From Gemmataceae bacterium (GTDB lineage: Bacteria > Planctomycetota > Planctomycetia > Gemmatales > Gemmataceae): 64,000 nt of DNA. A program made the translations under genes and the position numbers. The stretch spans positions 1 through 64,000 of the forward strand of contig JAHBXO010000031.1 in the NCBI GenBank assembly GCA_019636445.1, given 5' to 3'. Positions 1-64,000 of this stretch are shown in pieces. Position 1 is the first letter of the stretch; every line of letters begins with the position of its first letter. The notes beneath the pieces were generated by a model, which ran no database searches, had not been told where the DNA came from, and was given only the letters and a program-made list of their open reading frames with translations.

Positions 1-1790
1 GCCAAATCAATCTCAATAACCCCAACCAGCCGATCACGGATGCCGAACTGGACCAGTTTCAGGGCCTGAAGGATTTGCAGATTCTTCATGTCAAAGGCCC
101 GATCTCCGACGCCGGACTTGCGAAGCTGGCCGCGTTCCCGAAGATGGCGTCCCTCAAGGAACTGATCGTTTATTCGCCGGATCTGACCGATGCGGCGTTG
201 GCTTCCGCTCCGAAGTTCGCGGGCTTGGTCCGTTTCCAACTCAACCACAGCAAGAAGGTGACAGGCGAGGGCCTGACTCACTTGAAGGGGTCGAACATCC
301 AGGCCTTGCACCTTTGCGGCACGTCGCTCGCCGATGCGCAGCTTGCGAAACTCAAAGACCTGCCGAAACTGCAGTCTCTCGACCTCACGGAAAACCCGAT
401 TACCGACGCCGGTCTCCAAGTCGTCGGGGGACTGAAACAATTGAAGTTTTTGTTGCTCTACGGAGTTCTCGGCGTGACTGATGCCGGGGCCAAGCATTTG
501 GAAGGCCTGACCGAACTGGAGACCCTCCAGGCGAACGGCGTCCCGTTCGGCGAGGCCGGATTCGCATCGCTGGCCAAGCTGCCAATGTTGAAGTACCTGA
601 ACGGGCCCAACATGCCGAACGTCACGGACGCCGGTATGAAAGCACTGGCGAAATCGCCGTCCCTGGAAGGGGTACACTTCGAGGCGACGCCGCTCACGGA
701 CGCCGGGCTGGCGGCCCTGGCGGCGTGCAAAACGCTGAAGTTTGTTCAGGCCACGAAGACGAAGGTGACGGCCGACGGCGCGAAAGCGTTTCACAAGGCC
801 CGGCCGGATGTGACTCTGACAACCGATCATGGCCAATTCGAGGCGAACCCCGCCGCTTCACCGCCTGCCACCGACCCGGACCGAGCCGCGGCGGAGAAAT
901 TGCTGTCGCAATTCGACTTGGACATTCTGCCCGCAGGAAAGACGGAAGTTCTCAAACTCAAAGCTGGCAGCCCGGTGCCGGCGGGGACGTTCGCCGTGAT
1001 CCGAGTCCGCTGCTGGAGCGAGGACCCGTTGCCCAAGACGTTCGCCGACGAGGTGCTGTTCCCGGCCGTCGCCCCATTGGCGCGGCTGGTGTCGCTCGAA
1101 GACTCCGGCTCGAAGGTGGAGATGGGCAAGGCGGACCCGGCCAAATGGGCCGGCCTCGCGACCAAGGAATCGCTCCAGCAGTTCGAACTGGCCGTGCCGC
1201 TATCCGACGGGTGGATCGACACGTTTCGCCAATTTCCCAAACTCACCGCCGTCCACGTTCACGAGGCCAAGAAGGTCCCCGTCGCGACGCTGAAGCGGTT
1301 GACGGAGCTGAAGGCGCTGGACTCGCTGCGAATTACTTCCATCGAGGGCTTGGACCGGTGGGAAGCGATCACGGTATTGCCGCTCAAGAAGCTGGGAGTA
1401 TCGGTCGCCCCGAACATGGATGCGGCCGCCTGCGAGCGGATCGCGGCGATGCCAGCGCTCGGCACGGTGTCCTTCTACGACATTGCGTTTACCGGCGAGA
1501 TGCTCGCGGTGCTGGCCCCGGCCCCGAAGCTGCGTTCGCTGACCTTTACCAAGTGCAAACTGCCGGCAACCGGGTACGATCACCTCGCCCGGATGCCAAA
1601 CCTCGGCGTGCTGAACATCAAAGGCAACGATTTTGGCGACGTGCAACTCGCCCAGTTCGCCGAAGCCAAGAACATTCAGTTCGTGTCCGTCAAGGAGACC
1701 GCCGTCACCGAGGCCGGCGCGAAGGCGCTGGCGGCGAAGCGGCCGAACCTCACGATTGAATGGTCCGGCGGGCGTGTGAAGGGCCGCTAA
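1..1790 (+). CDS. Leucine-rich-repeat protein, 5' truncated by window edge
   Basis: The reading frame is open from the first bases of the window, so the gene starts upstream; the first in-frame start-like codon (TTG at 75) lies inside an LRR and is not a true start. About 595 codons are visible. Repeats of roughly 24 residues follow the pattern L-T-D-A-G-L...L..L..L.L, seen as LTDAAL, ITDAGL, VTDAGA, VTDAGM and LTDAGL in the first 270 codons. A non-repeat linker of about 100 residues follows, then a second, weaker LRR block to the stop. T-D-A-G repeats of this kind are common in Gemmataceae proteins and form a solenoid used for protein binding. The N-terminal region that would show export or a kinase/WD40 fusion is outside the window. 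No ligand can be inferred. The next gene runs toward it from the opposite strand, 21 bp away. Confidence 0.85.
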   Translation, partial: QINLNNPNQPITDAELDQFQGLKDLQILHVKGPISDAGLAKLAAFPKMASLKELIVYSPDLTDAALASAPKFAGLVRFQLNHSKKVTGEGLTHLKGSNIQALHLCGTSLADAQLAKLKDLPKLQSLDLTENPITDAGLQVVGGLKQLKFLLLYGVLGVTDAGAKHLEGLTELETLQANGVPFGEAGFASLAKLPMLKYLNGPNMPNVTDAGMKALAKSPSLEGVHFEATPLTDAGLAALAACKTLKFVQATKTKVTADGAKAFHKARPDVTLTTDHGQFEANPAASPPATDPDRAAAEKLLSQFDLDILPAGKTEVLKLKAGSPVPAGTFAVIRVRCWSEDPLPKTFADEVLFPAVAPLARLVSLEDSGSKVEMGKADPAKWAGLATKESLQQFELAVPLSDGWIDTFRQFPKLTAVHVHEAKKVPVATLKRLTELKALDSLRITSIEGLDRWEAITVLPLKKLGVSVAPNMDAAACERIAAMPALGTVSFYDIAFTGEMLAVLAPAPKLRSLTFTKCKLPATGYDHLARMPNLGVLNIKGNDFGDVQLAQFAEAKNIQFVSVKETAVTEAGAKALAAKRPNLTIEWSGGRVKGR

Positions 1791-1811
1791 CGCCCGCCGC
1801 CGTCGACGCGG

Positions 1812-4800
1812 TTAGTTACGCACGCGGATCGTGTCCTCGGCCGTAAACGCCAGGCCGTTCGTCAGGCGACCCGTGAGGATGGCGCGCGTGTCGCCCACCT
1901 GGAACCCAGCCTTTTTCACGTCGTAGCTCGCCACCAGATCGAGTCGGCCGTCGCCGTTCACGTCCCGAAGCGAGAACTGCGGCGCGCCAGTCTTCTTATT
2001 GCGGGCGATCGAGTCCTCGGCACCGGTCCGGCCGAAGCGGAGGCTGGTCACATCCACCGTTCGTGCGTCGAACTGTGCGGACGACAGAATTGCCACTTCG
2101 ATGGACTTGGCCGTTCGCAATCGGATCTCGTTGCCGGCATTGCCCGGTAGGACATCGATGGCGATCGGCGGCACCTCGTTCACGTCGATGAGATTGACGG
2201 TCACGGTCGCCTGGGCGCTCAGGCCGCCGCCGTCGGTGGCACGCACGGTGAGCGCGAAACTTGGCGTCGTCTCGAAATCGAGGGCGGCCGAATTCGCGAC
2301 GGTGACGACGCCGCTGGCAGGGTCGATGGCGAACGCGCCGGCGATATTACCGGAGACGATGACGTAGGTGAGGGCGTCACCGTCGACGTCGGCGCCGACG
2401 ATGGTGCCGACACTGGTTCCGTTCGGGGAATTCTCCGGCAGGGAGAGCGTCGCCGGGGCGAGCGTCGGGGCGTCGTTGACGGGGTTCACGGTGATGGTGA
2501 CGGTGGCGAGATTGCTGGTCGCCTGGCCGTCGGAGGCGCGGAACGTGAACGAATCGACGCCATGGTAGTTCGCATTTGGCGTGTAGGAATAGGAGCCGTT
2601 GGCGTTGACGGCGACGGTGCCGTTCTTGGCGGTGCCGACGAGGGCGAAGGTGAGGGGGTCGCCGTCGACGTCGGCACCGAGAAGATTCCCGTTGAAGACC
2701 GTGTCTTCGTTGGTGGCGGCGGAGCCGTCGGTGGCCGTGGGAGCGTCGTTGACCGGAGTGACGGTGATGGTGACGGTGGCGGTGTTGCTGTTGGCGTTGC
2801 CGTCGTTGGCTTGGTATGTGAACGAATCCACGCCGTGGAAGTTGGCGTTGGGGGTATAGGAGTAGGTGCCGTTGGGGTTCACGACGGCGATGCCGTTCTT
2901 CGCCGCGCCGACGAGGGCGAAGGCGAGTGGATCGTTTTCGATGTCGTTGGCGGTGAGGGTGCCCCCGACGGGCGTGTCTTCGGGCGTGGTGGCGTTGGTG
3001 TCGTCGGCGACGGGGGCGTCGTTGACGGGGTTCACGGTGATGACGACGGTGGCGGTGTTGCTGCGGAGGATGCCATCGAAGGCGGTGTAGGTGAAGGAAT
3101 CGGTGCCGTTGAAATGCTCGTGCGGCACGTAGACCGGTTTGCCCTGTTCGTCGAACGTCAGCGACCCGTTGGCGGGCGGTGTTTCGATCCGGATGCCGAG
3201 CGTGTCGCCGTCGACGTCGGTCACGGGCAACACGAAGACCAACTCGTTGTCTTCGTCGACGGAGACTTCGGAGTCGTTGGCGATCGGGGCGTCGTTGACC
3301 GGGGTGACGGTGATGGTGACGGTGGCGGTGTTGCCGTTGGCGTTGCCGTCGTTGGCGCGGAAGGTGAAGCTGTCGGTGCCGTGGAAGTTGGCGTTGGGGG
3401 TGTAGGAGTAGGTTCCGTTGGGGTTCACGACGGCGGTGCCGTTCTTCGCCGCGCCGACGAGGGCGAAGGTGAGCGGGTCGTTCTCGACGTCGCTGGCGGT
3501 GAGGGTGCCGCCGACGGGCGTGTCTTCGGCCGTGGTGGCGGAGCCATTGTTGGCGACGGGGGGATCGTTGACGGCGCCGACGTTGAAGAACGCGCTGGCT
3601 TCCGCGGAGAATCCGGCATCGTTGGTGACGCGGTAGGTGAAGACGTCGGTCCCGTTGAAATTCGCGGCGGGCGTGTAGACGAACGTGCCGTTGGTATTGA
3701 AGGTGAGCGTGCCGAAGTTGGGGCCGGACAGGAGTTCGGCGGTAAGCGGTCGGCCGTTGGGGTCGCGGTCGTTGAGGAAGACGCCAGCTCCGTCGGCCAC
3801 GTATTTCGTGTCTTCGGGTGTGAAATAGAAGTCGTTTTCGGCGATTGGCTGGGCGTTGGGTTGATATTCGAAAGCGCCGATGTCGACGCCAGTCCCGGCA
3901 GGTCGGGGTTGGCCGCGCTGGTCGGTGGTCGGCGTATTGGCGTTGAGGACGCCTTTGTCCTGCGCGGGGCTGCCGGCGAGAAGGGGGCGGGTTTGCGGCC
4001 GGCCGCCGTTATTACCGAGCAAGCCGAGGAGCGGGTTGATCGGGTTCGAGAATGTGCCGAGGTAGTCGGAGGCGATCCAGCCGGAGGAGCCGACGGATAT
4101 GCCGATGAGGTTGCCGCCGGTGCTGGTGAAGGTGCCGGTGATGTCGGGGGTGTTGCTGCTGATTCCGAAGTTGTTGCGGGCCACGATGGTGTTTTGGATG
4201 AAACCGGAGACGACCGCGCCGACCGAGGCGACGTTGTAGACGCCGCCGCCAACGCTCGAACTGAGGAGTGAACGATTTTCAACGACGGTGGAACTGAACA
4301 GCCGCAGTGTGCCGGCGGTATTGGCGATCCCGCCACCGACGGAAACGGGATTCGACGCCGAGGGGTTCCCCGCGACGTTGTTGCTGATGGTGCTGTTCAC
4401 GACCTCGAGGTAGTTCGTGTTGTAGAGAGCGCCGCCCTGACCATTGATGCCCGAAGCGGTGTTTTGGAAGAACGTCGAGCGGTTGATGCGGGCCTCGCCC
4501 CGGGCAAGGATGGCGCCGCCTTTGCCACCCGGATTGGATGAACCGGCGACCGCGGCTCGTGTGGCTTTGTTGTCGTTGAACTGGGAGGTGTGAACGAACA
4601 GGTTCCCGCCCGTCGTTGCGATGGCACCCCCGTCGCCAGCTGAATTGAATGCAAAGAACGAATCCGTGATCGTCACGGTGGAACTGCGGGCGTTGATCGC
4701 TCCGCCCTCGCCGGCCGTGTTCCCCGAGAAGATCGCACCCGAGACACTGACGGAACCGCCGCCAACGTTAATGGCTCCGCCGATCGGCAGCATGGTGACG

Positions 4801-5378
4801 GCGGTGGCACCGTTACCCTCGAACTTGCCGACGCTCATCGTGACCGTCGCGGTGGTCGAGTTGTTATCGATGGCGCCACCGCGCGATATGGCGAAGTTGG
4901 ATTTGAAGTCGACGTTGTTCAGGGTCAGTTCACCGCGGTTGTGGATTCCGCCGCCGTTCTGCACGTTGCCGCCATCGCGGACGGCGATGCCCTTCAATTC
5001 GAGTTGCACGCCGGGGTGCACGTCGAAGACGCGATCAAGGCCACCGATGGTGACAACGGTGAAAACGGCGTCGGGAACCAGCAGGGCCGATTCGATGGTC
5101 GTCTTCCCGGTGGTGTCGGTAATGTCGAGGTCGCCGGTGGCAGCGGCATCCTCGTTCGCGCCGGCGAGCGAGAGCGTGTGAGTGCCGGTGGTGAGAATGA
5201 TCGTGTCGTCGCCGGGATTGGCGTTCGCGGCGATCACCGCTTCCCGCAAGGAAAGAAAGTTGTCGGCCTGAGTGGATTCGGCATTGGTTGTGACGACGAA
5301 AGTCGCCGGCACGTCGCGGGCTTCCAGTTCGACCAAATGCATGGGCCGGGCCGGCTTGCGGTTGCGATGTTGTGACAT
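1812..5378 (-). CDS. Large surface protein: LE-R-P motif, CSLREA, beta-helix, tandem cadherin-like domains
   Basis: This 1188-residue protein is probably extracellular. I chose the ATG at 5378 (MSQHRNRKPARPM) over the one at 5441 because it places the LEARDVPA motif at residues 18-25, the position typical of planctomycete exported giants; no Shine-Dalgarno supports either start. A CSLREA-like segment (LSLREA, 42-47) precedes a right-handed parallel beta-helix rich in GGAI/GGGI turns (about 100-450). A choice-of-anchor-Q-like end of helix finishes at DIGAFEYQ (about 500-506). Five Ig/cadherin-like repeats of about 91 residues follow (about 512-967), each with an EDT/EDN start and a Y-T-P...F/Y-H/N-G-x-D-S-F-T core. 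One classical cadherin domain (about 968-1065, PENSPNGTSVG, VRATDGGG, DVNE) and a planctomycete C-terminal domain with a DVNGDGRLD calcium-type loop close the protein. Repeats two and four are nearly identical. The role is likely adhesion or cell-surface structure; the substrate is unknown. Confidence 0.9.
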   Translation of the reverse strand: MSQHRNRKPARPMHLVELEARDVPATFVVTTNAESTQADNFLSLREAVIAANANPGDDTIILTTGTHTLSLAGANEDAAATGDLDITDTTGKTTIESALLVPDAVFTVVTIGGLDRVFDVHPGVQLELKGIAVRDGGNVQNGGGIHNRGELTLNNVDFKSNFAISRGGAIDNNSTTATVTMSVGKFEGNGATAVTMLPIGGAINVGGGSVSVSGAIFSGNTAGEGGAINARSSTVTITDSFFAFNSAGDGGAIATTGGNLFVHTSQFNDNKATRAAVAGSSNPGGKGGAILARGEARINRSTFFQNTASGINGQGGALYNTNYLEVVNSTISNNVAGNPSASNPVSVGGGIANTAGTLRLFSSTVVENRSLLSSSVGGGVYNVASVGAVVSGFIQNTIVARNNFGISSNTPDITGTFTSTGGNLIGISVGSSGWIASDYLGTFSNPINPLLGLLGNNGGRPQTRPLLAGSPAQDKGVLNANTPTTDQRGQPRPAGTGVDIGAFEYQPNAQPIAENDFYFTPEDTKYVADGAGVFLNDRDPNGRPLTAELLSGPNFGTLTFNTNGTFVYTPAANFNGTDVFTYRVTNDAGFSAEASAFFNVGAVNDPPVANNGSATTAEDTPVGGTLTASDVENDPLTFALVGAAKNGTAVVNPNGTYSYTPNANFHGTDSFTFRANDGNANGNTATVTITVTPVNDAPIANDSEVSVDEDNELVFVLPVTDVDGDTLGIRIETPPANGSLTFDEQGKPVYVPHEHFNGTDSFTYTAFDGILRSNTATVVITVNPVNDAPVADDTNATTPEDTPVGGTLTANDIENDPLAFALVGAAKNGIAVVNPNGTYSYTPNANFHGVDSFTYQANDGNANSNTATVTITVTPVNDAPTATDGSAATNEDTVFNGNLLGADVDGDPLTFALVGTAKNGTVAVNANGSYSYTPNANYHGVDSFTFRASDGQATSNLATVTITVNPVNDAPTLAPATLSLPENSPNGTSVGTIVGADVDGDALTYVIVSGNIAGAFAIDPASGVVTVANSAALDFETTPSFALTVRATDGGGLSAQATVTVNLIDVNEVPPIAIDVLPGNAGNEIRLRTAKSIEVAILSSAQFDARTVDVTSLRFGRTGAEDSIARNKKTGAPQFSLRDVNGDGRLDLVASYDVKKAGFQVGDTRAILTGRLTNGLAFTAEDTIRVRN

Positions 5379-5606
5379 GGGATAATTCGCGCAGGGGGAG
5401 GAAAGTGCAGGAAAGTTAATGGATCGGGCCGAGCCAATCAAGCACGAATGAACGATCTCGTTACATATTCAAGGAATCTCCTTGGTTTGAAGGATTTGTC
5501 GACATTTCGACCGAATTGGCGATCCGGCTGGCCTTGCGAAATCGGTCGCTGTTCGCCTATAACCGCGGTGGTTCCGCCTGCGCAAGGATGCGATGCCGTG
5601 AGGTCG
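5379..5606. other. Divergent intergenic region
   Basis: This 228-bp gap separates the start codons of the beta-helix surface protein and the MMPL transporter, so it should hold both promoters. An open frame from 5448 runs into the transporter, but its translation is low-complexity and unlike MMPL N-termini, so I treat it as untranslated. I see no clear -35/-10 pair, sigma54 site or palindromic operator. Confidence 0.5.
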
Positions 5607-8273
5607 ATGGAGCCGCCCGATGCCCCGGGGCGACTGGCCGGCGCGATGGCTGCCACCGTCGCCCTCAGCCTGCGCGCGCCCTGGCTCGTGCTCGTTCTCA
5701 CGTTCGCGAGCGTCGGGGCCGCAGCCTATTACGCTGCGACCCGCCTCGAATATCGCACCCAGCGCAACGACCTGATCGCCAAGGATAAAGACTGCCAGAT
5801 CCGCTGGCAGCGATATCTGGACGCTTTCGGCGACGATGACGATCTGGTCGTCGTGATTCGGGGGAACAATCGGGTAAGCATGGCGGCCGCCGCCGACACT
5901 GTCGCGGCGAGATTGAGGCAGCATCCGAAGCTGTTCGATCGCGTCTTCCACGAAGTCGACCTGCGAAACCTCTACGCCAAATCGCTCTTCTTCCTGTCGG
6001 TCGACGAATTGCAATCACTCGCGCACCGGCTCGACGGCATGGAGCCGCTTCTGGGTCCGCTGGGTCCGCTGACCTGGCGCACGCTGTCCCTCCATGCTCT
6101 GGTCGTGCAAGGGACCGTCGCGCGTCAATCCCCGACCCCGAATCCGGCGAATCGGGATTTGATGGCTCTATTGCCGGGATTGTTCGATTCCGCCACGCGG
6201 GCGCTCGCCAACCCGAACGACTACCGCAACCCGTGGCAACTCGCCGGCGACGATGCTCGATCCGTGATGCTCCGCGAGCCGCAAAAGTTCTTCACACCGG
6301 ACGGCCGGCTGGCGCTGGTTCTCGCGCGGCCGGTGAAGGACGCGCAGTCGTTCATCCCGGTACGCGCCGCGTGTGCCACGGCGCGGGCGATCCTTCAGGA
6401 AGCCCGCGCGGCGAACCCCGATTTGGAATTCGGCCTGACCGGCCTACCCGTGCTCGAAACCGACGAGATGGCCGCCTCCGAGGAGGATTCCACCTTCGCC
6501 TCGTGGCTGGCGCTGGCCGGCGTGGCCGTACTGTATTTCGTGGTCTATCGGGGTGCCCGCTACCCGCTCCTCACCGTTGGCACGTTGCTCGTTGGTTGCG
6601 CCTGGGCGCTCGGTTGGGCCGCGCTCACCGTCGGGCACCTCAACATCCTGTCCGCGACGTTCGCGGTGATGATCATCGGGATGGGCGACTACGGCGTGCT
6701 CTGGGTGGCGCGCTACGACGAGGAGCGCCGCTACGGCCGGGACGTGGCGGAGGCGCTGATGGAGACCGCGCGGCACGCCGGACCGGGCATCGCCACAGCC
6801 GCGGTCACGACGTCGCTCGCCTTCTTCGCGACCATGCTGGCGGACTTCCAGGCGGTCGCCGAACTCGGTTGGATCGCGGGTTGCGGGGTGTTGTTTTGCG
6901 CCGTGGCCTGTTCGACCGTGCTGCCCGCGCTGCTGGTGCTGCTCGAAAGCGGCCGGGACGCCGCCGCGCCCCGAACGATCCCGATCGCGTCCGCGCGCCC
7001 CTTCCTGCCATTCGTTTCGGCGAAACCGAGGCTCGTGTTGCTTCTCGGCCTCGTGCTCCTGGCGGGAGCGGCGCTCGGCGGCGGGCGCGTGCGCTACGAC
7101 TCGAATCTGCTGAACATGCAGGCGAAGGGTCTCGACTCCGTCGCATGGGAACACGAACTGATTCGCCATGCGGCCGGGGCGACGTGGGACGCGATGAGCC
7201 TGGTGCGGACGCGTGGCGAGGCGCTGGAATTGAAGGCACGCTACGAGGCGCTGCCGGGCGTGGGTCGTGTCGTGGAAGCGGCGTCGTTGCTTCCGGAAGA
7301 CGGCGAGGCGAAACGGTCGCTGGTCGCGGCGATCCACGCGAAGCTGGCGAACCTGCCGGAATCGGTGGCCGATCCCGTCGCGGCCGATCCCGCCGCGGTC
7401 GCGGAATTGTTGCGAGACTGGCCTGGCACCGCTGCGATTGTGGCGGAACTGGGCCGGAGCGGCGCTTCCGATCGGCTCCGCGAGTTCGATCGGAAACTGC
7501 GCCGGGATCTGTTCGCGGCCCTGCGGGAGTTGCGCGCCGTCAGTCGACCGGAGCCGATCACGACTTACGACCTGCCGCGCAGTTTTCGCGAGAGGTACAT
7601 CGGCCGGCATGGGGAGTTTCTGGTCCGTGCGTTCGCATCGGATTCGCTTTGGGAGTTCGACAGACTCGAAACGTTTACCCAAGCGGCCACCACCGTCGAC
7701 CGCGATGCCACGGGCAAATCGTTTCGCACTCTGGAAGGCCTGCGGCAGATGAAGGCCGGTTTCGAACTCGCAGGCCTCCTCGCACTGGGCGTTATCGTCG
7801 TTGTCCTTTGGCTCGACTTCCGCGACATCCGACGCGTGCTTCTGGGGTTGCTTCCCCTTGTTGTCGGAATCGTCTTCACGCTCGGCATTCTCGGCATTGC
7901 CGGCATCCCGCTCAACCCCGCCAACCTCATTGCCCTACCGCTCATCGTCGGCGTCGGCGTGGACAATGGGGTCCATGTTCTACACGATTATTCGGAACGG
8001 CTTCCCGGCAAACTCTACCGCCTCGGTGCGGCGACCGGCCGCGGAATCAGTGTCGCCGCGCTGACGACCATACTCGGCTTTGGAACCCTCGCGCTCGCCC
8101 GACACCGCGGCATGGCCGGAATGGGCCTCACGCTCGCGATCGGTGTCGCCGCCTGCATGCTCGCCGCGATCGTCGTCCTTCCGGCCGTCCTGCGCCTCGC
8201 GGACGCCCGCGCCCTTCGCCGCGCCGAACACGCCGAACGCGCCACCCCCGTCGCCGACCGCCTCGCGGCTTGA
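5607..8273 (+). CDS. MMPL/RND-superfamily transporter (HpnN-like)
   Basis: An 888-residue inner-membrane exporter of the RND superfamily, MMPL branch. The ATG at 5607 (MEPPDAPGRL) puts the first membrane helix at about residues 20-45 (SLRAPWLVLVLTFASVG). The usual duplicated layout is visible: TM1, a large periplasmic loop, five helices (SWLALAGVAVLYFVV, PLLTVGTLLVGCAWALG, then FAVMIIGMGDYG, with RYDEE after it), then TM7, a second loop and five more helices including LIVGVGVDNGVHVLHDY. That last segment matches the G-x-G-x-D-N/F motif of the RND fourth helix; the first half carries the diverged GMGDYG version. Hopanoid-linked HpnN proteins share length and architecture, so transport of a lipid or hopanoid to the outer membrane is possible, but no hopanoid genes are nearby. 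A hypothetical gene and two glycosyltransferases follow on the same strand, suggesting envelope lipid or glycan export. Confidence 0.85.
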   Translation: MEPPDAPGRLAGAMAATVALSLRAPWLVLVLTFASVGAAAYYAATRLEYRTQRNDLIAKDKDCQIRWQRYLDAFGDDDDLVVVIRGNNRVSMAAAADTVAARLRQHPKLFDRVFHEVDLRNLYAKSLFFLSVDELQSLAHRLDGMEPLLGPLGPLTWRTLSLHALVVQGTVARQSPTPNPANRDLMALLPGLFDSATRALANPNDYRNPWQLAGDDARSVMLREPQKFFTPDGRLALVLARPVKDAQSFIPVRAACATARAILQEARAANPDLEFGLTGLPVLETDEMAASEEDSTFASWLALAGVAVLYFVVYRGARYPLLTVGTLLVGCAWALGWAALTVGHLNILSATFAVMIIGMGDYGVLWVARYDEERRYGRDVAEALMETARHAGPGIATAAVTTSLAFFATMLADFQAVAELGWIAGCGVLFCAVACSTVLPALLVLLESGRDAAAPRTIPIASARPFLPFVSAKPRLVLLLGLVLLAGAALGGGRVRYDSNLLNMQAKGLDSVAWEHELIRHAAGATWDAMSLVRTRGEALELKARYEALPGVGRVVEAASLLPEDGEAKRSLVAAIHAKLANLPESVADPVAADPAAVAELLRDWPGTAAIVAELGRSGASDRLREFDRKLRRDLFAALRELRAVSRPEPITTYDLPRSFRERYIGRHGEFLVRAFASDSLWEFDRLETFTQAATTVDRDATGKSFRTLEGLRQMKAGFELAGLLALGVIVVVLWLDFRDIRRVLLGLLPLVVGIVFTLGILGIAGIPLNPANLIALPLIVGVGVDNGVHVLHDYSERLPGKLYRLGAATGRGISVAALTTILGFGTLALARHRGMAGMGLTLAIGVAACMLAAIVVLPAVLRLADARALRRAEHAERATPVADRLAA

Positions 8274-8328
8274 CAGCGCGGCTCGACCCGGCTATCTCGC
8301 AGACCTCCTTCCACCGGATGGACTACCC

Positions 8329-8778
8329 GTGGTCAACGCCGCTCCGGCCGCACGCCGGCTCGATGCCGAGGAATTGGTGCATTCGATCCGCATGGGATTG
8401 GAAGCGCGCGATCCCCGGTTCCGATCGCCAACCGCGATCGACGACGATCTGCCACCCGAAGAGAATCCACTTCTGGTACTGGCTCCGGTTGCGGGCCTTT
8501 TGGAAGTGCCGGCCCGAGCAAAGCCCGGCCCCTGGCGCCGGCCGATCGCGTTCCTGCGACGCGTGCTCCGCGCACTCCTGCGACCGTGGACCGAACTCCA
8601 GACGCGGCACAACCGCCTCACCGCTCAACTCATGGTCCAGCAGGATCGCCGGTTGCGTAACCGATTTCAGACGGAAATCATGCACCTGCGCCGACAGCAG
8701 GACGAGTTGCGCCGTCAACTGTTCGAACTGAACCGTCGCGCCGCGGAGCTCGAAGCGCGCGCCGGACGCGGGGATTGA
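8329..8778 (+). CDS. Hypothetical protein with C-terminal coiled coil
   Basis: About 149 residues, start uncertain. The GTG at 8329 begins the sequence that looks protein-like (VVNAAPAARRLDAEELVHSI); the ATG at 8392 (MGLEARDPRF) is the alternative. Upstream codons of this frame overlap the MMPL gene and read as Arg/Ser/Pro-rich noise. An N-terminal segment EELVHSIRMGLEARDPRF is followed by an acidic linker. The C-terminal third is charged and heptad-like (RRQQDELRRQLFELNRRAAE), predicting a coiled coil. The stop lies 4 bp before the ATG of the large glycosyltransferase, so the two are almost certainly co-translated. I recognise no family. A scaffold or chain-length/partner role in glycan synthesis is only a guess from context. 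Confidence 0.6.
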   Translation: MVNAAPAARRLDAEELVHSIRMGLEARDPRFRSPTAIDDDLPPEENPLLVLAPVAGLLEVPARAKPGPWRRPIAFLRRVLRALLRPWTELQTRHNRLTAQLMVQQDRRLRNRFQTEIMHLRRQQDELRRQLFELNRRAAELEARAGRGD

Positions 8779-8782
8779 TCGC

Positions 8783-11700
8783 ATGGATTTGCTGATCGAC
8801 GGCCAGGCGCTGCAAGGCGAGGGCAAGCGGCGCGGCATCGGCCGCTACTCCCGCGAACTCCTCGACGCCATCGTGCGCGTGCGCCCCGACTGGCGCCTCC
8901 GCGCCGTCGCCTCCGACCACCTCGGCGAGATCGCCGTTCCCGATTCGGTCGACGTGCTGCGCTACGCGCCGCCCGCGCCGTTCCACCCGTGCGACGGCCC
9001 GACGACCGACCTCCTCCGCCTCCACTACGCCGACTGGCTCCGCGCCCGCGGCGCGGACGCGATCCTGGTCCTCTCCGCCTTCGAAGGCGGTGGCATCCCA
9101 ATCCAGTTCCTCGACGATCATCCGCCCACCGTCGCGGTCTTCTACGATCTGATCCCGCTGCTCTTCGCTGAAAGCTACCTCCACGGCCAACCGGCGATCA
9201 TCAAGTACTTTTCCCGCCAACTCCGGTCGACGGCGAACTTCGACGGGCTGCTCGCCATCTCTGAAACAAGCCGGGACGACCTCGTTTCGCTGCTCGGCTA
9301 TCGCGGCGAGGTGGTGAACATCCAGGGCGCGCCGGCCAGCGACTTCCGACCCGAGCCGCGCGAACGCGCCGAACGACGGCTGGATCGACTCGGATGGAAG
9401 AAGCGGATTCCGGCGCTGAACGCGAATCGGTACCTGCTCTACGTCGGCGGTGGAGACTTTCGCAAGAACCTGCCGGCGCTGTTCACGGCGCTCGCGAAAC
9501 TCCCGGAGTCGGTCCGCCGCGCGCATCCGTTGGTCATCGCGGGCGAACTGCCCAAGCCGTTCCGCGACGACTTCGACCGCCGACTCGCCGCGCTTGGCAT
9601 TGCCGAGTCGGTCATCTTCCTCGGCTACGTCGACGATCACGAGTTGCTTGCACTCTATCAATGCGCACGGCTCTTCGTGTTTCCCTCGATGTATGAAGGC
9701 CTTGGCCTGCCCGTACTCGAGGCAATGGCGTGCGGCACCGATGTCGTCGCGTCCGGCACGTCGTCGATCCCGGAATTCTCCGGCCCCGGCGTCGCGTTCT
9801 TCGATCCGGCGAATCCGGATTCGATTGCTCATGCCATCTACGATGCCCTTGCGAGGCCCGCGCGGGCGCACGCCAATGCCGCCCGCGCCTTCGCCGACGG
9901 CTTCACCTGGGACCGCACCGGCGAAGCCGCCTGCCGGCTCATCGAGAAGCTCGTCGCGCAGCCGAAGCGTCATCCCGTGCCCGGTCGCGTGGTCTGGTCG
10001 CGATCTTTCGACGCGCACACGACGGAGGACGATCTCGCGGAGTTCTGCACGGTATTCGCGTCGCGCGGGCCGGACCGGTTGGCGCTGGCCGTGCTGTCGG
10101 AGGACGCGCCGCCGCCCCCGCTGACCGCGCGTGTGCCGTGTCTGTCGTTCGATGAACTGGATCGATTCCAGGAACTTCACCCGGTGAGCGCGTTCGTCTA
10201 CGAATGCGATACGCCGGAGCGGTTCGCGACGCTCGCACCGCAGGTGCTCCGCCGGCCAGGCGTGCTCGTACTGCATCGCGCGCTCGCGGAATCGCCCGCG
10301 CTGGACGCCCCACACCTGCGCACGGCGCTGCTCGCGGCCGATCGCGTGTTGATCCGCGGCCTTCGCGCCGGCGAAACGCCCCCGGCGCGGTTCAAACACC
10401 TGAAGCGCCCGGTCCAACCGGTAAGCGAGTTCGCCGCGGCGCTGGCGGAAGTCGAGGAGATCGGTTCGCAATCCGGCCGGCGCTGGCGCAATGCCGCCGT
10501 GGCGGCGTTGCTCCAGGCTCCGCTCGCGGACCCGTTGTTCGGCGATTGGGTCCGCCTCCGCGCCACGTCCGCCGACACGCCGCGCTGGCCTGCCCCCAAA
10601 CTCCTGAATCGCGAGGGACGAACAGTGACCTCGGTTCCGCAACGCCTGCTCGATCTGGTCGCCCGCGGCGGTCCGCAACTCTGGATCGGCACTCATCCGC
10701 CGTTCGACATGGATTCGCTGCTGCTTTATGGCTGCACGAACTTCCGCGCCCCGGCCGAGCTGCACGGCAAGTTCGACGTCGTATGGTGTTACGAATTGCC
10801 GATCAGCGAACTGGGGGCGGACCAACACCTGCTCGCGATGGACGAACTCGTGCGTTTCGTCGGCGCGCGCGGCCTGCTCGTGCTGCGCTACAAGATGCAC
10901 GACGGTGGCATTGCCATCAAGAACATCCTCGGCCGGCGGCCCGGGCTCAAGGCTCGCGTCCTCCACGAGGAGACCGACGCCAGCGGGCACCTCGTCAGCA
11001 TCGTCGAACTCGAACGCACCGACATGGCGCTGCGGCGCCCCGCGCCGTGGACCTTTGGAATCCTCACGCAGAACACGCGCAAGGCCAACGTCGTCGCGAT
11101 GCTGAAGTCGATCCGCGACCGCGACCCGGCCGGCGAGCATGAGATCCTCATCTGCGGCCCGGAGGCGTCGGAGTACGCCTTCGCGAAGCCGCGTTACCTG
11201 CCGCAGAACTATTCGCCGACGCTGCCGGAAATTTGCCGGAAGAAGAACGACATCGCCCGCGCCGCGAGCCATCCGAACCTCCTGCTCGCCCACGACCGCT
11301 ACCGGCTGGACGACGGCTTCTTCTCGGGTTTCGACCAGTACGGCTACGATTTCGATTTCCTCGCCATCGCGCAGTACTTCGAGAACGGCGACGAGTACCC
11401 TGCTTACTGCCACATGGCCGACGACTCCTTGCGGATGACCCCTCCGAGCGCGGCGCAGAACCTGAACGCCTTGCGCGGCACGTCGTTCATCAACGGCGGG
11501 CTGATGGTCTTCAAGACCCACATCCTCCGGGCGATCCCGCTGAACGAACTCTGCTTCTGGAACCAGGCCGAGGACGTGGAGATCACCGTCACGTACATGC
11601 GGCACGGAATCGCGCCACGCTTCAATCCGTATGCGTCCGCGACGACGATCGGCGTGGATAAAAGCCACATCCGCGCCTTCGTGCCGGCCGGTCCGCCGCC

Positions 11701-11812
11701 CGCCGTGCCGTCCGCACCGATCGTGCCGGCCTCAACAGCCCGGCCGCGCCGTTCGCGACGCTTGCTCAACCGCCTGCTGCCCGCGAAGTGGCTCGCGCTG
11801 TTCGGCTCCTGA
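8783..11812 (+). CDS. Multi-domain glycosyltransferase: GT4 + methyltransferase-like + GT-A domain
   Basis: A 1009-residue protein, more than twice a normal GT4. Residues 1-400 are a GT-B enzyme of family GT4: N-terminal DGQALQGEGKRRGIGRYSREL, a nucleotide-binding start RYLLYVGGGDFRKNL, and the E-x7-E motif in SMYEGLGLPVLEAMACGTDV (about 302-321). Residues about 620-760 resemble a SAM-methyltransferase fold without an obvious glycine-rich motif (FDVVWCYELPISELGADQH, then RFVGARGLLVLRYKM). Residues about 765-980 look like a GT-A transferase of the type with a C-terminal glyco_transf_7C motif: NLLLAHDRYRLDDGFF (about 832), INGGLMVFKTHILR (about 901) and QAEDVEITVTYMRHG (about 926), where ED would be the catalytic acid pair. 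A Pro/Ala tail ends the protein. It would build at least two linkages of a surface glycan in the cytoplasm. It follows the coiled-coil gene by 4 bp and precedes another GT4 gene by 25 bp. Confidence 0.85.
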   Translation: MDLLIDGQALQGEGKRRGIGRYSRELLDAIVRVRPDWRLRAVASDHLGEIAVPDSVDVLRYAPPAPFHPCDGPTTDLLRLHYADWLRARGADAILVLSAFEGGGIPIQFLDDHPPTVAVFYDLIPLLFAESYLHGQPAIIKYFSRQLRSTANFDGLLAISETSRDDLVSLLGYRGEVVNIQGAPASDFRPEPRERAERRLDRLGWKKRIPALNANRYLLYVGGGDFRKNLPALFTALAKLPESVRRAHPLVIAGELPKPFRDDFDRRLAALGIAESVIFLGYVDDHELLALYQCARLFVFPSMYEGLGLPVLEAMACGTDVVASGTSSIPEFSGPGVAFFDPANPDSIAHAIYDALARPARAHANAARAFADGFTWDRTGEAACRLIEKLVAQPKRHPVPGRVVWSRSFDAHTTEDDLAEFCTVFASRGPDRLALAVLSEDAPPPPLTARVPCLSFDELDRFQELHPVSAFVYECDTPERFATLAPQVLRRPGVLVLHRALAESPALDAPHLRTALLAADRVLIRGLRAGETPPARFKHLKRPVQPVSEFAAALAEVEEIGSQSGRRWRNAAVAALLQAPLADPLFGDWVRLRATSADTPRWPAPKLLNREGRTVTSVPQRLLDLVARGGPQLWIGTHPPFDMDSLLLYGCTNFRAPAELHGKFDVVWCYELPISELGADQHLLAMDELVRFVGARGLLVLRYKMHDGGIAIKNILGRRPGLKARVLHEETDASGHLVSIVELERTDMALRRPAPWTFGILTQNTRKANVVAMLKSIRDRDPAGEHEILICGPEASEYAFAKPRYLPQNYSPTLPEICRKKNDIARAASHPNLLLAHDRYRLDDGFFSGFDQYGYDFDFLAIAQYFENGDEYPAYCHMADDSLRMTPPSAAQNLNALRGTSFINGGLMVFKTHILRAIPLNELCFWNQAEDVEITVTYMRHGIAPRFNPYASATTIGVDKSHIRAFVPAGPPPAVPSAPIVPASTARPRRSRRLLNRLLPAKWLALFGS

Positions 11813-11837
11813 TCCTTCACCGCTCCGAGGCGAATCC

Positions 11838-13034
11838 GTGACCCGCGTCGGCATCCTCGTCGAGCCGGATTTCCTCACCCGCCACGTCGGCGTGCGGAAC
11901 TACCTGCTCACGCTGCAACACTACCTCTCCCGCGGGGCGGATGCACGCTTCGTTTCGTTCTTTCGTCCAGCCCGACATGCGCCGAACTGGTTCCGCATCC
12001 ACCTGCGGGATGCTCGCTTCGTCCGCGACAACGGCATCGTGGACGATTGGGAACTCTCCGGCACGCCGCGCGAAGTTTTCGAACGCCACCGCGCCGCCGC
12101 GGCGGAGGCCCACGCCGACGCCCCCGCCGTCTGGTACAGCCAGATCGGCCCGCGCCTGGACGCCGCCGGTTTCGATACCCTCGTCATCGGCAACCCCTGG
12201 CTCGTCGACTTCCACGAACGCCTCCCGGTCCGCCGGCAGGTCGGCATCGTGTACGATGCGATCCCGAACCGTTATTGCCTCACGGAGGCTGGCAAGCCGT
12301 TCGAGTTCGCGCACCAGCACGTCGCCGGGTTCCGCTACTTCCGCCGGCATTGCGACGCGACGCTCGGCATCAGCGAGGCCGTCACCGAAGACCTCGTGCG
12401 GCTGTTCGGATTCGAGCCGAACCAGGTCGGCTGGTTCCCGCCGCTCGTGCCGGTCGGTTGCCTCGACCGCGCCGCGACGGTTCCCGCGCGCACGCGCTCG
12501 GTGTTGCTTGCGTCTCCGCTCGATCGCCGCAAAGGACTGGCGGCGATGCCCCGGCTGGTCGCCGCCGCCGGGCGGTCCGTCGATCGCCTGCTGATGTATG
12601 GCGGCGTGCGCTGCGCGCCGGACGAATTGAATGCGTTCTTCCACGCCCTGCCGAAGCGCCTGCCCGTGACCTGGTATCCGCGCGCGACCGCCGCGACGAC
12701 CGAACGCCTCTTCCGCACGGCGAAGCTGCTCGTCTTCCCATCCTTGAACGAAGGCCTCGGCCTGCCGCTGATCGAAGCGCAGCTCCGAGGCTGCCCTGCC
12801 GTCACGCGCGATGCCCGGCCGATGTCCGACCTCGTTGTCCCCGGCTCGCGGCTGCTCACCGACGATCCGGCCGCGGACGCCGACATTGTGCGCGAACTCG
12901 TCGAGTCGGATTTCGACCATGCGAAGATGGAAGCCGACGCCCGCGCGTTCTTCCGCACCGACGAACTGCCCGGCCTCGTCCTGCGGAAAATCCTCGACGA
13001 ACCGGCAAACCCCGCGCTTCGCGCCGCGGCCTAG
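11838..13034 (+). CDS. Glycosyltransferase family 4 enzyme
   Basis: A 398-residue GT-B fold enzyme. The GTG at 11838 gives VTRVGILVEPDFLTRHVGVR, a typical first beta strand of GT4 (GILVEPDFL); longer in-frame reading overlaps the preceding gene. The acceptor half contains VGIVYDAIPNRYC, the donor half the strand SVLLASPLDRRKGL and the E-x7-E nucleotide-sugar motif FPSLNEGLGLPLIEAQLRGC. It lies 25 bp downstream of the GT4/GT-A fusion and should act in the same surface-glycan pathway; the sugar specificity cannot be read from sequence. Its TAG stop shares the tetranucleotide CTAG (13031-13034) with the stop of the convergent cupin gene. Confidence 0.88.
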   Translation: MTRVGILVEPDFLTRHVGVRNYLLTLQHYLSRGADARFVSFFRPARHAPNWFRIHLRDARFVRDNGIVDDWELSGTPREVFERHRAAAAEAHADAPAVWYSQIGPRLDAAGFDTLVIGNPWLVDFHERLPVRRQVGIVYDAIPNRYCLTEAGKPFEFAHQHVAGFRYFRRHCDATLGISEAVTEDLVRLFGFEPNQVGWFPPLVPVGCLDRAATVPARTRSVLLASPLDRRKGLAAMPRLVAAAGRSVDRLLMYGGVRCAPDELNAFFHALPKRLPVTWYPRATAATTERLFRTAKLLVFPSLNEGLGLPLIEAQLRGCPAVTRDARPMSDLVVPGSRLLTDDPAADADIVRELVESDFDHAKMEADARAFFRTDELPGLVLRKILDEPANPALRAAA

Positions 13035-13387
13035 CCCACCGGCGGAATGTACCGGTTCTGCAATTCGATGTAATCCTCGCGCGGCGGGCTGAAGATGTCG
13101 AGCGCGAGGCACGGCCCGCCGACGGCGACGGCCCGGTGCGGCGTATGCGGCGGGATGATGAACATCGCCCCCGGTTCCACCACCCGCGTTTCGTCCCCGA
13201 TCGTCAGTTCCATCTTCCCGCGAATCAGCATCCCGGCCTGCTCGTGCGGATGCGAATGCGTCGGCACGACGGCCCCCTCGTCCATCTCCAGGTACGAGAG
13301 CATGATGTGTTTCCCGAACGGCGTGCGGATATGCACGCCCGGCAGCGGCTCGAACTGCGGCACGGTCGAGAGGTCGATGAACGGCAT
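13031..13387 (-). CDS. Small cupin-domain protein
   Basis: A 118-residue single-domain cupin. Motif 1 is present as H-S-H-P-H-E-Q...G (THSHPHEQAGMLIRG) and motif 2 as PGAMFIIPPHTPHRAV, giving the His/His/Glu/His metal site of a double-stranded beta helix. Proteins of this size are typically metal-binding sugar- or small-molecule-handling enzymes or sensor domains; no substrate can be assigned. The CDERW-type N-terminus MPFIDLSTVPQFEPLPGV and the start at 13387 fit the family length. The gene converges on the GT4 gene with a 4-bp overlap of stop codons. Confidence 0.85.
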   Translation of the reverse strand: MPFIDLSTVPQFEPLPGVHIRTPFGKHIMLSYLEMDEGAVVPTHSHPHEQAGMLIRGKMELTIGDETRVVEPGAMFIIPPHTPHRAVAVGGPCLALDIFSPPREDYIELQNRYIPPVG

Positions 13388-13437
13388 GGGAGGGGCCTCG
13401 GTTGCAGAATCAAAGCTGAGAATAGGAAATTCCCAGA

Positions 13438-14136
13438 CTACTCTTTCCCCAGCACGCCATCGACGACCCAGCAGCCGCGAACGTGCGGCCCGTCACAGCG
13501 GCAATGGCTCAGGATGTCGTCGTTCTCGCAGCCCGCATCCTGGAGGGCGTCCGCGAGGATCGGCAGCCGGTCGAATGCGCGGTCGTCGTAGATCGCCTGG
13601 GCGATGCCGCGAGCGGTGGAGGTGAGCCACGCGTGCTCCAAGACGACGGATCGGAAGGGATTGCCGAAGATGCAGATGAGCAATCGCTTCAACTGGTCTC
13701 GGTAGTCGTTTCTCCGGTCGGCAATTGCTTCGTGCGATTTGCCAATACGGTCGAGTTCGAGATCATTGTCGATGCTCCTCACGACGAATTGACTTGCCAT
13801 GTAGCGAACCGATGCCCAAGACCATTTCCCTGTTCCCAGCAGTCCATAGGCGAAATAACTGGAGGCTCGTTCGGCTGAAATCGGGTCCGCTTTCAGACGC
13901 TGGATGCGTTTCCGGTACTGTTCGAGTTTGCCATCCAAGAGTTCTCCATCGACATATTTCTCGACGGCTTCCACGGCGGTCAGGAGCAGTTTGGTTCGGA
14001 TGCCCTCGTCCAGATGTCGAACGATGGCGCATTGGAACAATCGTCCTTTTCGTTGCTGTTCGATTTGATTGAAAAGCTTGGACAACCCTTCGACCATCTG
14101 ATTCGGCGTTGAGTTTCGCCACACCGCTTCCGTCAT
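13438..14136 (-). CDS. Gemmataceae-type conserved protein (SMI1/TIGR02996-associated family)
   Basis: A 232-residue cytoplasmic protein. I chose the ATG at 14136 (MTEAVWRNSTPNQMVEGL) because the frame above it runs through the palindromic repeat at 14173-14250. From memory of Gemmata genomes, this family begins MTEAEW..C.DP..ML and ends with a conserved block like DRLPILADALQDAGCENDDI, then HCR...GPHVRGCWVVD..LGKE, all visible here. A middle block FGNPFRSVVLEHAWLTS is also typical. The family is expanded in Gemmataceae, often beside SMI1/KNR4 or TIGR02996 repeat-companion domains, and its function is unknown. Base composition is visibly lower in GC than the flanking genes. No hydrophobic signal is present. 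Confidence 0.8.
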   Translation of the reverse strand: MTEAVWRNSTPNQMVEGLSKLFNQIEQQRKGRLFQCAIVRHLDEGIRTKLLLTAVEAVEKYVDGELLDGKLEQYRKRIQRLKADPISAERASSYFAYGLLGTGKWSWASVRYMASQFVVRSIDNDLELDRIGKSHEAIADRRNDYRDQLKRLLICIFGNPFRSVVLEHAWLTSTARGIAQAIYDDRAFDRLPILADALQDAGCENDDILSHCRCDGPHVRGCWVVDGVLGKE

Positions 14137-14172
14137 CGCTCGCCTCCCATGCCGATGATATCGCAACCGCCA

Positions 14173-14250
14173 GACTTCCGAAGTCCGGCTTCGACTTCGG
14201 AAGTCCATGGCGCGCTCGACTTCCGAAGTCGAAGCCGGACTTCGGAAGTC
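14173..14250. repeat. 78-bp double palindrome, copy 1
   Basis: Two 33-nt arms (14173-14205 and 14218-14250) are perfect reverse complements around a 12-nt loop (14206-14217). Each arm contains two 13-mers, GACTTCCGAAGTC and GACTTCGGAAGTC, which are near-palindromes themselves, joined by CGGCTTC or GAAGCCG. A second copy with the same loop length lies at 51993-52070. It sits between the divergent starts at 14136 and 14338. It is not a CRISPR, as there are no spacers of regular kind. Confidence 0.95.
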
Positions 14251-14337
14251 GGTGCACACACTTTGCTCCGTGACGCGAACTCAGCCGCATGGTATCCTTT
14301 TCTCGTCGAAACGGCCCACCTCCATTCGGATTGTTCC

Positions 14338-17300
14338 ATGCGATCGACTTTGCGATTCATCGCCATCTCCGTGCCATTAATCGGGGCGATGGTCTATTTC
14401 GGCTCATCCGCCGCGCAGGTCACGCCGCCGAAACCTTACGAATGCCGATGGGCCGACACGCCAATCGTGCTCGACGGCACGGCCGACGATGCGGCGTGGA
14501 AGCACGCGGTCGTCATCGATTCGTTCCGGCTCCCGTGGCTCGGCAAGGACGACCGGCCCGCGAAGGAGGCCACGCGCGCGAAGCTCCTCTGGGACCGCGA
14601 CTACCTCTACTTCTTCGCCGAGATGGACGACGCCGACCTCTTCGCCGATGTAACTGAACACGATGGCGACACCTGGAAGAACGATTGCTTCGAGCTGTTC
14701 CTCCGGCCGTCGAAACAACACGCCGGGTATTTCGAGTTCGAGGTCAGCGCCGCGAATACGCAACTCGACGCGTTCTTCCCGAAGTGGGATTTCGATTTGC
14801 TCGGCAGGAACATCAAGCACGGCGAGTTCCAGCTGGAAACGAAGGTCCGTTTGAAAGGCACGCTCAACAAACGGGACGACACGGACACGGGTTGGAGCGT
14901 CGAAGGGCGCATCCCGTGGACGGACTTCCTCCGCGCCGGCGGGCGGCCGGAGCCGGGCGAGGAATGGACGTTCGCCCTCTGCCGCTGCGACTATGACAAG
15001 GTTTGGAAAGATGCAGAGTTGAGCACGACGGCGGTGATCCGGGAGAAGAAGCTCGGCGCGTTCTTCCACCAGACCGACGACTACGCGCCGATCGTGTTCG
15101 TCGGCCCGGACGCGGCGACGGCGAAGCCCTACGGCGTGGCGAAGGCGATCCCGAAGTCGACGGTCGTCGGTTCGCCGGAACCGCCACTTCCGTACAAGGC
15201 GAAACGCATCTATCCGAACTTCTCGCCGACCTTCCCGATCATGGTGAAGGCGATTCCCGGCACGGATCAACTGCTGCTCATCACGCAGGATCGACCCTAC
15301 TCGGCGACCGGGTTCTGGCGCGTGAAGGACGACCCGGACGTGAAGACCGCCGACGCCGTGAAGATGTTCGACACGCCCGACGGCGGTTCGGCCACCGACT
15401 TCTGCTTCCATCCGAAGTTCACGGAGAACGGCTACGTCTACGTCGGATGGAACGGCAAGGGGAACGGGAAGATCAAGAAGAAGTCGAACCGGATCACGCG
15501 CTACACGATGCAACCGAAGCCGCCCTATTTACTCGACGAGAAGACCGCGCTGACCATCCTCGAGTGGGAATCCGACGGGCACAACGGCCTCGCCGTCTGC
15601 TTCGGCCTCGACGGCATGATGTACGTCACCAGCGGCGACGGTACCTCCGACTCCGACACCGACGTCACCGGCCAGCGCGGCGATACGCTCCTCTCCAAGC
15701 TGCTCCGCATCGATGTCGATCGCCCGGCGAATGGAAAGAACTATTCCATCCCGAAGGACAACCCGTTCGTCGGCAACGCAGAGTTCGTGCCGGAGACCTA
15801 CGCCACCGGGTTCCGCAACCCGTGGCGGATCGCCTGCGACGAGAAAACCGGGCACATCTGGGTCGGCAACAACGGCCAGGACCTGTGGGAACAGGCGTAT
15901 TTCGTCCGGCCGCGCGACAACTTCGGCTGGTCTGTCTTTGAAGGCAGCCACCCCTTCTACGAGAACCGCAAGCTGAACAGCACACCGCACACGAAGCCGG
16001 CGATCGAACACCATCACTCCGAGTTCCGCTCGCTGACTGGCGGTATCGTGTACTACGGGAAGCAGTTGCCGGAACTCAACGGCGTGTACCTTTACGGCGA
16101 CTATTCGACCGGTCGTATCTGGGGGATGAAACACAATGGCACTAAACCGGTCTTCCACAAGGAACTGGCGACGCCTCGGATGCAGATCACGGCGTTCGGG
16201 GTGAACACCCGCGGCGAGTTGCTTATCTGCGACCACCGGGGGAACGGCGAGGGGGGCTTTTACACCCTCGTGCCGAACACCGACCCCCCCACGGCGAACT
16301 TCCCCCGCAAGCTGTCGGAGAGTGGCCTGTTCACGAACGTCGCGACGCACACGATGGTACCGGGCGTGATTCCGTACTCCGTAAATGCATCGTTCTGGTC
16401 AGACGGGCTTCACAAGGAGCGGTTCCTCGCGATTCCATCCAACGAGCCGATCGGGTTCAAGCGTAGCCGGGGCTGGGATTTCCCGGACAAGACGGTGATC
16501 GTGAAGAGCTTCGCGCTGGAGACGGAGGAGGGGAACGCGGCGAGTCGGAAGTGGATCGAGACCCGCTTCCTGACGAAGCAGGGAACGGAGTGGTTCGGCT
16601 ATACTTACCTCTGGAACGACGCCGGGACGGATGCGGAATTGATCGCGTCCGGCGGGATGGACAAGGAATTCACGGTGAAGACCGCGGCCGGCGAGCGGAA
16701 GCAGATGTGGCACTATCCGAGTCGATCGGAGTGCATGGTGTGCCATAGCCGCGCGGCGAACTTCGTGCTGGGATTGAGCGAAGAGCAGATGAACAAGGAC
16801 CACGACTACGGGAGTTGCACCTCGAACCAGTTGCGGGAGCTCGAACACCTCGGCCTGTTGAAGTACGACACGATCGGCGAGTCGCGCACGGCGATCCGGG
16901 CGCGGGGCGAAGCGAAGAAGCTGTCGGGGAAGGAACTCGACGAATATATCGCCGTCCATTCGCAGCAGCCGAACCAGCGGAAGGCGAAGGAGTCCGGCCT
17001 CTTGCACCAGTCGCCGACTTCCTTCAGGAAACTCGTCGATCCCTACGACGCGAAGCAGGATCTGACGGCGCGGGCGAAGTCGTGGCTGCACGCGAACTGC
17101 TCATCGTGCCACGTCGAGGCCGGCGGCGGGAACGCGGCGATGGAACTGGAGTTCGCGACGGCGCTGGACAAGATGCGGATCGTGGACGTACCACCGTTGC
17201 ACAAGACGTTCGACCTGCCGGACGCGAAGCTGGTGGCGCCCGGGAAACCGGATTCCTCCGTGTTGCTCGCCCGGATGAGCCGGCGTGGGCCGCACCAGAT

Positions 17301-17379
17301 GCCGCCGCTGGCGAGCAACCGCGTGGACGAGCGTGGCGTGGCGCTCATTCGCGAGTGGATCGCGAGTTTGAAGAAGTGA
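14338..17379 (+). CDS. CBM9-like / glucose-sorbosone dehydrogenase / bis-CxxCH fusion protein
   Basis: A 1013-residue secreted protein. The ATG at 14338 (MRSTLRFIAISVPLIGAM) gives a signal peptide; upstream codons read through the palindrome. Residues about 35-240 match a carbohydrate-binding family 9-like domain (YECRWADTPIVLDGTADDAAW, split here by family pattern; FFAEMDDADL; WSVEGRIPWTDFL). Residues about 290-650 are a glucose/sorbosone dehydrogenase beta-propeller (FCFHPKFTENGYVYVGW, DGMMYVTSGDG, ETYATGFRNPWRIA, WVGNNGQDLWEQ, VYLYGDYSTGRIW). The C-terminal third carries CMVCH (from 799) and CSSCH (from 921), two c-type haem motifs of the planctomycete repeat two-CxxCH type. It probably oxidises or binds a sugar in the periplasm and passes electrons to haem; the pyrroloquinoline quinone dependence of the family is not proven here. 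The next gene begins 34 bp on. Confidence 0.87.
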   Translation: MRSTLRFIAISVPLIGAMVYFGSSAAQVTPPKPYECRWADTPIVLDGTADDAAWKHAVVIDSFRLPWLGKDDRPAKEATRAKLLWDRDYLYFFAEMDDADLFADVTEHDGDTWKNDCFELFLRPSKQHAGYFEFEVSAANTQLDAFFPKWDFDLLGRNIKHGEFQLETKVRLKGTLNKRDDTDTGWSVEGRIPWTDFLRAGGRPEPGEEWTFALCRCDYDKVWKDAELSTTAVIREKKLGAFFHQTDDYAPIVFVGPDAATAKPYGVAKAIPKSTVVGSPEPPLPYKAKRIYPNFSPTFPIMVKAIPGTDQLLLITQDRPYSATGFWRVKDDPDVKTADAVKMFDTPDGGSATDFCFHPKFTENGYVYVGWNGKGNGKIKKKSNRITRYTMQPKPPYLLDEKTALTILEWESDGHNGLAVCFGLDGMMYVTSGDGTSDSDTDVTGQRGDTLLSKLLRIDVDRPANGKNYSIPKDNPFVGNAEFVPETYATGFRNPWRIACDEKTGHIWVGNNGQDLWEQAYFVRPRDNFGWSVFEGSHPFYENRKLNSTPHTKPAIEHHHSEFRSLTGGIVYYGKQLPELNGVYLYGDYSTGRIWGMKHNGTKPVFHKELATPRMQITAFGVNTRGELLICDHRGNGEGGFYTLVPNTDPPTANFPRKLSESGLFTNVATHTMVPGVIPYSVNASFWSDGLHKERFLAIPSNEPIGFKRSRGWDFPDKTVIVKSFALETEEGNAASRKWIETRFLTKQGTEWFGYTYLWNDAGTDAELIASGGMDKEFTVKTAAGERKQMWHYPSRSECMVCHSRAANFVLGLSEEQMNKDHDYGSCTSNQLRELEHLGLLKYDTIGESRTAIRARGEAKKLSGKELDEYIAVHSQQPNQRKAKESGLLHQSPTSFRKLVDPYDAKQDLTARAKSWLHANCSSCHVEAGGGNAAMELEFATALDKMRIVDVPPLHKTFDLPDAKLVAPGKPDSSVLLARMSRRGPHQMPPLASNRVDERGVALIREWIASLKK

Positions 17380-17413
17380 ACGGGACGGAGTCGGTTCTCT
17401 ACAATCTCCGTCT

Positions 17414-18379
17414 ATGTCGCCATCCCGCAAGCGGCTGTGGCTCGCCGCGCAAGCCGTTCTCGCCCTCGCGATCCTCGTGGCGGTCGGGCGGCACTTCTGG
17501 AAATTGTTGGACGACGACGCGATCGCATCGCTGTCGATCGGCCCGCGCGCGTGGTACCTGATTCCCACCGGCCTGCTCTACCTCGGCGCCCACACGATCT
17601 GGGGAACCTACTGGTGGATGCTGCTGCGCCACCAGAAGGTGCAGGTGGCCTGGACGACGGGCGTGCGGGCGTATTACGTCAGCCAGTTCGGGAAGTACGT
17701 GCCGGGGAAGGTCTGGGTGCTGGTGCTGCGGATGATGATCCTGCACCATGTGCCCGGGGCGACGAAGCGCATCGTCGGCCTGACGGCGATGTACGAGACG
17801 CTGATCAACATGGCGGCGGGGGCGATGCTGGCGGCCGTGCTGATCCCGTACGCGGGCATCGGGGGCGAGTTCACCCAGGGCCGCGTCCCGTTCCTCATCG
17901 CGGCGGCCGCGCTCCCGCTCGGGCTGTTCGGCCTCGTGCGCCTGATCAACCGGATCACGCGGCTGAAATACGGTGCGGATGCGCAGGCCGTATCGAATAC
18001 GCCGTTGTGGCTGCTGCTGGTCGGCGTGGTTCAAACGGCTTGCGGTTGGTGTTTGCTCGCGTTGAGCCTTCGAATGATAACGTGGGTGCTCTGGCCCGCG
18101 GTCCCCGAGAATTACGCGACGGAACTGGTCAGCGTGACGGCATCGTACATCGTCGGGTTCCTGGCGTTCTTCATGCCCGGTGGAATCGGCGCCCGCGAGC
18201 TGGTGTTGCAGGAATGCCTGGCGTGGCGATTGTCGGGAATGGGCGGCAACCCGGCCGGCCATGCGGTCGTCATCGCCGTTCTCCTGCGGCTGGTCTGGAC
18301 CGCGGCGGAAGTGCTGGTCGCCGGATCGTTGTACCTCTCAACGAAACTGTTTCGTCGCAAGGTGGAGAACCCCCGATGA
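17414..18379 (+). CDS. Lysylphosphatidylglycerol-synthase-TM-like membrane protein (UPF0104 family)
   Basis: A 321-residue protein with about eight membrane helices. It has the YVSQFGKYVPGKVWVL segment and a later VGFLAFFMPGGIGARE segment typical of the AglD/UPF0104 family, the transmembrane part of lysylphosphatidylglycerol synthases, without the soluble aminoacyl-transfer domain. Members lacking that domain are often found next to polyprenyl-phosphate glycosyltransferases and are thought to assist lipid or lipid-sugar flipping. Here the stop codon overlaps the next gene by ATGA (18376-18379), and that gene is exactly such a GT2 enzyme. This supports a lipid-linked sugar role in the inner membrane. 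Confidence 0.85.
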   Translation: MSPSRKRLWLAAQAVLALAILVAVGRHFWKLLDDDAIASLSIGPRAWYLIPTGLLYLGAHTIWGTYWWMLLRHQKVQVAWTTGVRAYYVSQFGKYVPGKVWVLVLRMMILHHVPGATKRIVGLTAMYETLINMAAGAMLAAVLIPYAGIGGEFTQGRVPFLIAAAALPLGLFGLVRLINRITRLKYGADAQAVSNTPLWLLLVGVVQTACGWCLLALSLRMITWVLWPAVPENYATELVSVTASYIVGFLAFFMPGGIGARELVLQECLAWRLSGMGGNPAGHAVVIAVLLRLVWTAAEVLVAGSLYLSTKLFRRKVENPR

Positions 18380-19326
18380 AGCCGGCCCCCGTGGCGAATC
18401 TGCTGTCGCTGGTCATCCCGGTCTACAACGAGCGGGAGAGCCTGGCCGTGCTCTGCGACGAGATCGAGACGGCGACGCGCCCGCTGAACCGCGAGATCGA
18501 AATCCTGTTCGTGGACGACGGCAGCCGTGACGGTTCGTGGGCCACGATTTGCGAGCTGGCGGCGAAGGATCCGCGCGTCCACGGTTATCGCTTCCGTCGG
18601 AACTTCGGCAAGGCCGCCGCGCTCAACGCGGGCTTCGCCCGCGCCGCCGGCGACATCGTCATGACGCTCGATGCCGACCTGCAGGACGACCCGAAGGAGA
18701 TTCCGCGCTTCCTCGCCGAAGTGCAGAAGGTCGACGTCGTCAGCGGTTGGAAACAGGTGCGCCACGATCCGTGGCACAAGGTCTTCCCCAGCCGCGTTTT
18801 CAACGGCATGGTGTCGTGGCTGACGGGTGTTAAACTCCACGACCACAACTGTGGTTTCAAGGCCTACCGGGCCGAGGCGATCCGCGAGGTACGCCTCTAC
18901 GGCGAGTTGCACCGCTTCGTGCCGGTGCTGGCGGCGGCGGAGGGCTTCACCACGGGCGAGATCGCCGTGCAGCACCGGGCGCGGAAGTTCGGCCGATCGA
19001 AGTTCGGCGCCCGACGGTTTCTCAAGGGTTTCCTGGACCTGCTCGCCGTCTGGTTCCGCACGAATTTCGGATACCGCCCCATGCACGCCTTCGGCACGTT
19101 CGCGGTCGTGCTCGCGCTCGTCGGCGTCGTGCTGCATCTCGCCCTGTACTTTCTGCCATTGGGATCGACGATCCCCGGCCTGCTCGGAATCTTCCCGGGG
19201 CTGCTCTACCTGCTCGCGGGGCAATCGATGCTCTGCGGCTGGATGGCGGAACTCACGCTCGCCCGTTCCCCGTCGATCGAACCGTATCGGATCGACGAAA
19301 CCACCCATCCGAAGCCGACGTCGTGA
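18376..19326 (+). CDS. Polyprenyl-phosphate GT2 glycosyltransferase (GtrB/DPM1-like)
   Basis: A 316-residue enzyme with an N-terminal GT-A domain and C-terminal membrane anchors. SLVIPVYNERESL opens the nucleotide-binding fold, FVDDGSRDGSW follows, and TLDADLQDDP supplies the D-x-D metal site. HNCGFKAYRAEAI and the HRARKFGRSKFGARRF segment are diagnostic for the dolichyl/undecaprenyl-phosphate sugar transferases (DPM1, GtrB, ArnC). Two hydrophobic helices occur at about 235-295. The enzyme should transfer a sugar from a nucleotide donor to undecaprenyl phosphate on the cytoplasmic face. Start ATG overlaps the previous stop by 4 bp, and its stop overlaps the next ATG by 1 bp (TGATG), so the three genes form a coupled unit. 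Confidence 0.9.
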   Translation: MKPAPVANLLSLVIPVYNERESLAVLCDEIETATRPLNREIEILFVDDGSRDGSWATICELAAKDPRVHGYRFRRNFGKAAALNAGFARAAGDIVMTLDADLQDDPKEIPRFLAEVQKVDVVSGWKQVRHDPWHKVFPSRVFNGMVSWLTGVKLHDHNCGFKAYRAEAIREVRLYGELHRFVPVLAAAEGFTTGEIAVQHRARKFGRSKFGARRFLKGFLDLLAVWFRTNFGYRPMHAFGTFAVVLALVGVVLHLALYFLPLGSTIPGLLGIFPGLLYLLAGQSMLCGWMAELTLARSPSIEPYRIDETTHPKPTS

Positions 19327-20810
19327 TGCCAGCCGATGCCACCGCCGACCTGCGCCGTTCGTTGTACCTCGTGCTCACGTGGGTGGCCGTGGCCATCGCG
19401 GCGGGGCAGGTGATCGGCGTCGAAAACTTGTATGAACCGAGCCGGTACAAGCCGGCGGCGGGGAAATTCGGCGCGGACCGGGCGCCGTTGTTCGTGCCGC
19501 CGCGGGCGTGGCCAACGGAGCGGCCGGAACCGACGCCGATGTTCGGCTCCAACGACCGTTCGCGCTGGGCGACGGTGCGGGCGCTTGTGGACGACGGTAC
19601 ATTCGTGGTCGGCCGGCGGCGGAACTTCGACGTGAAAGAGCCGCCATACCAGGACGAAGGGATCATCTTCGAGAGTGGCTGGGAAGCGGTCGACAAGATC
19701 ATGGACCCGAAGACGGGCGAGTTTTACTCCACGAAGCCGCCGCTCTTCTCGGTGATGGTGGCGAGCGAATACTGGGTGCTCAAGAACCTGCTCGGCTGGC
19801 AGTTCAATCGGGACAAGTGGCCGATCGTCGTCACGGTGCTGCTGACGGTGAACGTGCTGCCGTTCGCGATCTATCTGATTCTCCTCGCGCGATTGATCGA
19901 GGACCACGGCGCGAACGATTTCGCGAAGGTGGCGACGTTCGCGGCCGCGGCGTTCGGTACGTTCGTGACGACCTTCGCGGTGACGTTGAACAACCACACG
20001 CCGGCGATCTGCTGCGCTTTGTTCGCGCTCTACCCGATCCTGCGGAAACGCCCGGCGGGCACGGCGGAGTCGCCTCTCGATTTATTCTTCAGCGGTTTCT
20101 TCGCGGGGCTGACGTTCACCTTCGAACTTCCGGCGGCGGCGTTCGTGGCGGCGCTCGGCGTCCCGCTTCTACTGGCCCGACCCAAGGCGGCGCTGACGGC
20201 GTTCCTGCCCGGCGTGCTGATCCCGATCCTCGCGCTGCTCGCCTGCAACTACTGGGCGATGGGCACGCTCTCGCCGGCCTACGCCGAATTCGGCAACACC
20301 TGGTACCGCTACCCCGGCAGCCACTGGCTCAAGGCCGACGATCCGAACGCCCGCGGCATCGACTTCAACCGGCAACCGACGGCGGTGTACGCCTTCAACC
20401 TCCTTCTCGGCCATCACGGCTGGTTCAGCCTCACGCCGGTCTGGGCGATCGCGCTTTACGGTCTGATCCGAATGGCGCGAAACGAAAGCGAACCGCGCAT
20501 ACGCTGGTTAGGACGCCTCGCGCTCGTCGTCTCCCTCGTGGTGTTCGCGTTCTACCTGACTCGCACCAAGAGCTACAACTATGGCGGGAACACTGCGGCC
20601 GCACGCTGGCTGCTCTGGCTGACGCCGGCGTGGCTCTTCGGCCTGCTCGTCGGTGCCGGCCGCATCGCCGAGCGCCGCTGGGGCCGCTGGCTCGTCGCGG
20701 CCGCTCTCGGATTCTCCGTGCTCTCGGTCTTCTACCCGTCCACGAACCCGTGGCGGTCGCCCTGGCTCCTGCAACTGGCCGAAACCCTTGACTGGGTCCA
20801 CTACGGTTGA
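19326..20810 (+). CDS. GT-C type multi-spanning membrane protein (GT39/PMT-like)
   Basis: A 494-residue membrane protein. The ATG at 19326 overlaps the preceding stop; a GTG 3 bp earlier is less likely. One N-terminal helix (YLVLTWVAVAIAAGQVIG) is followed by a large periplasmic loop, then at least nine helices. The loop before TM2 contains YSTKPPLFSVMVASEYWVL, which matches the STKPP.L segment of GT39-like proteins in planctomycetes that use lipid-linked sugars. With the flippase-like and GT2 genes upstream it would take a sugar from polyprenyl phosphate and add it to a protein or glycan outside the membrane. I do not see a clean N-terminal D-D/D-E catalytic pair next to TM1, so enzymatic activity is inferred. 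Confidence 0.78.
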   Translation: MPADATADLRRSLYLVLTWVAVAIAAGQVIGVENLYEPSRYKPAAGKFGADRAPLFVPPRAWPTERPEPTPMFGSNDRSRWATVRALVDDGTFVVGRRRNFDVKEPPYQDEGIIFESGWEAVDKIMDPKTGEFYSTKPPLFSVMVASEYWVLKNLLGWQFNRDKWPIVVTVLLTVNVLPFAIYLILLARLIEDHGANDFAKVATFAAAAFGTFVTTFAVTLNNHTPAICCALFALYPILRKRPAGTAESPLDLFFSGFFAGLTFTFELPAAAFVAALGVPLLLARPKAALTAFLPGVLIPILALLACNYWAMGTLSPAYAEFGNTWYRYPGSHWLKADDPNARGIDFNRQPTAVYAFNLLLGHHGWFSLTPVWAIALYGLIRMARNESEPRIRWLGRLALVVSLVVFAFYLTRTKSYNYGGNTAAARWLLWLTPAWLFGLLVGAGRIAERRWGRWLVAAALGFSVLSVFYPSTNPWRSPWLLQLAETLDWVHYG

Positions 20811-20827
20811 ACGAGGATCGTGCGGCG

Positions 20828-22753
<1,926 letters not shown>

Positions 22754-22863
22754 CCGGTACAACCGGCACGTTCCCCGCCGACAGCGCCGTCGAAACGATG
22801 GCAGGGCGTTCCGGGGTCGGCGCACCGCGCGGTAGGATGGTGGTTCCGGCTGGAGTCCGCACC

Positions 22864-23859
22864 ATGGCAACGCCCCGTCGCGGTTTCACGCTCATCGAGC
22901 TGCTCGTCGTCATCGCGATCATCGCCGTGTTGATCGGCCTGCTCCTGCCCGCCGTGCAGAAGGTGCGCGCCGCCGCCGCGCGCATCAAGTGCACCAACAA
23001 CCTCAAACAGATCGCCCTCGCCGCGCATGCGCACGAGTCCAGCACCGGCGTGTTCCCTGTCGGCCTCGCACACCCCGGCCGCAATGGCCGCTATACTTCG
23101 CTCTTCGTCGAACTCCTGCCGCACCTCGAACAGACCGCACTGTACGCGAACTGGAATTTCACCAGCCCGAACGCGAACTACGCGGGGGCGACGGCCCCCG
23201 GCGCAGCCCCGCTTGGCGTGTTCCTTTGCCCGGCCGAATCGGTGCCGTCCACGCCGCTCACGTTCGGTAGCACCACGGCGGGTCGTTCCACCTACGCCGG
23301 CAACGGCGGCTCGCGATCGTTCCCGCCGACCCAGGCGACGGCCGACGGCATGTTCCACGAGACCGGTCCGAGCGCGCTACCCGTCCCCAACCGCAACGCC
23401 GTGCGCCACGGCGACGTAATCGACGGCACCTCCAACACGCTCTTCTTCGGCGAACGCATTCCCGAGGACGGACCGATGAACTCTTGGCATGGGGCGACCA
23501 TCAACCCGCCGCCGAATCCGCCAATCCAAAGTTCGAACCTCTACATGCTCTGGTCCGCGCCGCCGTCGCCATGGGCGGTCGCGCACGTAACGTGCGGCGC
23601 CTCCGCGACGATCAATTTCAAGTTTCCGGCCGTCTACGATCCGGGTTCATACTTCCCGAACCCGCCACCGATGATCGACTGGGCGCAGCTCGCGCCGGCC
23701 TGGAACGCGCGCGTGTCGAGTTGGGGTAGCCAGCACACGGGCGGAGCGAACTTCGCGTTCGTCGATGGCGGCGTCCGGTTTGTCCGCGACACGATTCCGC
23801 TGCCGACGCTCGCCGCCGTGAGCACCCGGGCCGGTGGTGAAACGCTTTCGATCGACTGA
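22864..23859 (+). CDS. DUF1559 pseudopilin-like protein (H-X9-DG family)
   Basis: A 331-residue prepilin-like protein typical of Planctomycetes. ATG at 22864 gives [19 protein letters not shown], a class III leader cleaved after Gly7, with Glu at +5 of the mature protein and one hydrophobic helix. The body has the family blocks [30 protein letters not shown] and a C-terminal [12 protein letters not shown], which is the H-X9-DG motif. These proteins are present in very many copies in planctomycete genomes and are thought to be secreted or assembled through a type II/IV-pilus-like apparatus. The specific role is unknown. Confidence 0.93.
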
Positions 23860-24014
23860 GACCGGATTCACTTTCCCATCCTGCCAACGGAATCGCCTGC
23901 CCTTGCCGGCACAGCGGTTCGCCGCTACATTTCCCGTTCGGCCCTCAATTTGGTTCGCCGGCTCTCGCGCGATCGGCCGACGCGCGGCAAGGCCCGGCGA
24001 GGGAGTGACGGAAC

Positions 24015-25349
24015 GTGACGGAAACCCTCATCGACCTGCGCGCGCTCCTCGTCGAGCGCGAGGAATTCGAAGGCAGCATGGTCTCCCGCCTGCGCGAGGG
24101 CCTGGCCCAAGCCCCGGCGCAAATCCGCAACCTGCGTGAGATCCACGACCTGCTCCAGAAACGGCTCGTCGCCAGCGCCGGCGCCCAGCAAAAGAAAATC
24201 CATTTGAAGATCGGGGTGACACAGTTCTACCTCGGCCACATGGACAAGGCGATCGAACACCTGAAGCAGTCCGAAGGGCCGCTGGCGGCGTTCTTCCTCG
24301 GTCGGGCGCACAACGCGAAGCAGGAATACGACGAAGCACTCAAGGCCTTCGACAAGGCCGAGAAGAGCGGCTACGCGGCGCAGCAGGTTCAACTGCAACG
24401 CGCCGGCGTCCTCCGCCAGCAGGGCCACGCAACGGAAGCCCGCGCCATTCTGGCGAAGGTCAAGGACATGGCCACGCACAACGCCGAATACCACTATCAG
24501 GAAGGCGCGCTCGCGGAAGGCGAGGGCGATGTGATCCGCGCCACCAAGAGCTACGAACGCGCCGCCGACCTCGACCCGGCCCACTCCGGCGCGCTCTTCC
24601 GCCTCGGTTTCCTCAACGACCTGGCCGGGAACGATCACGACGCGATCAGCTACTACGAGCGCTGCCTCAAGCATCCGCCGGTCAGCAAAGGCACGCTCTA
24701 CAACCTCGGCGTGCTCTACGAGGACGCCGGCATCTACGACAAGGCCGCCGACTGCTACCGCCGCCTCAAGAAGGCCGACCCGCACGACGAACGCGCCCGC
24801 CTCTTCACCAAGGACGCGGAAGCCTCGCTCTCGCAGTTCTACAGCCCGGAAGACGAGAAGGTGAGCATGCAGTGGAAGCAGGTGATGGAAGTGCCCATCA
24901 CCGACTTCGAACTGTCCGTGCGCAGCCGGAACTGCCTGAAGCGGATGAACATCAAGACGCTCGGGGACCTGACGCGCATCAGCGAACCGCAACTGCTCGC
25001 CAGCAAGAACTTCGGCGAAACTTCGCTGGAGGAAATAAGGGCGATCATGAATCAGAAGGGCCTGCGCATCGGCCAGTCGCTCGAACAGGGCCAGGCGCAC
25101 GAGTTCAAGCTCCGTCCGCAAACGAACCTGTCGGCGGAAGAACAGGCACTCATGGCCAAGCCGGTCAGCGATCTGAACCTGTCGGTCCGGGCACGCAAGT
25201 GCATGAACCGCCTGCAGATCACCACGGTCGGCGAGTTGTGCCAGCGGACGTCGGACGAACTGATGGAAGCCAAGAACTTCGGCGTCACTTCGCTGACGGA
25301 AGTCAAGGAAAAGCTGACCGCGATGGGACTGAAGCTTCGCGGGGACTGA
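24015..25349 (+). CDS. TPR protein with two C-terminal RNA polymerase alpha-CTD-like domains
   Basis: A 444-residue cytoplasmic protein starting at a GTG (VTETLIDLRALL). Residues about 60-280 are TPR repeats (YLGHMDKAIEHLKQSEGPL, EYDEALKAFDKAEKSGY, GALFRLGFLNDLAGNDHDAI, YNLGVLYEDAGIYDKAADCY). Two helix-hairpin-helix modules of the RNA polymerase alpha C-terminal domain follow at about 294-353 (PITDFELSVRSRNCLKRMNI, then NFGETSLEEI) and 383-441 (PVSDLNLSVRARKCMNRLQI, then NFGVTSLTEV). In module 1 the residues matching E. coli R265, N268, C269, G296 and S299 are kept, while the K298 position is Thr; in module 2 R265 is kept and N268 is Lys. Proteins with TPRs and alpha-CTD modules are known in planctomycetes, but their function is not established. 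It could bind UP-element-like DNA or contact sigma factors or polymerase. A strong palindromic terminator follows. Confidence 0.9.
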   Translation: MTETLIDLRALLVEREEFEGSMVSRLREGLAQAPAQIRNLREIHDLLQKRLVASAGAQQKKIHLKIGVTQFYLGHMDKAIEHLKQSEGPLAAFFLGRAHNAKQEYDEALKAFDKAEKSGYAAQQVQLQRAGVLRQQGHATEARAILAKVKDMATHNAEYHYQEGALAEGEGDVIRATKSYERAADLDPAHSGALFRLGFLNDLAGNDHDAISYYERCLKHPPVSKGTLYNLGVLYEDAGIYDKAADCYRRLKKADPHDERARLFTKDAEASLSQFYSPEDEKVSMQWKQVMEVPITDFELSVRSRNCLKRMNIKTLGDLTRISEPQLLASKNFGETSLEEIRAIMNQKGLRIGQSLEQGQAHEFKLRPQTNLSAEEQALMAKPVSDLNLSVRARKCMNRLQITTVGELCQRTSDELMEAKNFGVTSLTEVKEKLTAMGLKLRGD

Positions 25350-25359
25350 GAGACGAGAC

Positions 25360-25387
25360 GCCCGCGGACGATCGATCGTCCGCGGGC
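25360..25387. terminator. Bidirectional hairpin between convergent genes
   Basis: A perfect 28-bp palindrome centred on ATCGAT can form a 12-bp GC-rich stem with a 4-nt loop. It lies 10 bp after the stop of the TPR/alpha-CTD gene and 10 bp before the stop of the convergent thioredoxin gene. No clear T-tract follows, so it may act as a factor-assisted or bidirectional terminator. Confidence 0.75.
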
Positions 25388-25397
25388 CTGTTCGTGA

Positions 25398-26543
25398 TTA
25401 CTGCTGATATCGTTGAATCGCCTTTTCCACCGCGGCCTTCGTCCGCTCGTCGTCGCCCGCCAGCTTGCGGGCCTTGTTGGCGAATTCCTCCGCCTTCTCC
25501 TTCTTTCCGGCCGCGTAATACGCCTCGACCGCACCGAGCAGGCTGCCCAGGTCGCCATCGCCCTGCAGCTTGAGGATCTCCTCCGCCGCAGCGGTCGCGT
25601 AGCCGATGTGCTTCCGGTCCGGATTGAGTGCCTTGACGGACCAGAAGCTCCGAATCTGGCCGAGGGTCTGGGTGTCCTTGGCCTGAACCGATTTCTTGTG
25701 AAGATCGTCGGTCAGTTTCGCGGCGGCGTCGAACTCCCGCGCCTGGAGAGTCACCGCGAGCTTCACGGCGTCGAAGACCGGTTGCTTCGCCTTGTGTGGC
25801 CACTTCTTCTCGTAGTTCGGCAGCACACGCAGGACTTCCTTGGCCGCCTCAGCTGCGGCGTCGCCCACGGCCTTCGTGATCACTTCGGCACCCTTGCCCG
25901 CGTTCGCCTTCTCGGCGCGGGTCGCGGCATCCTGAACCAGATTCAAAATGTCGTCCAGTTCCGCCTTTTCCTTTTCAATCTCGTCGATGCTCGCCTGACC
26001 CTTCCACTCCCCGGCAAAGACACGGGGCAGGACATCGTCCAGATCCGACGGATGGCCGATGAATGCCAGTTTGCCCGCCGCGTCCACCACGAACGACGAC
26101 GGCAGGCTGTCGGTACCGGAGTTCTCGCGCCAGGCGGTGTTCACCGCGTCCGTCGCGCAGAACGCGAAGGGGAAGGGGAACTTCGACCCGCGCTTCTTCA
26201 GGAAGTCCGTGACTGATTCGAGGTTGTTGCCGTCCTCGTCCGCAGTCGTGACGGCGATGACCTGCAAGCCCTTCTTCGCATATTCCTCCTGCAGGTGGGC
26301 CAGGTGCGGCATGCTCTGGATGCACGGCCCGCACCAGGTGGCCCAGAACTCCACCACGTAGACCTTGCCCTTCTCGAACTTGGTCTCGCTGCCTTGCAGC
26401 CACTTCGCGCCGGTGAGGGCCGGAACGTCGTCGCCAAGCCAGAACTTGGGCCGCTTGGGGTCGTCCTTCTTCGCGCTGTCCTGCGCCGAACAGCCGACGC
26501 CGAAGGCGAGCAGAAGAAACAGGGCGTGGGGGAAGATTCGCAT
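25398..26543 (-). CDS. TlpA/ResA-like thioredoxin lipoprotein
   Basis: A 381-residue exported thiol-redox protein. The N-terminus MRIFPHALFLLLAFGVGCSA has a lipobox-like FGVGC, so it is probably a lipoprotein. The thioredoxin fold (about 35-185) contains the redox motif WATWCGPCIQSMPHL and cis-proline loop SLPSSFVVDAAGKLAFIG. A helical C-terminal half of about 190 residues, rich in Lys/Ala/Glu, is not part of the thioredoxin fold and has TPR-like spacing (AVEAYYAAGKKEKAEEFANK). Planctomycetes have many such TlpA-like fusions; they reduce or oxidise periplasmic protein disulfides or help cytochrome c maturation. The gene stands alone between a convergent neighbour and the DUF3592 gene. Confidence 0.88.
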   Translation of the reverse strand: MRIFPHALFLLLAFGVGCSAQDSAKKDDPKRPKFWLGDDVPALTGAKWLQGSETKFEKGKVYVVEFWATWCGPCIQSMPHLAHLQEEYAKKGLQVIAVTTADEDGNNLESVTDFLKKRGSKFPFPFAFCATDAVNTAWRENSGTDSLPSSFVVDAAGKLAFIGHPSDLDDVLPRVFAGEWKGQASIDEIEKEKAELDDILNLVQDAATRAEKANAGKGAEVITKAVGDAAAEAAKEVLRVLPNYEKKWPHKAKQPVFDAVKLAVTLQAREFDAAAKLTDDLHKKSVQAKDTQTLGQIRSFWSVKALNPDRKHIGYATAAAEEILKLQGDGDLGSLLGAVEAYYAAGKKEKAEEFANKARKLAGDDERTKAAVEKAIQRYQQ

Positions 26544-26612
26544 GGCAGTCCTGAAGAGGAGGAAATCGGCCGGATGTCCGTATCCGGGGATACCGGAATT
26601 GTAGGCGGATTC

Positions 26613-27599
26613 TTACGTCTGGCGGAAGCCGACTCCGACGAAGCCGGTCAGCCAGCTGGCGGCGGCCTCCGCGGCGATCCGATCGCTCCACGACGCGAGC
26701 CGGACGGTCGTGCGGTTCGGGCCGTATCGCAAGGCGACGAAGTACGAGACCGTATCCTTCTTCTTGCGAAGGAAATCGGTGTCCCACTCGACGGCAAAGC
26801 CGTGAACGTCGCTTCGCGGAACAACCAGGCCGTGGCGAGGCAGGGCCAGGGTGTCCTCCCGTTCGATCCATTCGAGGGCGACGCGGCGGGCGAAACGGCG
26901 CGCGATCAGCCAGACCAGCATTGGTCCGGCGACCCAGGCGGCAACCATCAGTTCGAGCGGCGGATCGAATTGCGTGGGCAGGCCGATCGCGAAGACGCCG
27001 CCGAAGCCGATGACGAACATGCCGATGGCGAAATAGCCCCAGTGGCAACGGGCATCGGGCCGGAATTGCCAGCCGGCATCGGTATGGACGACCACGCGTG
27101 GATCGTCCGAGTCGAAGGACGGACGTTTGCGGCGGAGCATGCCGACGAGACCCGCCCAGGCGACGACGTTGAACGGCAGGAGAAACCAGAGCGCGAGAAG
27201 ATCCGAACCGATCGGACCTTTCACCAGAACGGCATCGGAGGGATTGGCGGGGTCGTAATAAACCGGGACTTCCTTGCCCACGGGAAAGGCCGCGGCGTGT
27301 CGCTCCGCCGTGCCGGTGTTCGAACCGACGATGTTCGTGCGAAACCGCGTTCCTTTCAATTCACGACCATCGACGGAGTAAGTGTACGTCACGGCCAGGT
27401 AGCGGCTTTTCCGCTTCCCCTGAATCTCGCTGGAGGTGATGGTGCCGGTGGTCTCCGAATAATTCAGCGTGAGGGCCTGCCGGCCCGCACTCAGGAGGAA
27501 CATCCCGTCGGCGTAGAAGATCCCCCCGCACCAGACGAGGAGGAAACCCCAGGTGAATAGCCAGGCGCAGCCGCTCTTCTCGCCGGTGGATTCGGGCAT
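26613..27599 (-). CDS. DUF3592-domain membrane protein
   Basis: A 328-residue inner-membrane protein. TM1 is at about residues 12-35, followed by a beta-rich outer region with a DUF3592-like pattern (TTGTITSSEIQGK, LAVTYTYSVDGRELKG, VPVYYDPANPSDAVL), then TM2 (LLALWFLLPFNVVAWAGLVG), two further helices at about 195-250 (YFAIGMFVIGFGGVFAIGL; MVAAWVAGPMLVWLIA) and a soluble C-terminus. The YDP-NP block is the best family marker. Function unknown. It starts 6 bp after the sulfatase stop and is probably translated from the same message. Confidence 0.8.
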   Translation of the reverse strand: MPESTGEKSGCAWLFTWGFLLVWCGGIFYADGMFLLSAGRQALTLNYSETTGTITSSEIQGKRKSRYLAVTYTYSVDGRELKGTRFRTNIVGSNTGTAERHAAAFPVGKEVPVYYDPANPSDAVLVKGPIGSDLLALWFLLPFNVVAWAGLVGMLRRKRPSFDSDDPRVVVHTDAGWQFRPDARCHWGYFAIGMFVIGFGGVFAIGLPTQFDPPLELMVAAWVAGPMLVWLIARRFARRVALEWIEREDTLALPRHGLVVPRSDVHGFAVEWDTDFLRKKKDTVSYFVALRYGPNRTTVRLASWSDRIAAEAAASWLTGFVGVGFRQT

Positions 27600-27605
27600 G
27601 GTTCG

Positions 27606-29012
27606 CTACGGCACGGGGCTGGTCTTCGGGTGCAGCTTCACGCGGGCGTCGTATTCGGTGCTGAGCACGTCCTTCACAAGGCCGCGCTGGATCAACTCCT
27701 TCTCCGGGACTTCGCCGAGGTCCTTCGTTTCTTGAATCCACCGGTCCAAAACGGCCCGATGCTCCGCCAGCACCTTCGCCAGTTCCGGGGAGTCGACCAG
27801 GTTCTTCGTCTCGTGCGGGTCGGCGGCGAGGTCGTAAAGCTCCTCCTTCGGCTTTGTTCGCGCGAAGAACGCCATCTGAACCGGATTCAGCTTCCCCTCG
27901 AACGCCAGCTTCCGCCACACCTTCATCGTCGGCATCTCGTCCATGTAATTGATCCACTGGGCGTACGGCAGTTCGGGGTGGAAGTTGCGGATATAGCGAT
28001 ATTGCTCCGAGCGCACCGAGCGGATGCGGTCGAAGGTTTCGTCCATGCGATCGCGGGCGCTAAAGGCGTATTTCCGCGGCGGGGCCTGTTTCTCGCCGAG
28101 GAAGACCTGCCCCTGCATCCGCGCCGGAACGTTGGCGCCGGCGGCGGCCACGAACGTCGGCGCGAGGTCGAGGAACGCGACGAGGTCCTCGCGCACCGTG
28201 CCGGGCTTAACCTTCCCCGGCCAGCGCACAAGCAAGGGCGCCCGCGTGCCGCTGTCGTAGCACCAGCGCTTGCCGCGGCTCATGCCCCAGCCGTGGTCGC
28301 CGAAGATCACCACGAGCGTATTGTCCGCGAGCTTGCGGTCGTCCAGCAGCTTCAGCACGTCGCCGACGAGATAGTCCGCGGCCGTGATGTTCTCGTGATA
28401 GGTGGCCACGTTCCGCCGCACGTCGGGGTGGTCCGGGTAGTACGGCGGCAACTTCACCTTCGCCGGATCGCGGAATTGTTCGGGCGTGAGCTTCGCCGTG
28501 TTCTTCTTGTACTGCTCCGGGTTCGCCCGCACTTGGCTTTCGTGGGAAATGGTGAAGTTGATGTACGCGAAGAACGGCTTGTCCGTCGGCAGCAGGTTCG
28601 GGTTCTGCACCCAGTTCCGCGTGTCGGCCCAGCCCTTCGGGGCGTCGAAGTTGAAGTCGGTCTTCCCCGGCCAGAAGACGGCGTAGCCGGCCTTCTTCAG
28701 TTCGTCCGTAAATAGCGGCGGCGGGTTCACGAGCTTCGAGCGCATGTGGTGGCTGCCCATCGTCGTCGGGTACATCCCGGTGATGAGTCCCGACCGCGAT
28801 GGCGCGCAGACGGGGGCGTGCGTGAAGCAGCGCGTGAAGCGCGCACCCTGCGCCGCGAACTTGTCGAGGTTCGGCGTGATGGCGTCCGGATCGCCGTAGC
28901 AGCCGAGGTTCGGCGAGATGTCCTCGATGCCGATGAGCACCATGTTCGGCCGCTCGGCGGCGCGGAGTTGGGCTGCGAAGGCGAACGCAAGGAGGGATAG
29001 GAGAAGGCGCAT
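27606..29012 (-). CDS. Secreted type I sulfatase (heparan N-sulfatase-like)
   Basis: A 468-residue sulfatase with a cleavable signal peptide (MRLLLSLLAFAFAAQLRA). The formylglycine motif is C69-A-P-S-R73, the C-x-P-S-R site converted by formylglycine-generating enzyme. The metal site starts at MVLIGIEDISPN, where family members more often have ADD; this IEDIS form is typical of SGSH-like (S1_8) members. LGCYGDPDAITPNLDKFA and VIFGDHGWGMSRGKRW (Asp/His metal ligands plus Lys) complete the active site. It would remove sulfate groups from a sulfated polysaccharide or glycosaminoglycan outside the cytoplasm. It is co-oriented with and 6 bp from the DUF3592 gene; no polysaccharide lyase is adjacent. 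Confidence 0.92.
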   Translation of the reverse strand: MRLLLSLLAFAFAAQLRAAERPNMVLIGIEDISPNLGCYGDPDAITPNLDKFAAQGARFTRCFTHAPVCAPSRSGLITGMYPTTMGSHHMRSKLVNPPPLFTDELKKAGYAVFWPGKTDFNFDAPKGWADTRNWVQNPNLLPTDKPFFAYINFTISHESQVRANPEQYKKNTAKLTPEQFRDPAKVKLPPYYPDHPDVRRNVATYHENITAADYLVGDVLKLLDDRKLADNTLVVIFGDHGWGMSRGKRWCYDSGTRAPLLVRWPGKVKPGTVREDLVAFLDLAPTFVAAAGANVPARMQGQVFLGEKQAPPRKYAFSARDRMDETFDRIRSVRSEQYRYIRNFHPELPYAQWINYMDEMPTMKVWRKLAFEGKLNPVQMAFFARTKPKEELYDLAADPHETKNLVDSPELAKVLAEHRAVLDRWIQETKDLGEVPEKELIQRGLVKDVLSTEYDARVKLHPKTSPVP

Positions 29013-29107
29013 GACGTATCTCCGAAAGGTATCGTGGAAGACGTTATAGTGCCAACATTCAATCGGAACGGCGTGAAATAGATGACGTTCGAAAGCGAAT
29101 CGAAAAT

Positions 29108-29626
29108 ATGCCGCCAGTCAGCAGTTCCACACGACGTCGACTCCCGCTGCGTTGGATCCTCTGCGCCCTCTTTGCCACGTTTGGTTGGGTCTTCCTCATC
29201 AATTCTGTCCAGACTTTTCCAGAACAAGACATTCACGCGGCGATTTGGAAAAACGATTACAATCGAGTTGTCCAGTTGCTGAAGGATCGTCCGGAATTAC
29301 TGGAGTCCAGAAGCCGCATGGATCGAACACCCCTCCTCAGGGCGGTGGAAGAGCATCGAATCGAAATCTTGAGACTGCTCATCCGTCGTGGTGCGGATGT
29401 CAACGCGACAACGGTTGGGCTTACGACCGGCGACGGTGATTGGAACGGACTGCATTTGGCCGCACATCACGATAACCAGGAAGCGGCACGGATCTTGATC
29501 CAAGCCGGTACGTCGTTCCATGCAAAGAACCGGAAGGGTCTAACGCCAAGGGATCTCGCCACGAAGCGAATGCATTGGAATATCGTGAGTCTTATCTCGA
29601 AGGCCGAAGATACGCCGCCCAAGTAA
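29108..29626 (+). CDS. Membrane-anchored ankyrin-repeat protein
   Basis: A 172-residue protein. An N-terminal signal anchor (LPLRWILCALFATFGWVFLI) precedes about three ankyrin repeats at about 40-165: DIHAAIWKNDYNRVVQLLKD, RTPLLRAVEEHRIEILRLLI with RRGADVNAT, and WNGLHLAAHHDNQEAARILI with GLTPRDLATKR in the last. Ankyrin solenoids bind proteins; the partner is unknown. The base composition is clearly lower in GC than the neighbouring sulfatase and MgtE genes, hinting at a different origin. It is divergent from the sulfatase. Confidence 0.85.
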   Translation: MPPVSSSTRRRLPLRWILCALFATFGWVFLINSVQTFPEQDIHAAIWKNDYNRVVQLLKDRPELLESRSRMDRTPLLRAVEEHRIEILRLLIRRGADVNATTVGLTTGDGDWNGLHLAAHHDNQEAARILIQAGTSFHAKNRKGLTPRDLATKRMHWNIVSLISKAEDTPPK

Positions 29627-29666
29627 CGCCCATCGAATTGAATTCGGATCAACCACTCTTTCCCCG

Positions 29667-30287
29667 TCACGCCGCCGCGGCCGGGGGCAGGCTGCCGACC
29701 ATGTGGACGAGAATGCCCAGGATCCTGTCCACCTCGTTCAGCGAATACTCGCGCATGTCGAGCGTGACATCGGATTCGACCAACTTTAAGAATTTCCACA
29801 GGCTACCAGTCGTGACGCCGCCGTACACGATCGGGATGTCGTTGCCTTCGCGAAGGTTGAATCGCCACGCACCGACCATCGCCGCGATGCACTGGCCAAG
29901 ACCGTCGTTGAGGTTGTCCCGCTTGGCCTCGAAGATCACCGCGACCGGTGCCACCACGTGGGGCACCTGCGGAGACTTGCCGAGAATGAAATCGACGACG
30001 CCGGTCAATCCGCTATCGGGCTCGGCCGGGAAATCGACGCCGGAATACAGACCGATTTGAGCATGGTACCACGACCAGAACTCGCCGAGGACCGGCGCGA
30101 CCATCCATTCGGATCGGGCCTTTTCCGTGTTGATCGTGATCGCGAGCCGCGCCGTTCGGGTCAGCGTCTCGCGCAGTGCCGGGCTGCACGCGGCCGGTTT
30201 CAGGTCCTTGAACATGTCTTCGGCGGGCGAGAGTCGGAGGCCCAATCGATCGATCACGCCGGGGAATTGAAATTCGCCAAAAGCCAT
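29667..30287 (-). CDS. Conserved protein with PD-(D/E)XK nuclease-like motif
   Basis: A 206-residue cytoplasmic protein. The segment GVVDFILGKSPQVPHVV (D99) followed by APVAVIFEAKRDNLNDGLGQ (E120-A-K122) has the D...(E/D)-x-K spacing of the PD-(D/E)XK nuclease fold, with a hydrophobic strand before E-A-K and a Gln at the usual place in the following helix. I recall similar proteins in cyanobacteria and planctomycetes annotated as hypothetical. No recognition domain is present. It could be a stand-alone nuclease, or a protein that only keeps the fold. It lies alone between the ankyrin gene and the MgtE-like gene. Confidence 0.6.
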   Translation of the reverse strand: MAFGEFQFPGVIDRLGLRLSPAEDMFKDLKPAACSPALRETLTRTARLAITINTEKARSEWMVAPVLGEFWSWYHAQIGLYSGVDFPAEPDSGLTGVVDFILGKSPQVPHVVAPVAVIFEAKRDNLNDGLGQCIAAMVGAWRFNLREGNDIPIVYGGVTTGSLWKFLKLVESDVTLDMREYSLNEVDRILGILVHMVGSLPPAAAA

Positions 30288-30331
30288 GGTCCGATCTCCC
30301 GATGGGTTCGATCATTGTACTTCGGATTTGC

Positions 30332-31315
30332 CTACGTCAGCAGCCAGCGGCCGAGGTTGAAGTAGAGCAGCAGCACGATCATGTCGCTGGCGGCGAGCGC
30401 CATCGGGCCGGCGGCGACGCGCGGATCGCGCTGCAACAACCGCAGAATGTATGGCAGCGCCAGGCCGACCGCCGCCGCACCGGTCACGCCGCCGCCGATG
30501 CCCAGGAACAAACTCAGCCCCACCTTCGCATCGCCTTTCCAGACCCAGGCGATTCCACCGACGGTCGCCCCGCACGCCGCGCCCAGCAGCAGCCCCACGA
30601 TCAATTCCCGGCCGGCCTTGCGCAACAACCCGCCCCAGGTCGGCGGCGCGCCGTGCAGCGTCTGCAATGCCAGGCTCACCGACTGGATGCTCACGCTCTC
30701 CGCGAGCGCCAGCACGATCGGGATGAACGGCGTGACGATCACGAGCGTGGCCACGTCCGAATAGGCGTCCGCCAGCAGGGCCGCGAGCAGGCCGCCGGCG
30801 ATGTTGCACAAGAGCCATGGGAAGCGCCGGCGGAACGCAAGTCCGGGCTGGCCCTGTTCCTTGTCATTGAGGTGAACGCCGATGAGCTGAAACAGGTCGT
30901 CGTGCTCCTCGCGGCGTTCGAGGTCGGACAATTCGCTGGTGTAGAGGTCCACATCGACGATGCCGAGGAGTTTGCGATCGTCGTCGACGACGGGGAAGGC
31001 GAGCAGCTTGTGGAACGTGAAGAACTCGCAGGCTTCGAGCACCGTCGCCGACTCCGGCACGGTGATGACCTTCGCCACCATGATCTCGGTTAGAGGACGC
31101 TCGGGCGCGGAGAGTAGCAATCGCCGCGTCGGCACGACGCCGACGAGCCGACCCTCCGGATCGACGACATACAAGTACAGCACGCGGCCGGGCGGCGGGC
31201 TGGCGCGCAGAGCCGCCAAGGCTTCGCCGATCGTGAGGCCCACGGCCAACCGTGCGATGTCCTGCCGCATGTGCTTCGTCACGGGATCGGCGAGGATGTC
31301 GCGGACGTGCTGCAT
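30332..31315 (-). CDS. mgtE: MgtE-like magnesium transporter lacking the N-terminal domain
   Basis: A 327-residue membrane protein. Two CBS domains occupy about 1-135 (VLYLYVVDPEGRLVGVVP, LAFPVVDDDRKLLGIVD). Five transmembrane helices follow (PWLLCNIAGGLLAALLA, VTPFIPIVLALAESVS, ELIVGLLLGAACGATVG, SLFLGIGGGVTGAAAVG, ASDMIVLLLYFNLGRW), matching the MgtE pore domain; the Asp in ASDMIV sits where family members have the conserved pore-region Asp. Usual MgtE proteins are about 450 residues and begin with a superhelical MgtE_N domain that helps Mg2+ gating; it is absent here. The protein likely moves Mg2+ or another divalent cation, with altered gating. Confidence 0.85.
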   Translation of the reverse strand: MQHVRDILADPVTKHMRQDIARLAVGLTIGEALAALRASPPPGRVLYLYVVDPEGRLVGVVPTRRLLLSAPERPLTEIMVAKVITVPESATVLEACEFFTFHKLLAFPVVDDDRKLLGIVDVDLYTSELSDLERREEHDDLFQLIGVHLNDKEQGQPGLAFRRRFPWLLCNIAGGLLAALLADAYSDVATLVIVTPFIPIVLALAESVSIQSVSLALQTLHGAPPTWGGLLRKAGRELIVGLLLGAACGATVGGIAWVWKGDAKVGLSLFLGIGGGVTGAAAVGLALPYILRLLQRDPRVAAGPMALAASDMIVLLLYFNLGRWLLT

Positions 31316-31448
31316 GACCGGTCTCGATCGAGTTGGGAAACGAGGTATTATCGCACTGCCGTCAAGGCATGCCGGCCAACCCCTTTCTCACGGAGTCCGT
31401 TTCGGTATCATGCCGCCGTCGGTTCCCATCTTCCTTTGCGGACGCGCC

Positions 31449-32741
31449 ATGGCCACGAACTTCACCGTCACCCGCACCATCGAATGCTGGAAGAAGCACA
31501 CGTGCAGCGCATGCGGCGGCGAGTACCGCTACAAGTTCGTGCGCAAGCTCCAGGGGCAGGGCGGGACGGAGCGCAAGGCGCTCGACGCGCTCAATAAGAA
31601 GATCGAATCCGCCGTCGGCGCCGAGGTGGATATGCGGCCCTGCCCGACGTGCGGGCGCGTGCAGGCGGACATGATCGGTCAGGAAAAGGCCACGGCGCAT
31701 ACCGTCGTCGGCGTGCTGGCGCTGCTCGGCTGCATCGTCCCGGTCGTCCTCGGCATTACGTACGTCCTGACGGGCAACGTGCCGACCTTCATCGTGGCGG
31801 GGATTCTCGGCGTCGCCGCCCTGCTGCAGGTACTCGTCGCGTTCGAGAACAACAACCGGAACACCGAGAAGAATCTCGACAAGCTCCAGAAGTACCTCGA
31901 CGACGGTTCGCTGGAACAGGTGAAGGCCGGCGACACCGGAAACATGGGACCCGCAATTCCACTCGTGCGCGGCGGTGTTCTCGTCGGCCTCGTCGTCGTC
32001 CTGCTCTCGGTTGCCGTCGCGTTGCTGCCCTTCGGATTCCAGACCCTGAACGGTCTCGCCTTCAACTCCGACACGAAGCCCGATGTCCTCTCGCCCGGCG
32101 ACGAGGTGAAACTGTATTTCCCCACCCGGATCGATTGTGCCAAGAGCTACTGGCGCTCCGTCTCGAAACTCAATTTTCAAAAGAACATGCCGAACATACC
32201 GGGTATGAATCTCGGGATGATGGATATCGACCTTCCGTACGCCCCGCCGGTCGTGAAGATCGAGAACGCCAAGGAACTGGGCCTCGCGGAGACGCCGATT
32301 ACCGCGTCGTCCAGCGAGGCCACGTGGGGGCAGCAGATGCGGGTGAAGAACAGCGAGAAGCACACCCATCCGTGGATCTGGGCCAAGGCGATCCTTCCGA
32401 ACGATCCGAATCTGGCCGGCAAGACGATCCAACTCCACGTCTCGCTCGACGTGCAATATCCGTCCGTCAGCGGGGATGTGTTCTCCACCCGGACGGATTC
32501 GGTCCAGCAAACGTTCCCGCTGACGATTTCCAAGCCCGGCGAAGGCGCGACCTATTCTATGCTCTGGTGGATCGGGCTGGCCGGCGGCCCTGTGCTGGGC
32601 CTGATCGGCGCCATGATCCTTCGTGGCTCGAACAAGGCGCTCAAGAATTCGGTCCCGCCGCCGACGGTCGAAATCGAAGATGAGGACGATGCGGCGGAAG
32701 AATCGGATGGCGATGGCGAAAAGACGGAACTGGCCGAGTGA
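31449..32741 (+). CDS. Zinc-ribbon membrane protein of unknown function
   Basis: A 430-residue protein; ATG at 31449 gives MATNFTVTRTIECWKK. An N-terminal zinc ribbon is built from CSACGG (about 18) and CPTCGR (about 62). A double hydrophobic hairpin follows at about 80-130 (VVGVLALLGCIVPVVLGITY, FIVAGILGVAALLQVLVAF), another helix at about 175-200 (GVLVGLVVVLLSVAVALLPF) and a last helix near 375-400 (MLWWIGLAGGPVLGLIGAMI). The region between is a soluble beta-rich domain (about 200-370), and the C-terminus is strongly acidic. The layout suggests a cytoplasmic zinc-binding head and an external domain. I recognise no named family. The gene is divergent from mgtE and convergent with the PfkB gene, whose stop codon is 5 bp away. 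Confidence 0.78.
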   Translation: MATNFTVTRTIECWKKHTCSACGGEYRYKFVRKLQGQGGTERKALDALNKKIESAVGAEVDMRPCPTCGRVQADMIGQEKATAHTVVGVLALLGCIVPVVLGITYVLTGNVPTFIVAGILGVAALLQVLVAFENNNRNTEKNLDKLQKYLDDGSLEQVKAGDTGNMGPAIPLVRGGVLVGLVVVLLSVAVALLPFGFQTLNGLAFNSDTKPDVLSPGDEVKLYFPTRIDCAKSYWRSVSKLNFQKNMPNIPGMNLGMMDIDLPYAPPVVKIENAKELGLAETPITASSSEATWGQQMRVKNSEKHTHPWIWAKAILPNDPNLAGKTIQLHVSLDVQYPSVSGDVFSTRTDSVQQTFPLTISKPGEGATYSMLWWIGLAGGPVLGLIGAMILRGSNKALKNSVPPPTVEIEDEDDAAEESDGDGEKTELAE

Positions 32742-32746
32742 CCGGG

Positions 32747-33745
32747 TTAGTCGTCGTGGTGAAGGTGTTCGACTTCGCGCCAGCGTGCCCGGACCTGTTC
32801 CGGGGACGCGGTGCCCGTGGTGCCGATCTGCTGGATGGTGATGGAGGCCACGAGGTTGCCGAACGCGGCGGCTTGGACGGCCTCCGCGCCCGACACCATC
32901 GCGCAGGCGATACCGGCGCTGCAACTGTCCCCGGCACCGCAAATGTCGATCGGCCCTTCGACCGGATAAGCCGGAATGTCGGTTGACCCTTCGTAACCAT
33001 GCGGGCCGCTCGGTTCGATTACTTCGATCCCCTCCGCGCCCTTCGTCAGGAACACGTGCCGGTTCGAACAGAGGAGCCGATTGTTCGCCTTCGCGAACTC
33101 CGCCTGGTTCGGCTTGATGCAGACATTCGCGAATCGTCCAATCCGCTCCCGACTGTCGGCGAGGATGAACCGCTTGGGATGTGCGGCCCCCAACTCGGCG
33201 ATCCGGGTTCGCACGCGATCCGTAATGACGCCGCAGTCTTCTTCACTGACCTGATCCAGTACCAGGAGCGCGTCGAATGTCGGGAAGAGTTCGTCCAGCA
33301 TGGAGACGACGCGATCCTGCAACCGCTCCGGCGTCGGTGTTCGATTCTTGATGTCGAGCCGATTGAGTTCGCGGTCGCCGTACATCGGTTTCGCGTAGGT
33401 CGGCGTGCGCCGGTCGTTCGCGAGGATCAGTCCCGTCCCGCTCACGCCGGGCATCTTGGCCAGGCATTGCCGCAATTCGTACCCTTCGCCGTCGTCGCCG
33501 AGGATGGCGATCGGCACGAGCTGGCCGACGCCGAGCGCGACGAGGTTGTTCAGCACCGTGCCCAGTGCGCCGAGGTACGAGCGCACTCGCGTGATCTGGT
33601 ACGCCGTCAGCCCCGTTTCCACCGACGGCTCGTCGCGCGCCGGGTCGATGTCGAAGTAGCGATCCAGGAACAGGTCGCCGACGAGGCCGATGCGCCGCTG
33701 CGGTACCGTTGCGAGTATCCGTTCGATCAGGTTGGTGGTGAGCAT
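32747..33745 (-). CDS. PfkB-family carbohydrate kinase (RfaE/HldE-like)
   Basis: A 332-residue sugar kinase. ATG at 33745 gives MLTTNLIERILATVPQRRIG; the longer frame would enter the divergent ABC gene. The N-terminal strand RIGLVGDLFLDRYF, the GALGTVLNNLVALGV block and the C-terminal PfkB signature DICGAGDSCSAGIACAM (catalytic Asp and anion hole G-A-G-D) are all present. KPNQAEF in the middle matches the K/N-x-x-E motif. The N-terminus and length recall the D-glycero-heptose-7-phosphate kinase half of HldE/RfaE, but the adenylyltransferase half is absent. The likely reaction is ATP-dependent phosphorylation of a sugar or sugar phosphate; exact substrate uncertain. Confidence 0.87.
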   Translation of the reverse strand: MLTTNLIERILATVPQRRIGLVGDLFLDRYFDIDPARDEPSVETGLTAYQITRVRSYLGALGTVLNNLVALGVGQLVPIAILGDDGEGYELRQCLAKMPGVSGTGLILANDRRTPTYAKPMYGDRELNRLDIKNRTPTPERLQDRVVSMLDELFPTFDALLVLDQVSEEDCGVITDRVRTRIAELGAAHPKRFILADSRERIGRFANVCIKPNQAEFAKANNRLLCSNRHVFLTKGAEGIEVIEPSGPHGYEGSTDIPAYPVEGPIDICGAGDSCSAGIACAMVSGAEAVQAAAFGNLVASITIQQIGTTGTASPEQVRARWREVEHLHHDD

Positions 33746-33821
33746 GGCGGGCGGTCGTGGGGGAAGCGGACGATCCGTAAGATCATTATGCGATTTCCGG
33801 CCCCGCTTCCCGCTGGACCCA

Positions 33822-34865
33822 ATGCTCTCGATTCGCGGATTGACGAAACGGCACACGCCGGACGCAGGCTTGCATCCGCTGGATCTGGACGTTCCGGCGG
33901 GGGATCGACTCGTGTTGTTCGGACCGTCCGGTTCGGGGAAGTCCACGCTGCTGCGACTGATCGCCGGTCTGGAGCGGCCCGACGCGGGCGAAATCCGGCT
34001 GGGGGAACGAGTGCTGAACGACGTGCCGCCGCACGAGCGAGGTCTCGCATTCGTGCCGCAGCGCCCGGCCTTCTACCCCCACCTGCGGTTGCGCGAACAG
34101 CTTCCCGCCGTGGACGACCGCTTCGGCCTCGCGGGCCTCGGCGACCGCTTCCCCCATCAGCTTTCCGGCGGCGAGGCGCAGCGCGCGGCCTTGGCGCGGG
34201 CGTTGGCGCGGCAAGCTGCGTTGGCCTTGTTCGATGAACCGTTCGCCCCTCTCGACCCGGTCTTCCGCGCCGAAATTCGTCACGAACTGCACTTGCTCCT
34301 GACCCGCTCCGCCGCAACAATGATTCTAGTCACTCATGACCCGATCGATGCCCTGGCCCTTGGCCGCCGCGTCGGCGTGCTGGGCGACGGACGGCTTCAG
34401 CAACTCGGCACCCCCGAGGAACTGGCCGACCGCCCCGGCAACCGGTTCGTGGCGTTAGCCTTGGGCCAGTTGAGTTTGATCGATGGGCGAGTGCGTGGCG
34501 GCGACTCCGCGGATGCGATTTTCGTATCCGCGGACGGGTCGGTCGAAGCGGCGGTGCCCCCGGCAGTGGCCCGGTGCATCGCGATTCAACCGACTCCCAA
34601 TCTGACGCTCGGCATCCGGCCCGAAGACGTTTCTCTTCGGCCATCCGAAACCGGCTCCGAACCCGGAGCACGATTCATCGGATGGCCGGTCGTCTCGGCC
34701 GAACCGGTCGGCAGCGGATGGTTGCTCACCCTGGCTCGCGGCCGTGACCGCGTCCGGGCGGGGTGGCCATCCAACGCGCCGCCCCGGGTCGGCCATCCCG
34801 AAAACTGGTTTGCGCCCGTTGACCGCTGCTTGTGGTTCGACCACACTGGGCGAAGCGTTCGATAA
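33822..34865 (+). CDS. ABC transporter ATP-binding protein (MalK/UgpC type)
   Basis: A 347-residue ATPase. ATG at 33822 gives MLSIRGLTKRHTPDAGLHPL. Walker A is GPSGSGKST, the Q-loop AFVPQRPAFYPHL, the signature LSGGEAQR, Walker B ALFDEPFAPLD and the H-loop LVTHD. The C-terminal 130 residues have the pattern of an OB/TOBE regulatory domain (NLTLGIRPEDVSLR), as in sugar and polyamine importers. No permease or binding protein is adjacent, so the partners must be elsewhere. The stop is 17 bp before nusA, at the place where rimP is found in most bacteria, so it may be co-transcribed with nusA. Confidence 0.88.
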   Translation: MLSIRGLTKRHTPDAGLHPLDLDVPAGDRLVLFGPSGSGKSTLLRLIAGLERPDAGEIRLGERVLNDVPPHERGLAFVPQRPAFYPHLRLREQLPAVDDRFGLAGLGDRFPHQLSGGEAQRAALARALARQAALALFDEPFAPLDPVFRAEIRHELHLLLTRSAATMILVTHDPIDALALGRRVGVLGDGRLQQLGTPEELADRPGNRFVALALGQLSLIDGRVRGGDSADAIFVSADGSVEAAVPPAVARCIAIQPTPNLTLGIRPEDVSLRPSETGSEPGARFIGWPVVSAEPVGSGWLLTLARGRDRVRAGWPSNAPPRVGHPENWFAPVDRCLWFDHTGRSVR

Positions 34866-34882
34866 CCGCCGAGGTTCACACC

Positions 34883-36325
34883 ATGCCGGAACTCAAGAAG
34901 CCCGATACGGGAAAGGCCATCCTCGATCTCGTCGAAAAGATGCACGAGGAGAAGAAGATCTCCCGCGACATCATCTTCGGCGGCATCGAATCGGCCATTC
35001 AACTCGCGGCGGAGCGGCATTTCGGGCTGGAAGAAGGCGTGCTCGTGATGATCGACCGCGCCACCGGGGAGATCTCCGCGAAGGTGACCACGCCCGAGGG
35101 CGAAGCCAAGGACATCGACCCCGTCACGCTCGGCCGGATCGCGGCCCAGTCCGCCAAACAGGTGATGATCCAGAAGATCCGCGAGGCCGAATCCGACACC
35201 GTCTTCAACGAGTTCTCGGGCAAGAAGGGTGAACTGATCCAGGGGCAGATCACCCGCATCGACGCCGGCACCGCGATCGTCGCGCTCGGCAAGAGCGAGG
35301 CGCTGCTGCCGCGCAGCGAGCAAATCCCCGGCGAGACGCACCACCTCGGTGAGCGCGTCAAGGCCGTCATTATCGAGGTTCGCAAGGCCGGCCAGCGCGT
35401 GAAGATCATTCTCTCCCGCTGCCATCCCGACTTCGTCAAGGCGCTCTTCGAAGACGAGATTCCGGAAATCGACGACCGCACCATCGACATCCGCGCCGTC
35501 TCGCGCGAGGCCGGCTACCGCACCAAACTCGCAGTGTCGAGCATCGATTCGAAGGTCGATTGCGTCGGCGCGTGCGTCGGCGTTCGCGGCAGCCGTATCA
35601 AGAACATCATCGAGGAACTGAACGGCGAGCGGATCGACATCGTCCGCTGGAACGACTCGCTGCAGGTGCTCATTCCGAACGCGCTCTCGCCGGCGCAGAT
35701 TTCGGAAGTCTTCACGTATCAGCGGCTCGGCCGGGCGCTCGTGCTCGTGACCGAGGATCAACTCTCGCTCGCCATCGGCCGGCGCGGGCAGAACGTGCGG
35801 CTCGCGTCCAAGCTCGTTGGCTGGGACATCGAGATCATGACGCACGAGGAACTCGCCGAGGGCCTCGAGCGCGCCGAGCGCTGGTTCGCCCAGTTGCCGA
35901 ACGTCTCGGACGAACACGTGCAAGCGATGATTGGCGAAGGCTTCCTCTCGTACAACGACCTGACATTCATCGACGGCCCGGATCTGGCGTCGTTCACGGG
36001 CTTGCCCGAGGAACAGGCCGAGGAAGTGATCGCGTACGCCGAGGAGTACGCGGACCACATGGAAGCGAGCGTCGAAGAAGAGCGTGCGGCCACGGCGGCG
36101 GCGCAGGCGGAAGCCGAAGCGGCGGCCGCCGCGCAGGCCGAGGTGGAAGCGGCCGAAGCCAAAGCCGCCGCGGACGCCGAGGCGGCCGCGAGCGAGACCG
36201 CCGATTCCACTGCGGAAGTGGGGTCCGGCGAGGATGAACCGCCACCGTCCGAGACGTCCGAGACGTCCGAGGCGACCGAGGAACCGGTCGCCGTGGCCGT
36301 GGGCGATGCGGAGCCGTCGGCATGA
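34883..36325 (+). CDS. nusA: Transcription termination/antitermination factor NusA
   Basis: A 480-residue NusA. ATG at 34883 (MPELKKPDTGKAILDLV). The RNA-polymerase-binding N-terminal domain (about 1-130) is followed by an S1 domain (about 135-200, GELIQGQITRIDAGTAIVAL), KH1 (about 230-280, VGACVGVRGSRIKNIIEEL) and KH2 (about 300-345, SLAIGRRGQNVRLASKLVGW). The last 70 residues are a low-complexity Ala/Glu tail (EAEAAAAAQAEVEAAEAK), longer than usual and probably disordered. A helix-hairpin-helix-like region (GEGFLSYNDLTFIDGPDL) lies between. NusA binds nascent RNA and polymerase and modulates pausing and termination. infB follows after 165 bp, as in the conserved nusA-infB locus. Confidence 0.97.
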   Translation: MPELKKPDTGKAILDLVEKMHEEKKISRDIIFGGIESAIQLAAERHFGLEEGVLVMIDRATGEISAKVTTPEGEAKDIDPVTLGRIAAQSAKQVMIQKIREAESDTVFNEFSGKKGELIQGQITRIDAGTAIVALGKSEALLPRSEQIPGETHHLGERVKAVIIEVRKAGQRVKIILSRCHPDFVKALFEDEIPEIDDRTIDIRAVSREAGYRTKLAVSSIDSKVDCVGACVGVRGSRIKNIIEELNGERIDIVRWNDSLQVLIPNALSPAQISEVFTYQRLGRALVLVTEDQLSLAIGRRGQNVRLASKLVGWDIEIMTHEELAEGLERAERWFAQLPNVSDEHVQAMIGEGFLSYNDLTFIDGPDLASFTGLPEEQAEEVIAYAEEYADHMEASVEEERAATAAAQAEAEAAAAAQAEVEAAEAKAAADAEAAASETADSTAEVGSGEDEPPPSETSETSEATEEPVAVAVGDAEPSA

Positions 36326-36459
36326 CCAGCCGACACCCGGACTTCCTGAGAACTTCCCCGAACCGTGCGTGGCAGAAGGCCCCCCTGTTCGGGTTTATGA
36401 TTCGGATTAGAATGACCTGCGAGCGCTTCCCGGACCGGGAGCGTCCGGCGGGAAACCGA

Positions 36460-36477
36460 GGGGGGCCATGCCTCCCC
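36460..36477 (+). promoter_or_regulatory. Small leader hairpin upstream of infB
   Basis: GGGGGGC (36460-36466) can pair with GCCTCCC (36470-36476) around a 3-nt loop, with one G-T wobble. It ends just before the Shine-Dalgarno of infB in the 165-bp nusA-infB gap. It may be a weak attenuating or translation-control structure, or chance in GC-rich DNA. Confidence 0.3.
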
Positions 36478-36490
36478 GAAGGAGCTGCGC
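36478..36490 (+). promoter_or_regulatory. Shine-Dalgarno deciding the TTG start of infB
   Basis: GAAGGAG at 36478-36484 is a strong match to the anti-Shine-Dalgarno and lies 6 nt before TTG at 36491. No ATG or GTG in the correct frame precedes the IF2 N-terminal domain, so TTG is the likely initiator. Most genes in this window lack such a clear site. Confidence 0.75.
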
Positions 36491-39400
36491 TTGTCGAATT
36501 CGAGTACGAAAGAGAAGCAAGTCCGTGTATTCGAGCTGGCGAAGGAACTCGATATCGAGTCCAAGCAGCTGCTTGATTATTGCAAGGAACTCGGTTTCTC
36601 CGAAGTGAAGAACCAACTCAAGGGTTTGACCTTCGACCAGGTCGGTGCACTGAAGGAACGTTCGAAGCGCGGGCCGGCCCTCGGCCAGATGCCGACGCCG
36701 GCCGCGGCCCCCGGTAAGATTCAGGCCGCCCTTCCCGCCAAGATCGAATCCAAGATCATCACGTTGCCGAAGTCGAAACCGGTCAAACCGGTGACGGACG
36801 TCGTCGAGGCTCCGGAAGCGCCGCCCGAGCCTGCCGAGCCTGAGATCGTGGACGAACCGGTCGTGGCCGAAGTGCCGGCTCCCGTGGAGCCGGAGCCGGC
36901 GCCCGCACCGGTTGCGGCCGTTCCTCCGCTGCCAAGCCTGCCCCCGAAATTGCCAAAGATGGGGGGCAATCGCATCCAGAATCTAAGCGGCAAGGCGACG
37001 CCGAAAGCGCCGGTCGCCCCCGTGTCCCCGCCGCGGGTAGAGGCACCTCCACCGCCAGTCGCGGCCTCGCTGCCGGTCGAGCCGGTCGAACCGTCACCCG
37101 CTCCGGTGGCCGCCGCGCCGGAGGTTCCGACGCCCGCCCCGCTGCCCACGCCCGCAGCCCCGCCGCTGCCCGCGTCCGTGCGTCCGTCTCCGCCGCCGAC
37201 GCTCAACCGCCCCTCCATGCCCACGCTCGGCAGCAGCCGCCCTGCGCCACAACCCGGTGCGCCCCGACCGATCGCCGCCAGCGGCGCATCCCCGCAGCGT
37301 CCCCCGGCCCCCGCGCCCGGAGGTCCCGGCGGGCCGCGCCCGCCGCAGCCCGGCGGACCGCGGCACATCGGTTCGCAACCCCACCGCGGCCCCGGCGGCG
37401 GATCGCCCGCGGGCGGACCGCCCAAGCCCCACACCGGCAAGGGACCGCCGCAGGTCGCGCCGCCGCCCAAACCCGGCCAGACCACGAAGCTCACGCCGGA
37501 GATGCTCGAAAAGATCCGCAAGCTCGCCCAGCAAGGCAAGCGCGTCGACATCAAGGAAATGCACAAGACCGGCGAGGTTACCACGACGGGTGCGCCTGCC
37601 GACAACCGAGGTCCGTCGCGAGGCCCCGATGCCCCGCGTACCGGTGGCCCGGCACGCACCGGCCCCGCGCGGCCTTTCGTCCCCAGCACCGGCGGCACCG
37701 GTGGCGATGACGAGGAAAAGCCCAAGAGCGGTGCCGGCGTCATTGGACGCAATGCCCGCCACCAGAGCCGACAGGACCGTGGCCGGCAAGGCTCCACCTC
37801 CACCGACCGCAACTCCGTCGTCATCGGCGCCGGTGGCAGCGTCGACATCATCGAAGAAAAACACGGCTCCCGCCGCGGGCCTCGCGCCGCCTTGCTCAGC
37901 AAGCTCAAACGCCGCCAGATGCAGCAGGTGGTGAAGAAGGAAGGCCCCGTCGAAATCTCCCCGCCCATCACCGTCCGCTCCCTCTCGGAAGCGATCGGCA
38001 TGAAGGTCGGCGAACTCGGCAAGCGGCTCGTCAAGGAGACGAACAAGCTCTACTCCGTCAATTCGCCCGTCGAGTTCGAAGTCGCCGAGTTGATCGCCAT
38101 CGAGAAGGGGATCACGCTTCAGCTCAAGCGCCAGCTCACGGCCGAAGACATCATTCTCAAAAAGTACCGCAAACAGGCCGAGGAGATGGACCCGGCCCTC
38201 GCGGTCACGCGCCCGCCGATCGTCACGATCATGGGCCACGTCGACCACGGCAAGACCTCGCTGCTCGACAAGATCCGCCAGGAGTACGGCATCAAGTCCG
38301 ACGTCGTCTCCACCGAGGCCGGCGGTATCACTCAGGTCATCCGCGCCTGGCAGGTCGAGAAGGAAGGCAGCTACATCACCTTCCTCGACACCCCCGGCCA
38401 CGAGGCGTTCACCAAGATGCGCGCCCGCGGGGCGAAGGTCACCGACATCTGCGTGATCGTCGTCGCTGCCACCGACGGCGTCATGCCGCAGACCGAAGAA
38501 GCCATCAGCCACGCCAAGGCGGCGAACGTTCAGATCATCGTCGCCATCAACAAGATCGACATGCCGAACGCGAACGTCGACAAGACGCGCCGGCAGCTCT
38601 ACCAACTCGAACTGCTCCCCGACAACATGGGCGGCGACGTGCCGTTCGTCGAAACCAGCGCCGTCACCGGCGAGGGGGTCGGGGAACTGCTCGAACAGGT
38701 CCTGCTCGTCGCCGAACTCGCCGACCCGCCGCTCAAGGCCGACCCGCTACACCCCGGCTCCGGCACCTGCCTCGAAGCGTACCAGGACGCCGACGAGGGC
38801 GTGAAGGCCACGCTCATCGTCCAGCAGGGCACCCTGCACAAGGGCGATATCGTCCTCTGCGGCAGCACCTTCGGCCGCGTCCGCGCCATGTACAACGACA
38901 TGGGCGTGCAGATCGACGAAGCCGGCCCGAGCACACCGGTCAAGATCACCGGCCTCGACGTCGTGCCCGACGCCGACGACCCGTTCTACGTCGTCGAGGA
39001 CCTCAGCACCGCCCGCGAGATCGCCGAAACCCGCCGCTCCCTCAAACAGCGCGAATCGCAGAATACCTTCACGCCGGTCAGCCTCGACACCTTCAACGCC
39101 GCCAAGGCGGCCCAGAAGATCACCGAACTGAAGGTGATCGTGAAGGCCGAGGCCCGCGGCTCCGTCGAAGCCATCCGCAAGGAACTCGAGAAGCTCGTTC
39201 ACGAGGAGGTCCGCTGCCGCGTCCTGCACGCCGGCATCGGCGCCATCAACGAGTCCGACGTCGAACTGGCGCTCACCTCGCCGGCCGACACGCTCGTCAT
39301 CGGCTTCAACGTCACCGCCGACGACGCCGCCCTCGACCTCGCGAAACGCCGCGGCATCAGCCTCCGCGAATACGACATCATCTACAAGCTCACCGACGAC

Positions 39401-39754
39401 GTGAAGGCCGCGCTCGAAGGCAAGCTCAAGCCGATCGAGGAGGTCGTCCACCTCGGCCGCGCCGTCATCCGCGACACCTTCAAGATCAGCAAGGTTGGCA
39501 CCATCGCCGGCTGCTACGTCACCAGCGGCGTCATCGAACGCTCCGCCCGCGTCCGGATCATCCGTCAGGGCGTGGTCGTTTATCCGCCGTCGGACAAGGT
39601 CGTCGGCCTCGATTCGCTCAAGCGATTCAAGGACGACGCCAAGGAAGTCCGCGAGGGCTTCGAGTGCGGCATGAAGATCGCCGGCTTCGACGACGTCAAG
39701 GTCGACGACGTCATCGAGGCGTTCAAGATCGAGATCCGCCAGCGTACGCTGTAA
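36491..39754 (+). CDS. infB: Translation initiation factor IF-2
   Basis: A 1087-residue IF-2 starting at TTG. An IF2_N domain (about 9-60, [20 protein letters not shown]) is followed by a very long Pro/Ala/Gly-rich linker (about 65-450), then a second IF2_N-like segment (about 495-545, [20 protein letters not shown]). The GTPase domain starts with [19 protein letters not shown] (G1 near 581), has DTPGHEAF (G3) and NKID (G4). Domains II, III and IV follow to the C-terminus ([20 protein letters not shown]). IF-2 places fMet-tRNA on the 30S subunit and promotes subunit joining. The linker is unusually long compared with E. coli IF-2 (890 residues). A hairpin follows the stop. Confidence 0.97.
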
Positions 39755-39783
39755 CGCCTCGTCATCAGACCGAATCCGATCCG

Positions 39784-39818
39784 CCGACCGCCTTCCCATG
39801 AATCCGGGAGGCGGTCGG
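39784..39818 (+). terminator. Hairpin after infB
   Basis: CCGACCGCCTTCCC (39784-39797) pairs with GGGAGGCGGTCGG (39806-39818) with one bulged T and an 8-nt loop. It lies 30 bp past the infB stop. The T-tract is poor, so termination may be partial. Confidence 0.6.
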
Positions 39819-39870
39819 TCTCGTATGGATGCGTAGACGAGCCTGTCCGGTCTCTTTCGCGGGTCCTCCC

Positions 39871-40512
39871 ATGAGCAAATCCTTCACGGATCACGCCCTC
39901 GACCGCATGAAGGGCCTCTATCTCAATCACGACGACGAAGCCGGTTCGAAGTACGTCGGAGCGGACGCCGCCGGCAAAAAGCGAACGGATTGCATCACCT
40001 ACGTCCGCAAGGTGATCTCTTACGCCTACGAGCAGACCGGCCAGGCGGGGCTGGCCAAGGAGATCTGGCACTACACCGAAGGAATGCCGCTGGCGCGATA
40101 CCTCGTCCGCCTCGGCTGGAAGGCCTATTACTGGTCGCCCGACACGGACAACCCGAAGGACGGCGACAAGGAACACCCGTACACCTACAAGGTCGCGATC
40201 GGCCAGAAGAAGTACTACGACATGCCGGTCATCGGCACGATCGTGAATTACGCCCCCCACGACGCCGGCTTGCCGAACTGGATCCCGGTCCTCGGCAGCA
40301 TGGGCGATACGAAACTCGATCCCGCGGCCCTGCTCAAACTCCAGAACATCCGCTTCGCGTTCGGGATCGCTCGCGGAGCGATGCACACCTTCCTCTTTTC
40401 CGCCGGCGACGTCTACGAAGTCCACTGGCGCGACATCGGCGCGAACCTCTACGGCAAGACGCCCCTCCAGAACTACGACTGGCTATCCGGCGCACTCGTC
40501 CTTCCCCCGTAA
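39871..40512 (+). CDS. Hypothetical protein, possible NlpC/P60-like cysteine peptidase fold
   Basis: A 213-residue protein; ATG at 39871 gives MSKSFTDHALDRMKGLYLNH. No signal peptide or membrane segment is visible. C41 in KKRTDCITYVRKVISYAY lies at the start of a helix, as the catalytic Cys of papain-like NlpC/P60 or CHAP enzymes does. H172 in ARGAMHTFLFSAGDVYEVHW starts a beta pair and could be the catalytic His, with H185 as an alternative. The spacing of about 130 residues is longer than in a minimal NlpC/P60 domain. This is a fold-level inference and not a family match. It lies between infB and ylxP, which are often close neighbours, so it is an insertion in that locus. Confidence 0.55.
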   Translation: MSKSFTDHALDRMKGLYLNHDDEAGSKYVGADAAGKKRTDCITYVRKVISYAYEQTGQAGLAKEIWHYTEGMPLARYLVRLGWKAYYWSPDTDNPKDGDKEHPYTYKVAIGQKKYYDMPVIGTIVNYAPHDAGLPNWIPVLGSMGDTKLDPAALLKLQNIRFAFGIARGAMHTFLFSAGDVYEVHWRDIGANLYGKTPLQNYDWLSGALVLPP

Positions 40513-40533
40513 CGCCCACCGGCGCATTCCCTC

Positions 40534-40818
40534 ATGATCTCCGGCACGCTCCGCGCCCGGCTCCTGCTCCGGCAGAGCCGCTCGCTCAAGGACAAGCGCC
40601 AGGTTGTCCGGTCGATCCTCGACCGGCTGCGCAATTCGTTCAACGTCTCCGCCTCCGAGGTCGACACGCACGACGACGTGAAGGTGCTGACGCTCGGTTT
40701 CGCGATCGTGGGCACCGAGCACGGCGCGGTGAAGGGCGCCTTGCAGGCCATCGCCGAGGCGCTGCGGGCGCACCCCGTGGCCGAGTACCTGGGTAGCGAG
40801 ATGGAAGTGGGGCGGTGA
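40534..40818 (+). CDS. ylxP: DUF503 / YlxP-family protein
   Basis: A 94-residue protein matching the DUF503 (YlxP) family over its length: MISGTLRARLLLRQSRSLKD with K-D-K-R-Q-V-V-R-S-I, then the FNVSASEVD...D.V.TLGFAIVG core and a C-terminal helix. YlxP is a small alpha/beta protein that sits between infB and rbfA in many bacteria and is linked to ribosome or RNA work, with no proven activity. Here rbfA does not follow; the gene ends immediately before the stop of a convergent gene (TGA at 40816-40818, CTA at 40819). Confidence 0.88.
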   Translation: MISGTLRARLLLRQSRSLKDKRQVVRSILDRLRNSFNVSASEVDTHDDVKVLTLGFAIVGTEHGAVKGALQAIAEALRAHPVAEYLGSEMEVGR

Positions 40819-42378
40819 CTATTCCTTCTTCAGCTTCGGCAGCGGCATCCGCACGACGAGGTCGTCGCAGCCGTAGGGTTCGTCGCCGTAGGTCTTGCCG
40901 CCGTCGTCCTTCCCGTTCGCTCCGACGCTGTAGAGCAGGTAGCCGTCCTTCGCGGGCTTGTAGACGAGTGGTTTGCCGTTGAAGAGATCGGCGGGGATCG
41001 CGGCGATATACTTTGGAGCGAGGTCCGCGAGCTGTTGGGGGTAGGTGCCGTTTGCGAGTCTGTATTCCGCGAGGGCGAAGGCGAGCCGGAGATTCAAGCG
41101 TTGTTGATGGAGTCTGACGCCCGAGTGCAACAACTTTACATAGATTTTCGGGGAGTGAAATCGACGAAGTACGTCACGCACCTTTTCAGGTTCGATTTTC
41201 GAGAGTTCTTCGGGGTCGGTCATCATCGATGCGAATGCGAACGCTTCGCCAAGTCCGTCCAAGTCGACCTTGGTGTTGTTCGGTCCCCGCGCTGCGATAG
41301 GCTGTAAGCCGGTGAGCGGATTCTTACGCAGCGAGGCGACGGTCTTATCAAGTGCGTCGTTCGTTTCCCTCTGTAACGACTCGAACCAGCGGGAATCGAA
41401 TCCTTCTCGCAATGTTATGTTCTGGATTCGAGAAGCCGTGACGTGGAAGGTTTGAAGGATGTCCAGTCGGGAAAACCGCTCCTGCAAGTCGATGGTCCGA
41501 TCGAGCGGGTGGGGCGTCGGCAGTCGCAACCATTCGTTGCGGTACTTTTCCATCGAACGCGCGTCGCCCGGTACCATCGCGATAAAGGTTGCGGAAGCTT
41601 GCAATTCGTATATCTCCGTCGCAACACCGATCAGGTAGTCGATCGTTGTTCCTCCGGAAATCCGACGCGACAGACGCTGCGCGGCGAGCAGATCCGACCA
41701 GGCTTCGTCGAATTCCTTCCGTGCTATCCGATTCATCGCGCGATTGCAGATCGCATCGCAGATACTGCGCATACGATTCGACCAGGGAGCTACCGATCCG
41801 GTCAGCGAAGGCCGCGAGCCGTCTTTCGGCCGATGAACCAAGGGACTGAAAAAGTTCGGTCGTAGTGACGCCCCCACGCAGATGTCTAGCGCCTTGGCAT
41901 TCGATTCGATCCATGCCCCATGCATTGGTATTTCCGCGAGACTCCACGGACGCGATCGTGCAAAAGTCTCCTGCCGAAACAGTTGTTCCCACTCGGAGTC
42001 GTCACGCGATTTGTGTCCTTCCGTTTTCCGACGAAATTCGTCCAAACTCACGAAATACTCCCCCTCCGCCCGCGGCGGCTTCACGCCGAGCCACTTCCAC
42101 CAGTCGGCGTGCAGCTCCTTTCCCTCCGGCTTCGGGCCGATCGCCTGCATCAGCAGCACGACGGCGTTCGTCTCAGGCGTGATCGTGCCGCGCAGGCGTT
42201 CGTTCAGCGCCGTCTCGTAGTCGATGTAACCGTCCTTGTCGAGGGGCTCGGTGATGTAGGTCGTGTCCTTGCCGAGGGTGAACTTCGGTTTGGGTTTCGG
42301 TTCCGGCGGTGCGCTGATGAGCGCAACGCTTCCGATCAGGATCACGAGCAGACTCAGGGGAATCGCGTGCGATTTCAT
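40819..42378 (-). CDS. Secreted planctomycete hypothetical protein
   Basis: A 519-residue protein with a signal peptide (MKSHAIPLSLLVILIGSVAL). I recognise no catalytic family. The C-terminal 110 residues have a pseudopilin-like or GspG-like pattern seen in planctomycete exported proteins (LAFALAEYRLANGTYPQQLA, PLVYKPAKDGYLLYSVGANG, KDDGGKTYGDEP). The central part (about 110-420) is helical. Base composition is uneven: the ends are GC-rich like the genome, while about 41100-42050 is visibly lower in GC, which suggests mosaic origin or rapid divergence. The gene is isolated between convergent ylxP and the RND pump. Confidence 0.75.
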   Translation of the reverse strand: MKSHAIPLSLLVILIGSVALISAPPEPKPKPKFTLGKDTTYITEPLDKDGYIDYETALNERLRGTITPETNAVVLLMQAIGPKPEGKELHADWWKWLGVKPPRAEGEYFVSLDEFRRKTEGHKSRDDSEWEQLFRQETFARSRPWSLAEIPMHGAWIESNAKALDICVGASLRPNFFSPLVHRPKDGSRPSLTGSVAPWSNRMRSICDAICNRAMNRIARKEFDEAWSDLLAAQRLSRRISGGTTIDYLIGVATEIYELQASATFIAMVPGDARSMEKYRNEWLRLPTPHPLDRTIDLQERFSRLDILQTFHVTASRIQNITLREGFDSRWFESLQRETNDALDKTVASLRKNPLTGLQPIAARGPNNTKVDLDGLGEAFAFASMMTDPEELSKIEPEKVRDVLRRFHSPKIYVKLLHSGVRLHQQRLNLRLAFALAEYRLANGTYPQQLADLAPKYIAAIPADLFNGKPLVYKPAKDGYLLYSVGANGKDDGGKTYGDEPYGCDDLVVRMPLPKLKKE

Positions 42379-42451
42379 GGCGGAATCTCCGTGTCTGCAC
42401 GATAACGGAAAACCCGGTCGGTCGCGAAGGAAATGTCGATTGCTGTTCGCC

Positions 42452-45400
42452 TCACAACTGCGGTTCTTCGACCTTCAGCTTCGGCGGGCCATTGATCAGC
42501 TCGACCAGCGATTGGATCGCGACGTAGAAGGCGGGGACGAAGAAGACGGCCAGCACCGTCGAGGTGATCATGCCGCCGAAGACGGCCGTGCCGAGCGATT
42601 GCCGGCTCGCCGCGCCGGCGCCGGTCGCGAACACCAGCGGCACCACGCCGAGGATGAACGCGATTGAGGTCATGATGATCGGCCGGAAGCGCATCTTCGC
42701 GGCGGTCACGGCGGCGTCGCGGATCGATTGGCCCGTCAGGCGCAGCTCGCGGGCGAACTCGACGATCAGGATCGCGTTCTTGGACGCCAGCGCGATGATG
42801 AGCACGACGCCGATCTGCGTGTAGATGTTGTTGTCGAGTCCGCGGATCGCGACGCCGGCGACGACGCCGAGGATGCCCAGCGGCACCACGAGGATGACGG
42901 CGAGCGGCAGCAGCCAGCTCTCGTACTGGGCCGCAAGCACGAGGTAGACGAGCAGCACGGCGAAGCCGAAGACCATCACCGATTCGCTGAGCTTGAGGCT
43001 GAGGCCAAGGAACTCGATCGGCTTGGGTGCGAGTCGACGCTCCTGGTACGCGATGGAGGTCCATTCGTAGCCCATCGTCTGCGGAAGGACTTCGGCGGCG
43101 ATCTTCTCCATGCGTTCGAGCGCCTGGCCGGAACTGACGCGGAAGTCGCGCGTCGATCCGCTGATGGTGGCGGAGGGGTAGAGGTTGTAGCGCATGATGG
43201 ACTGCGGGCCGACGCGGATTTCGACGTCGAGGAGCGTGCCGAGGGGCACGCGGCCGCCGTCGCGGTTGCGGACTTCGAGGCGGCGGAGGAGTTCGGTGTC
43301 GCCCCGGAACTGGGCGTCGGCCTGGATGCGCACCTGGTAGGTGCGGTCGAACTTGTTGAAGTCGTTCACGTAGATGGAGCCGAGGTTCGCCTGGAGGGCG
43401 GCGAAGACGTCGTTGAGGGGCACGCCCATCTTCTCGGCCTTTTCGCGGTCGATGTTCAGGTAGATCTGGGGCACGCCGGCGCGGAAGGTGGATCGCGTGG
43501 CCGGGGGCGGCGCGATTTCCGGGTGTTTGGCGGCCTCGGCGATCATCGCCTGCGTGCGCTCCTGCAGGACTTCCAGCCCGACGCCGCCGCGGTCCTCGAT
43601 CTTCATTTCAAAGCCGCCCGAGAAGCCCAGCCCCTGAATGGACGGCGGAATGATCACGAAGATGTTGGCTTCCTTGAACTGAATCAACTCCATCTGGAGC
43701 GCCTGCACGAGCCGGGCCTGGGATTGCTCGGGCTTGGTGCGCTTGGACCAGTCGGTCCAGGCGATGAACGCGGTGGCGCCGTTCGGGGCGGCGGTGCCGT
43801 CGAGCAGGGACAAGCCGCCGAGGACGAACCAGTTCTCGACGGTGCCGGCCTCGCGATAGCGGCCGAGAACTTCGTTCATGCGGATGGCGACTTCGCGCGT
43901 CCGGTCGAGCGAAGCGGAGTCGGGGAGTTGAACGGCGACGACGGCATAGCCCTGGTCTTCCTGCGGGAGGAATCCGGTCGGGACCTCGTTGTACCACTTC
44001 CAGGTGCCGTAGCCGAGGGCGAAGAACGCGACGAAGACGAGCCACCAGACGCGGAGCAGCATGCGCACGATCCAGGTGTAGGCGCGTTCGACGGGTTTGT
44101 AGACGAAGTCGAAGATTCGGGTGAAGACGTTTTTTCCGGTGTGCGGGCGGAGGTAGGCGGCGCACTGGGCGGGCTTGAGCGTGAGGGCGTTGACGGCGCT
44201 GATGACGGCGGTGGCGGCGATGGTGAGCGCGAACTGGCGGTACATCTGGCCGGTGATGCCGCCGAGGAACGCGGTCGGCACGAACACGGCCAGGAGCACG
44301 AAAGTGATGGCGATGACCGGGCCGGTCACTTCGTTCATCGCCTTGATGGTGGCTTCGCGCGGGGCCATGCCTTCTTCGATGTGGTGGCTGGCGTTCTCGA
44401 CGATGACGATGGCGTCGTCGACGACGATGCCGATGGCGAGGATGAGGCCGAAGAGCGTGAGCAGGTTGATGGAGAAGCCGAAGAGGTACATGAAGGCGAA
44501 CGCGCCGATGAGGGTGACGGGCACCGTCGTCGCGGGCACGAGCAAGGCGCGCCAGCTTTGCAGGAAGACGAGGATGACGATGAGGACGAGCAGGCCGGCT
44601 TCGATCAGCGTTTTGTAAACGTTCGAGATGGCGGAGTCGACGAACTTCGTGGTGTTGAAGGGGATGGTGAATTCCATCCCCTGGGGCAGGGTCGGGCGGA
44701 TCTTTTCCATGGCGGCGATGACGCGGGTGGCGACGTCGAGCGCGTTCGAGCCGGGGAGCTGATAGACGAGGATGTTGGCGGCGGGCATGCCGGAGCGGGC
44801 TTCGAACGAGTCGTAGGACTGGCCGCCAAGTTCGACGCGGGCGACGTCGCGAAGATAAACAATCTGCCCGTTCGCACCGCTCTTGACGACGATCTCCTCG
44901 AACTGCGGCGCGTCGGTGAGTCGTCCGAGAGTGGTGACGGTGAGCTGGAACGCCTGGCCGGAGGGGTTCGGCGGCTGGCCGACCTGCCCGGCAGCGACTT
45001 GCACGTTCTGCCGGGCCAGCGCGGCAATGATGTCTTGCGTCGTGAGTTGCCGGGCCGCCATCTTGTCCGGGTCCATCCAGACGCGCATGGAGTACGAACC
45101 GGCGCCCTTCACCGTCACTTCGCCGACGCCCTTCACGCGGCTGAGTTCGTCCCGCAGGCGCAGCGTCGCGTAGTTCGACAGGAACAGCGGCTTGAAGGTG
45201 CCGTTCTCGGAGGTGAGCGAGACGACGAGCAGGATGTTCGACGACTGCTTCTTCACCGTCACGCCCTGGCGGCGAACCTCGTCGGGAAGCCGCGGCTCCG
45301 CGACCGCGATCCGGTTCTGGACCAGGACCTGGGCGTCGTCGAGATTCGTGCCGATTTCAAAGGTGATCGTCAGCGAATACGAGCCGTCGGCGGAACTCGT

Positions 45401-45643
45401 CGAGGACATGTACATCATGTTCTCGACGCCGTTGATCTCCTGTTCGAGCACCGCGGCCACGGTGTTGGCGACATCCTTCGCGTTCGCGCCGGGGTAGACG
45501 GTCGTAACGACCACGGTCGGTGGCGTGATCGAGGGATATTGTTCGATCGGTAGCCGCGTGACCGCCACGAATCCGAAGAGGATCGTGAGGATCGCGAGGA
45601 CGTTCGCGAAGACGGGGCGGTCGATAAAGAAACGAGAGATCAT
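42452..45643 (-). CDS. HAE1/AcrB-type RND efflux pump
   Basis: A 1063-residue inner-membrane proton-driven pump of the hydrophobe/amphiphile efflux-1 family. The start MISRFFIDRPVFANVLAILT and the porter-domain block QYPSITPPTVVVTTVYPGAN are typical of AcrB/MexB. TM4 retains the paired aspartates of the proton relay (GIVVDDAIVIVENASHHIEE) and TM10 the relay lysine (ALASKNAILIVEFARELR). Length and the repeated 2 x (TM + periplasmic) layout are complete. It should extrude drugs or other amphiphiles in a tripartite complex with the adaptor encoded 45 bp upstream; an outer-membrane TolC-like gene is not adjacent. Confidence 0.95.
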   Translation of the reverse strand: MISRFFIDRPVFANVLAILTILFGFVAVTRLPIEQYPSITPPTVVVTTVYPGANAKDVANTVAAVLEQEINGVENMMYMSSTSSADGSYSLTITFEIGTNLDDAQVLVQNRIAVAEPRLPDEVRRQGVTVKKQSSNILLVVSLTSENGTFKPLFLSNYATLRLRDELSRVKGVGEVTVKGAGSYSMRVWMDPDKMAARQLTTQDIIAALARQNVQVAAGQVGQPPNPSGQAFQLTVTTLGRLTDAPQFEEIVVKSGANGQIVYLRDVARVELGGQSYDSFEARSGMPAANILVYQLPGSNALDVATRVIAAMEKIRPTLPQGMEFTIPFNTTKFVDSAISNVYKTLIEAGLLVLIVILVFLQSWRALLVPATTVPVTLIGAFAFMYLFGFSINLLTLFGLILAIGIVVDDAIVIVENASHHIEEGMAPREATIKAMNEVTGPVIAITFVLLAVFVPTAFLGGITGQMYRQFALTIAATAVISAVNALTLKPAQCAAYLRPHTGKNVFTRIFDFVYKPVERAYTWIVRMLLRVWWLVFVAFFALGYGTWKWYNEVPTGFLPQEDQGYAVVAVQLPDSASLDRTREVAIRMNEVLGRYREAGTVENWFVLGGLSLLDGTAAPNGATAFIAWTDWSKRTKPEQSQARLVQALQMELIQFKEANIFVIIPPSIQGLGFSGGFEMKIEDRGGVGLEVLQERTQAMIAEAAKHPEIAPPPATRSTFRAGVPQIYLNIDREKAEKMGVPLNDVFAALQANLGSIYVNDFNKFDRTYQVRIQADAQFRGDTELLRRLEVRNRDGGRVPLGTLLDVEIRVGPQSIMRYNLYPSATISGSTRDFRVSSGQALERMEKIAAEVLPQTMGYEWTSIAYQERRLAPKPIEFLGLSLKLSESVMVFGFAVLLVYLVLAAQYESWLLPLAVILVVPLGILGVVAGVAIRGLDNNIYTQIGVVLIIALASKNAILIVEFARELRLTGQSIRDAAVTAAKMRFRPIIMTSIAFILGVVPLVFATGAGAASRQSLGTAVFGGMITSTVLAVFFVPAFYVAIQSLVELINGPPKLKVEEPQL

Positions 45644-45688
45644 GAAACGGCCGCCGGGGGCGGTCCTTCTCGTGGATGGAACGGGCCG

Positions 45689-46984
45689 TCACTTTTTCGG
45701 AGAGGGTGCAATCAGTTCGCGAAGGTCCGGCGCGACCGGCTGTCCCGGGAACGCCTTCTGCAATCCGTTCACGACGACCCGATCGGTCGGCGACAGGCCG
45801 GATTGAATGGCGACCATGGACTGGACGGGCAGTTCCGCGGCGTCGGGCGCCTTGGGATTGGCCCCGGCCCCGATTTTCCAGCCGGGTTCGGCAGTATCCG
45901 TCGATTTCGGCTTGCGCCAGAAGGTCTGCCGCACGACGTCCACGGTCTGCTTGCGAATCGTGTCCTTCTCCGTGAGGACGTAGACGTAGCGGCCTTCCTG
46001 ATCGGTCATGAGGGCGACTTCGGGGATGACCGGCAGGTCGCGGGCCGGCCCGTTGGGCACGCGAATCTTCGCGTAGAGGCCGGGGTAGAGTTCGCGGTTC
46101 TTGCCGTCGGGTCCGAGGGGATTCTCGAGTTCCCCACGGATGCGGACGGTGCCGGTGCCGGTGTCGACGCGGTTCTCGCGGAAGTCGATTTTGCCGATGT
46201 GGGGGAACCCGCGTTCGTTCGTGACGGCGACCTCCATGCGGACGGCGGCGCGGTCGGCTGCCTTGGATTGCAGGAAGTCGACGAGGTCGCGCTCGGCGGC
46301 GTCGAAGTAGACGTAGAGTTTGTCCATGCGGACGATGGTCGTGAGTAGAGTCGTTTCGTTTTGGCCGACGAGGTTCCCCTGCGTGATGAGGGTGCGGTTG
46401 ATGCGCCCGTCGATCGGGGCCTTGATGTCGGTGTATTCCAGCTCGAGTTCGGCGGTGCGTTTGGCGGATTCTCCGGCGCGTTCGTTGGCGAGCGCGGTCT
46501 TGATCTGCGCCTGCGCCACGGCGAGGAGCGCCTCCGCTTTGTCGACTTCGGCGGCGGACGCGGCCGTGCCGAGCGCTTTCTGACGCTTTACTTCCGCCTC
46601 GGCGAGTTTCTCCTGTGCCTTGGCGTTCGCGTGGTCGGCACGGGCGCGTTCGATGTCGGCCTCGGCCTTGGCCACCATCGCCTTGTATTCGCGCGGGTCG
46701 ATCGTGTAGAGCGGAGTGCCCTTTGTTACATCGACGCCGTCGACGAAATGGACCTTTTCGAGATAGCCCTTCACGCGGGCCCGAACCTGTACGGTCTCGA
46801 TCGCGTCGAGGTAACCGTTGTATTCGAGATATCCTTGCACCGATTGAATCACGGGTCGGCTGACCGTGACGGACGGGGGTGGCGGCGCCTTCGGGGCTTC
46901 GGCAGGGGGGCGGCAACCCGCCGTACAACCCACGAATATCGCCAAGATCGCCATCGCACGGCGGACAGTTCGGAACGGTGTCAT
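45689..46984 (-). CDS. RND periplasmic adaptor (membrane fusion lipoprotein)
   Basis: A 431-residue AcrA/MexA-like adaptor. MTPFRTVRRAMAILAIFVGC leads to a lipobox-type TAGC. The first beta-barrel/lipoyl half-motif is YLDAIETVQVRARVKGYLEK, the hairpin is a long Ala/Glu/Lys coiled coil (about 100-190), and the second lipoyl half is ELEYTDIKAPIDGRINRTLI. The adaptor links the HAE1 pump to an outer-membrane channel. Pump and adaptor are one operon, adaptor first. No local regulator is present; the 144-bp divergent gap upstream (46985-47128) has lower GC and should carry the promoter. Confidence 0.94.
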   Translation of the reverse strand: MTPFRTVRRAMAILAIFVGCTAGCRPPAEAPKAPPPPSVTVSRPVIQSVQGYLEYNGYLDAIETVQVRARVKGYLEKVHFVDGVDVTKGTPLYTIDPREYKAMVAKAEADIERARADHANAKAQEKLAEAEVKRQKALGTAASAAEVDKAEALLAVAQAQIKTALANERAGESAKRTAELELEYTDIKAPIDGRINRTLITQGNLVGQNETTLLTTIVRMDKLYVYFDAAERDLVDFLQSKAADRAAVRMEVAVTNERGFPHIGKIDFRENRVDTGTGTVRIRGELENPLGPDGKNRELYPGLYAKIRVPNGPARDLPVIPEVALMTDQEGRYVYVLTEKDTIRKQTVDVVRQTFWRKPKSTDTAEPGWKIGAGANPKAPDAAELPVQSMVAIQSGLSPTDRVVVNGLQKAFPGQPVAPDLRELIAPSPKK

Positions 46985-47128
46985 ATCGGAACTACCTCGC
47001 CATAGCGATAAACTTACAGCAGGATGATTCTACAAGAGCGGTCTACCTCGATTGTAGTTCGCCGATTGATCGCGAAATTCGTCCCAGGAAACGGATTCCT
47101 CCCCACCCGAAGCCAACGCGAGACTCCC

Positions 47129-48025
47129 ATGCCCATTTACCTTCGAATCCTGATTTTGGCGTTGTTATTCGCCGAACCCTCGAAGGCCGCCGAACCGATC
47201 CGGCACGCCTTCCTCGCCACAGGGAGTGAAACGTTCATCGTCGACGATTCCGGGAAGGCGACCTGGACCTACCCGCACCCCTCGCGCGACGGGTGGGTCC
47301 TTGAGAACGGCCATGTGCTCCTGGCCCTCGCCAAGAGCAAGACGTATCCGGGCGGGGCCGTCGTGGAGGTCGATCGGAAGGGTCAAACCCTGTTCGAGTA
47401 CAAGGGAACGCAATCCGAGGTGAACACGGTTCAACCGCTTGAAGGCGGGGCGGTCCTGCTGACCGAGGCCGGCGCGAAACCGCGCATTCTCGAGGTGGGA
47501 CGGGACGGGAAAGTCCGGGCCGAGGTGCCCATCCAGGCCCAGGTCAAGGATCATCATTTACAGACACGGATGACGCGCAAGCTCGCGAACGGGAACTATC
47601 TCGTGCCGCAATTGCTCGATCGGGTCGTTCGCGAATACGATCGGTCGGGCAAGATCGTGTGGGAGACCAAGACGCCGCACATGCCGTTCACGGCGATCCG
47701 CCTGCCGGACGGACACACGCTCATCGGCTGCACGCTGGGCCACCTCGTGATCGAAGTCGATGGGAAGGGAAAGGAAGTCTGGCGTGTTTCCAACGACGAT
47801 TTGCCTGGGAAGCCCATCAACGATGCCTGCGGCGTGCAACGGTTGGAGAACGGCAACACGGTCATCACGAGCCATCATGCGACGGCCGGGCAGGTGAAGC
47901 TTCTGGAGGTGACCCGCGCGAAGGCGATCGTCTGGACGCACGTGGACAACCGGAAATCGGGCATCCACCATTTCCAGATCCTCGATGCCGGCGGCAAGCC
48001 CGAGGGGAAGGTTTCCCTGCGTTGA
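47129..48025 (+). CDS. Secreted beta-propeller-like protein
   Basis: A 298-residue exported protein; ATG at 47129 gives the signal peptide MPIYLRILILALLFAEPSKA. The body is a series of short beta blades with a G-x-V-L or G-N-T-V-I turn (ENGHVLLALAKSK, ANGNYLVPQLL, PDGHTLIGCTLG, ENGNTVITSHHA) and W-x-Y/V endings, similar to PQQ-like or arylsulfotransferase-like propellers. Such proteins are frequent in planctomycetes, often with no known ligand. Its stop is 15 bp from the convergent DUF1501 gene. Confidence 0.8.
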   Translation: MPIYLRILILALLFAEPSKAAEPIRHAFLATGSETFIVDDSGKATWTYPHPSRDGWVLENGHVLLALAKSKTYPGGAVVEVDRKGQTLFEYKGTQSEVNTVQPLEGGAVLLTEAGAKPRILEVGRDGKVRAEVPIQAQVKDHHLQTRMTRKLANGNYLVPQLLDRVVREYDRSGKIVWETKTPHMPFTAIRLPDGHTLIGCTLGHLVIEVDGKGKEVWRVSNDDLPGKPINDACGVQRLENGNTVITSHHATAGQVKLLEVTRAKAIVWTHVDNRKSGIHHFQILDAGGKPEGKVSLR

Positions 48026-48040
48026 CTCGGCGTCGGGGAC

Positions 48041-49468
48041 TCAGGCCAGCAGTTCCCGCACGACGCGGCCGTCGTGCCCGTCGAGGAGGCTTTGCTCGGC
48101 TCCGTTGCGGCGGAAGACCAGTTTCTTCGCGTCCAGCCCGAAGAGATGCAGCAGGGTCGCGTGCAGGTCGTGGTGCGTCACGATCTTGTCGACGGCATGG
48201 TGGCCGAAGTCGTCGGTCGCGCCGTGGACGTGCCCGGCCTTGAAACCACCGCCAGCGAACCAGAGCGTGAATCCGTAGGTGTTGTGGTCGCGGCCGACCT
48301 TGGCGGTGCCGGCGTCGTTCTGGATGACGGGCAGTCGGCCCATCTCGCCGCCCCACATGACGAGGGTGCTGTCGAGCAGGCCGCGCTGTTTGAGATCCTT
48401 CACGAGTGCGGCGGCGGGCTGGTCGGTCTTCTTGCAGGCGGCGGGCAGGGCGGTGCGGATGGAACCGTGGTGGTCCCAGAACTGGTTTTGGGTGAAGACC
48501 TGGACGAATCGGACTCCGCGTTCGATGAGCCGGCGTGCGAGGAGGCAGCGCGTGCCGTATTCCGCCGTCGCCGGGTCGTCGAGGCCGTACATCGCCTTGG
48601 TCTTGGCCGATTCGCGGCTGAGGTCCATCGCTTCCTTCGCGGCGAGTTGCATGCGGGCGGCGAGTTCGTAGGTGCCGATGCGCGCGTCGAGGTCCATTTC
48701 CCCCGGCCGCGCCTGGCGGTGCTCGCGGTTCAGTTCGTTCAGGTATCCGAGGAGTTTCTCCTGCGGCGTGCCCTGGAGGTGCGGCGGGGCGTCGAGGTTC
48801 AGGATGCGAGGTTCGCGCGGGCGCACGCTGGTGCCCTGGTAGACCGCCGGCAGCCAGCCGTTCGACCAGTGTTCCGTCGTGCTCACCGGCAGGCTCACGG
48901 GGTCCGGCAGGGCGACGAACGCGGGCAGGTTTCGCGATTCCGAGCCGAGGCCGTAGCAGACCCAACTGCCAAGGACGGGGTGGCCGCTGACGATGCGGCC
49001 GGTGTTCAGGGCGTGAATGCCTTGCACGTGGTTGTTGACGCCCGTCTTCATGGAACGCACGACGCACAGATCGTCGGCAATGCTCGCGGTGTGCGGGAGC
49101 AGTTCGCTGACGTCGAGGCCGCTCTGGCCGTGCTTGCGGAACTTCCACGGCGAACCGAGGACCTTGGAACTGGCCTGCGCGGCGTTGTCGTACTTGATGG
49201 TGCCTGGGAACGGCTTGCCGTCGTACTTGGTCAGTTCCGGCTTCGGGTCCAGCAGGTCCATGTGGCTCGGCCCGCCCTGCATGAACAGCGAGATCATCGC
49301 TTTCGCCTTCGGGGCGAAGTGCGGCGGCCGGGGTTCGAGCGTGTAAAGCTTTCGTTCGAGGTCCGGTTTGGCCGGTTCGGCGAGCAGGCGATCGCGGTTG
49401 AGCAGGTAGGCGAGGGCGACGCTACCGACGCCGAACGTGGCGGAATGCAGGATGTCCCGGCGATTCAT
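48041..49468 (-). CDS. DUF1501 protein with Tat leader (copy 1)
   Basis: A 475-residue DUF1501 protein. ATG at 49468 gives MNRRDILHSATFGVGSVALA, a twin-arginine type leader; a longer start at 49498 would bury it. Conserved blocks are ISLFMQGGPSHMDLLDPKPE, VRSMKTGVNNH, CLLARRLIERGVRFVQVF and WGGEMGRLP...GRDHN, with fold similarity to alkaline phosphatase/sulfatase enzymes (Asp/His-rich metal sites). In planctomycetes DUF1501 genes are usually next to a DUF1549/DUF1553 cytochrome-like gene; none is present here. The substrate is unknown. Confidence 0.92.
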   Translation of the reverse strand: MNRRDILHSATFGVGSVALAYLLNRDRLLAEPAKPDLERKLYTLEPRPPHFAPKAKAMISLFMQGGPSHMDLLDPKPELTKYDGKPFPGTIKYDNAAQASSKVLGSPWKFRKHGQSGLDVSELLPHTASIADDLCVVRSMKTGVNNHVQGIHALNTGRIVSGHPVLGSWVCYGLGSESRNLPAFVALPDPVSLPVSTTEHWSNGWLPAVYQGTSVRPREPRILNLDAPPHLQGTPQEKLLGYLNELNREHRQARPGEMDLDARIGTYELAARMQLAAKEAMDLSRESAKTKAMYGLDDPATAEYGTRCLLARRLIERGVRFVQVFTQNQFWDHHGSIRTALPAACKKTDQPAAALVKDLKQRGLLDSTLVMWGGEMGRLPVIQNDAGTAKVGRDHNTYGFTLWFAGGGFKAGHVHGATDDFGHHAVDKIVTHHDLHATLLHLFGLDAKKLVFRRNGAEQSLLDGHDGRVVRELLA

Positions 49469-49538
49469 GCGCGAACCTCGTCGTAGGCAAACTTTCATGG
49501 TACCGCTTTCACGTGGATGTCGAAAGCGGGAAAACGCA

Positions 49539-51902
<2,364 letters not shown>

Positions 51903-51962
51903 GACGGAACTCGGTGGGGCGGGCTTCAGCGCAGGTTATGCGCGAAGTGGAATCGGACAAGC

Positions 51963-51980
51963 CGCACTACGGACAATCGC
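51963..51980. repeat. 18-bp direct repeat, left copy
   Basis: CGCACTACGGACAATCGC occurs here and again at 52085-52102, flanking the palindrome at 51993-52070 at distances of 12 and 14 bp. It is either a boundary duplication of an inserted element or a paired binding site between two divergent genes. Confidence 0.9.
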
Positions 51981-51992
51981 AATCGAGATTTC

Positions 51993-52070
51993 GACTTCCG
52001 AAGTCCGGTTTCGACTTCGGAAGTCCCCCGAGCATTCGACTTCCGAAGTCGAAACCGGACTTCGGAAGTT
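51993..52070. repeat. 78-bp double palindrome, copy 2
   Basis: Same architecture as 14173-14250: 33-nt arms (51993-52025, 52038-52070), a 12-nt loop (52026-52037), four GACTTC(C/G)GAAGTC units. The inner joints are CGGTTTC and GAAACCG instead of CGGCTTC and GAAGCCG, a paired change that keeps the stem. Only the last base of the right arm is mismatched (GAAGTT). Confidence 0.95.
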
Positions 52071-52084
52071 GGTCTTCCCCATGA

Positions 52085-52102
52085 CGCACTACGGACAATC
52101 GC
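52085..52102. repeat. 18-bp direct repeat, right copy
   Basis: Exact copy of CGCACTACGGACAATCGC at 51963-51980. It lies 43 bp before the aminotransferase start codon, where a promoter or operator could also be. Confidence 0.9.
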
Positions 52103-52145
52103 CGGCATTTCCCGACAATGAAGGAACACACCCGGAGACCGACCG

Positions 52146-53525
52146 ATGACGGTCATTCGACACGCCGACGAACCCGCCGCGAACGCCGAACGCGAATCGG
52201 TCATGCGGCTCGAACCACGAAGCCTGCGGACCTTCACGCCGACGCAGGCCGTCATCGCCAAAAGCGCCGGCACCTACCACTGGACGCCCGACGGCCGCCG
52301 TCTTTACGACTTCAGCTCCGGCGTACTCGTCTCGAACCTCGGCCACAACCCCACGCGCTGGACGTCACGTTTCTTAGACATGATGGGTTGGAATCAGGAG
52401 GCAGGAGGCAGGAGGCAGGAGGCAGGAGGTTACTTTCCGGCCGTCCCGATGACGGCCTACAACGCCATCACGCCGCTCGAAGCCGAGGCGAATCGGCGAC
52501 TCGTCGCCATGCTGAAGCGATGCCCCGGCGGGAACCGGCTCGAGAACGTGCTCTGGGCCGCGTCCGGCTCCGAGGCGATCCAGAAGGCGCTCTGGGCCGC
52601 GATGGCGCGGGATAAGACGCGCCCGATGATCCTCGCCACCCGCTTCGGCTTCCACGGCAAGAAAGGCCTCTCGTGCGCCGTCACCGGCAGCGAGACCGAC
52701 TCCGAGCGCGACCCGCGCGTGAAGTTCGTCTCCTTCCCGATGGCCGAGTGCCGCGACGTGTCGATGCGGAACGAGCCGTTCGACCCCACGCCGTATCGCA
52801 AGGAACTCGACGCCCTCTGGCAGCAGTACGGTGCGAAACTCGGCTGCCTCATCACTGAGCCGTATCTTGGCGGCGGAGGCTCGTACCACCCGCCGAAGGC
52901 GTACCTGCAAACGCTCCAACAATTCTGCCGAGAGAAGGACCTCGTCTTCATCCTCGACGAAGTGCAGGCGAACTTCGGCCGCACCGGCAAGATGTTCGCC
53001 TTCGAGGCCTACGGCCTCGAACCCGATCTCGTGGTGCTGGGCAAGGGCCTCGGCAACGGGGTGCCGGTCGCGGCGGTCGTGGGTCGAGCCGACATCTTCA
53101 ACGCGCTCGATTACGGCGAGACGTCCGACACCTGGAGCGCGAATCCGATCAGCTCCGCGGCCGTGCTGGCGACGATCGACGAGTTCGAGGCGCGGGACGT
53201 GCTGGGCGCGATGGCGGAACCCTCGCGGATCATCGAGGCCGGGCTCGTGCGGTTGAAGACGCTTCCGTTCGTGGGGGCCGTGCGCGGCGAAGCCGGCGGA
53301 ATGGTCTGGGGCGTCGAGTTTCAGGACCACGCTGGCAAGACCGGGCCGGAATGGGCGAACGCCTTCGTCCTCGCGGCGTATCGCGGGAATGGGAAGGACG
53401 GCGTGCACCTCCTTGGGCCGCTCTCGAAGAAAGTCGTGCGCGTCGCTCCGCCGCTCACCATCACCGTCGACGAGGCGAAACACTCGATGGATTTGCTCGA
53501 AAGCGTCGCGGCGGGGCTGGCATGA
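52146..53525 (+). CDS. Class III PLP-dependent aminotransferase with internal heptamer repeat
   Basis: A 459-residue fold-type I aminotransferase. Family blocks: YDFSSGVLVSNLGHNP, VLWAASGSEAIQKALWAAM, ITEPYLGGGGSY, FILDEVQANFGRTGKMFAFE (the Asp contacts the PLP pyridine N) and VVLGKGLGNGVPVAAVVG, whose Lys should carry PLP. It likely transfers an amino group between an omega-amine or amino acid and an oxo acid in the cytoplasm. Residues 82-97 (GWNQEAGGRRQEAGGY region) are encoded by five tandem CAGGAGG copies and look like an insertion in a loop between the N-terminal strand and the first helix of the large domain. The next gene overlaps its stop by ATGA. Confidence 0.92.
   Translation: MTVIRHADEPAANAERESVMRLEPRSLRTFTPTQAVIAKSAGTYHWTPDGRRLYDFSSGVLVSNLGHNPTRWTSRFLDMMGWNQEAGGRRQEAGGYFPAVPMTAYNAITPLEAEANRRLVAMLKRCPGGNRLENVLWAASGSEAIQKALWAAMARDKTRPMILATRFGFHGKKGLSCAVTGSETDSERDPRVKFVSFPMAECRDVSMRNEPFDPTPYRKELDALWQQYGAKLGCLITEPYLGGGGSYHPPKAYLQTLQQFCREKDLVFILDEVQANFGRTGKMFAFEAYGLEPDLVVLGKGLGNGVPVAAVVGRADIFNALDYGETSDTWSANPISSAAVLATIDEFEARDVLGAMAEPSRIIEAGLVRLKTLPFVGAVRGEAGGMVWGVEFQDHAGKTGPEWANAFVLAAYRGNGKDGVHLLGPLSKKVVRVAPPLTITVDEAKHSMDLLESVAAGLA
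52395..52429 (+). repeat. Five-copy heptanucleotide tandem repeat CAGGAGG
   Basis: Five perfect tandem copies of CAGGAGG lie inside the aminotransferase frame. Because 7 is not a multiple of 3, gain or loss of one or two copies shifts the frame; a change of three copies keeps it. Heptamer tandem repeats of this kind (STRR) are known from cyanobacteria. The repeat also contains GGAGG, a Shine-Dalgarno-like core. Confidence 0.97.
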
Positions 53526-53836
53526 CCGATCCGCTGCGGGAACTGATCGACACGGCGCTCGAACTGATGAACCATTCCTTCGCACCGCCCGGCGACGTCG
53601 CCGCGGCGCGATTGGAGTTTTACCACCAGTTCCGCAAGCTCTGGGACCGCGGCATCCCCGTCGGCATGGGTCTGGGCCATCTGGTCGTGAAGTCCGACGG
53701 GGATCGGCTGATCGTCGAACGGATCGCGGAGAGGGGCCAACCGGGCGAAACGCTTGCGGAGATTTCGTTCGCCGGGACAAGTCAGGGAAATCGCATCGCG
53801 GTCGCCCACGACGGCCGCCGCTGGCACATCTCGTAA
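53522..53836 (+). CDS. Hypothetical protein coupled to the aminotransferase
   Basis: A 104-residue protein whose ATG overlaps the preceding stop (ATGA), so it is translationally coupled. N-terminal helices (RELIDTALELMNHSFAPPGD, ARLEFYHQFRKLWDRG) are followed by a small beta sheet (GHLVVKSDGDRLIVERI; GNRIAVAHDGRRWHIS). No signal peptide, metal motif or known family. It may assist or regulate the aminotransferase. Confidence 0.7.
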   Translation: MTDPLRELIDTALELMNHSFAPPGDVAAARLEFYHQFRKLWDRGIPVGMGLGHLVVKSDGDRLIVERIAERGQPGETLAEISFAGTSQGNRIAVAHDGRRWHIS

Positions 53837-53840
53837 CAAG

Positions 53841-54527
53841 TCACCAGGAATTGAATCGACCTGTCAGTTCCTTCAGTAACCCGATGCGGTCAATTTCGGG
53901 ATGCAATCCGTGCGGATCGAGAAGAATCGCCCGCATCCCCATCGCGCAGGCACCACGGTAATCGTTCTCGAGATCGTCACCGACGTAGACCACGCATTCG
54001 GGCGTCACGCCGTTCAAGATTCCGACAATCTCCGAAAAAAAATAGCCCGATGGCTTTCGATACCTGACTTGCGAACTGACGACGACGTTCCGCTTGAGTG
54101 GCGTCAGTTCCTGGAACGAATTGACGATTCGCAGGAGCCGCTGGTCGAAGTTGGATGCAAGCCCGAGCACGAGGCCGCGATCGCGGAGCGCATCGAATAC
54201 GGCCGCGGCGTTCGGATCGACGGTCCACGCTTCCGGCTGGGCGAAATGATCCCACAACTGCGGGAAGCAACTCGCGTTGCCGAGCGTCGCCGAAACGATG
54301 TTCCGCCAGCGTTCGAATTCGCGTGCTTCGGACGTGACCCAGTCTGCGGCGCGGTCTCGCTCCTCCTCCGCTCGAAATGCGGCACGGAACCGCCGGGCGA
54401 TCTCGGCCTCGTCGAGTGCGATTCCGTGGCGGGCCGCCACGGCCGCATACGTCCGCGCCGGCGGTTCGGCCGGGTGGATCAGCGTGCCGACGGCGTCGAA
54501 GATCACGGCCCGAACGTCGTGGTTCAT
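53841..54527 (-). CDS. HAD-superfamily hydrolase
   Basis: A 228-residue HAD hydrolase; ATG at 54527 gives MNHDVRAVIFDAVGTLIHPA. Motif I is AVIFDAVGTL, where the second catalytic Asp of the usual D-x-D is replaced by Val; the first Asp nucleophile remains. Motif II is GLASNFD, the motif III lysine is in RYRKPSGYFF, and motif IV is VVYVGDDLENDYRGACAMG. An alpha-helical cap is inserted between motifs I and II. DxV forms occur in HDHD3-like and haloacid-type members, which differ from phosphatases by lacking the second Asp; the activity is therefore uncertain. Its start codon lies 12 bp from the divergent DUF1643 start. Confidence 0.88.
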   Translation of the reverse strand: MNHDVRAVIFDAVGTLIHPAEPPARTYAAVAARHGIALDEAEIARRFRAAFRAEEERDRAADWVTSEAREFERWRNIVSATLGNASCFPQLWDHFAQPEAWTVDPNAAAVFDALRDRGLVLGLASNFDQRLLRIVNSFQELTPLKRNVVVSSQVRYRKPSGYFFSEIVGILNGVTPECVVYVGDDLENDYRGACAMGMRAILLDPHGLHPEIDRIGLLKELTGRFNSW

Positions 54528-54539
54528 ACGATTCAACTT

Positions 54540-55025
54540 ATGCTTGCCGACGCGCTGTTCTCGCCCTGCGGCTTGTATCGCTACCGGCTCTCGCGGTTGT
54601 GGGATCGCGACCGCCCGCTCGCCGCGTTCGTCATGTTGAACCCGTCCACGGCGGACGCGACGACCGACGACCCCACCATCCGCTGCTGCGTCCGGCTCGC
54701 CGAACGCGAAGGCTTCGGCGGCATCCGCGTCGTCAACCTCTTCGCCTTTCGCACGCCGGACCGATTGGAACTGGACGCCGTTTCCGATCCCGTTGGCCCC
54801 GCGAACGACCGGCACATCCGCGCCGCGGTCCGCGCCGCCGACGTCTGCATCCTCGCGTGGGGCGGCTACCTGCCAGCGCCCGATCGCGCGAATCGCGTGC
54901 TCGCGCTGCTCAAGAAGTCGAAGACTCCGCTAAAATGCATCGAGATGATCGGCCCCGCCGGGAATCGCCAGCCGCGGCACCCACTCTACCTTCGCCGCAC
55001 CGCGACCCTCGTCGATTTTCCATGA
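54540..55025 (+). CDS. DUF1643 protein
   Basis: A 161-residue protein that matches DUF1643 over its length: YRYRLSRLWDRDRPLAAFVM, LNPSTADATTDDPTIRCCVR, GFGGIRVVNLFAFRTPD and AWGGYLPAPDRANRV. The N-P-S-T-A-D motif is the family hallmark. Biochemical function is unknown. I chose ATG at 54540; the family N-terminus begins shortly after, so later starts are unlikely. DUF1501 copy 2 follows 7 bp downstream. Confidence 0.9.
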   Translation: MLADALFSPCGLYRYRLSRLWDRDRPLAAFVMLNPSTADATTDDPTIRCCVRLAEREGFGGIRVVNLFAFRTPDRLELDAVSDPVGPANDRHIRAAVRAADVCILAWGGYLPAPDRANRVLALLKKSKTPLKCIEMIGPAGNRQPRHPLYLRRTATLVDFP

Positions 55026-55032
55026 GACGACC

Positions 55033-56466
55033 ATGACCGAACACGCCATCCTGCCCGCTGCGAACCGCCGCCTGTTCCTCCGACAGTCCGCTCTCGGCCT
55101 TGGCGGGATCGCGCTCGGCTCGCTGCTCGCGAACGAATCGCGAGCGGAAGCCCTCAAGGGTGTGCTGGAGAAGCCGCACCACGAACCGAAAGCAAAGCGG
55201 ATCATCTACCTCTTCATGGCCGGCGGGCCGAGCCAACTCGACCTCTACGACCACAAGCCGCTCCTCGTCGAGAAGAACGGTACCGACCTGCCCGAGAGCG
55301 TGCGCAAGGGCCAGCGACTCACCGGCATGTCCGGCAACCAGGCGACGCTGCCACTCGCCGGCTCCATCTTCCAATTCGCGAAGCACGGGAAGAGTGGTGC
55401 GACGGTCAGCGACCTGCTGCCGAACATCGCATCGATGGCGGACGACCTCACCTTCGTGAAGTCGTGCTACACCGAAGCGATCAACCACGACCCCGCCATC
55501 ACCTTCTTCCAGACCGGCCACCAGATCGCCGGCCGGCCGAGTTTCGGCGCGTGGCTCTCCTACGGCCTCGGCAGCGCGAACGAGAACCTCCCGGCCTTCG
55601 TCGTCCTCGTCTCCAAGGACCGCACCGAACAGGGCCTTTACGCACGCCTCTGGGGGAATGGTTTCCTGCCGAGCGTTCATCAGGGCGTGCAGTTCCGCAG
55701 CGGCAAGGACCCCGTGCTCTATCTGCAGAATCCCGACGGCGTCAGCGCCGAGGGCCGTCGCAAGATGCTCGACCGCCTGAAGGAACTGCACGCGATCCAG
55801 GGCGAAGCCGAGGGCGATCCGGAGATCGCGGCGCGAGTGGCGCAGTACGAGATGGCCTACCGGATGCAGACGAGCGTGCCGGACGTGATGGACTTCTCGA
55901 AGGAGCCGAAGGACATCTTCGACCTCTATGGTGAGGATGCGAAGAAGCCCGGAACGTTCGCCGCGAACTGCCTGCTCGCCCGACGGCTGGCGGAGCGGAA
56001 CGTGCGGTTCATCCAGCTCTACCACCCCGGCTGGGACCACCACGGCGGATTGCCCGGCGGCATCCGGCGCCAAGCGAAGGACATCGATCGGGCCTGCTAC
56101 GGGTTGATCCAGGATTTGAAGCGGACTGGGATGCTGAAGGACACGCTCGTCGTTTGGGGCGGCGAGTTCGGCCGCACGAACTACAGCCAGGGGAAGCTGA
56201 CCGCCGACAACTACGGGCGGGACCACCATCCGCGCTGCTTCTCGATGTGGTTCGCCGGCGGCGGCATGAAGCCGGGAATCACTTATGGTTCCACCGACGA
56301 TTACGGCTACAACGTGGCTGAGAACGGCGTCCACGTCCACGACGTGCAGGCGACCCTGCTGCATCTGCTCGGCATCGACCACACGAAACTGACGTACAAG
56401 TTCCAGGGCCGCTATTACCGGCTCACGGACGTGCACGGCGAACTCGTGAAGCCGATCCTCGCCTGA
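55033..56466 (+). CDS. DUF1501 protein with Tat leader (copy 2)
   Basis: A 477-residue DUF1501 protein with the leader NRRLFLRQSALGLGGIALGS, a twin-arginine motif. The family blocks IIYLFMAGGPSQLDLYDHKP, CYTEAINHDPAITFFQTGHQ, NCLLARRLAERNVRFIQLY, GWDHHGG, WGGEFGRTNY and GRDHHPRCFSMWFAGGGM are all present. It differs from copy 1 enough to belong to another subgroup, the one usually following a DUF1549/DUF1553 gene; here DUF1643 precedes it instead. Confidence 0.93.
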   Translation: MTEHAILPAANRRLFLRQSALGLGGIALGSLLANESRAEALKGVLEKPHHEPKAKRIIYLFMAGGPSQLDLYDHKPLLVEKNGTDLPESVRKGQRLTGMSGNQATLPLAGSIFQFAKHGKSGATVSDLLPNIASMADDLTFVKSCYTEAINHDPAITFFQTGHQIAGRPSFGAWLSYGLGSANENLPAFVVLVSKDRTEQGLYARLWGNGFLPSVHQGVQFRSGKDPVLYLQNPDGVSAEGRRKMLDRLKELHAIQGEAEGDPEIAARVAQYEMAYRMQTSVPDVMDFSKEPKDIFDLYGEDAKKPGTFAANCLLARRLAERNVRFIQLYHPGWDHHGGLPGGIRRQAKDIDRACYGLIQDLKRTGMLKDTLVVWGGEFGRTNYSQGKLTADNYGRDHHPRCFSMWFAGGGMKPGITYGSTDDYGYNVAENGVHVHDVQATLLHLLGIDHTKLTYKFQGRYYRLTDVHGELVKPILA

Positions 56467-56470
56467 GTCA

Positions 56471-57673
56471 TCAGCCCTTCCACTCGGCGACGCCGCCATT
56501 GTTCATCGCGAGATTCGCGAGGTGCGCCGCCGACGCACCCGACACGCCCGCCTCCGCCGGCGCCGTCGGCGTCTTGCGGCTGCGCATGCACTCGATCCAG
56601 TTTGTCAGGTGCAAGAGTTCCCCGTCCGGCTTGTCGTAGAAGTCGGCTCCCTTCGGCCCGGTGCCGAGAATGCGGTCCTTCGGTTCGAACTTCTTGGTCC
56701 GTTCCGGGATGAACTCGTGACGGCCGCGGTCGATGTAGCAGGTGCCGTCGGTCCCCTGGAATTCGATATGCGCGCCGTTGCGGGCGTTGCTGAAGGTGCC
56801 CTCGAAGTACATCTGCACGTTGCCGGGGTAGGACAGGATCGTCTGCACCGTGTCCGGCGTTTCCCACACGCCCTTCGCGTTCACGAACTCGCCGAGGCTG
56901 ACCGCCTTCGTCGGGTGGTCCACGTCGAGCACCCAGTGCGCCACGTCCACCCAGTGAACCATCAGGTCGGTGAAGATACCGCCGCCGAAATCCCAGTACC
57001 AGCGCCAGTTGCGGAAGCGGTATTCGTCGAACTCCTGTTTCTTCGCCGTGCCGAGGAACGCGGTCCAATCGACGCTCTTCGGGTCGACGCCGAGCGGGAA
57101 GCGCTTGACGCGGTCGCTGTTCCGATTCCAGCTCATCTTCACCTTCAGCACCTTGCCGATCTTGCCGCCCTGGATCAGTTCGCGGGCCTCGGCGATGTGC
57201 GGCATGCTCCGCTGCTGGGTGCCGACCTGCACGATCCGCTTGTGCTCGTTCTGGGCGGCGATGACGGCCTTGCCTTCGCTCAGTTCGTGTGTCAGCGGCT
57301 TCTCGACGTACACGTCCTTCCCGGCCTTGCACGCCGCGATCGTCAGCGGCACGTGCTGGTGGTCCGGCGCGCCGATGAGCACCGCGTGCACGTCCTTGTC
57401 GCCGAACACCTCCTCGGCCCGCTTCGTCGTCTTCGCCCCCGGCACCATCTTCTTTGCCTCGTCGAGCGCCTTGTCCCAGACGTCGCAGAGGACAGTGACG
57501 CGAACGCCGGGGATGGTGATGAGCGATTTCAGCAGGTGCCGCGCCCGGCCGCCGGAGCCGACGACGCCGACGTGGATCGTCTCGTTGGCGGCGAACGAGG
57601 TCGCGGAGGAACCGGTGACGGCGAGAACGCCGGCGGAGGTTTGCAGGAAGCTGCGACGGGAGAGGGAGGACAT
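56471..57673 (-). CDS. Tat-exported Gfo/Idh/MocA oxidoreductase
   Basis: A 400-residue oxidoreductase. ATG at 57673 starts MSSLSRRSFLQTSAGVLAVT, a full twin-arginine leader (SRRSFLQ). The Rossmann start IHVGVVGSGGRARHLLKSL binds NAD(P), GAPDHQHVPLTIAACKAGKD and VYVEKPL carry the catalytic Lys of the family, and a C-terminal beta-sheet domain follows (WRWYWDFGGGIFTDLMVHWV with a His/Asp site). It would act on a sugar or inositol derivative in the periplasm, folded with its cofactor before export. It is converging on DUF1501 copy 2 (5-bp gap) and lies downstream of the beta-lactamase gene across an inverted repeat. Confidence 0.94.
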   Translation of the reverse strand: MSSLSRRSFLQTSAGVLAVTGSSATSFAANETIHVGVVGSGGRARHLLKSLITIPGVRVTVLCDVWDKALDEAKKMVPGAKTTKRAEEVFGDKDVHAVLIGAPDHQHVPLTIAACKAGKDVYVEKPLTHELSEGKAVIAAQNEHKRIVQVGTQQRSMPHIAEARELIQGGKIGKVLKVKMSWNRNSDRVKRFPLGVDPKSVDWTAFLGTAKKQEFDEYRFRNWRWYWDFGGGIFTDLMVHWVDVAHWVLDVDHPTKAVSLGEFVNAKGVWETPDTVQTILSYPGNVQMYFEGTFSNARNGAHIEFQGTDGTCYIDRGRHEFIPERTKKFEPKDRILGTGPKGADFYDKPDGELLHLTNWIECMRSRKTPTAPAEAGVSGASAAHLANLAMNNGGVAEWKG

Positions 57674-57698
57674 CGTTGAACTCGTAAGAGGAGTGGTA

Positions 57699-57755
57699 CC
57701 AGCCTGGAGCGCAAGCGACGGGCGAGCCACGCCCGTCGCTTGCGCTCCAGGCTGG
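57699..57755. repeat. 25-nt perfect inverted repeat with 7-nt loop
   Basis: Arms 57699-57723 and 57731-57755 are exact reverse complements around GAGCCAC. The arm begins CCAGCCTGGAGCGC. It lies 7 bp after the stop of the beta-lactamase-like gene (minus strand) and 25 bp before the oxidoreductase start. It could be a strong terminator or a dispersed intergenic repeat; no T-tract follows on the minus strand. Confidence 0.93.
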
Positions 57756-57762
57756 AAGATCG

Positions 57763-58938
57763 CTACTTCTTGATCGCGTCGACCGCGAGTTTCTGAAACT
57801 CTTCGCGCATGACCGACGCGTCGCCGTTGCTCAGGCCGGTGCGGGCGATCATGAGGATGACGTAAAGATCCTGCTTCGGGTCGATCCAGTACTGCGTGCC
57901 GAACGCGCCGCCGTGGCCGAAGGTGCCCGGCGACAGCATGGCCGTCACGCCCTTCGGCTCCTTCACCACGGCGAATCCGTAGCCGAAGCTCATCCCGTCG
58001 ACGAAGCCGGTCTTAATGTCGCCGGTCTGCGTCTTCGTCATCTCGGCGAAGTTCTTCTCGCTGACGATCCGCTTCCCGCCGAGCGCGCCTTTGCCAAGCA
58101 TCGCCTGGCAGAGCTTGGCGATGTCGCCGGCCGTGGAGTACAGCCCGCCCGCCGGCACCGGGTGCTTCGCACCGGCCGGCAATTCGAGGATCTGATTCGT
58201 CGCCGCGACGAGGATGTTATCCTTCTTGTTGTAGATCGTGGCCGTGTTCGCCACCTGCTCCGCCGAAGGGTAGAACGTGGTGTTCTTCATGCCGAGCGGG
58301 TCGAACACACGCTTCTGCAGGAAGACGTGGTACGGCTCGCCGGAACAGACTTCGATGATGCGGCCGAGCGTGTCGATACCGGGGTTGCAGTACGACCACT
58401 TCGTGCCCGGCTCGAAGACGAGCGGCTCTTTGCCGATGATGTTCGAGGTCTCTTCGAGCGTCTTGTTCCGTTTCTGGTACACGTCCGCACAGGCTGCCGG
58501 ATAGTTCGGCAATCCGGCGGTGTGCGTCAGCAGATCTCGGAGCGTGATCGGCCGCTTCGGGTCCTTCAACTCGCCGCCGACTTTGAGCTTCTGGCCCTGG
58601 AATGCCGGGATGTGCTTCTCGACCGGATCGTCGGGCGAGAGCTTGCCCTCATCCGCGAGAATCATGATGCCGAGCGCCGTGATCGGCTTCGTCATGGAGG
58701 CGATCTTGAACATCGTTTCCCGCGTCATCGCCTTCTTCGCGTCGAAGTCGGCCATGCCGACGGCGTCGAAGTGGACGATGCCGGAGCTACGGCCGACGAG
58801 CGTGACGGAGCCGGAGAGATCGTTCGACTTGTCGAACTGATGCATCCGGCCCGTGATGGCCGACACGACCGGCGGCGCCTGCCCGAACGTCGGTGCCGCC
58901 AGCGCGAGCAGAACCATCGTGGAGAGAACGCGACGCAT
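57763..58938 (-). CDS. Serine beta-lactamase-like / class C esterase family protein
   Basis: A 391-residue secreted protein (MRRVLSTMVLLALAAPTFGQ). The three active-site motifs of the beta-lactamase class C / serine hydrolase fold are present: S81-M-T-K84, Y183-C-N185 and H342-G-G344. Planctomycetes have many of these; most act as esterases or D-aminopeptidases rather than resistance enzymes, and that is the likely case here. It lies upstream of the Gfo/Idh/MocA gene on the same strand, separated by the 25-nt inverted repeat. Confidence 0.93.
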   Translation of the reverse strand: MRRVLSTMVLLALAAPTFGQAPPVVSAITGRMHQFDKSNDLSGSVTLVGRSSGIVHFDAVGMADFDAKKAMTRETMFKIASMTKPITALGIMILADEGKLSPDDPVEKHIPAFQGQKLKVGGELKDPKRPITLRDLLTHTAGLPNYPAACADVYQKRNKTLEETSNIIGKEPLVFEPGTKWSYCNPGIDTLGRIIEVCSGEPYHVFLQKRVFDPLGMKNTTFYPSAEQVANTATIYNKKDNILVAATNQILELPAGAKHPVPAGGLYSTAGDIAKLCQAMLGKGALGGKRIVSEKNFAEMTKTQTGDIKTGFVDGMSFGYGFAVVKEPKGVTAMLSPGTFGHGGAFGTQYWIDPKQDLYVILMIARTGLSNGDASVMREEFQKLAVDAIKK

Positions 58939-58960
58939 GACGACTCCAAGAGTAGGGAGG

Positions 58961-59037
58961 GACCACGAATCAGACGAATAACACGAATGAAAACGAAGAC
59001 TTGGTTTTGATTCGTCTTATTCGTCTGATTCGTGGTC
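58961..59037. repeat. 28-nt inverted repeat overlapping a stop codon
   Basis: Arms 58961-58988 and 59010-59037 are reverse complements with one mismatch and a 21-nt loop. The arm reads GACCACGAATCAGACGAATA and on. It is lower in GC than its surroundings. The last base of the right arm is the first base of the TAG stop (read on the minus strand) of the ThuA gene, so the element abuts the gene end. It could terminate the ThuA transcript. I recall similar ACGAATCAGACGAAT motifs as common planctomycete intergenic repeats. Confidence 0.93.
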
Positions 59038-60020
59038 TATTTCAAAAGGTCCGCTGGCTTCACGCCCTTCTTGTGACCGCCGAACTTGAACGGCAGCGGC
59101 TGGAACACACCGACGATGTCCACGTTCGTCTTGTCAGGGATCTGGGATTCCATCCCCAGCGCCCAGAGGCAGCCGTTCACGATCATCCGACGTGTTCCTT
59201 CCGATAGCAGGTCTTCCGAGGCGCCCATGGTCGTCGTGAAGACGCGGGCGTGCTTGTCGCCGTGGGTCTTCGTCCACGCCACCGGCATCATCGGATCGTT
59301 CTTCTTGCCGGCGACCGCCTTCGAGTCGTCCTTCAAGGTCTCCGTCACTTCGCCCATCACAAGTGGTTTGCTGTCGCCGGGCAGCGGGAGCTTCACGGTG
59401 TACACGTCCGTCGTGCCGAAGATCTCGCCGTCCTTGATCCCCTTGAGGATCGGGTGCTTCTCCTGACCGTGAGCGATCCGGCCGCGCGTGCCCTCCTTGC
59501 CGTGATGGCCGTGGTGGGCGACCCACGTCTCGCCGAGGACGCTGCGACCAAAGCCACCGTCCGCGAACTGCCAATGGTAATGCTGGAAATCGCTGTTCTT
59601 GAGGTTGAAGGCGTGCGTCGCCGTGCGCAGGCCGACGACGGGCTTGCCGGCGGCGACGTAGTCCACGACGTGCTTCATTTGGGCGTTCGGCAGGTTGCGG
59701 AACCGCGTGAAGATCACCATCAGGTCGGCGGTCTTCAGCGCTTCGAGGCCGGGGATGTTGTCGGTGACTTGCGGGTTGATCGTCTCGCCGTCCTTGTCGA
59801 TGGCGAACAGCACGGTGCATTGGAAGCCGTGGTGCTTGTTCAGGATTTTCGCGAGTTGCGGCAGGGCTTCCTCGGAGCGGTACTCCTCGTCGCCGCTGAC
59901 GAAGACGATGTGCTTGCCCTTGCCGATCCCGTCGCCGCCGGGAAGTTCGATCCAAGGATCGGCAGCCGGGGTGAAGGAGGCGAAAACGACGAGAAACAGG
60001 ACCGTTGCGATGCGTTTCAT
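59037..60020 (-). CDS. Secreted ThuA-like domain protein
   Basis: A 327-residue exported protein; ATG at 60020 gives MKRIATVLFLVVFASFTPAA as signal peptide, and a longer frame upstream is rejected. The ThuA fold (class I glutamine amidotransferase-like) is seen in KHIVFVSGDEEYRSEEALPQ, LKTADLMVIFTRFRNLPNAQ, YVAAGKPVVGLRTATHAF and RVFTTTMGASEDL. In the planctomycete group these proteins lack a free catalytic cysteine; here the elbow position is T-A-T-H (LRTATHAF). Function in sugar utilisation has been suggested for ThuA proteins of rhizobia. It is monocistronic, with an inverted repeat after the stop. Confidence 0.88.
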   Translation of the reverse strand: MKRIATVLFLVVFASFTPAADPWIELPGGDGIGKGKHIVFVSGDEEYRSEEALPQLAKILNKHHGFQCTVLFAIDKDGETINPQVTDNIPGLEALKTADLMVIFTRFRNLPNAQMKHVVDYVAAGKPVVGLRTATHAFNLKNSDFQHYHWQFADGGFGRSVLGETWVAHHGHHGKEGTRGRIAHGQEKHPILKGIKDGEIFGTTDVYTVKLPLPGDSKPLVMGEVTETLKDDSKAVAGKKNDPMMPVAWTKTHGDKHARVFTTTMGASEDLLSEGTRRMIVNGCLWALGMESQIPDKTNVDIVGVFQPLPFKFGGHKKGVKPADLLK

Positions 60021-60185
60021 GGGAGTGGTTCGAGAGGTTGGGATTGCACGCGAGTATACGCCGCGCATCGCTCGTCGGGTAGGGAGCACGACACTCGGCG
60101 AATTCTCACTTTGATCCGTTGCCCGATGGCGGTATGATCGGAACAGTTGAACCGCCCACCCCGCCTTTCCCTTCAGGAGTCGGCC

Positions 60186-61193
60186 ATGACGCCACGCGAC
60201 GACATCTCATGCACCGAGTGCAACGGTCTTTTCCCCGCAAGCGATCGCCGGAGCTTCTTCCGCCGGATCGGCGGCACGGCCGCGGCCGCCGTCGTGCTGG
60301 GAGGAAGCGCATCGTTGGCCCGCGCCGAGAAGGCCAAGGCGAGCGAAGATCTCGTCCGCGAACTGTTCAGCACGCTGTCGGCCGATCAGAAGAAGACCGT
60401 CGTCTTGCCGTGGGACCATGTCCTCGCCGCCGGCCAACGGCCAACGCGCCTCGGCATGTACAACGCCGCCATCAAGAACGAAAAGATCGCGACGGTCTAT
60501 ACCAAGGCGCAGCAGGACCTCCTCGACAAGCTCTTCCGCAGCCTCTGCGCTGAAGGCGACGGCTACAAGCGCCTCAGCCGCGGCGGCAACTTCGACGCCA
60601 GCGGCGCCTTCACGAACATCGGCGCCCACATCTTCGGCGACCCGACCGAGAAAGGGAAGTTCTCTCTGGTCTTCTCCGGCCACCACCTCACCATCCGCTG
60701 CGACGGCAACTCCGAGCCGGGCGCCGCGTTCGGCGGGCCGATGTACTACGGCCACACGCCCGACGGACTCAGCGAGGAGAACGTCTTCTTCTACCAGACC
60801 AAGGCCGTCCGCAAGGTCTACGAGGCCCTCGACGAGAAGCAGCGCAAGGCCGCCAGCATCGAAGGCACGCCCGGCGAGCAGTTCAATTCCGTCAAGTTCC
60901 GCGACAAGCACCCCGGCCTGCACATCTCCGAGATGAGCAAGGACCAGAAGGCGCTGGTCGAAGGCACGATGCGCGAACTGCTCTCGCCCTTCCGCAAAGA
61001 GGACGCCGACGAGGTGATGGAAATCATCAAGACCGTCGGCGGCATGGAGAAGATCAACCTCGCGTTCTACTTCGAGGAGTACGGCGACTCGAAGAACTGG
61101 CACTTCTGGCGGTTGGAAGGCCCCGGCTTCGTCTGGAACTTCCGCGTCCTGCCCCACGTGCATACGTTCGTCAACATCGCGAAGCTGGCGTAA
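60186..61193 (+). CDS. DUF3500 protein with Tat-like leader
   Basis: A 335-residue DUF3500 protein. ATG at 60186 is supported by AGGAG at 60175-60179. The leader is unusual: CTEC near the N-terminus precedes DRRSFFRRIGGTAAAAVVLG, a twin-arginine type motif with an A-x-A site near ASLARA. Family blocks include VVLPWDHVLAAGQRPTRLG, FSLVFSGHHLTIRCDGNSEP and GGPMYYGHTPDGL with several His that may bind metal. The function of DUF3500 is unknown. A GC-rich hairpin follows 11 bp after the stop. Confidence 0.88.
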   Translation: MTPRDDISCTECNGLFPASDRRSFFRRIGGTAAAAVVLGGSASLARAEKAKASEDLVRELFSTLSADQKKTVVLPWDHVLAAGQRPTRLGMYNAAIKNEKIATVYTKAQQDLLDKLFRSLCAEGDGYKRLSRGGNFDASGAFTNIGAHIFGDPTEKGKFSLVFSGHHLTIRCDGNSEPGAAFGGPMYYGHTPDGLSEENVFFYQTKAVRKVYEALDEKQRKAASIEGTPGEQFNSVKFRDKHPGLHISEMSKDQKALVEGTMRELLSPFRKEDADEVMEIIKTVGGMEKINLAFYFEEYGDSKNWHFWRLEGPGFVWNFRVLPHVHTFVNIAKLA

Positions 61194-61204
61194 GTTCCAC
61201 GAGT

Positions 61205-61238
61205 GCGGGCGACGCGTTCCAAGGAACGCGACGCCCGC
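61205..61238 (+). terminator. Hairpin terminator after DUF3500 gene
   Basis: GCGGGCGACGCGTTCC (61205-61220) pairs with GGAACGCGACGCCCGC (61223-61238) around a 2-nt loop with one A-A mismatch, followed by CTTTCC. It is 11 bp after the stop codon. Confidence 0.7.
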
Positions 61239-61300
61239 CTTTCCGTCGAACGGCCGTGGGTTGATTCACGGGTGGAATGGTCGAGATCCGAGGAATCGTC

Positions 61301-61564
61301 ATGAACCGAACGCTGCCCGAACCACTCATGAAAAAGGCCGAGCGCCTCGCAATCGAGCGGGGATTCGACTCCGTTACGGACTATCTGTCGGACCTGTTGG
61401 AACGGGAGGAATCGCCGGCCCATCCGTTCGCCGACCGCGAAGCGGAGGTGGAGTCGGCACTGCTGGAAGGATTGGCGAGTGGACCTGCGACGCCGATGAC
61501 GGCCGAGGATTGGAACGAACTGAAAAGGCGCGTCGTCGAAGTCCATGCGGCGAAAGCGCCATGA
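61301..61564 (+). CDS. Type II antitoxin, ParD-like
   Basis: An 87-residue protein; ATG at 61301 (MNRTLPEPLMKKAERLAIER) follows a GAGGA-containing leader. The N-terminal half has the ribbon-helix-helix pattern of ParD/CopG antitoxins (LPEPLMKKAERLAIERGFD, VTDYLSDLLEREE), which binds DNA as a dimer; the C-terminal half (AEDWNELKRRVVEVHA) would wrap the toxin. Its stop overlaps the toxin ATG by 4 bp (ATGA), the usual arrangement for a type II module that represses its own promoter. Confidence 0.85.
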   Translation: MNRTLPEPLMKKAERLAIERGFDSVTDYLSDLLEREESPAHPFADREAEVESALLEGLASGPATPMTAEDWNELKRRVVEVHAAKAP

Positions 61565-61893
61565 CTGTCGTCCGTCGCCCGCAAGCCAAAGCCGATTTGG
61601 ATCACTACGCGGGCTATTTCACACGTCAATCCGGCATCGCTTTGGCCACTCGATTTCTCGAAGCGGCCGAACGGACTTTCGCCGACCTCGCGAGTTTACC
61701 CGGTATGGGTTCGCCTTATCCCGTTGATAATCCCAGCCTGAATGGACTCCGCGCCTTTCCGGTTGACGGATTTCCGAATCACTTCATTTTCTACCTGTGG
61801 CCATCGGCCCATGATATCGAAATCATTCGCGTGATGAACGCATCGCGGAATCTCGCCCAACATCTCGAAAGTACCCAGAACGATAACCGTTGA
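61561..61893 (+). CDS. Type II toxin, RelE/ParE superfamily
   Basis: A 110-residue toxin of the RelE/ParE fold. The start TVVRRPQAKADLDHYAGYF, the A-L-A-T-R-F-L-E-A-A-E helix, the block LASLPGMGSPYPVDNP and the C-terminal beta strands PVDGFPNHFIFYLWPSAHDI, EIIRVMNASRNL match ParE. ParE toxins inhibit DNA gyrase, while RelE toxins cut mRNA on the ribosome; ParE is closer here but the target is not shown. The antitoxin precedes it and overlaps by 4 bp. The pair has lower GC than the flanking genes. Confidence 0.88.
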   Translation: MTVVRRPQAKADLDHYAGYFTRQSGIALATRFLEAAERTFADLASLPGMGSPYPVDNPSLNGLRAFPVDGFPNHFIFYLWPSAHDIEIIRVMNASRNLAQHLESTQNDNR

Positions 61894-61957
61894 TGCTTTT
61901 CAAGTTCCGCTATTCACGAGCGAGCGGGTATCGTTCCGACCTTGAGCGATTCTACCG

Positions 61958-63001
61958 TCACCCCACGAACACGCCACCGGTGTAGTTGGGTGGGAACGCC
62001 GAGAAGCTACGGGCGAGGCCGCCGAACGGAGACAGCACGCGGACCTGCGAGACGCCCTGGCCGCCGCCGACGAGGAGTTCGGCGCGGCCGTCGCCATCGA
62101 GATCCCGCAACGCCACCGGTACGCCGCCTGGTTCGGTGCTGGTGAAGCCGAACGCCTGGTAGAGTCGTTTCGCCGGCTGGTTCCCCTGGAACACCGAGAC
62201 GGTCGCACGGCCCGCGACGACACGGCCGACGGCGATGTCGGCCTTGCCATCGCCGTTGAAATCCCCGGTCGCGACGAAAACCCCGCCGCGATCGTTCGGC
62301 CCGCCGACCGTGATGGTCGCGAGCTTCGCGGAATAGGTGCTCGGTTCGGAGTCGCCCCAAGCTTTCGTGGTCGTGTAGGCGTGAACGGCCGCCGGCCCAC
62401 CGGCGCCGGGGGCGGCGACAATGTCCGAGATCCCGTCGCCGTTCAGGTCGCCGACGGCGATACGGACGCCGCCGGTGAAGGAAGCGCCGAACGGTTGGAA
62501 CTCGGCCGCGACCTTTGGCGAACCCTTCCAGAGATCCTGTCCGCGGAAAATGCGCACGGTTGACGTGCCGCCAGCGATGAGATCGATGCGGCCGTCGCCG
62601 GTCACGTCGCCGATGGCGAGGAAGGCTCCGGTGGTCGCGCCGGCAAAGGCTTCGAACTCGCCGGCGAGTTTGCGTGTGGCGCCGTCGAAGAGGGCGACGC
62701 GCGAGCTGCCGGACAGGGCCGCGACGACGACGTCGTCGATACCGTCGCCGGTGAGGTCGCCGGTCGCGACCGTAACGCCGCCGGTGTAGGTGTTGCCAAA
62801 GGGCTGGAACATCGTGAGCAGGGCGTTTGTGCCGCTTTCGTAGACGCTGACCTGGGCGACCTGGCCGGCGCCGGAGCCGACGGCGAACCGGCGGGCGTGG
62901 ACGACGTCGTCGATCGCCGGTTGGGCGATCACCGTAGTCGAGGGCATGTCCCGGAATTCCAAAGTTTCGACGTGGAGCGGGAAAGGCTTGGCGAGCATCA
63001 T
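61958..63001 (-). CDS. FG-GAP/VCBS-repeat surface protein with LE-R-P motif
   Basis: A 347-residue protein. ATG at 63001 (MMLAKPFPLHVETLEFRDMP) is preceded by GGAG, which supports this start over an upstream ATG at 63022. LEFRDMP (about 15-21) matches the LE-x-R-D-x-P N-terminal element also seen in the protein at 1812-5378. The body is at least six FG-GAP/VCBS blades with calcium-type loops: GDLTGDGIDDVVVA, GDVTGDGRIDLIAG, GDLNGDGISDIVAA, GDFNGDGKADIAVG and DLDGDGRAELLVG. They form a beta-propeller with repeat signature FQPFG..FTGGV.... It is likely extracellular; its ligand is unknown. Confidence 0.92.
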   Translation of the reverse strand: MMLAKPFPLHVETLEFRDMPSTTVIAQPAIDDVVHARRFAVGSGAGQVAQVSVYESGTNALLTMFQPFGNTYTGGVTVATGDLTGDGIDDVVVAALSGSSRVALFDGATRKLAGEFEAFAGATTGAFLAIGDVTGDGRIDLIAGGTSTVRIFRGQDLWKGSPKVAAEFQPFGASFTGGVRIAVGDLNGDGISDIVAAPGAGGPAAVHAYTTTKAWGDSEPSTYSAKLATITVGGPNDRGGVFVATGDFNGDGKADIAVGRVVAGRATVSVFQGNQPAKRLYQAFGFTSTEPGGVPVALRDLDGDGRAELLVGGGQGVSQVRVLSPFGGLARSFSAFPPNYTGGVFVG

Positions 63002-63184
63002 GTTCGTTCTCCGAAATCGCATCCTGCGGCGGCCGCGATGGCGGCCGTTCGGTCCGACGGGTTAACGGGATCGCCCGGCCTGCTTGCGCGGGAAATCCTT
63101 GCAAACCCCTTCTCATTCCCCGGAAAGTCCCTAAAACTTCTGACCGCGATCAGTTGAACGCGCAACAGCATCCGGAGTGGTAAG

Positions 63185-63316
63185 ATGGGAAATCCCGCTG
63201 GCGTCCGACGGAAGAAGAAGGAAAAGCGCCGGGCCAAGTTCGAGAAGCGGCTCGGCATTCTCGCCTATGTCCCCAAGGACATCCAGGAAGAGATCAAGAA
63301 GGAACTCAAGAAGTGA
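63185..63316 (+). CDS. 43-residue basic protein with its own terminator
   Basis: A 43-codon gene: MGNPAGVRRKKKEKRRAKFE leads to a highly basic first half (13 Arg/Lys in residues 8-22), then LGILAYVPKDIQEEIKKELK and the stop. The second half is a likely amphipathic helix. The reading frame begins at an ATG, ends at TGA (63314-63316) and is followed 4 bp later by a strong intrinsic terminator. Basic N-terminus plus helix suggests nucleic-acid or ribosome binding. I know of no assigned family with certainty; I have seen similar KKKEKRR-type small proteins in Gemmata. Confidence 0.72.
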   Translation: MGNPAGVRRKKKEKRRAKFEKRLGILAYVPKDIQEEIKKELKK

Positions 63317-63320
63317 AACG

Positions 63321-63348
63321 AACCGCCGGCGACCCCGGCGGTTTTTTT
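63321..63348 (+). terminator. Intrinsic terminator
   Basis: AACCGCCGG pairs with CCGGCGGTT (8-9 bp, 5-nt loop CGACC) followed by a run of seven T. This is the clearest rho-independent terminator in the window and belongs to the 43-codon gene ending at 63316. Confidence 0.92.
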
Positions 63349-63598
63349 GTTGGGACCCGGTTAGCGTCGCGAGGCTATTTTTCCCGAATGATCATTATCG
63401 CATTTGTGCGTCGGTCGGTTTCGGTCGAGAATCGGTTGCGCCGTACCGATCCCGCAACTACGAAAATCGACGTAAGTCGTTGACGGGCATAGGCGCTTCC
63501 GGAATTCGGGCGTCTTTTCGCCGGAGGGTGGCGCGGTGGCGGCGGAATCGATGAAGCGGCGGTTCCGGCGGATCAACCCGGCTCGAGTCGATCGGACG
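63349..63598. other. Intergenic region without a recognised gene
   Basis: About 250 bp between the small-gene terminator and the tsaD stop codon. GC is lower than average, especially at 63370-63490. A 71-codon minus-strand frame (63361-63576) has no recognisable features and no ribosome-binding site, so I do not call it. Nothing else is seen. Confidence 0.5.
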
Positions 63599-64000
63599 TC
63601 AGTTGAAGTTCGGTTCCGCGTCCAGGTCGTCCGGGGCGAACTCGCCCAATCGCCATTTCTCGACCGCCAGGGCCGCCATGGCTGCGTTGTCGGTGCAGAG
63701 GCTCATCGGCGGGATCAACAGCTCGACTCCTTCCTTGGCGCACATCGCCTGCAGACTTGCACGGAGCGCTTGGTTCGCCGTCACTCCCCCGCCGACCGCC
63801 AGGCGCTGCAATCCGGTCTTTCGCAGCGCTTGCCGGCACTTGAGCGTCAGCACGTCCACGACGGCGGCCTGGAAACTCGCGGCGAGATCGGCGAGCCGTT
63901 GGCCGGAGGGTGGATCACCTGCCGACAGGTTTTGGCCGTGGCAGGCATAGAGCACGGCCGTCTTCAACCCGCTGAAGCTGAACTCGAGGCGGTCGTCGTG
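63599..64000 (-). CDS. tsaD: tRNA N6-threonylcarbamoyladenosine transferase TsaD, 5' truncated
   Basis: The C-terminal 133 residues of TsaD (Kae1/OSGEP); the gene continues beyond the window. The visible start matches the conserved FSFSGLKTAVL block. It has the ASH-fold segment LAVGGGVTANQALRASL with its G-G-G-V-x-x-N-x-x-L-R motif and the PPMSLCTDNAAMAALA block with the D-N-A metal/substrate site. TsaD, with TsaB/TsaE, transfers threonylcarbamoyl to A37 of ANN-decoding tRNAs. The stop is a TGA (minus strand) at 63599-63601. The start codon and N-terminal metal motif are outside. Confidence 0.94.
   Translation of the reverse strand, partial: HDDRLEFSFSGLKTAVLYACHGQNLSAGDPPSGQRLADLAASFQAAVVDVLTLKCRQALRKTGLQRLAVGGGVTANQALRASLQAMCAKEGVELLIPPMSLCTDNAAMAALAVEKWRLGEFAPDDLDAEPNFN

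Follow-up and report, generated by a model that had tools for sequence, protein, structure and literature searches.

Does a perfect 7-bp tandem repeat inside the reading frame of a metabolic gene turn this gene on and off, or is it there for reasons that have little to do with the function of the gene? This question is raised by five CAGGAGG units in an aminotransferase gene of a Gemmataceae bacterium, which lie in a window of 64,000 nucleotides (the whole stretch of DNA that was analysed). A preliminary description, made from the letters of the window, had proposed that slipped-strand mispairing in this array could switch the enzyme, and with it the next gene.

The array and its reading frame

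Direct reading of the sequence gives exactly five CAGGAGG units, head to tail on the forward strand and error-free over 35 bp (Table 1), in a coding frame that is open throughout, just as had been described. The encoded peptide, NQEAGGRRQEAGGY, was likewise read correctly, as retranslation confirmed. Within the window, this is the sole perfect array with at least three copies and at least 24 bp (unit length 4-12 bp). Twenty random sequences of 64 kb, simulated with a first-order Markov model, had a longest perfect period-7 stretch of 14-17 bp, compared to the 35 bp observed, which rules out a chance origin of the array. Since 7 equals 1 modulo 3 and the unit contains a stop codon in none of its six frames, every phase of the array reads as the same peptide, (QEAGGRR)n.

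Table 1. Coordinates of the array, its neighbourhood and the heptamer arrays used for comparison (plain positions refer to the window; G000, the genome that contains the window; G001, its nearest relative; L numbers, other stretches of DNA)
Feature	Position	Strand	Remarks
REP/BIME-like palindromic insertion upstream of the aminotransferase gene	51963..52102	.	between two 18-bp direct copies of CGCACTACGGACAATCGC
Class-III (PLP-dependent) aminotransferase, 459 aa	52146..53525	+	intact at 5 copies; PF00202
Fast-evolving loop segment, codons 72-104	52359..52457	+	51% nucleotide identity to G001
(CAGGAGG)5, perfect heptanucleotide tandem array	52395..52429	+	aminotransferase codons 84-95
Downstream 104-aa ORF	53522..53836	+	start overlaps the aminotransferase stop (ATGA, 53522-53525)
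Dispersed heptamer element, examples	G000 L272 2107-2183, L281 1903-2036, L188 13895-13927; G001 L306 1997-2118		
Sites of joint unit change	L306 1997-2028 vs L281 1994-2036; L301 1996-2028 vs L154 19877-19920		

The gene product matches PF00202 (E 4e-68, above the gathering score), its best solved relative is GabT (3r4t), and orthologues at E < 1e-160 are present in 44 of 59 related genomes. D271 and K300, the residues that bind the cofactor in this family, show no variation among 14 aligned sequences. The protein thus combines the PF00202 match with the invariant active-site lysine and aspartate of a class-III aminotransferase, and the invariance of both residues indicates that the five-unit state encodes a complete enzyme. 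A mis-called frame is ruled out, since the 459-aa frame aligns over its full length with the orthologues.

Translation of the gene with 0-11 units gave the full protein at 2, 5, 8 and 11 copies only. With four copies a stop follows residue 99 and with six copies residue 158, in both cases before K300. On translation, a change in copy number therefore alters the frame as it does at a contingency locus, and the arithmetic of the preliminary description, according to which a copy-number change shifts the frame unless it is a multiple of three, is correct. Such shifts end the enzyme ahead of its cofactor lysine.

A variable loop carries the array

Nucleotide identity to the nearest relative, G001, amounts to 97.2% for codons 1-71 and to 92.7% behind codon 104, but only to 51.2% for codons 72-104. 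This segment corresponds to a loop that is present in all 29 other orthologues aligned, between ...MGW and Y/F..A..(M/L)TAYNA, and that varies widely in length and sequence. The array is missing from all 29, and G001 has a different, non-repetitive sequence in its place; perfect 7-bp units beyond chance and absence from the orthologues are what is to be expected of a heptanucleotide SSR. An alignment to solved class-III aminotransferases revealed a loop 6-9 residues longer than that of GabT, and its position is probably on the protein surface. Judged by these alignments, the array occupies a fast-changing and apparently length-tolerant loop. The earlier reading of the encoded stretch as a loop is borne out by both the orthologues and the solved enzymes. 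The proposed alignment to orthologues found the repeat absent but the loop itself present, and the relatives encode different residues there, not the same residues by non-repetitive DNA.

Period-7 arrays in the genome and the genus

We searched 864 kb of the genome (40 stretches with together 800 kb, and the window) for perfect arrays that comprise three or more units of 4-20 bp and extend over 20 bp or more. Fifteen of the 16 arrays in this census have period 7, with differing units, and the exception has period 8. The same bias is visible in self-matches of at least 13 nt, with 17 at lag 7, none at lags 4-6 and one at lag 8. Two arrays of the census type were found in each of the same-genus genomes G001 and G003, all of them with period 7, and none in 240 kb of G004, which belongs to another genus. 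The prevalent units are variants of GCGGAGT, GCGGAAT, TCGGAAT and CAGGAGT. The sequence (CGGARTG)3 occurs 90 times (overlapping matches included) in the genome studied here, 84 times in G001 and 10 times in G003, and is present in one of 37 other genomes. The period-7 bias characterizes this genome and genus and does not depend on the aminotransferase gene.

The genus has a dispersed heptamer element, in which an array of approximately 33 bp, made up of AGTGCGG or AATGCGG units, precedes GAAAACC or GAAAGAC. We counted 51 such arrays at about 40 places in this genome, and for 15 of them an inverted copy lies no more than 250 bp away, which gives potential hairpins.

About half of the arrays in the census are located in genes or at gene edges, as judged with a simple gene caller based on codon usage. 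In translation, heptamer arrays were found in frame in variable segments of several other proteins, namely PriA (SDSSHSALRTPHPA), a Tm-1-like protein, a RecD-like helicase (at the C-terminus) and, in G001, CarB. The arrays in PriA and CarB lie in a variable linker, and each is missing from the other of the two species. As an off state of PriA or CarB should be very costly, such arrays indicate that no gene-specific switch is needed to explain an array in frame, and that tolerance together with selection for the frame suffices. A serine/threonine kinase gene (L159 15954-16046) has two such in-frame arrays, one inverted relative to the other; they fall in a variable segment that separates the catalytic loop (KPSNILL) from the DFG motif (KVGDFGLAK).

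Unit numbers between species

Fourteen heptamer arrays of G001 could be placed in the examined DNA of G000; three of them lie in one rearranged cluster and the other 11 were compared. The unit number is equal in both species at nine of the 11 sites, one of them in a coding frame, in a comparison that is biased towards shared arrays, since the G000 stretches were picked for having arrays, while the unit number was unselected beyond the minimum of three. The two remaining sites differ by six versus five units in one case and by absence of the array from G000 in the other (CarB). The compared arrays, which have units other than CAGGAGG, do not look like the product of free slippage on the time scale that separates these species.

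At two orthologous sites all units changed together between the species while their number remained the same, once in a coding frame (AGTGCGG vs AATGCGG, and GCGGAAT vs GCGGAAC/GCGGAGT; Table 1). If the arrays are actively rewritten at a constant count, this would imply that array length is maintained through copying or conversion. The wider pattern, i.e. the nearly exclusive period 7, arrays of approximately 33 bp, the constant count and the joint unit change, is of greater interest than the one array in the aminotransferase gene.

CAGGAGG in other genomes and related systems

No second occurrence of CAGGAGGCAGGAGG was found in this genome with up to one mismatch allowed, so CAGGAGG as a dispersed unit of the genome is ruled out. 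Three CAGGAGG units were detected in just one of 59 relatives, G021. There, about 20 units directly follow the stop codon of a gene for a large protein (L031 1501-1643), and the array extends to the end of the stretch examined. Among 84,980 species genomes, five CAGGAGG units occur in at least 83 stretches. Cyanobacteria dominate among the matches listed, which also include Verrucomicrobia, Bacteroidota, Acidobacteria and others, and 75 of 84 arrays among these matches are intergenic according to the simple codon-usage gene caller. Within the same matches the frequency declines from 5 to 18 units, as expected for slippage. A literature search on a CAGGAGG repeat in planctomycetes found nothing.

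Heptamers are reported to be the most over-represented class among the longer bacterial SSRs (PMC4692102, PMC4679880), and the CAGGAGG array belongs with the known heptanucleotide SSRs of bacteria. With GGGNATC of Xanthomonas and Nostoc (PMC4692102) and TAACTGA of Beggiatoaceae and cyanobacteria (PMC4679880) it shares the period of 7 and the short, perfect or nearly perfect arrays, as well as the genome-wide period-7 bias, the scattered taxonomy and the mostly intergenic position. In contrast to these, the CAGGAGG array is the only one of its unit in this genome and lies in a coding frame, and three of the GG-tract features of quadruplex-forming units are weaker in it (GG, not GGG). The Rickettsia palindromic elements (reviewed in PMC10969869) are likewise repetitive DNA that stands in frame in unrelated metabolic genes and is tolerated by the proteins; they are, however, dispersed palindromes of approximately 150 bp, whereas the CAGGAGG array is a solitary tandem of 35 bp without a palindrome.

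Origin of the array and alternative explanations

We consider it likely that the array arose recently by expansion of a heptamer that is common in bacteria, and that it was kept due to a tolerant loop and an in-frame length. A heptanucleotide SSR would have expanded recently, by replication slippage or a similar process, at the surface-type loop of the aminotransferase. It could have survived because the loop tolerates changes in length and sequence and because five units (35 bp) preserve the frame. Two units are in frame as well, and the present five may have arisen from two by an in-frame gain of 21 bp. We thus infer slippage as the origin and tolerance as the reason for survival. Two observations speak against this account: CAGGAGG is an orphan unit in this genome with flanks unlike those of the main heptamer family, and the codons flanking the array have diverged too, a divergence that plain slippage leaves unexplained. 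The array would be a clean case of a longer-unit SSR that survives in a conserved gene through a tolerated place and a tolerated length, and a warning against taking every out-of-frame repeat for a switch.

The on/off switch of the preliminary description, a phase-variable (contingency) locus at which slipped-strand mispairing toggles the aminotransferase and the coupled 104-aa ORF, is a possible reading of the sequence but an improbable one. Beyond the frame arithmetic, with truncation at four and six copies, we see no feature that would speak for it, although the array lies within the first fifth of the gene and heptamer arrays do regulate hmw1A expression in Haemophilus influenzae (PMC8262952). 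However, the known phase-variable locus hmw1A/hmw2A, which also has a 7-bp tandem array at a gene, differs in several respects: the hmw1A array (ATCTTTC) is located in the promoter region, where it comprises approximately 11-24 units, shows variation within patients and regulates an adhesin (PMC8262952), and five copies are short by comparison. The target here is a gene of conserved metabolism and no surface structure, and no relative among the aligned orthologues has retained the array. Moreover, period-7 arrays occur all over the genome whatever the function of the gene, also in frame in housekeeping genes such as PriA and CarB, and their unit numbers are mostly constant between species, so that the switch is not supported. 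A further idea, which we regard as rather unlikely, is that the arrays of the genus, including those in coding frames, are actively rewritten at a constant count (about 4.7 units) by copying or conversion and that the CAGGAGG array results from the same process with another unit.

It is also unlikely, to about the same degree as the switch, that the array is a solo copy of the genus heptamer element (33 bp of GCGGAGT/GCGGAAT/TCGGAAT, then GAAAACC, often in inverted pairs) that was inserted into the gene. Period and genome are the same, 35 bp is close to the mode of 31-34 bp, and such arrays do occur inside genes. Yet the units differ, the CAGGAGG array has neither GAAAACC nor GAAAGAC at its 3' side and no inverted partner, and CAGGAGG arrays are found nowhere else in the genome. 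A role of the five Shine-Dalgarno-like AGGAGG cores, one in each unit, in slowing ribosomes or promoting internal initiation, by which the array would tune translation, is very unlikely. Between the array and the next in-frame ATG there are 19 nt, a spacing too long for normal translation initiation; a product starting there would be devoid of the N-terminal part, and the array is not conserved. The least probable of these explanations, with hardly any weight, is an assembly artefact or a mixed-strain consensus. The genome is indeed a 98-contig assembly, but the 35 bp are shorter than ordinary reads, lie inside a contig of 67 kb and leave the frame open, and an independent assembly shows similar arrays of the genus at orthologous sites.

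Neighbouring features

The ATGA overlap between the aminotransferase gene and the 104-aa ORF makes translational coupling, as claimed in the preliminary description, plausible from the arrangement of the two frames. Such coupling is not a conserved trait, since the overlap is retained in G001 but replaced by gaps of tens of bases in G002 and G003, and the ORF itself occurs in five of 41 genomes only, i.e. within the genus and in one other genome. A profile search with the 104-aa ORF gave no family match.

The REP/BIME-like insertion upstream of the aminotransferase gene is absent from G001. It is separate from the array and represents a second dispersed repeat at this gene. Its palindrome, GACTTCCGAAGTCCGGCTTCGACTTCGGAAGTC, occurs with an inverted copy both there and at 14173-14250, and 134 half-sites are present in the genome. 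The genome also contains eight matches to Y1_Tnp (PF01797), which are possible RAYT partners of this palindrome.
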